Shown piece by piece: positions 1 to 14,381 of a stretch of DNA of 14,381 nt. The position numbers and the translations under genes were made by a program. The DNA comes from Vulcanisaeta sp. MG_3 (GTDB taxonomy: Archaea > Thermoproteota > Thermoprotei > Thermoproteales > Thermocladiaceae): NCBI GenBank assembly GCA_001516765.1, contig LOCH01000136.1, forward strand, positions 2,470 to 16,850, written 5' to 3'. The first letter of the stretch is position 1. Every line of letters starts with the position of its first letter. Under the pieces are notes generated by a model, which saw only the letters and a list, made by a program, of their open reading frames with translations, was not told the DNA's origin and did no database searches.

Positions 1-48
1 CCTCCTAACCTCAATTATCCTCTCCCTACTCATTGTATCCCTTGGCAT
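1..48 (-). CDS. Possible 5' end of a leftward gene cut by the window edge
   Basis: Read leftward from an ATG at 48, an open frame runs to the window edge and begins MPRDTMSRERIIEVRR, with a second in-frame ATG at 33. The AGG-rich arginine codons match the real genes here. A TATA-like AT stretch at 73-86 lies about 30 nt upstream of the ATG and could serve both this gene and ribosomal protein L2 on the other strand. Only 16 codons are visible, so no function can be given. A competing rightward frame over the same bases would encode a hydrophobic tail ending near 120, so the strand is not certain. Confidence 0.35.
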   Translation of the reverse strand, partial: MPRDTMSRERIIEVRR

Positions 49-72
49 CTTCAGTGCTGTAAGGCATCAATG

Positions 73-86
73 TAAATATTTAAAAA
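73..86. promoter_or_regulatory. AT-rich TATA-like element, possibly bidirectional
   Basis: The stretch TAAATATTTAAAAA sits about 35 nt before the GTG of L2 and about 30 nt before the ATG of the possible leftward gene. It is nearly symmetrical, as expected for a divergent archaeal promoter. For L2 it predicts a leader of roughly 8-12 nt. Confidence 0.45.
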
Positions 87-116
87 CCCACTATCATCAC
101 CATTACGGGATTAATC

Positions 117-932
117 GTGGGTAAGAAAATACTGGTGCAGAGGCGTGGGAGGGCTAACTCACAATTCAGAAGCCCTAGTTGGATTAGGGAGGGTCCCGTA
201 AGGTACCTATCAATGAGCGAGACTGAACTTAATGGTGCCACTAGGGGTATTGTCAGGGAGTTGATGCACGTACCTGGTCTAAATGCTCCCGTGGCGAGGA
301 TCGTGCTTGAGGATGGTAGGGAATTTCTGAACTATGCCGCAGAGGGTATGTACGTTGGTCAATTAATCGAGATCGGTGCCGCGGCAAAGCCCATGCCCGG
401 CAATATATTGCCCATTGGTAAGGTGCCTGAGGGTACCATGGTTTATAACATAGAGAAGCGATTAAATGATGGCGGCAAGTTCGTTAGATCTGGCGGTACT
501 TACGCCGTAGTCCTTGCGCATAAGGATGGAACAACCGTTGTCCAACTACCCAGTGGCAAGATAATGGAGGTTGATTCAAGATCTAGGGTGACCATCGGCA
601 TCGTCGCTGGTGGTGGTAGGATCGAGAAGCCCATGCTCAAGGCTGGCGCGAAGTACTACAGGGCAAAGGCTAAGGCCTGGAAGTACCCAACCGTTAGAGG
701 TAAGGCTATGAACCCATATGCGCACCCACACGGTGGCGGTAGCCACCAGAAGGGTGAAACACCTGTGCCTAGGAACGCACCACCTGGTCAGAAGGTTGGT
801 ATAATAGCGCCACGCTGCACCGGTAGGCGTTGCCCACAGATCGTACCGAGGAGCAAGAGGGTTTGGGCCTCAGGGTATTCTAAGAAGACGAGACTTAAGA
901 ACAAGAGGTCAAACGCCCTACCCTCAGAGTAA
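117..932 (+). CDS. rpl2: Ribosomal protein L2 (uL2), large subunit
   Basis: Universal large-subunit protein that binds 23S rRNA next to the peptidyl-transferase centre and helps subunit joining. The 271-residue product starts with the archaeal MGKK..VQRRGR opening and carries the diagnostic motif NPYAHPHGGGSHQ at residues 199-211, whose histidine is the best conserved residue of the family, followed by the usual PPGQKVGIIAPRCTGRR segment. Archaeal L2 proteins commonly stop near there (about 240 residues); this one continues for about 35 basic residues (PRSKRVW, KKTRLKNKR). The GTG start is chosen because translation from it gives the family N-terminus. It stands alone: the S10-operon partners L23 and S19 are not adjacent, and a convergent gene ends 2 nt downstream. 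Confidence 0.96.
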   Translation: MGKKILVQRRGRANSQFRSPSWIREGPVRYLSMSETELNGATRGIVRELMHVPGLNAPVARIVLEDGREFLNYAAEGMYVGQLIEIGAAAKPMPGNILPIGKVPEGTMVYNIEKRLNDGGKFVRSGGTYAVVLAHKDGTTVVQLPSGKIMEVDSRSRVTIGIVAGGGRIEKPMLKAGAKYYRAKAKAWKYPTVRGKAMNPYAHPHGGGSHQKGETPVPRNAPPGQKVGIIAPRCTGRRCPQIVPRSKRVWASGYSKKTRLKNKRSNALPSE

Positions 933-934
933 GG

Positions 935-1348
935 TCATTTTGAGTATAATTCCTTACATTTCATAAATTCAGCGGTAAGCCTTGAATACTTATTAACGTC
1001 CTTATACCTAACTTCGTCAAGGTACTTCCTAACACCATTAATGACCACCTTAATCACATCACGTGTAGTTAGGTAATTCCCAAAGCGCTCCTGAACCCTA
1101 CTAATAACTCCATTACAATCGGTATCGCTATCCAGTAACTCGTGTACGTAACTCATCGCGTCCTCCATTACCTTCTTGATCTCTGTCCAATGGACCTCAC
1201 CAGCCCTAGTACTCACCAACCCCTGGGCTGGTAGGTTTGGAGACCATACGTAACCACAATCAAGGCACTTAAATGTCAAAGTCTCGGCCGCAACAATACT
1301 AATCCTCCTTGAGCCGCATTTCGGGCAGGAGATCCCTTGGATTGACAT
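935..1348 (-). CDS. Zinc-ribbon protein of unknown role
   Basis: From the ATG at 1348 the product is 137 residues. Its N-terminus is a four-cysteine zinc ribbon: C8PKC11 and C28LDC31 followed by GYVW, the pattern seen in TFIIB/TFIIS-type ribbons and many archaeal nucleic-acid-binding proteins. The rest (about residues 45-137) is charged and helical with no motif I recognise. An in-frame TTG at 1369 would add seven residues, but the TATA-like box at 1371-1380 is centred about 27 nt before the ATG, fitting a leaderless message from 1348. It follows the isoprenoid isomerase gene on the same strand after 63 nt, with its own promoter, and is convergent with L2, their stop codons separated by 2 nt. 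The zinc site is clear; the function is unknown. Confidence 0.85.
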   Translation of the reverse strand: MSIQGISCPKCGSRRISIVAAETLTFKCLDCGYVWSPNLPAQGLVSTRAGEVHWTEIKKVMEDAMSYVHELLDSDTDCNGVISRVQERFGNYLTTRDVIKVVINGVRKYLDEVRYKDVNKYSRLTAEFMKCKELYSK

Positions 1349-1370
1349 CGTAGATTCAACATTGCGCAAT

Positions 1371-1380
1371 CTAAAATTAC
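1371..1380 (-). promoter_or_regulatory. TATA-like box for the zinc-ribbon gene
   Basis: On the minus strand this reads GTAATTTTAG, centred about 27 nt before the ATG at 1348. This spacing is what supports ATG 1348 over TTG 1369. Confidence 0.5.
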
Positions 1381-1411
1381 TTACTTGCAGTGATTTTGGG
1401 GATTACATTAC

Positions 1412-2494
1412 CTATTTTGGGTTGGGTAAAGTTATGTGCTTACAGGGCACTCCTCTTTGGCTGAGCCATGAGATTAATGTGGGGCCGAAAACCACGGGGA
1501 CCTTACTTAATTCTTCCACGTTCTTAGACCCTGTCAGGAACATGGCTGTCTTGAACTCCTTAAACAACCTGCTAATGAAGGCCCTGGCCTCGTTGTAGCC
1601 CTTTAGTGCCGATATTAGTAGGGGCTTTGACATTGAGAATACGTTCGCGCCTATGGCTATTGCCTTTGCCCCATCTAAACCACTCCTAACACCACCGGAT
1701 GCAAACACTAGGCCATTATATACGCTTCTGACCTCACATATTGATGCAGCTGTGGGTATTCCCCAACCACTGAATACGTTAGCCTCATCCGTAGTTCCAG
1801 CCCTTATGCTCTCTATCCTAATGAATGAGGTACCACCAACACCAGCAACATCTATTGCGTCTGGGTTAACCCTGGATGCCAGGGCCTTGGCGACTTCCAT
1901 GGATATTCCATTACCAACCTCCTTAACAATCAACGGCCTGTTGGCAACCCTCTTGATAAACCTCAACTTGTCAAGGACACCACGAAACCAGGGCTCACCC
2001 TCGGGCTGAAAAACCTCCTGGGCTGGGTTTAGGTGTATGGCTATTGCGTCCGCATTTATCATATCTATTGCCTGGGAAACCCAATCACTGAGCACCTTCT
2101 CATCAAGTCTAGAAACCTGTGGCGCACCGAGGTTGGCTATCTTGAGCGCCGTTGGTGCGTTCTCGGCAACAACCCTAAAGCTTCTGGCTGTCTCAGGCTT
2201 AACAATGGCAATTCTCTGGGAACCCACGTACATGCCAATGCCCAATTCCTCGGCGCACTTGGCAAGTACGGTATTAACCTTCTCGGCAGTTTCCGTACCA
2301 CCTGTTATGGCACCTATTATGAATGGAAATGACAACCTCTTATTAAATACCGTAATTGATGTATCTACGTCTTCATAGTCAATCTCAGGCAATGCAATAT
2401 GTATTAAGTGAACTTCATTAAATAGGTTCTCGCCCTCCTCAACCTCTTGACCTGCAGCTATCTTAATATGGTCATCCTTCCTACTCTCTATCAT
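1412..2494 (-). CDS. fni: Isopentenyl-diphosphate delta-isomerase, type 2 (FMN-dependent)
   Basis: Converts IPP and DMAPP into each other, using reduced FMN, NAD(P)H and Mg2+, to supply isoprenoid building blocks for archaeal ether lipids. The 360-residue product has the type 2 hallmarks in order: SRKDDHIKIA at the N-terminus, FIIGAITGGT, ANLGAPQ, IHLNPAQEVFQPEG (the Asn/Gln/Glu active-site stretch), VKEVGNGIS, DVAGVGGTSF, SGWGIPTA and the phosphate-binding FASGGVRSGLDGAKAIAIGA of the TIM barrel. Length is normal. A TTG at 2509 would add five residues, but an AT-rich box at 2516-2528 is centred about 27 nt before the ATG at 2494 and SRKDDH normally lies close to the start, so I chose the ATG. 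The substrate and cofactor statements come from the family, not from this sequence. Confidence 0.95.
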   Translation of the reverse strand: MIESRKDDHIKIAAGQEVEEGENLFNEVHLIHIALPEIDYEDVDTSITVFNKRLSFPFIIGAITGGTETAEKVNTVLAKCAEELGIGMYVGSQRIAIVKPETARSFRVVAENAPTALKIANLGAPQVSRLDEKVLSDWVSQAIDMINADAIAIHLNPAQEVFQPEGEPWFRGVLDKLRFIKRVANRPLIVKEVGNGISMEVAKALASRVNPDAIDVAGVGGTSFIRIESIRAGTTDEANVFSGWGIPTAASICEVRSVYNGLVFASGGVRSGLDGAKAIAIGANVFSMSKPLLISALKGYNEARAFISRLFKEFKTAMFLTGSKNVEELSKVPVVFGPTLISWLSQRGVPCKHITLPNPK

Positions 2495-2515
2495 TCGTAT
2501 GGAAAGCAACTCACG

Positions 2516-2528
2516 AAATAAAAATTTA
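2516..2528 (-). promoter_or_regulatory. TATA-like box for the type 2 IDI gene
   Basis: Minus strand reads TAAATTTTTATTT, centred about 27 nt upstream of the ATG at 2494. It implies a leaderless transcript and decides the start codon against the TTG at 2509. Confidence 0.5.
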
Positions 2529-2540
2529 TCCTAGCTCAAC

Positions 2541-2612
2541 CTTATATATTGCCTATATATCAATCAAGAGTTAATATATTGATTACACCCACTCTACCAT
2601 ATAAATTTATTA
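2541..2612. promoter_or_regulatory. AT-rich control region with several TATA-like steps
   Basis: Between IDI and the next small ORF the DNA has a ladder of TATATA-like segments (2543-2550, 2554-2560, 2572-2580, 2599-2612) and an inverted repeat AATCAA (2562-2567) / TTGATT (2579-2584). The box at 2599-2612 is the strongest rightward TATA-like element and predicts transcription from about 2630. Confidence 0.35.
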
Positions 2613-2671
2613 ACAGAACAAGCTAATTGAGGTCTCGGTGATAGGAAAATGTTCACGATAAGGAAAACAAG

Positions 2672-2785
2672 TTGGATGAAGAACTGAACAATAGGAGAAT
2701 AGTGTATAAGGGATACGTCGCAATCGAGTATATGCGAGATGGTAAAATAGTCGTTTGGAATGGTGGTAAGTCATACATCATTTAA
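2672..2785 (+). CDS. Very small ORF, 37 residues, unknown
   Basis: From a TTG at 2672 an open frame encodes MDEELNNRRIVYKGYVAIEY followed by MRDGKIVVWNGGKSYII and a stop. It reads like a folded beta-rich fragment, not random translation. The frame stays open upstream to a TAG at 2642-2644 but has no ATG or GTG. A TATA-like box (2599-2612) and a GAGGT just before a GTG at 2638 suggest that expression begins further upstream in another frame; the GTG frame stops after seven codons, so a lost or frameshifted start is possible. I do not recognise the family. It may be a real microprotein or the remnant of a longer gene. Confidence 0.35.
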   Translation: MDEELNNRRIVYKGYVAIEYMRDGKIVVWNGGKSYII

Positions 2786-2820
2786 AATATTTAAAATCAG
2801 TGATTAATTAAGGTACATCG

Positions 2821-4893
2821 TTAAATATTGTTTTTATCCTTGTTCGTATAATTAACCTTAATCCAGGCATTAACAACCTCATTTACCCAATCAGGAACCT
2901 TAAGATAATTCATTAATGAGGTTACACTCTTAATATTAACGTTACAATCATCAATATTCTTCACAAATTCTATGAACCACCCAGGGGCTTTCGATGCTAC
3001 GGCAATTGTATATAATAATTCCTTGGGTTTTATATTCTGGAATACGGTATCTCCGACCTCTGTTCCCATTAATAGGTATGCTGCAAAGGATTTCCTAAGG
3101 ATGGGATCGGCTTTAAGGTCTATATCATTCTTATCATTACCTGCTGAATCACCCACAACCTCGGCAACCTTAGTAGCCCTACCCCTGGCGATTATGGTTT
3201 GGGCTTGCTCGGGATTTCCATGGAATGACTCCCTACCCCTGAAGTATGATAGTATTGCTGCAATGAATGCGAGTATTGCTGCGGTGTGGTATGCGTAGTG
3301 GAAGCCTAACTGCATCGCTGGTGCTATTGCAGTTGGGAAGAAGGTTATGTTGTCAATCCTCGTTAGTACCGCTGGGCTTAGTGATATACCAGCCTGTTGA
3401 ACCAGGGTCTTTATTGGGTCATAGCCCAGGAATGCTGCGAACAGTGCATAGACTGGGGGTATTGAGACAAGGGCCTTGGCATCGCTTATGGGAACACCCG
3501 CACTCAGTAATGCCTTGTATAAAGCCGCTGGTAATGCGGCTGCGGAGCCTGTGATTATTAATGTTAGGAATACCGCAAAGCTCATTAATGTTCCCATGTT
3601 TTGCATCGATGCCCTAAGCCCAGACGCGGCTGCCCTGTCCCTAGGTGGTGCTGCGCTTAGTATTGAGACTATGTTTGGTGATTGGAATAGGCCTGAGCCC
3701 ATACCCATTATTACGAGTATTATGGCAAACTCTATGTAATTGAAGTCAATAGGTAATAATGATAGTAATTCGAAACCCACCCCAAGTAGTATGGCTCCCA
3801 GTGTGGACACAACCCTCGCGCCAAACCTATTAAGTAGTTTACCGCCTATTGGTGCGAATATCGCGTTGGCTATGCTGCTTGGTATTAGGAATATGCCTGC
3901 CCAGAGTGGCGTTTCTGAGTACGGTATTTTGTACACCATTGGTAGGTATATTGCCTGTAGCAATAGTGATAGAACGAACATATTGGCACCCATCGCCATA
4001 AACAGGAAGAATGAACTCAATACACCATAGGTGAACTGCCTTATCCTAAACAAATCAATCTTAAGCATAGGTTCCCTGAATCTACTCTCGATAGCGACGA
4101 GAACCCCAAGGAGTGAAGCACCGATTATTAGGCTAACCCATACAGAGGGATTTCCCCAACCCAACGATGAGTGCCCATAGGGCATCATTGATAGTAATAA
4201 GCCCATTAATATCGAAACCAATGACACAACTAATACTGTTGCACCGACGAAGTCAATACTAACCTTGCTAATGCCTGACGGTAACCTATAGACACTCCTC
4301 AACGCCCAAAGCGTACTTACTAAGCCTATGGGTACGTTGAATAGGAAGACCCACCTCCAATTAATTACGGCCAATATACCACCAAGCACAAGTCCGGTGA
4401 CGCTGCCAGCGCTAAAGGATATGCCAACAATTCCCTGCGCCACGCCTCTCCTATCGGGTGGGTACACGTCAGTGATTAATGCGGCACTATTGCTGAACAT
4501 CATCGAACCAGCAATGCCCTGGATAAACCTATAGGCTACTAACTGAAGACCAGCTATTGCGCCATATCCTGGTACAAAACCCATTAGCAGGGATATGGCA
4601 GTGAATATGGCATCACCTACCGTGAACACCCTACCCCTACCAAGCATGTCCGAGAGCCTACCAATTATTGGGACAGCAATTGCCGTGACCAGTGGGTATG
4701 AGAACATTAACCACATCATTAATTCGAAACCCAATGAGGACATTGGGTTTATACCAATACCGTTCAGTATTGCAGGTAATGCAATAACTATTGATGCCAT
4801 GTTCATTGATCCAAGCAGTGATCCAAGGAGGGCATTTATTAATACGGCCCTTCTCTGACCCTCACTTACTGAAGACCAAAGTTCCGCCTTCAT
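2821..4893 (-). CDS. MFS multidrug-exporter-like protein with cytoplasmic tail
   Basis: Proton-coupled exporter of the major facilitator superfamily, DHA2 (EmrB/QacA-like) type. The 690-residue product has many hydrophobic segments through about residue 565. Motif A is GRLSDMLGRGRVF at 78-90, motif B is YRFIQGIAGS at 121-130 with its arginine, and the antiporter motif C region is GISFSAGSVTGLVLGG at 157-172, with Ser where Pro is common. NWRWVFLFNVPIG at 178-190 is typical of 14-helix members. Residues about 565-690 form a charged soluble tail containing two predicted helical blocks, which typical DHA2 proteins lack. The ATG at 4893 follows a TATA box at 4921-4932. It is divergent from the SDR-like gene. 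Substrate cannot be told from the sequence. Confidence 0.92.
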   Translation of the reverse strand: MKAELWSSVSEGQRRAVLINALLGSLLGSMNMASIVIALPAILNGIGINPMSSLGFELMMWLMFSYPLVTAIAVPIIGRLSDMLGRGRVFTVGDAIFTAISLLMGFVPGYGAIAGLQLVAYRFIQGIAGSMMFSNSAALITDVYPPDRRGVAQGIVGISFSAGSVTGLVLGGILAVINWRWVFLFNVPIGLVSTLWALRSVYRLPSGISKVSIDFVGATVLVVSLVSILMGLLLSMMPYGHSSLGWGNPSVWVSLIIGASLLGVLVAIESRFREPMLKIDLFRIRQFTYGVLSSFFLFMAMGANMFVLSLLLQAIYLPMVYKIPYSETPLWAGIFLIPSSIANAIFAPIGGKLLNRFGARVVSTLGAILLGVGFELLSLLPIDFNYIEFAIILVIMGMGSGLFQSPNIVSILSAAPPRDRAAASGLRASMQNMGTLMSFAVFLTLIITGSAAALPAALYKALLSAGVPISDAKALVSIPPVYALFAAFLGYDPIKTLVQQAGISLSPAVLTRIDNITFFPTAIAPAMQLGFHYAYHTAAILAFIAAILSYFRGRESFHGNPEQAQTIIARGRATKVAEVVGDSAGNDKNDIDLKADPILRKSFAAYLLMGTEVGDTVFQNIKPKELLYTIAVASKAPGWFIEFVKNIDDCNVNIKSVTSLMNYLKVPDWVNEVVNAWIKVNYTNKDKNNI

Positions 4894-4920
4894 ACGATTA
4901 TGGCTTACGGGGTACCCTAA

Positions 4921-4932
4921 CTTTATAAAACC
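4921..4932 (-). promoter_or_regulatory. TATA box of the MFS gene
   Basis: Minus strand reads GGTTTTATAAAG, centred about 33 nt before the ATG at 4893, predicting a leader of only a few bases. With the rightward box at 4971-4986 it forms a compact divergent promoter. Confidence 0.55.
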
Positions 4933-4970
4933 TTCTATGTTTGTGATATCGGCTATTTATACTATTTATG

Positions 4971-4986
4971 AAAAAGCTTAAGTATT
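4971..4986 (+). promoter_or_regulatory. TATA-like box of the SDR/epimerase-like gene
   Basis: AAAAAGCTTAAGTATT is centred about 28 nt before the ATG at 5007, the spacing of a leaderless crenarchaeal promoter. Confidence 0.45.
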
Positions 4987-5006
4987 GTATGTCATAATTA
5001 GGACAT

Positions 5007-5960
5007 ATGGAGCGAGCATTAATAGTCGGACTCGGGTTCATAGCCACCAACCTAGCTAAGCACCTAGTTAATAGGGGACTTGAGGTTCACGTGACCTACA
5101 GGTCTGTACACGGTAGTAAGGCATTGATGGCTAAGGACCTACTTGAGATTGGCGTTAAGATGCATAGGCTGGACCCTGGTGATTATAATAGTGTCGTGAA
5201 TACCATAAGCACGGTCAAACCAAGTTACGTTTTCAATACCGTGGGGTTACTGAGCGGTTCCTGGAACGAGCTGTGGCATGCCCATGTGGAGGTTCCTAGG
5301 AATATAGCCAGGGCGATCCTTAGTGTTAATAAGTCCATAAGGCTCATACACATAAGTGCCTCGGCGGCGGTGGGTAAGATTGGCAACGTCATAAGTGAGG
5401 AGCCGGAGCACTGCAGCTATGCATACGTAAACCCCAGGAGTGATTATGAGAGGTCTAAGTGCGATGGCGAGAGAACTATTAAGGAATTGGGTAAGGAAGG
5501 ACTTGATTATGTAATCGTTAGGCCAACGTTTGTTTACGGCTATTACAATGACCATAACGAATTCCTCAGCTTATATAGGGTGGTGAGGAGGGGCTTGATT
5601 CCATTACTCCGAGGACACGTTAACGCAATATACGTTGGCTACCTAGTACAATTGCTCGAAAAGGTTGCTGTTAGTGAGGATTTTAGGGATAAATTCCTAT
5701 ATGCAACCGAGTGCGTAATGTATAACCTGGGCGACATCCCACTACTAATGGCTAATTACTTAGGCATTAGCGGCATTAAATTACCAATACCCACAGGGCT
5801 AGCCGGCTTATTTCTGCCAAGTGGCGCAAGATCTCTGCTCAAGTATATCAACACCCAGTATGATTGCAGCAATACCCAGAGGATCCTTGGCAACATGGAG
5901 CCAGCGCTCGATAGGGGTGTTAAGGAAATTGTTGATTGGATTCGTAGGGTCTACGGTTAA
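5007..5960 (+). CDS. NAD(P)-dependent epimerase/dehydratase-like protein (extended SDR)
   Basis: Rossmann-fold protein of the extended or atypical short-chain dehydrogenase group, probably acting on a nucleotide sugar or a lipid-linked substrate. Of 317 residues, the N-terminus ALIVGLGFIATNLAKHL (4-20) is the dinucleotide-binding turn, but the third glycine of the usual GxxGxxG is alanine (A13). FNTVG at 76-80 follows strand 4. The catalytic set is S118 in HISASA, Y147 and K151 in YERSK, then VRPTFVYG at 171-178. The C-terminal substrate domain is short. The start fits the promoter spacing. The missing glycine is seen in atypical SDRs such as the NDUFA9-like group, so enzyme activity is likely but the substrate is unknown. 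Confidence 0.88.
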   Translation: MERALIVGLGFIATNLAKHLVNRGLEVHVTYRSVHGSKALMAKDLLEIGVKMHRLDPGDYNSVVNTISTVKPSYVFNTVGLLSGSWNELWHAHVEVPRNIARAILSVNKSIRLIHISASAAVGKIGNVISEEPEHCSYAYVNPRSDYERSKCDGERTIKELGKEGLDYVIVRPTFVYGYYNDHNEFLSLYRVVRRGLIPLLRGHVNAIYVGYLVQLLEKVAVSEDFRDKFLYATECVMYNLGDIPLLMANYLGISGIKLPIPTGLAGLFLPSGARSLLKYINTQYDCSNTQRILGNMEPALDRGVKEIVDWIRRVYG

Positions 5961-5970
5961 TTTAATTAAG
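5956..5970 (+). promoter_or_regulatory. TATA-like box of the small membrane protein gene
   Basis: GGTTAATTTAATTAAG overlaps the end of the SDR-like gene and is centred about 28 nt before the ATG at 5993. Confidence 0.4.
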
Positions 5971-5992
5971 TGGGGAAGCACTGCTGTAAGTA

Positions 5993-6313
5993 ATGAGTGA
6001 GCCTAGGGTTGCTGGGGTATTGATGCTGATCACGGGTGCCTTCCTACTAATACCTGTAGTCCTGCTTGGCACCGCATCAATAATCCTAGTACCAATACCA
6101 AGCCTCGCAACCACATTCCTATGGGCCCTAACACTCATTGCGGTGGCACTGGCGGTACTGAACATAGGGGCTGGAGCCATGCTGCTTTCCAGGCCTGAGG
6201 ATAGTGAGGTCAGGACCTTGGGTATTGTTGTTTCGGTGATTAACCTTGCGTTTACGTGGTGGACCATCATTGGCGCCGTCTTCGCAGTGCTTGAATTGGC
6301 ATTTTTAATATAG
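5993..6313 (+). CDS. Small integral membrane protein, 106 residues
   Basis: The product has four hydrophobic stretches: about residues 8-27, 29-44, 43-64 (the last two close together) and 76-105, separated by a charged loop SRPEDSEVR at 66-74. This fits a four-helix bundle with both ends inside. No enzymatic or transport motif is visible and I do not recognise the family. It follows the SDR-like gene by 32 nt and precedes the hydrolase by 38 nt, but each gene has its own AT-rich box, so a shared operon is not required. Confidence 0.75.
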   Translation: MSEPRVAGVLMLITGAFLLIPVVLLGTASIILVPIPSLATTFLWALTLIAVALAVLNIGAGAMLLSRPEDSEVRTLGIVVSVINLAFTWWTIIGAVFAVLELAFLI

Positions 6314-6316
6314 AGG

Positions 6317-6330
6317 AATAATTTAATTAC
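6317..6330 (+). promoter_or_regulatory. TATA-like box of the MBL-fold hydrolase gene
   Basis: AATAATTTAATTAC is centred about 28 nt before the GTG at 6352, supporting a leaderless GTG start. Confidence 0.45.
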
Positions 6331-6351
6331 CTGAGTGCTCGGTATAGTTTC

Positions 6352-7101
6352 GTGAAGGTAATACCACTCGGTATTGGTGGTTGGGTTTCAAACCCACTAT
6401 TGGGCAATGTATCCCTACTAATCGAGGTTGGTGATTCCAGAATCCTCGTGGATGCTGGTGAGGGCACATATAGGGCATTGAGGATTTGTGGTTTTAATAT
6501 TAATGATGTTGACCTAATCCTCATAACCCATAGACATGGTGATCACTTGATGGGGCTATCCACATTGGCGTTATATGTGAAGTCCATGGGCAGGGTACTC
6601 AGGGTCTATGGACCCAGCGATGTGGATATACCCAAACTCTTCGATGCATTGGGCATACCCCAGTACCTATCCGCAATTGATTTCCACCCAATAGAACCAA
6701 GCAACGAACCTCAACTGGTGATAGATCAGGGTAGTTATAAAGTGTATGCCGTATCCGCCGATCACACAGTACCTGCACTCGCGTATAGGATTGATGGAGC
6801 TGATGGAACATGCGTCACGTACAGTGGTGACACACGACCAACCAATAATATAATCAACCTAGCCAGAAACTGCACGCTATTAATACACGAAACCTCCGGA
6901 AACCCAGGTACCGAGGAACAATCCCATGTTAACGGCCACTCAACCACCAACGAGGCCGTACAAATAGCCAGAGAGGCTGGCGTTAAGTTCCTAATGCCAA
7001 TACATTACTATGTTGAATCTCCAATAATACCCTGCCTACAGAATGTGAGGCTTGTTTTACCGATACCGTGCACACCCATTGATCTAAGTAAATTAAAATA
7101 A
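6352..7101 (+). CDS. Metallo-beta-lactamase-fold hydrolase, RNase Z-like
   Basis: Binuclear zinc hydrolase of 249 residues. Metal ligands appear in the family order: HRHGDH at 60-65 (H60, H62, D64, H65), H138 in SADHTVPA, D160 in YSGDTRP, and H218 in MPIHYY. HETSG at 179-183 and GHSTTNEA at 195-202 match the RNase Z-type motif V region (GHST..A) better than glyoxalase or beta-lactamase types. RNase Z cuts the 3' trailer from tRNA precursors; the long flexible exosite arm is not evident, so a related phosphodiesterase or sulfatase-like role remains possible. The GTG start gives the classical MKVIPLG opening. The next reading frame starts only 9 nt downstream and is a decayed gene. Confidence 0.88.
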   Translation: MKVIPLGIGGWVSNPLLGNVSLLIEVGDSRILVDAGEGTYRALRICGFNINDVDLILITHRHGDHLMGLSTLALYVKSMGRVLRVYGPSDVDIPKLFDALGIPQYLSAIDFHPIEPSNEPQLVIDQGSYKVYAVSADHTVPALAYRIDGADGTCVTYSGDTRPTNNIINLARNCTLLIHETSGNPGTEEQSHVNGHSTTNEAVQIAREAGVKFLMPIHYYVESPIIPCLQNVRLVLPIPCTPIDLSKLK

Positions 7102-7110
7102 TATTAGGTA

Positions 7111-7560
7111 ATGCTTATTCGATTTAAGATGCTGTCAACACCCATATTTGCAGTAACATTAGTTGCTTGGGTTCTATTTAATATCTATAAGGACTTACTG
7201 AGTGAATACCAGGAATTAGCGGAGCTGGAGGGCGCATCGTCGACATATATATTGTTCAGGATAATAGCGCCAATAACTGAGGGTAGTTGGTTCACGATGA
7301 TGGTGCTCTCGTTCATAATTAATTAGCATCTGTTATTCTACCCATTAGTTCTTACGGAGACACCATGGCAATTCAATTTTCCGCCAACAGGCGACCAAAC
7401 AGTCACGATATTCGCCATAGAATCAATTTCAAGTAAGGCCGTTGCCTGGAGAACCCTGGCCTCATCAGCACTTGTCGTTGCCCTACCGGTGATGATACTG
7501 AGCTACCTAGTAATGGGTAGGTTATTGGAGGGATTCAATATAGGCAGCATAAAGGGTTGA
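7111..7560 (+). pseudogene. Remnant of a sugar ABC-transporter permease (MalG-like)
   Basis: One frame from 7111 to a TGA at 7558-7560 encodes the last 150 or so residues of a binding-protein-dependent inner-membrane permease, interrupted by a single in-frame TAG at 7324-7326. The EAA loop that docks the ATPase is recognisable (YQELAELEGASSTYILFRII), and the end GFNIGSIKG matches the usual MalG-family C-terminus. The N-terminal half (a full protein is about 280 residues) is missing: the frame begins right after the hydrolase gene, and no ATPase, partner permease or binding protein lies nearby. Truncation plus an internal stop make this a dead fragment, probably left by a deletion or recombination at about 7102-7111. 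Confidence 0.85.
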
Positions 7561-7647
7561 ACAGTCACTAACTATTTTTAACTATTCACATTTATTAATA
7601 CATATTTCAATTAATGCATAAACGCTGAAGGTCCTTGGAGAGAAGGG

Positions 7648-7656
7648 TTTTTAAAT
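7648..7656 (+). promoter_or_regulatory. TATA box of the winged-helix regulator gene
   Basis: TTTTTAAAT is centred about 33 nt before the ATG at 7685. The expected transcription start (about 7677) falls inside the repeats described at 7654-7680. Confidence 0.5.
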
Positions 7657-7680
7657 CTGATATCAAATCCGATATTGGAT
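7654..7680 (+). promoter_or_regulatory. Probable operator: tandem GATAT repeats over the promoter
   Basis: AATCTGATAT (7654-7663) and AATCCGATAT (7666-7675) are direct repeats with a 12-bp period. The second lies inside the near-palindrome ATCCGATATTGGAT (7667-7680), which pairs at six of seven positions. A further copy, AACCAGATATCGGATAG, lies inside the gene at 7724-7740. Repeats between the TATA box and the start of a small winged-helix gene are typical of autorepression; binding is inferred. Confidence 0.5.
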
Positions 7681-7684
7681 AGAT

Positions 7685-8014
7685 ATGTTCGGGATAACAA
7701 AGTGGGGTGCGTGGATAATACTAAACCAGATATCGGATAGGGTAAAAATCAGTGACTTAAGAGCGAAGGTGCCGCTGTATGGTGCAGCCTTTGATTACGC
7801 GATAAGCACACTGCAAATGGCTGGTTTGGTGAGGGTTGTGAGGGAGGGTAATGAGGAGTATGTCGAGTTAACGGATCTGGGGAAGAACGTTAAGAGTTGG
7901 TATGCAAGCTATCCATACACACCTCCACCAATGCCCTGGGGACCTGGTTGGGGATGGTTCTTCGGAGGTTGGCATGGTGGTTGGCGTAAGTGGCGTTGGT
8001 GGCCAGACTGGTAA
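7685..8014 (+). CDS. Winged-helix transcriptional regulator with Trp-rich tail
   Basis: Residues about 1-75 form a winged helix: helix 1 (KWGAWIILNQI), helix 2 (KISDLRAKV), recognition helix (YGAAFDYAISTLQMAGLV) and a wing (RVVREGNEEYVELTDLGKNV). The pattern is PadR/ArsR-like. The last part, after SWYASYPYTPPPMPW, is almost only Trp, Gly, Pro, Phe and Arg, with nine tryptophans in the last 27 residues and no predicted helix. Glycine-rich tails are known in some PadR-like regulators, but this Trp content is extreme. The ATG lies just behind repeated GATAT elements, so negative autoregulation is likely. The neighbours do not reveal another target. The ligand is unknown. Confidence 0.85.
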   Translation: MFGITKWGAWIILNQISDRVKISDLRAKVPLYGAAFDYAISTLQMAGLVRVVREGNEEYVELTDLGKNVKSWYASYPYTPPPMPWGPGWGWFFGGWHGGWRKWRWWPDW

Positions 8015-8044
8015 TAATAATGCATACGTAAATCCACCTTAAAA

Positions 8045-8497
8045 TTACCCAATTATTTTTGTTGGTATCTTCCTCATAGCCCTAGCGATAGGTGACGCCA
8101 CATTAGCTGCTAAGCGAATAAGAGTTACTGTACTACCTCTAATCTCGAGCTTGCTAAATACGCTAAGTAATGCCGTGATTGGATCATCCAACCTTTTAAG
8201 AACACGTAACCACAAACCGTAATCCGCAATTACTACGTATCGGTAGGAACCAGGTTCTGGATTTATTAATAAATCGATGCTTTTGCAAGAGTTGTCGAAT
8301 GCCATGTGAAGGCCTAGGGTATTGATGCCGTTAATACTATATGTATTTCTTAAATATTGGACGACGTCATTGGGCAGGTTTTTACCGATTAATAGAACAT
8401 CGATGTTCCACCCATTCACTGATTTTAGGAAATCCTCATCCTTATTTAGTTCCTCACAAAGTACCTTAGTCCATTCCTTACTTGGGAATACGAACAT
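8045..8497 (-). CDS. SCP2-like sterol-carrier-domain protein
   Basis: The 150-residue product begins FVFPSKEWTKVLCEELN and ends in a segment strongly like the SCP2 fold: YRYVVIADYGLWLRVLKRLD at the core, then DPITALLSVFSKLEIRGSTV, where family members have a Trp/Leu helix followed by DP..A...GK..I.G. SCP2 domains bind lipids or acyl-CoA in a hydrophobic tunnel; in archaea, which lack sterols, the ligand is unknown. A TTG at 8518 would add seven residues, but the AT-rich box at 8520-8528 is centred about 27 nt before the ATG at 8497. It is convergent with the regulator gene (30 nt) and downstream of the four-cysteine protein gene. Confidence 0.75.
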   Translation of the reverse strand: MFVFPSKEWTKVLCEELNKDEDFLKSVNGWNIDVLLIGKNLPNDVVQYLRNTYSINGINTLGLHMAFDNSCKSIDLLINPEPGSYRYVVIADYGLWLRVLKRLDDPITALLSVFSKLEIRGSTVTLIRLAANVASPIARAMRKIPTKIIG

Positions 8498-8519
8498 CAA
8501 GGCGCAAACATCCCTCAAG

Positions 8520-8528
8520 TTTTAAACA
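8520..8528 (-). promoter_or_regulatory. TATA-like box of the SCP2-like gene
   Basis: Minus strand reads GTTTAAAAC-like DNA, centred about 27 nt before the ATG at 8497. It lies inside the region an upstream TTG start would need, and so argues for ATG 8497. Confidence 0.5.
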
Positions 8529-8551
8529 TAACTCAATTGGGGTTGTGGGCT

Positions 8552-8698
8552 TTAGTTCAATAACGATAGATAATTCACTAGGCATTTATTGAATTCCGAC
8601 CTGCACCTGCGGCAATCGTCCGTGTACCACGGCTTTAGGCATTGGGCCATGGCCTCCCGATAAACCCTCTCCGCGTAATCAACCCTCTGGCTAATCAT
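8552..8698 (-). CDS. Small four-cysteine protein, 48 residues, unknown
   Basis: Read leftward from ATG 8698, the product is MISQRVDYAERVYREAMAQC followed by LKPWYTDDCRRCRSEFNKC and LVNYLSLLN, ending with TAA at 8552. Cysteines are at 20, 29, 32 and 39 (C-x8-C-x2-C-x6-C). The flanks are amphipathic helices, so it could be a disulfide-pinned helical hairpin or a small metal site. A TATA-like box at 8721-8730 is centred 27 nt before this ATG; another ATG at 8710 would add MALP but lacks that spacing. I do not recognise the family. Codon choice (AGG, GAG, GCC) matches the neighbours, which supports a real gene despite the small size. Confidence 0.6.
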   Translation of the reverse strand: MISQRVDYAERVYREAMAQCLKPWYTDDCRRCRSEFNKCLVNYLSLLN

Positions 8699-8710
8699 TG
8701 GTAAAGCCAT

Positions 8711-8969
8711 ACAAAACTATCATAAAAACTTACGAAATCTCTTTAAGATAATAATAATGTCCTATGAGGACCCTTTTTATCGCATATATATTCTACAAAT
8801 AATACTTCAACTCTAGAAATTTAGGTGCTTTATTTTCGTATTTGGTGTAGAAAGAGGTTGCTTTATCGCTTTACTTTGTCTTCCATTCTATTTCTAATTT
8901 TATTGAAAATAGAAATATAAACGTTCAACAAAGCATTTAACACACAAAAACACCATATCTAGGTAAAAC
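8711..8969. other. Gene-free AT-rich intergenic region
   Basis: The 259 nt between two divergent genes contain the leftward TATA-like box (8721-8730), a short inverted repeat GTCCT-ATG-AGGAC at 8759-8771 followed by a T run, and a longer imperfect AT palindrome TTTCTAATTTT / AAAATAGAAA at 8891-8915. A rightward box around 8934-8942 probably serves the radical SAM gene. I see no RNA gene. Confidence 0.4.
8721..8730 (-). promoter_or_regulatory. TATA-like box of the four-cysteine protein gene
   Basis: Minus strand reads AGTTTTTATG, centred 27 nt before ATG 8698, the same geometry as at other leaderless genes here. Confidence 0.45.
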
Positions 8970-9906
8970 ATGTTCAAGTATGTATTTGGCCCGGTACCAT
9001 CACGTAGACTTGGACGTTCATTGGGCGTTAATGTTGTTCCACTTAAGTACTGCAACTTCAATTGCATATATTGCCAACTCGGTAGAACTAAGTATCTGGT
9101 TAATGACCAAAGTATGTTTTACGAACCGGAGGAAATAATTAGAGAAATGGAAATAGCCGTTAAATCCAGGGATTACGATTACCTAACATTTATCGGTGAT
9201 GGAGAACCTACGCTATACGCCGGCCTTGGGAAAGCTAATAAGGTGGGCTAGAGAGAATCAGGGGAAACCCTTAGCAATACTGACTAACGGCGCTAAACTA
9301 GCCGATGAGACCGTGAGGAATTGGCTTAGTGAATTAGACGTTGTTAAGGTTAGCACTGATGCCTGTAATGAAAGGGTATTCAGGATGGTTAATAGACCAC
9401 ATAGGAGCATAACATTTGAGGGATTTATTAATGGTCTTGAGAAATTCAGGGAGGAATTCAGCGGCCAAATATGGAGTGAGGTTATGCTGGTACACGGAGT
9501 AAATGACACCGAGGAGTGCGCCGAGAAGGTAGGTGAGGTGCTGAGTAGGTATAGACCCGATAGGGTGTATTTAATGGTACCCACACGCCCACCTGCAGAA
9601 CCGTGGGTAAAACCACCAACTTCAGAGACATTGATTAAATTCGCAAATACTATTTCGAAGTACATAAATAAGGATAGGATATTCATAATAGATTATATCG
9701 AGAGAGGGGAGTTTTACATAGATAAAAATGATCCATTAAGCAGCATATTAAATATACTCAAGGTTCAACCAATGACTATTGAACAAATAATGGATATCAT
9801 TAAGAGAAATAAGTTAGAGCCAGGTATTGTAGATGAGTTAAGGAAATTCGTTAAAGAGGTTGTGTTCAACGGCACTAAATATCTCGTGTACTCAGGCAAT
9901 GATTAA
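8970..9906 (+). pseudogene. Radical SAM protein (COG0731-like), split by a one-base frameshift
   Basis: The first frame (8970-9251) begins [20 protein letters not shown] and has the [4Fe-4S] motif C28NFNC32IYC35, then [10 protein letters not shown], the SAM-contact GGE-like strand. It ends shortly after, but the +1 frame continues without interruption from about 9228 to 9906 ([20 protein letters not shown] onward) and contains the rest of the barrel and a helical C-terminal domain. Removing one G from GGG at 9228-9230 restores a single protein of about 311 residues. The whole downstream frame is intact, so the lesion is recent, a sequencing error or a programmed +1 shift. COG0731 includes wyosine-type tRNA enzymes, but this [13 protein letters not shown] branch has no assigned reaction. 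Type is given as pseudogene for the sequence as it stands. Confidence 0.85.
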
Positions 9907-9944
9907 TTAATAATTGAAACTAAGCCCAGCTCCTATATACATCA

Positions 9945-9957
9945 CCCATCAGATGGG
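9945..9957 (+). terminator. Small hairpin after the radical SAM gene
   Basis: CCCATC-A-GATGGG is a perfect inverted repeat 38 nt past the stop codon. It lacks a following T tract, so it is a candidate 3'-end structure only. Confidence 0.25.
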
Positions 9958-10024
9958 CAAGTCATCAGCACCACAGAAGCAGCACAATTATTGCTTAATA
10001 ACTTTTGGGTTGTTTAAGTCTATT

Positions 10025-10034
10025 CTTTATAAAT
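10025..10034 (+). promoter_or_regulatory. TATA box of the second radical SAM gene
   Basis: CTTTATAAAT is centred about 25 nt before the GTG at 10054. This is the clearest TATA sequence in the window. Confidence 0.6.
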
Positions 10035-10053
10035 AGGTTATCTAACCAACCAC

Positions 10054-10812
10054 GTGCAAACCAGGATAAGCCACATAACGTACTACGTAGACCTGAAGTC
10101 CCTGTACATCCAGTTCCTTGGCTGCAACCTGCATTGCCCTTGGTGCATTAGAAAATTAACACCGTGGGATCACCATCTGGATAAAGAGACATTGGTGGGC
10201 ATTAAGTTCCAGGGTCTTCTCACAATAGAGGAATTCAAGGAAGTAATCAATGGAGTTAAGGAGTTAGAGGACGCCGTGCTTGGTGGTGAAGAACCCACAA
10301 TAGACCCATCATTACCGTTGATAATCAGGATCCTTAGGGAGCACAATGTAAATATTCGACTCCTCACGAATGCCTATGAAATATCCACCGAATTACTTAA
10401 TGAGTTGGTCATGTGCGCATCATGTGAGGTTGTTGTTAGTTTGAAGTCGTTAAATCCTGAGGTTTATCGGAGGTATGTTGGTGGCGAGTTAAATACCGTA
10501 CTCCGCAATATTGAGAAATTGATCGGACGTGGCATTAAGGTTATCTTTGAGACGGTGTTAATACCAGGGATTAATGGGCCTGCGGAGGTGGAGGAAATAG
10601 CTCGGTACATAAGCACCATTACGGATAAACCAACCTTAATAATCGACCCATTAGTCCCAATCCCAGACACGCCCTGGAGAAGACCTACTAATGAGGAGAT
10701 TGCGGAGGCCGCGAGGAGGGCCAGTAAGTACGTTAACGTTGTGATGCATGAGAGAGGCAGGCCAAGTAGGGTGGTTGTGCTATATCCAAGGGTTTCAGTA
10801 AAAACTAATTAA
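10054..10812 (+). CDS. Radical SAM protein, PflA/activase-like
   Basis: The 252-residue product has FLGCNLHCPWC at 21-31, giving C24-x3-C28-x2-C31, which binds the [4Fe-4S] cluster that cleaves S-adenosylmethionine. GGEEPTIDP at about 97-105 is the SAM amino-group contact. Later strands are VNIRLLTN, EVVVSLKS and KVIFETVLIPGIN. It has no extra cysteine cluster, so no SPASM-type auxiliary domain, and it resembles pyruvate-formate-lyase-activating enzymes (COG1180-like) in size and motif spacing. No glycyl-radical enzyme lies next to it, so the substrate is unknown. The GTG start follows the TATA box by the usual distance. Its stop overlaps that of the convergent transporter gene in a shared TTAA. 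Confidence 0.87.
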   Translation: MQTRISHITYYVDLKSLYIQFLGCNLHCPWCIRKLTPWDHHLDKETLVGIKFQGLLTIEEFKEVINGVKELEDAVLGGEEPTIDPSLPLIIRILREHNVNIRLLTNAYEISTELLNELVMCASCEVVVSLKSLNPEVYRRYVGGELNTVLRNIEKLIGRGIKVIFETVLIPGINGPAEVEEIARYISTITDKPTLIIDPLVPIPDTPWRRPTNEEIAEAARRASKYVNVVMHERGRPSRVVVLYPRVSVKTN

Positions 10813-11642
10813 AGGAATGCGGCCACTATAGCCGTCACAATGATTACGGCGCCCAGTAATTTCATGAGCGTTAACTTCTCCCTACGCATTACATGGGACA
10901 TCGCCTGGGCTATTAGGGGCATGCTGCCGGTCATGATGACCGTTAATCCAAGCCCGATTAGGTCCATGGAGTAGGCGTATAGAGCCACGCCTGCGCCTAG
11001 ATCAAGTACTGCCACTAGAGGTAGGCGTGTTCTCGCTGTTGACCTTATTGCCGTGGTAATATCGTTGCGTATTGCATAATTTATGATCAGTAGTATTATG
11101 CCGGCCGTGGCAACCCTCGTAAATGATAGGGTTATGGGGTTTAAGCCGCTTATATCGGCCACCTTAATCATTGTCTGACCAACAGCCCAAGCCATCGCGG
11201 CGCCTAGCGCCAGGGCTATGCCCCTGATCGTTATCCTGGTGCGTTCACGAGATAGTAAATAGACCCCGAGAACCACGAGTAGGCTTGAGACCACCTTGTA
11301 GATCGTTAATGGCTCCCCAAGTAGTGTTGCCATTAGTACGGCAATTGGTATGTACGTATACGACACGGGCGCGGCTATCGATACGCCGGAGTAGTTTATG
11401 GACATTAAATATAATGAATCACCAACGGCTAGCGATAATAAGCCGCTCAAGGAATCCCAAACAGTCCCTGCGTTAAATCCAAATACGATGGCAGGTATTA
11501 GTAAGATTAATGATGCATAAAGCATCCTTAGGAAATTAACGGTTAATGGATTAATACTCTTCATGAAGTCGCCATAAACTATGGATGCCCAGGCCCAAAT
11601 AAACGCCGTGGTAAATGCCGGCAATGCATTAAGTGCTAACAT
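10809..11642 (-). CDS. DMT-superfamily (EamA) transporter
   Basis: The 277-residue, mostly hydrophobic product fits the ten-helix layout of drug/metabolite transporters: two EamA repeats, at about residues 5-131 and 141-277. Signs include FLRMLYASLILLIPA in helix 2, the SYTYIPIAVLMATLLGEPLT segment at the end of repeat 1 and the matching TGSMPLIAQAMSHVMRREKL segment at the end of repeat 2, each with the expected charged loop. Such proteins move amino acids, nucleotide sugars or other small metabolites; the substrate cannot be read here. The ATG start has a TATA-like box at 11663-11674, about 26 nt upstream. It is convergent with the radical SAM gene, overlapping by 4 nt. Confidence 0.88.
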   Translation of the reverse strand: MLALNALPAFTTAFIWAWASIVYGDFMKSINPLTVNFLRMLYASLILLIPAIVFGFNAGTVWDSLSGLLSLAVGDSLYLMSINYSGVSIAAPVSYTYIPIAVLMATLLGEPLTIYKVVSSLLVVLGVYLLSRERTRITIRGIALALGAAMAWAVGQTMIKVADISGLNPITLSFTRVATAGIILLIINYAIRNDITTAIRSTARTRLPLVAVLDLGAGVALYAYSMDLIGLGLTVIMTGSMPLIAQAMSHVMRREKLTLMKLLGAVIIVTAIVAAFL

Positions 11643-11662
11643 CGCCCTTAGGACAAACCTAC

Positions 11663-11674
11663 ACTAAATAAGTA
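11663..11674 (-). promoter_or_regulatory. TATA-like box of the DMT transporter gene
   Basis: Minus strand reads TACTTATTTAGT, centred about 26 nt before ATG 11642 and placed at the end of the upstream small gene, so the transporter can be transcribed alone. Confidence 0.45.
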
Positions 11675-11935
11675 TTAATTAGGACCGAAGACAATCTTTA
11701 TGTTTTGATCAGGTTTCATGAATGATGGAACCCTTCTGGCCAATTCCTCCCTAATGCCATCAATACCATACTTATTCACGAACTCCGCCATACTCCTTGC
11801 GCCTGATTTTGCGTAAAGTCCAAGAATTATTTCGGTTGCGATTTCCGCATCCTTCGGGTCTATTGCACCAATGACGTGTCCAAGTTTTGTTGGTCCGCCA
11901 CCCACGGTAATTAAAACCCTAATTTTTAGAACCAA
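11675..11935 (-). CDS. Small protein of unknown function, 86 residues
   Basis: A soluble product: a beta strand and glycine-rich turn (VLITVGGGPTKLGHVIGAI), then two charged helices (DPKDAEIATEIILGLYAKSG and RSMAEFVNKYGIDGIREELA) and a final strand IKIVFGPN. The GGGPTK turn resembles a phosphate-binding loop, but it is not a Walker motif. I do not recognise a family. The only upstream start in frame is TTG at 11935, which overlaps by 10 nt the stop codon (11926-11928) of the decayed frame above it. It therefore was probably translated as the second gene of a two-gene unit; a GTG at 11905 is an alternative. No clear TATA box precedes it. Confidence 0.65.
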   Translation of the reverse strand: MVLKIRVLITVGGGPTKLGHVIGAIDPKDAEIATEIILGLYAKSGARSMAEFVNKYGIDGIREELARRVPSFMKPDQNIKIVFGPN

Positions 11936-12157
11936 ATGGCTACATCATCCCTGGCCCTAAGCATGACCCTTCCATCACCATACTTCCTAGAAACCTCGTC
12001 AAAATCCTCAATTGATTAGTGAACCATTTACTGGGATCCTTGCCGACGCCCTGCCTGATCCTTACTGAAACCCACGGGTTATCACCACGGTTCTTATAAA
12101 TACCCTCGTGCCCCTCGGATAAACAATCCTATGAACCTCGGAATATCTAAAACTCAC
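11926..12157 (-). pseudogene. Frameshifted remnant of a small gene, promoter intact
   Basis: Three successive leftward frames read like pieces of one protein. From GTG 12157: MSFRYSEVHRIVYPRGTRVF. In the next frame: KNRGDNPWVSVRIRQGVGK and DPSKWFT. In the third: IEDFDEVSRKYGDGRVMLRA and RDDVAIWF, ending at TAA 11926-11928. Two separate indels (each equal to a -1 change), near 12088 and near 12020, would be needed to join them into about 77 codons. The codons use the local style, and a TATA-like box at 12180-12188 is centred exactly 27 nt before the GTG. I do not recognise the protein. It overlaps the start of the 86-residue gene, suggesting a former two-gene operon. Either real decay or sequence errors could explain it. 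Confidence 0.55.
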
Positions 12158-12179
12158 GTTGAGCTACTGCATGAAAGTG

Positions 12180-12188
12180 CTATTTAAG
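12180..12188 (-). promoter_or_regulatory. TATA-like box of the decayed leftward gene
   Basis: Minus strand CTTAAATAG is centred 27 nt before GTG 12157. Its preservation suggests that decay of the gene is recent, or that the apparent frameshifts are errors. Confidence 0.45.
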
Positions 12189-12358
12189 TGTTCGTTAAGG
12201 AACAAACCTCATTATTTATTGGCTTACCCTATTTCTACATTTTCCTGCAAATATTATTGCTAAGTACTGCGTTTGGTATTTTGATTAGAATAATGTATGG
12301 TTTATGTCATTTAGCAGCATTCCCAATAGTTCTATTGCCCACCTATTGCTGCAATTTA

Positions 12359-12369
12359 AGACTTAAAAG
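12359..12369 (+). promoter_or_regulatory. TATA-like box of the ATPase gene
   Basis: AGACTTAAAAG is centred about 28 nt before GTG 12393, so the transcript probably starts at or within a few bases of the GTG, next to the palindrome at 12380-12390. Confidence 0.5.
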
Positions 12370-12379
12370 TTCCACCCCG

Positions 12380-12390
12380 GAACTAAGTTC
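12380..12390 (+). promoter_or_regulatory. Palindrome between TATA box and start of the ATPase gene
   Basis: GAACT-A-AGTTC is a perfect inverted repeat immediately before the GTG, and TTCC (12370-12373) / GGAA (12379-12382) overlaps it. A protein bound here would block transcription initiation; no regulator can be named. Confidence 0.4.
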
Positions 12391-12392
12391 TG

Positions 12393-13418
12393 GTGCGGAA
12401 CCTTTTCGACACTAGGCCTAAGAGTTCAAGGGGTGAGCTCTATGATAGGGAGGATGAACTTAAGTTCCTAGACAGAGTTGTTGATAGACCGTTAATAGTT
12501 GTGTTGGGTATTAGGCGTATTGGCAAGACCTCTCTATTGAAGGCGTTCCTCGAGCCTTATAATGGGATTTATATTGATCTTAGGGGTGCGGGTACTCATA
12601 TTGAGCTTTACGAGAGGTTGAGCGAAGGCATCTCAAGTGGCTTGGGTAAGTTGAGGAGGTTCCTTGAGGGAATTAGGGGTATTAGCATAATGGGTGTTAG
12701 CGTGAGTATTAAATGGCGTGGGCAAGACTCAATAAGTTTACTTGGTCTGCTTGAGGAGCTTAATAGGAGGGGGCGGTTCATTGTGGTTTTCGATGAGGCT
12801 CAGGAGGTTAGGCCAGTCTTATCGGCCGAGCTTAGGAGGGTAATAGCCTACTCCTACGATAACTTAGGCAACATAACCATCGTGCTGAGCGGTTCACAAA
12901 TAGGGCTTATGGAAAACTTCATGGGTCTAGGTAACGTAAACTCGCCCCTGTTTGGGAGATACGCTGTTAGGCTTGTGGTACCTAGGTTCACAAGTGATCA
13001 ATCACGCGAGTTCCTAACAATAGGCTTCAGGGAGGCTGGTGTACAACCCCCAGCGGATGTCCTCGAGGAGGCTGTGGCGTTTTTTGATGGAATACCAGGC
13101 TGGCTTGTGCATTTCGGTAGGAGTTATGTTGATGGTATCATGGACATGGGCGAGATCAAGGAAAGGGCTGTATCAATAGCCATGAGCGAGCTCAGTAGGC
13201 TATCAAGGAGGGAAAGGGCTGTATTGAAGGCGATAGCCAACGGTGCGGTAACATGGGGTTCAGCGAGGAGACTGGCTGAGGAATACCTTGGGGAGACAAT
13301 ACCAAAATCAACATTGACCAGGATTGTGAATAAACTCGAGGCCTTAAGTATAATCAAGGATTACAAATTCCTGGACAATGTCTACATGGAGGCAGCTAAA
13401 CAGTTAAAATTAACCTAG
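12393..13418 (+). CDS. Archaeal P-loop ATPase (STAND-like, Arch_ATPase) with winged-helix C-terminus
   Basis: The 341-residue product belongs to the archaeal ATPase family common in crenarchaeal genomes and mobile elements. Before the P-loop is the family box LYDREDELKFLD (16-27). Walker A is GIRRIGKTS at 39-47; Walker B is FIVVFDEAQ at 129-137; the sensor strand ITIVLSGSQIG lies near 162-172. A helical lid with FTSDQSREFL follows, and residues about 270-341 form a winged helix (RRERAVLKAIA, PKSTLTRIVNKLEALSIIKD). Such proteins act as nucleotide switches, but their cellular roles are mostly unknown. The GTG start follows a TATA-like box and a palindrome. Codon use matches the core genome. It borders an atypical downstream region. 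Confidence 0.9.
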   Translation: MRNLFDTRPKSSRGELYDREDELKFLDRVVDRPLIVVLGIRRIGKTSLLKAFLEPYNGIYIDLRGAGTHIELYERLSEGISSGLGKLRRFLEGIRGISIMGVSVSIKWRGQDSISLLGLLEELNRRGRFIVVFDEAQEVRPVLSAELRRVIAYSYDNLGNITIVLSGSQIGLMENFMGLGNVNSPLFGRYAVRLVVPRFTSDQSREFLTIGFREAGVQPPADVLEEAVAFFDGIPGWLVHFGRSYVDGIMDMGEIKERAVSIAMSELSRLSRRERAVLKAIANGAVTWGSARRLAEEYLGETIPKSTLTRIVNKLEALSIIKDYKFLDNVYMEAAKQLKLT

Positions 13419-13638
13419 AGAGGTGCCGAACAAATCATGAAACGAGGTTTGTGTGCCCTGATAGGATGATTATTCACACAGTGAGACAACTCCGTCCTTA
13501 GAAGGGCGAGATTTGCCGTTTGCTTATCATGCCCCTAATCATACCGACGCAGGGTTAGGGCTTGACTTAATCTACCTTGCTCACAAACCACGAAGACGAT
13601 ACAACGAAGGGAAGGATGTTCGCTAGGCCCACTGGGAT
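13419..13638. other. Gene-free region with a weak inverted-repeat unit
   Basis: No frame here looks like protein. A 13-bp imperfect inverted pair (13443-13455 and 13580-13592, 11 of 13 matching) encloses about 150 nt containing a stem-loop at 13490-13510 (CTCCGTCC / GGGCGAG, with one bulge and a G-T pair). The stem-loop resembles subterminal hairpins of IS200/IS605-type elements, but no transposase is present. Confidence 0.3.
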
Positions 13639-13860
13639 TTGTGCTTGGGTTTTCTTGTGGTGGTTGTGCCTTGGGTTTGCTTGGGTGGTTTGTTTGTCAT
13701 CACGTTAGTACTACCTTTGGTAGTTTCCCTATTATTTTCCTCGGTACGTGTTGTTGGATCAAGTGTTTATTGTGGTTGTCATTATTGCGTGTAGTTGGTG
13801 TTGTGTTGCTGTGGAGCACTGGGTATCGCCTACTCACTACGCTAACGACCACGTGGTTAC
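13639..13860. other. Strongly G+T-skewed segment, coding status unclear
   Basis: The plus strand is dominated by G and T. Two overlapping rightward frames give hydrophobic, cysteine-bearing products: one from GTG 13641 to 13877, and one from TTG 13639 of about 52 residues ending YCGCHYCV. The leftward frames give Asn/Thr/His- or Pro-rich products. Because the skew itself makes such products, none can be accepted on sequence alone. Confidence 0.3.
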
Positions 13861-13960
13861 GCACCGCGTGCAAATAGGCAATGTTCCTAGGCACTTCGTA
13901 ATCATTACCCACCTTGAATGGAACAATCGCTTGGTTTGTTCGTAGTGCCTTATAAGCCTA

Positions 13961-13975
13961 ATTGATAAAATAAAT
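13961..13975 (+). promoter_or_regulatory. TATA-like box before the C-x9-C ORF
   Basis: ATTGATAAAATAAAT lies 18-25 nt before GTG 13986 and about 25 nt before GTG 13992. A second box, CTTATAAG at 13949-13956, is also present. Confidence 0.4.
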
Positions 13976-13985
13976 ATTGGCGGGT

Positions 13986-14156
13986 GTGAGCGTGGAATGG
14001 CCGCTTGGGTGGCTAATGACGTATCAAGGAGCTGATTGCCAGTTATGGAGCTACGTTCACAATAAGTGTATGGGATCAAAACTATGCAGTGAAGCAACAA
14101 AAACACTCATGAATGAACTTGGGAAGCATAGGTGTTTCGACAATGCGCCGAATTAG
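13986..14156 (+). CDS. Small C-x9-C protein candidate, 56 residues
   Basis: From GTG 13986 the frame encodes MSVEWPLGWLMTYQGADCQL then WSYVHNKCMGSKLCSEATKT and LMNELGKHRCFDNAPN, ending at TAG 14154-14156. Cysteines are at 18, 28, 34 and 50 (C-x9-C-x5-C-x15-C), within probable helices. A GTG at 13992 would shorten it by two residues and fits the TATA spacing better. The next ORF starts inside its end. The shared motif with that ORF (C-x9-KC, then a third Cys and a Leu-rich helix) argues that both are real. I know of no named family; a helical protein pinned by disulfides would suit a hyperthermophile cytosol. Function unknown. Confidence 0.45.
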   Translation: MSVEWPLGWLMTYQGADCQLWSYVHNKCMGSKLCSEATKTLMNELGKHRCFDNAPN

Positions 14157-14164
14157 GCGCATTG
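14141..14164 (+). repeat. Perfect 9-bp stem hairpin
   Basis: CAATGCGCC-GAATTA-GGCGCATTG forms nine perfect pairs with a six-base loop. The loop contains most of the stop codon of the first small ORF and the 5' arm contains the ATG of the second, so folding could control coupling between them. Confidence 0.55.
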
Positions 14165-14381
14165 CTGCCTCGGCTATGGGTGGGTTCAAAATCAATGGGC
14201 CGCCCAAAATGGGCAAAGGCCCGATGGTTAATGAGGAGGACCAGGAGCCGAGCAACAAAGCCTCCCTGCCCAAACCCACCCAGGCAGGGAGGATAGAAAC
14301 ATGCACCGAGCTGATAAGACAAGCAACGAAGTGCCTAGAGAACAACGACAAACAATGCGTCACGAGACTCATCGAGGAGTT
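14143..14381 (+). CDS. Partial small C-x9-C protein candidate, runs off the window
   Basis: Open from an ATG at 14113 (or 14143, chosen because it overlaps the previous stop by only 14 nt) to the window end. From 14143 the product starts MRRIRRIAASAMGGFKINGP, has a polar Pro/Lys/Glu-rich linker to about residue 50, and then a helix with C54-x9-C64-x7-C72 (ETCTELIRQATKCLENND, then KQCVTRLIEE). The C-x9-KC core and the helix after the third cysteine match the preceding ORF. Overlap suggests translational coupling. Three strong hairpins occur within the coding region, an alternative reading being a structured RNA. The C-terminus is not in the window. Confidence 0.42.
   Translation, partial: MRRIRRIAASAMGGFKINGPPKMGKGPMVNEEDQEPSNKASLPKPTQAGRIETCTELIRQATKCLENNDKQCVTRLIEE
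14197..14222 (+). repeat. Nine-pair GC hairpin with a 3-nt bulge
   Basis: GGGCC-GCCC-AAAAT-GGGC-AAA-GGCCC pairs GCCC with GGGC and GGGCC with GGCCC. It is enclosed by a further 7-bp complement CTCGGCT (14169-14175) / AGCCGAG (14246-14252). Confidence 0.5.
14261..14292 (+). repeat. Perfect 10-bp GC-rich inverted repeat
   Basis: CCTCCCTGCC and GGCAGGGAGG are exact complements separated by a 12-nt pyrimidine/adenine loop. This is the longest exact inverted repeat I found in the window. Confidence 0.6.

Follow-up and report, generated by a model that had tools for sequence, protein, structure and literature searches.

A 14,381-nt stretch of the Vulcanisaeta sp. MG_3 genome (the window) ends in two short overlapping reading frames, ORF1 and ORF2, both of which encode a C-x9-C motif. 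The question raised by this locus is whether these frames are tandem members of an undescribed microprotein family, as the original prediction suggested, or belong to something larger. The genome is 54.6% complete in 164 contigs, and the last base of the window is also the last base of its contig (C136:16850).

The two reading frames and their products

ORF1 (13986..14156, + strand) has three possible start codons: TTG at 13977 (59 aa), GTG at 13986 (56 aa) and GTG at 13992 (54 aa); the stop codon is at 14154-14156. The 54-aa form has the length of many annotated homologues. The protein contains C-x9-C-x5-C with a lysine preceding the second cysteine (DC-QLWSYVHNK-C-MGSKL-C), exactly as had been described; a fourth cysteine follows after 15 residues. 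A profile search seeded with four sequences found 80 homologues among 104 candidates, in Vulcanisaeta and Caldivirga. The name Vulcanisaeta sp. EB80 stands on six of the homologues among the matches listed, which points to several members per strain. In an alignment of 67 rows (63 of the 80 homologues plus four DNA-derived copies), 64 fit the cysteine extraction pattern and three were dropped; the spacing C-x9-C-x5-C-x15-C (9-5-15) is found in 62 of the 64.

The dN/dS ratio of ORF1 is 0.088-0.284 (Nei-Gojobori; six pairs among the window, C11, C47 and C137), while the other two frames over ORF1 give 0.53-1.08 in three of the six pairs. When ORF1 was compared with the first 33 codons of the Caldivirga copy C33, three of four pairs were saturated at silent sites and one gave 0.204. 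ORF1 is a genuine, conserved small-protein gene under selection. The proposed family is thus borne out for ORF1 by its homologues and near-invariant cysteines, and the ratio well below 1 that had been suggested as a check was obtained. The window ORF1 has no match in Pfam, PHROG or NCBIfam, and its profile matches no PDB chain, at the thresholds used. The structure model is weak (pLDDT 63, three helices), and a fold search of the PDB returned a single match with an E-value of 8.9, which is meaningless.

ORF2 (14143..14381, + strand) lies in the +1 frame and overlaps ORF1 by 14 bp if started at ATG 14143; its frame is open from ATG 14113. The C-x9-C-x7-C motif, again with the lysine noted earlier, is present (TC-TELIRQATK-C-LENNDKQ-C). 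Since the window ends with the contig, ORF2 is cut off and is not the very small ORF that it was taken for. With the 205-aa ORF2 of C47, 91 relatives were found among 143 candidates; in relatives, the frame runs on into a LAGLIDADG endonuclease of ~480-523 aa. P0094 (523 aa), P0103 (483 aa), P0104 and P0105 are single frames from the ORF2 start to the LAGLIDADG domain. Full-length relatives begin with the ORF2 start, MH....C..GGFKINGP..PTQ.GRI, and finish with AAPQTHTHG. The cysteine spacing 9-7-12 occurs in 87 of 92 proteins; these are the relatives, out of 107, that fit the extraction pattern (15 dropped). The numbers of homologues, 80 for ORF1 and 91 for ORF2, show that neither motif is due to chance. 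NCBI locus tags place ORF1 and ORF2 homologues next to each other, e.g. RXO76_01600/01595.

PF14528 (LAGLIDADG_3) is recognised above the cut-off in P0096 (1.1e-6); P0103, P0094, P0105 and the C47 and C11 enzymes fall below the Pfam cut-off for LAGLIDADG. A 75-row enzyme profile matches I-CreI and I-DmoI/I-CreI structures in the PDB (best 5.7e-8). The structure model of P0103 has a mean pLDDT of 81 and a pTM of 0.63; Foldseek places E-DreI first (1.5e-7) and the archaeal intron endonuclease I-Tsp061I fourth (4.3e-6). G284/D289 and G370/D373/D375/G376 are invariant in a 16-row enzyme alignment, with an acidic residue in both motifs; these acidic residues are presumably catalytic. Judged from its sequence relatives, ORF2 is the start of a two-motif LAGLIDADG enzyme and not a microprotein. 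Genome scans should therefore compare small ORFs that lie at the end of a contig with full-length relatives.

The ORF2 cysteine domain is modelled in P0103 as helices 47-66, 70-82 and 93-109 with pLDDT 94-98. Of the helices attributed to both frames, those of ORF2 are predicted with confidence and those of ORF1 are not. The tandem paralogues are not supported, as the cysteine regions of ORF1 and ORF2 have no detectable profile similarity: hhalign probability is 0.3% globally and 1.5% locally, over 11 columns. Homology between them was consequently rejected. Twin CX9C proteins are mitochondrial. They have one C-x9-C in common with ORF1 and ORF2; the likeness goes no further, as the second spacing is x15 in ORF1 and x12 in ORF2, and the PDB search with the ORF1 profile was likewise empty.

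Several signals surround the junction of the two frames. A TATA-box-like TTATAAG (13950..13956, + strand) is also found in C137, and C47 and C11 have TTATAAA; this may be the promoter. RNA folding and comparison of copies identify three hairpins, all on the + strand. A 9-bp hairpin, CAATGCGCC/GGCGCATTG, spans the ORF1 stop and ORF2 start (14141..14164); GCGCC/GGCGC in the window is GCACC/GGTGC in C11, and the hairpin is imperfect in C47. The other two lie in the ORF2 N-terminal stretch: GGGCC-GCCCA-aaa-TGGGC-aaa-GGCCC (14197..14222) and a 10-bp hairpin, CCTCCCTGCC/GGCAGGGAGG (14261..14292). The fold of window 14100-14320 has an energy of -92.9 kcal/mol (z -5.76), which 0 of 200 shuffles equalled; the C47 junction folds more weakly (z -2.14; 4 of 200). 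The stretch encoded by the hairpins coincides with P0103 residues 1-41, where pLDDT is below 50.

A broken frame with conserved hairpins had been named as the pattern that would count against a protein. Such a break is seen in C11 only, where a one-base difference with stops, located in the third hairpin, disrupts the N-terminal frame of ORF2; the left arm of this hairpin is altered too, and intact relatives of the ORF2 N-terminus exist. No match to the ORF2 protein is present in C33, where 285 nt of strongly folding sequence (z -4.64) separate ORF1 from the enzyme. A group I intron was considered for this region and dropped, as there was no Rfam match; the Rfam search returned only tRNAs and sub-threshold matches.

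Copies of the element and neighbouring tRNA genes

ORF1 and ORF2 would form the 5' part of an element of ~1.5-1.7 kb in Vulcanisaeta and Caldivirga. Its proposed order is promoter, ORF1 (54-56 aa) and a two-motif LAGLIDADG endonuclease with ORF2 as N-terminal extension. Besides the window's own copy (C136R), DNA copies of window 13900-14381 are present in the same genome in C11 (78%) and C137 (81% over the available part, also at a contig end). In G021 (Caldivirga), which contains both C47 and C33, C47 is a copy of this DNA (80%); 59 of the 61 genomes searched have none. A scan of genome contigs for the element gave one locus, in Caldivirga sp. MU80. These several copies suggest that the element is mobile. 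Two single-protein scans of viral contigs gave no match; a profile scan gave three matches of 25% identity (E 1e-6), which were set aside.

The last codons of the enzyme contain a 26-bp motif, GGCCCCACAAACCCACACCCACGGGG, that marks the right end. This motif occurs nine times in three of 45 genomes (six in G000, one in G009 and two in G021); the reversed motif, used as a control, does not occur in the 45 genomes. It is identical at 26 of 26 positions in C47, C11 and C59 and has one to three mismatches in the six others. Flanks beyond the motif differ among copies.

A tRNA gene lies within 110 bp of the right-end motif in five of the nine cases. Leu(CAA), Leu(CAG) and Tyr are downstream in the same direction, while Asn and Ile face the element; the five tRNAs have five anticodons. 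The chance of finding five of nine beside a tRNA is 6e-11 to 5e-10 with the counted tRNAs, for copies that are not fully independent; the tRNA count used is likely too low because it misses ARAGORN tRNAs beside C33 and C77. At 46 tRNAs per Mb, the chance is 7e-8, with the same dependence among copies. The remaining four end motifs (C59, C159, C129 and C96) have no ARAGORN tRNA in the available sequence, which in C129 is partly N; this counts against a homing element. C77, a tenth copy that is decayed and in which no end motif can be recognised, faces tRNA-Val. A further point against a homing element is that many of the copies consist of decayed 3' ends.

At L005 13649-14322, a decayed endonuclease copy precedes a second tRNA-Tyr-like copy that scores 25.8 bits, less than the gathering score; it adjoins an N gap and lies upstream of the intact pair. 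The other end of the window's contig begins within a further, oppositely oriented copy of the left flank (L008 3-63); the contig is thus broken at this repeat at both ends.

Inverted repeats and BHB-like geometry

The right end of the enzyme gene recurs in inverted orientation at the start of ORF1. The left repeat, which is also the 5' strand of the BHB-like structure, was placed at 13982..14012 (+ strand) by alignment with right ends and by the BHB pattern. It consists of an outer part (13982-13990), a central GTGG (13992-13995), a 3-nt bulge AAT (13996-13998) and an inner part (13999-14012). When copies were paired with their own ends, C33 scored 39 (best of 300 shuffles 24) and C11 31 (23); C47 paired no better than shuffles (21 versus a maximum of 24 in 300). 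A second test, with milder gap penalties and the best match among five right ends (a choice left uncorrected), gave scores of 25-45, against 8-14 in direct orientation. Under this scoring, 0 of 500 dinucleotide shuffles were as good for C33, C47, C11, C136R and C137, and 2 of 500 for the distant G044. An outer left-end repeat was rejected as a terminal repeat, since 10 to 167 of 500 shuffles were as good.

With their own right ends, two of three complete copies (C33 and C11) have BHB geometry by pattern; C47 fails. The pairing in C33 and C11 runs in the order outer helix, 3-nt AAA bulge, GUGG/CCAC, 3-nt bulge and inner helix; both the order and the polarity correspond to those of an archaeal BHB splice site. 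Opposite the AAA bulge, there are 2 nt in C33 and none in C11, where the fit is exact. Among 2000 shuffled left ends, any BHB motif appeared in 5 and 7, and a motif with as many pairs in none. The pattern should be read as a hypothesis because it was noticed after the alignment was seen. A two-sided change is present: C33 has GUGUGAG/CUCACAC where C11 has GUGUGGG/CCCACAC.

The left end in the window gives BHB geometry with the C33 right end and not with those of C11 or C59; the left end of C137 does so with all three right ends tried, and that of G044 with none of the three. In the minimum-energy cofolds, C33, C136R and C137 contain a 3-nt bulge and a 4-bp helix with an opposite bulge of 2 or 3 nt, but C11 does not adopt the BHB fold. 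As the contig ends, the window lacks the right end of its own copy; we predict that this end will read AAACTCACAC, not AAACCCACAC, matching GTGTGAG at the left end.

These ends raise the possibility of a true archaeal BHB intron, as in rRNA genes of Thermoproteales, that carries ORF1 and the endonuclease, is spliced by the tRNA-splicing endonuclease and homes in the ordinary way to a fixed exon site. According to PMC4496867, BHB has a role in the archaeal splice site, and BHB introns with LAGLIDADG genes are known in Thermoproteales. The canonical polarity in C33 and C11 and the three cofolds would fit such an intron. We nevertheless consider it rather unlikely: the failure of C47 and the different C11 cofold weigh against it, and the flanks read are tRNA leaders or unrelated DNA with no common exon gene. 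No empty site was found: the junction pattern occurred in 17 places compared with 12 for the reversed control. An apparent empty site at VDTHTHG codons of a Caldivirga gene in G015, which we take to be amidohydrolase-like, was dropped because of this control; two similar matches were in G030 and G034. Compared with the I-DmoI and I-Tsp061I introns, which have the two-motif fold and whose BHB site the paired ends resemble, the element adds an N-terminal cysteine domain (ORF2) and a separate small protein (ORF1); it has no rRNA or tRNA exon around it, and its inverted repeats carry the outer helix along.

When the C33 flanks were used to look for an empty site, most matches were tRNAs; a conserved leader RNA was also found. 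This hairpin RNA of ~64 nt (GATGAG-CCCC...GGGG-TGATCCA; L044:2817-2885, L110-L115, L072 and L052) directly follows AT-rich, TATA-like stretches. It precedes ORF1 in C33 and, as a divergent form, in G044, and is present elsewhere in further genomes; 8 of 45 have a match to this section of the query. Both sides change in 5 of 21 predicted pairs in a 9-row alignment, and no Rfam family was found; it is possibly a new RNA family.

A candidate selfish element beside tRNA genes

Taken together, the locus is probably part of a LAGLIDADG selfish element that spreads among tRNA loci, with a SegB-like lifestyle and ORF1 as an accessory. The points against it are the four end motifs with no tRNA called close by, the decayed copies, the failure to find an empty site, the deviating ends of C47 and cofold of C11, the fit of the window's left end to C33 alone, the missing right end of the window's copy, and the left-hand gene fragment common to Vulcanisaeta-type copies. 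Its inverted terminal repeats would be the beginning of ORF1 and the last part of the endonuclease gene. By analogy with SegB, the endonuclease would cut both DNA strands at tRNA loci, and the element would be copied in beside the tRNA when the break is repaired from a copy that bears it. Since the paired ends look like a BHB site, the tRNA-splicing endonuclease may cut the message of the element from read-through transcripts. The most likely role of ORF1 is to help the endonuclease or its RNA; our guess is a putative disulfide or zinc protein that binds one of these. To our knowledge, a small protein dedicated to a homing element is rare, and ORF1 would be such a case. If a tRNA-side endonuclease with splicing-signal-like ends is real, it would be a directly testable agent.

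SegB of phages T4/T6 is a parallel in neighbourhood: as in the element, an endonuclease gene lies beside tRNA genes. It adjoins phage tRNA genes and cuts inside them, with the motif RAWTSGAAC, according to PMC13096335. SegB is a free-standing GIY-YIG homing endonuclease and differs in its nuclease fold and its phage host; cleavage by the element is proposed from this analogy. We know of no inverted repeats for SegB. IStrons have in common the idea of combining mobility with self-removal from RNA; these bacterial elements (PMC4227781) combine a group I ribozyme with an insertion sequence, and neither component is recognised here. The titles and abstract openings of the literature matches listed do not describe this element. 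A bolder formulation is that archaea have a new kind of selfish element here: a portable BHB intron whose outer (exon-side) helix travels with it in the form of inverted terminal repeats, and which encodes a cysteine-domain LAGLIDADG enzyme and a dedicated four-cysteine microprotein, colonises the flanks of many different tRNA genes and is excised from transcripts by the host tRNA-splicing enzyme. This is speculative, and we regard it as doubtful.

Another explanation is a DNA transposon-like unit that a different recombinase mobilises in trans and whose cargo is the LAGLIDADG gene together with ORF1. The inverted terminal repeats, a feature of insertion sequences, and the diverse flanks would suit it, as would P0016 and P0037, enzyme relatives shortened internally in which the terminal peptide APQTHTH is retained. 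The larger ORFs of C11, C47 and C33 include ORF1 and the LAGLIDADG protein as the only ones recognised, and no transposase; six further ORFs of C11 and C47 matched no Pfam family. Target-site duplications, looked for by eye, were not established, and a preference for tRNA genes would be unusual; such a unit is unlikely.

The left flank suggests a further explanation, in which the locus is a satellite, carried as cargo by a plasmid-like element that has a CedD/HerA-type ATPase and integrates at tRNA 3' ends; its position near tRNA genes would follow from this. The left neighbour of the element is a C-terminal fragment of a gene for a 166-186 aa protein (13706..13927, - strand; C136:16175-16396; 50% identity). 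The C-terminus of this protein is present in the left flanks of C136R, C47, C11 and C137. An ATPase gene followed by this gene forms a module in G044, G004 and, with the ATPase in pieces, G005 (loci L070, L074 and L080); the G004 ATPase weakly matches CedD/VirB4, and the module is likely part of an integrated mobile element. Antisense tRNA 3' ends are found at the left in C47 and C137. A less clear, decayed tRNA-3'-end-like stretch (T-arm/acceptor, antisense) was placed in the window at 13626..13649 (- strand) by alignment of C136R, C47 and C137, and is a presumed remnant; ARAGORN calls no tRNA there. C33, however, has no match to the ATPase-adjoining protein and yet lies beside a tRNA, and we judge the satellite improbable as well. 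The left flank may represent a second mobile element, or it may belong to a larger unit; since Vulcanisaeta-type copies share the left-hand gene fragment, they may have spread as this larger unit.

Tandem paralogous CX9C microproteins forming disulfide-pinned hairpins are by far the least probable explanation: their similar cysteine spacing and the confidently helical ORF2 domain would agree with it, but ORF2 belongs to a large enzyme, which already refutes it as a microprotein, and has no profile homology with ORF1.

In the rest of the window, an archaeal ATPase_2 family gene (PF01637, 5.9e-16) is located at 12393-13415, upstream of the left flank. A second four-cysteine small ORF at 8555-8710 (- strand) encodes 52 aa with C-x8-C-x2-C-x6-C. 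It has one match each in 11 of 45 genomes of the order, including 10 of 12 in the genus of the window, and is probably a genuine undescribed microprotein that is unrelated to the element. Overlapping ORFs at 8970-9251 and 9196-9906 look like one protein, which we take to be of radical-SAM type, split by a frameshift or sequencing error.
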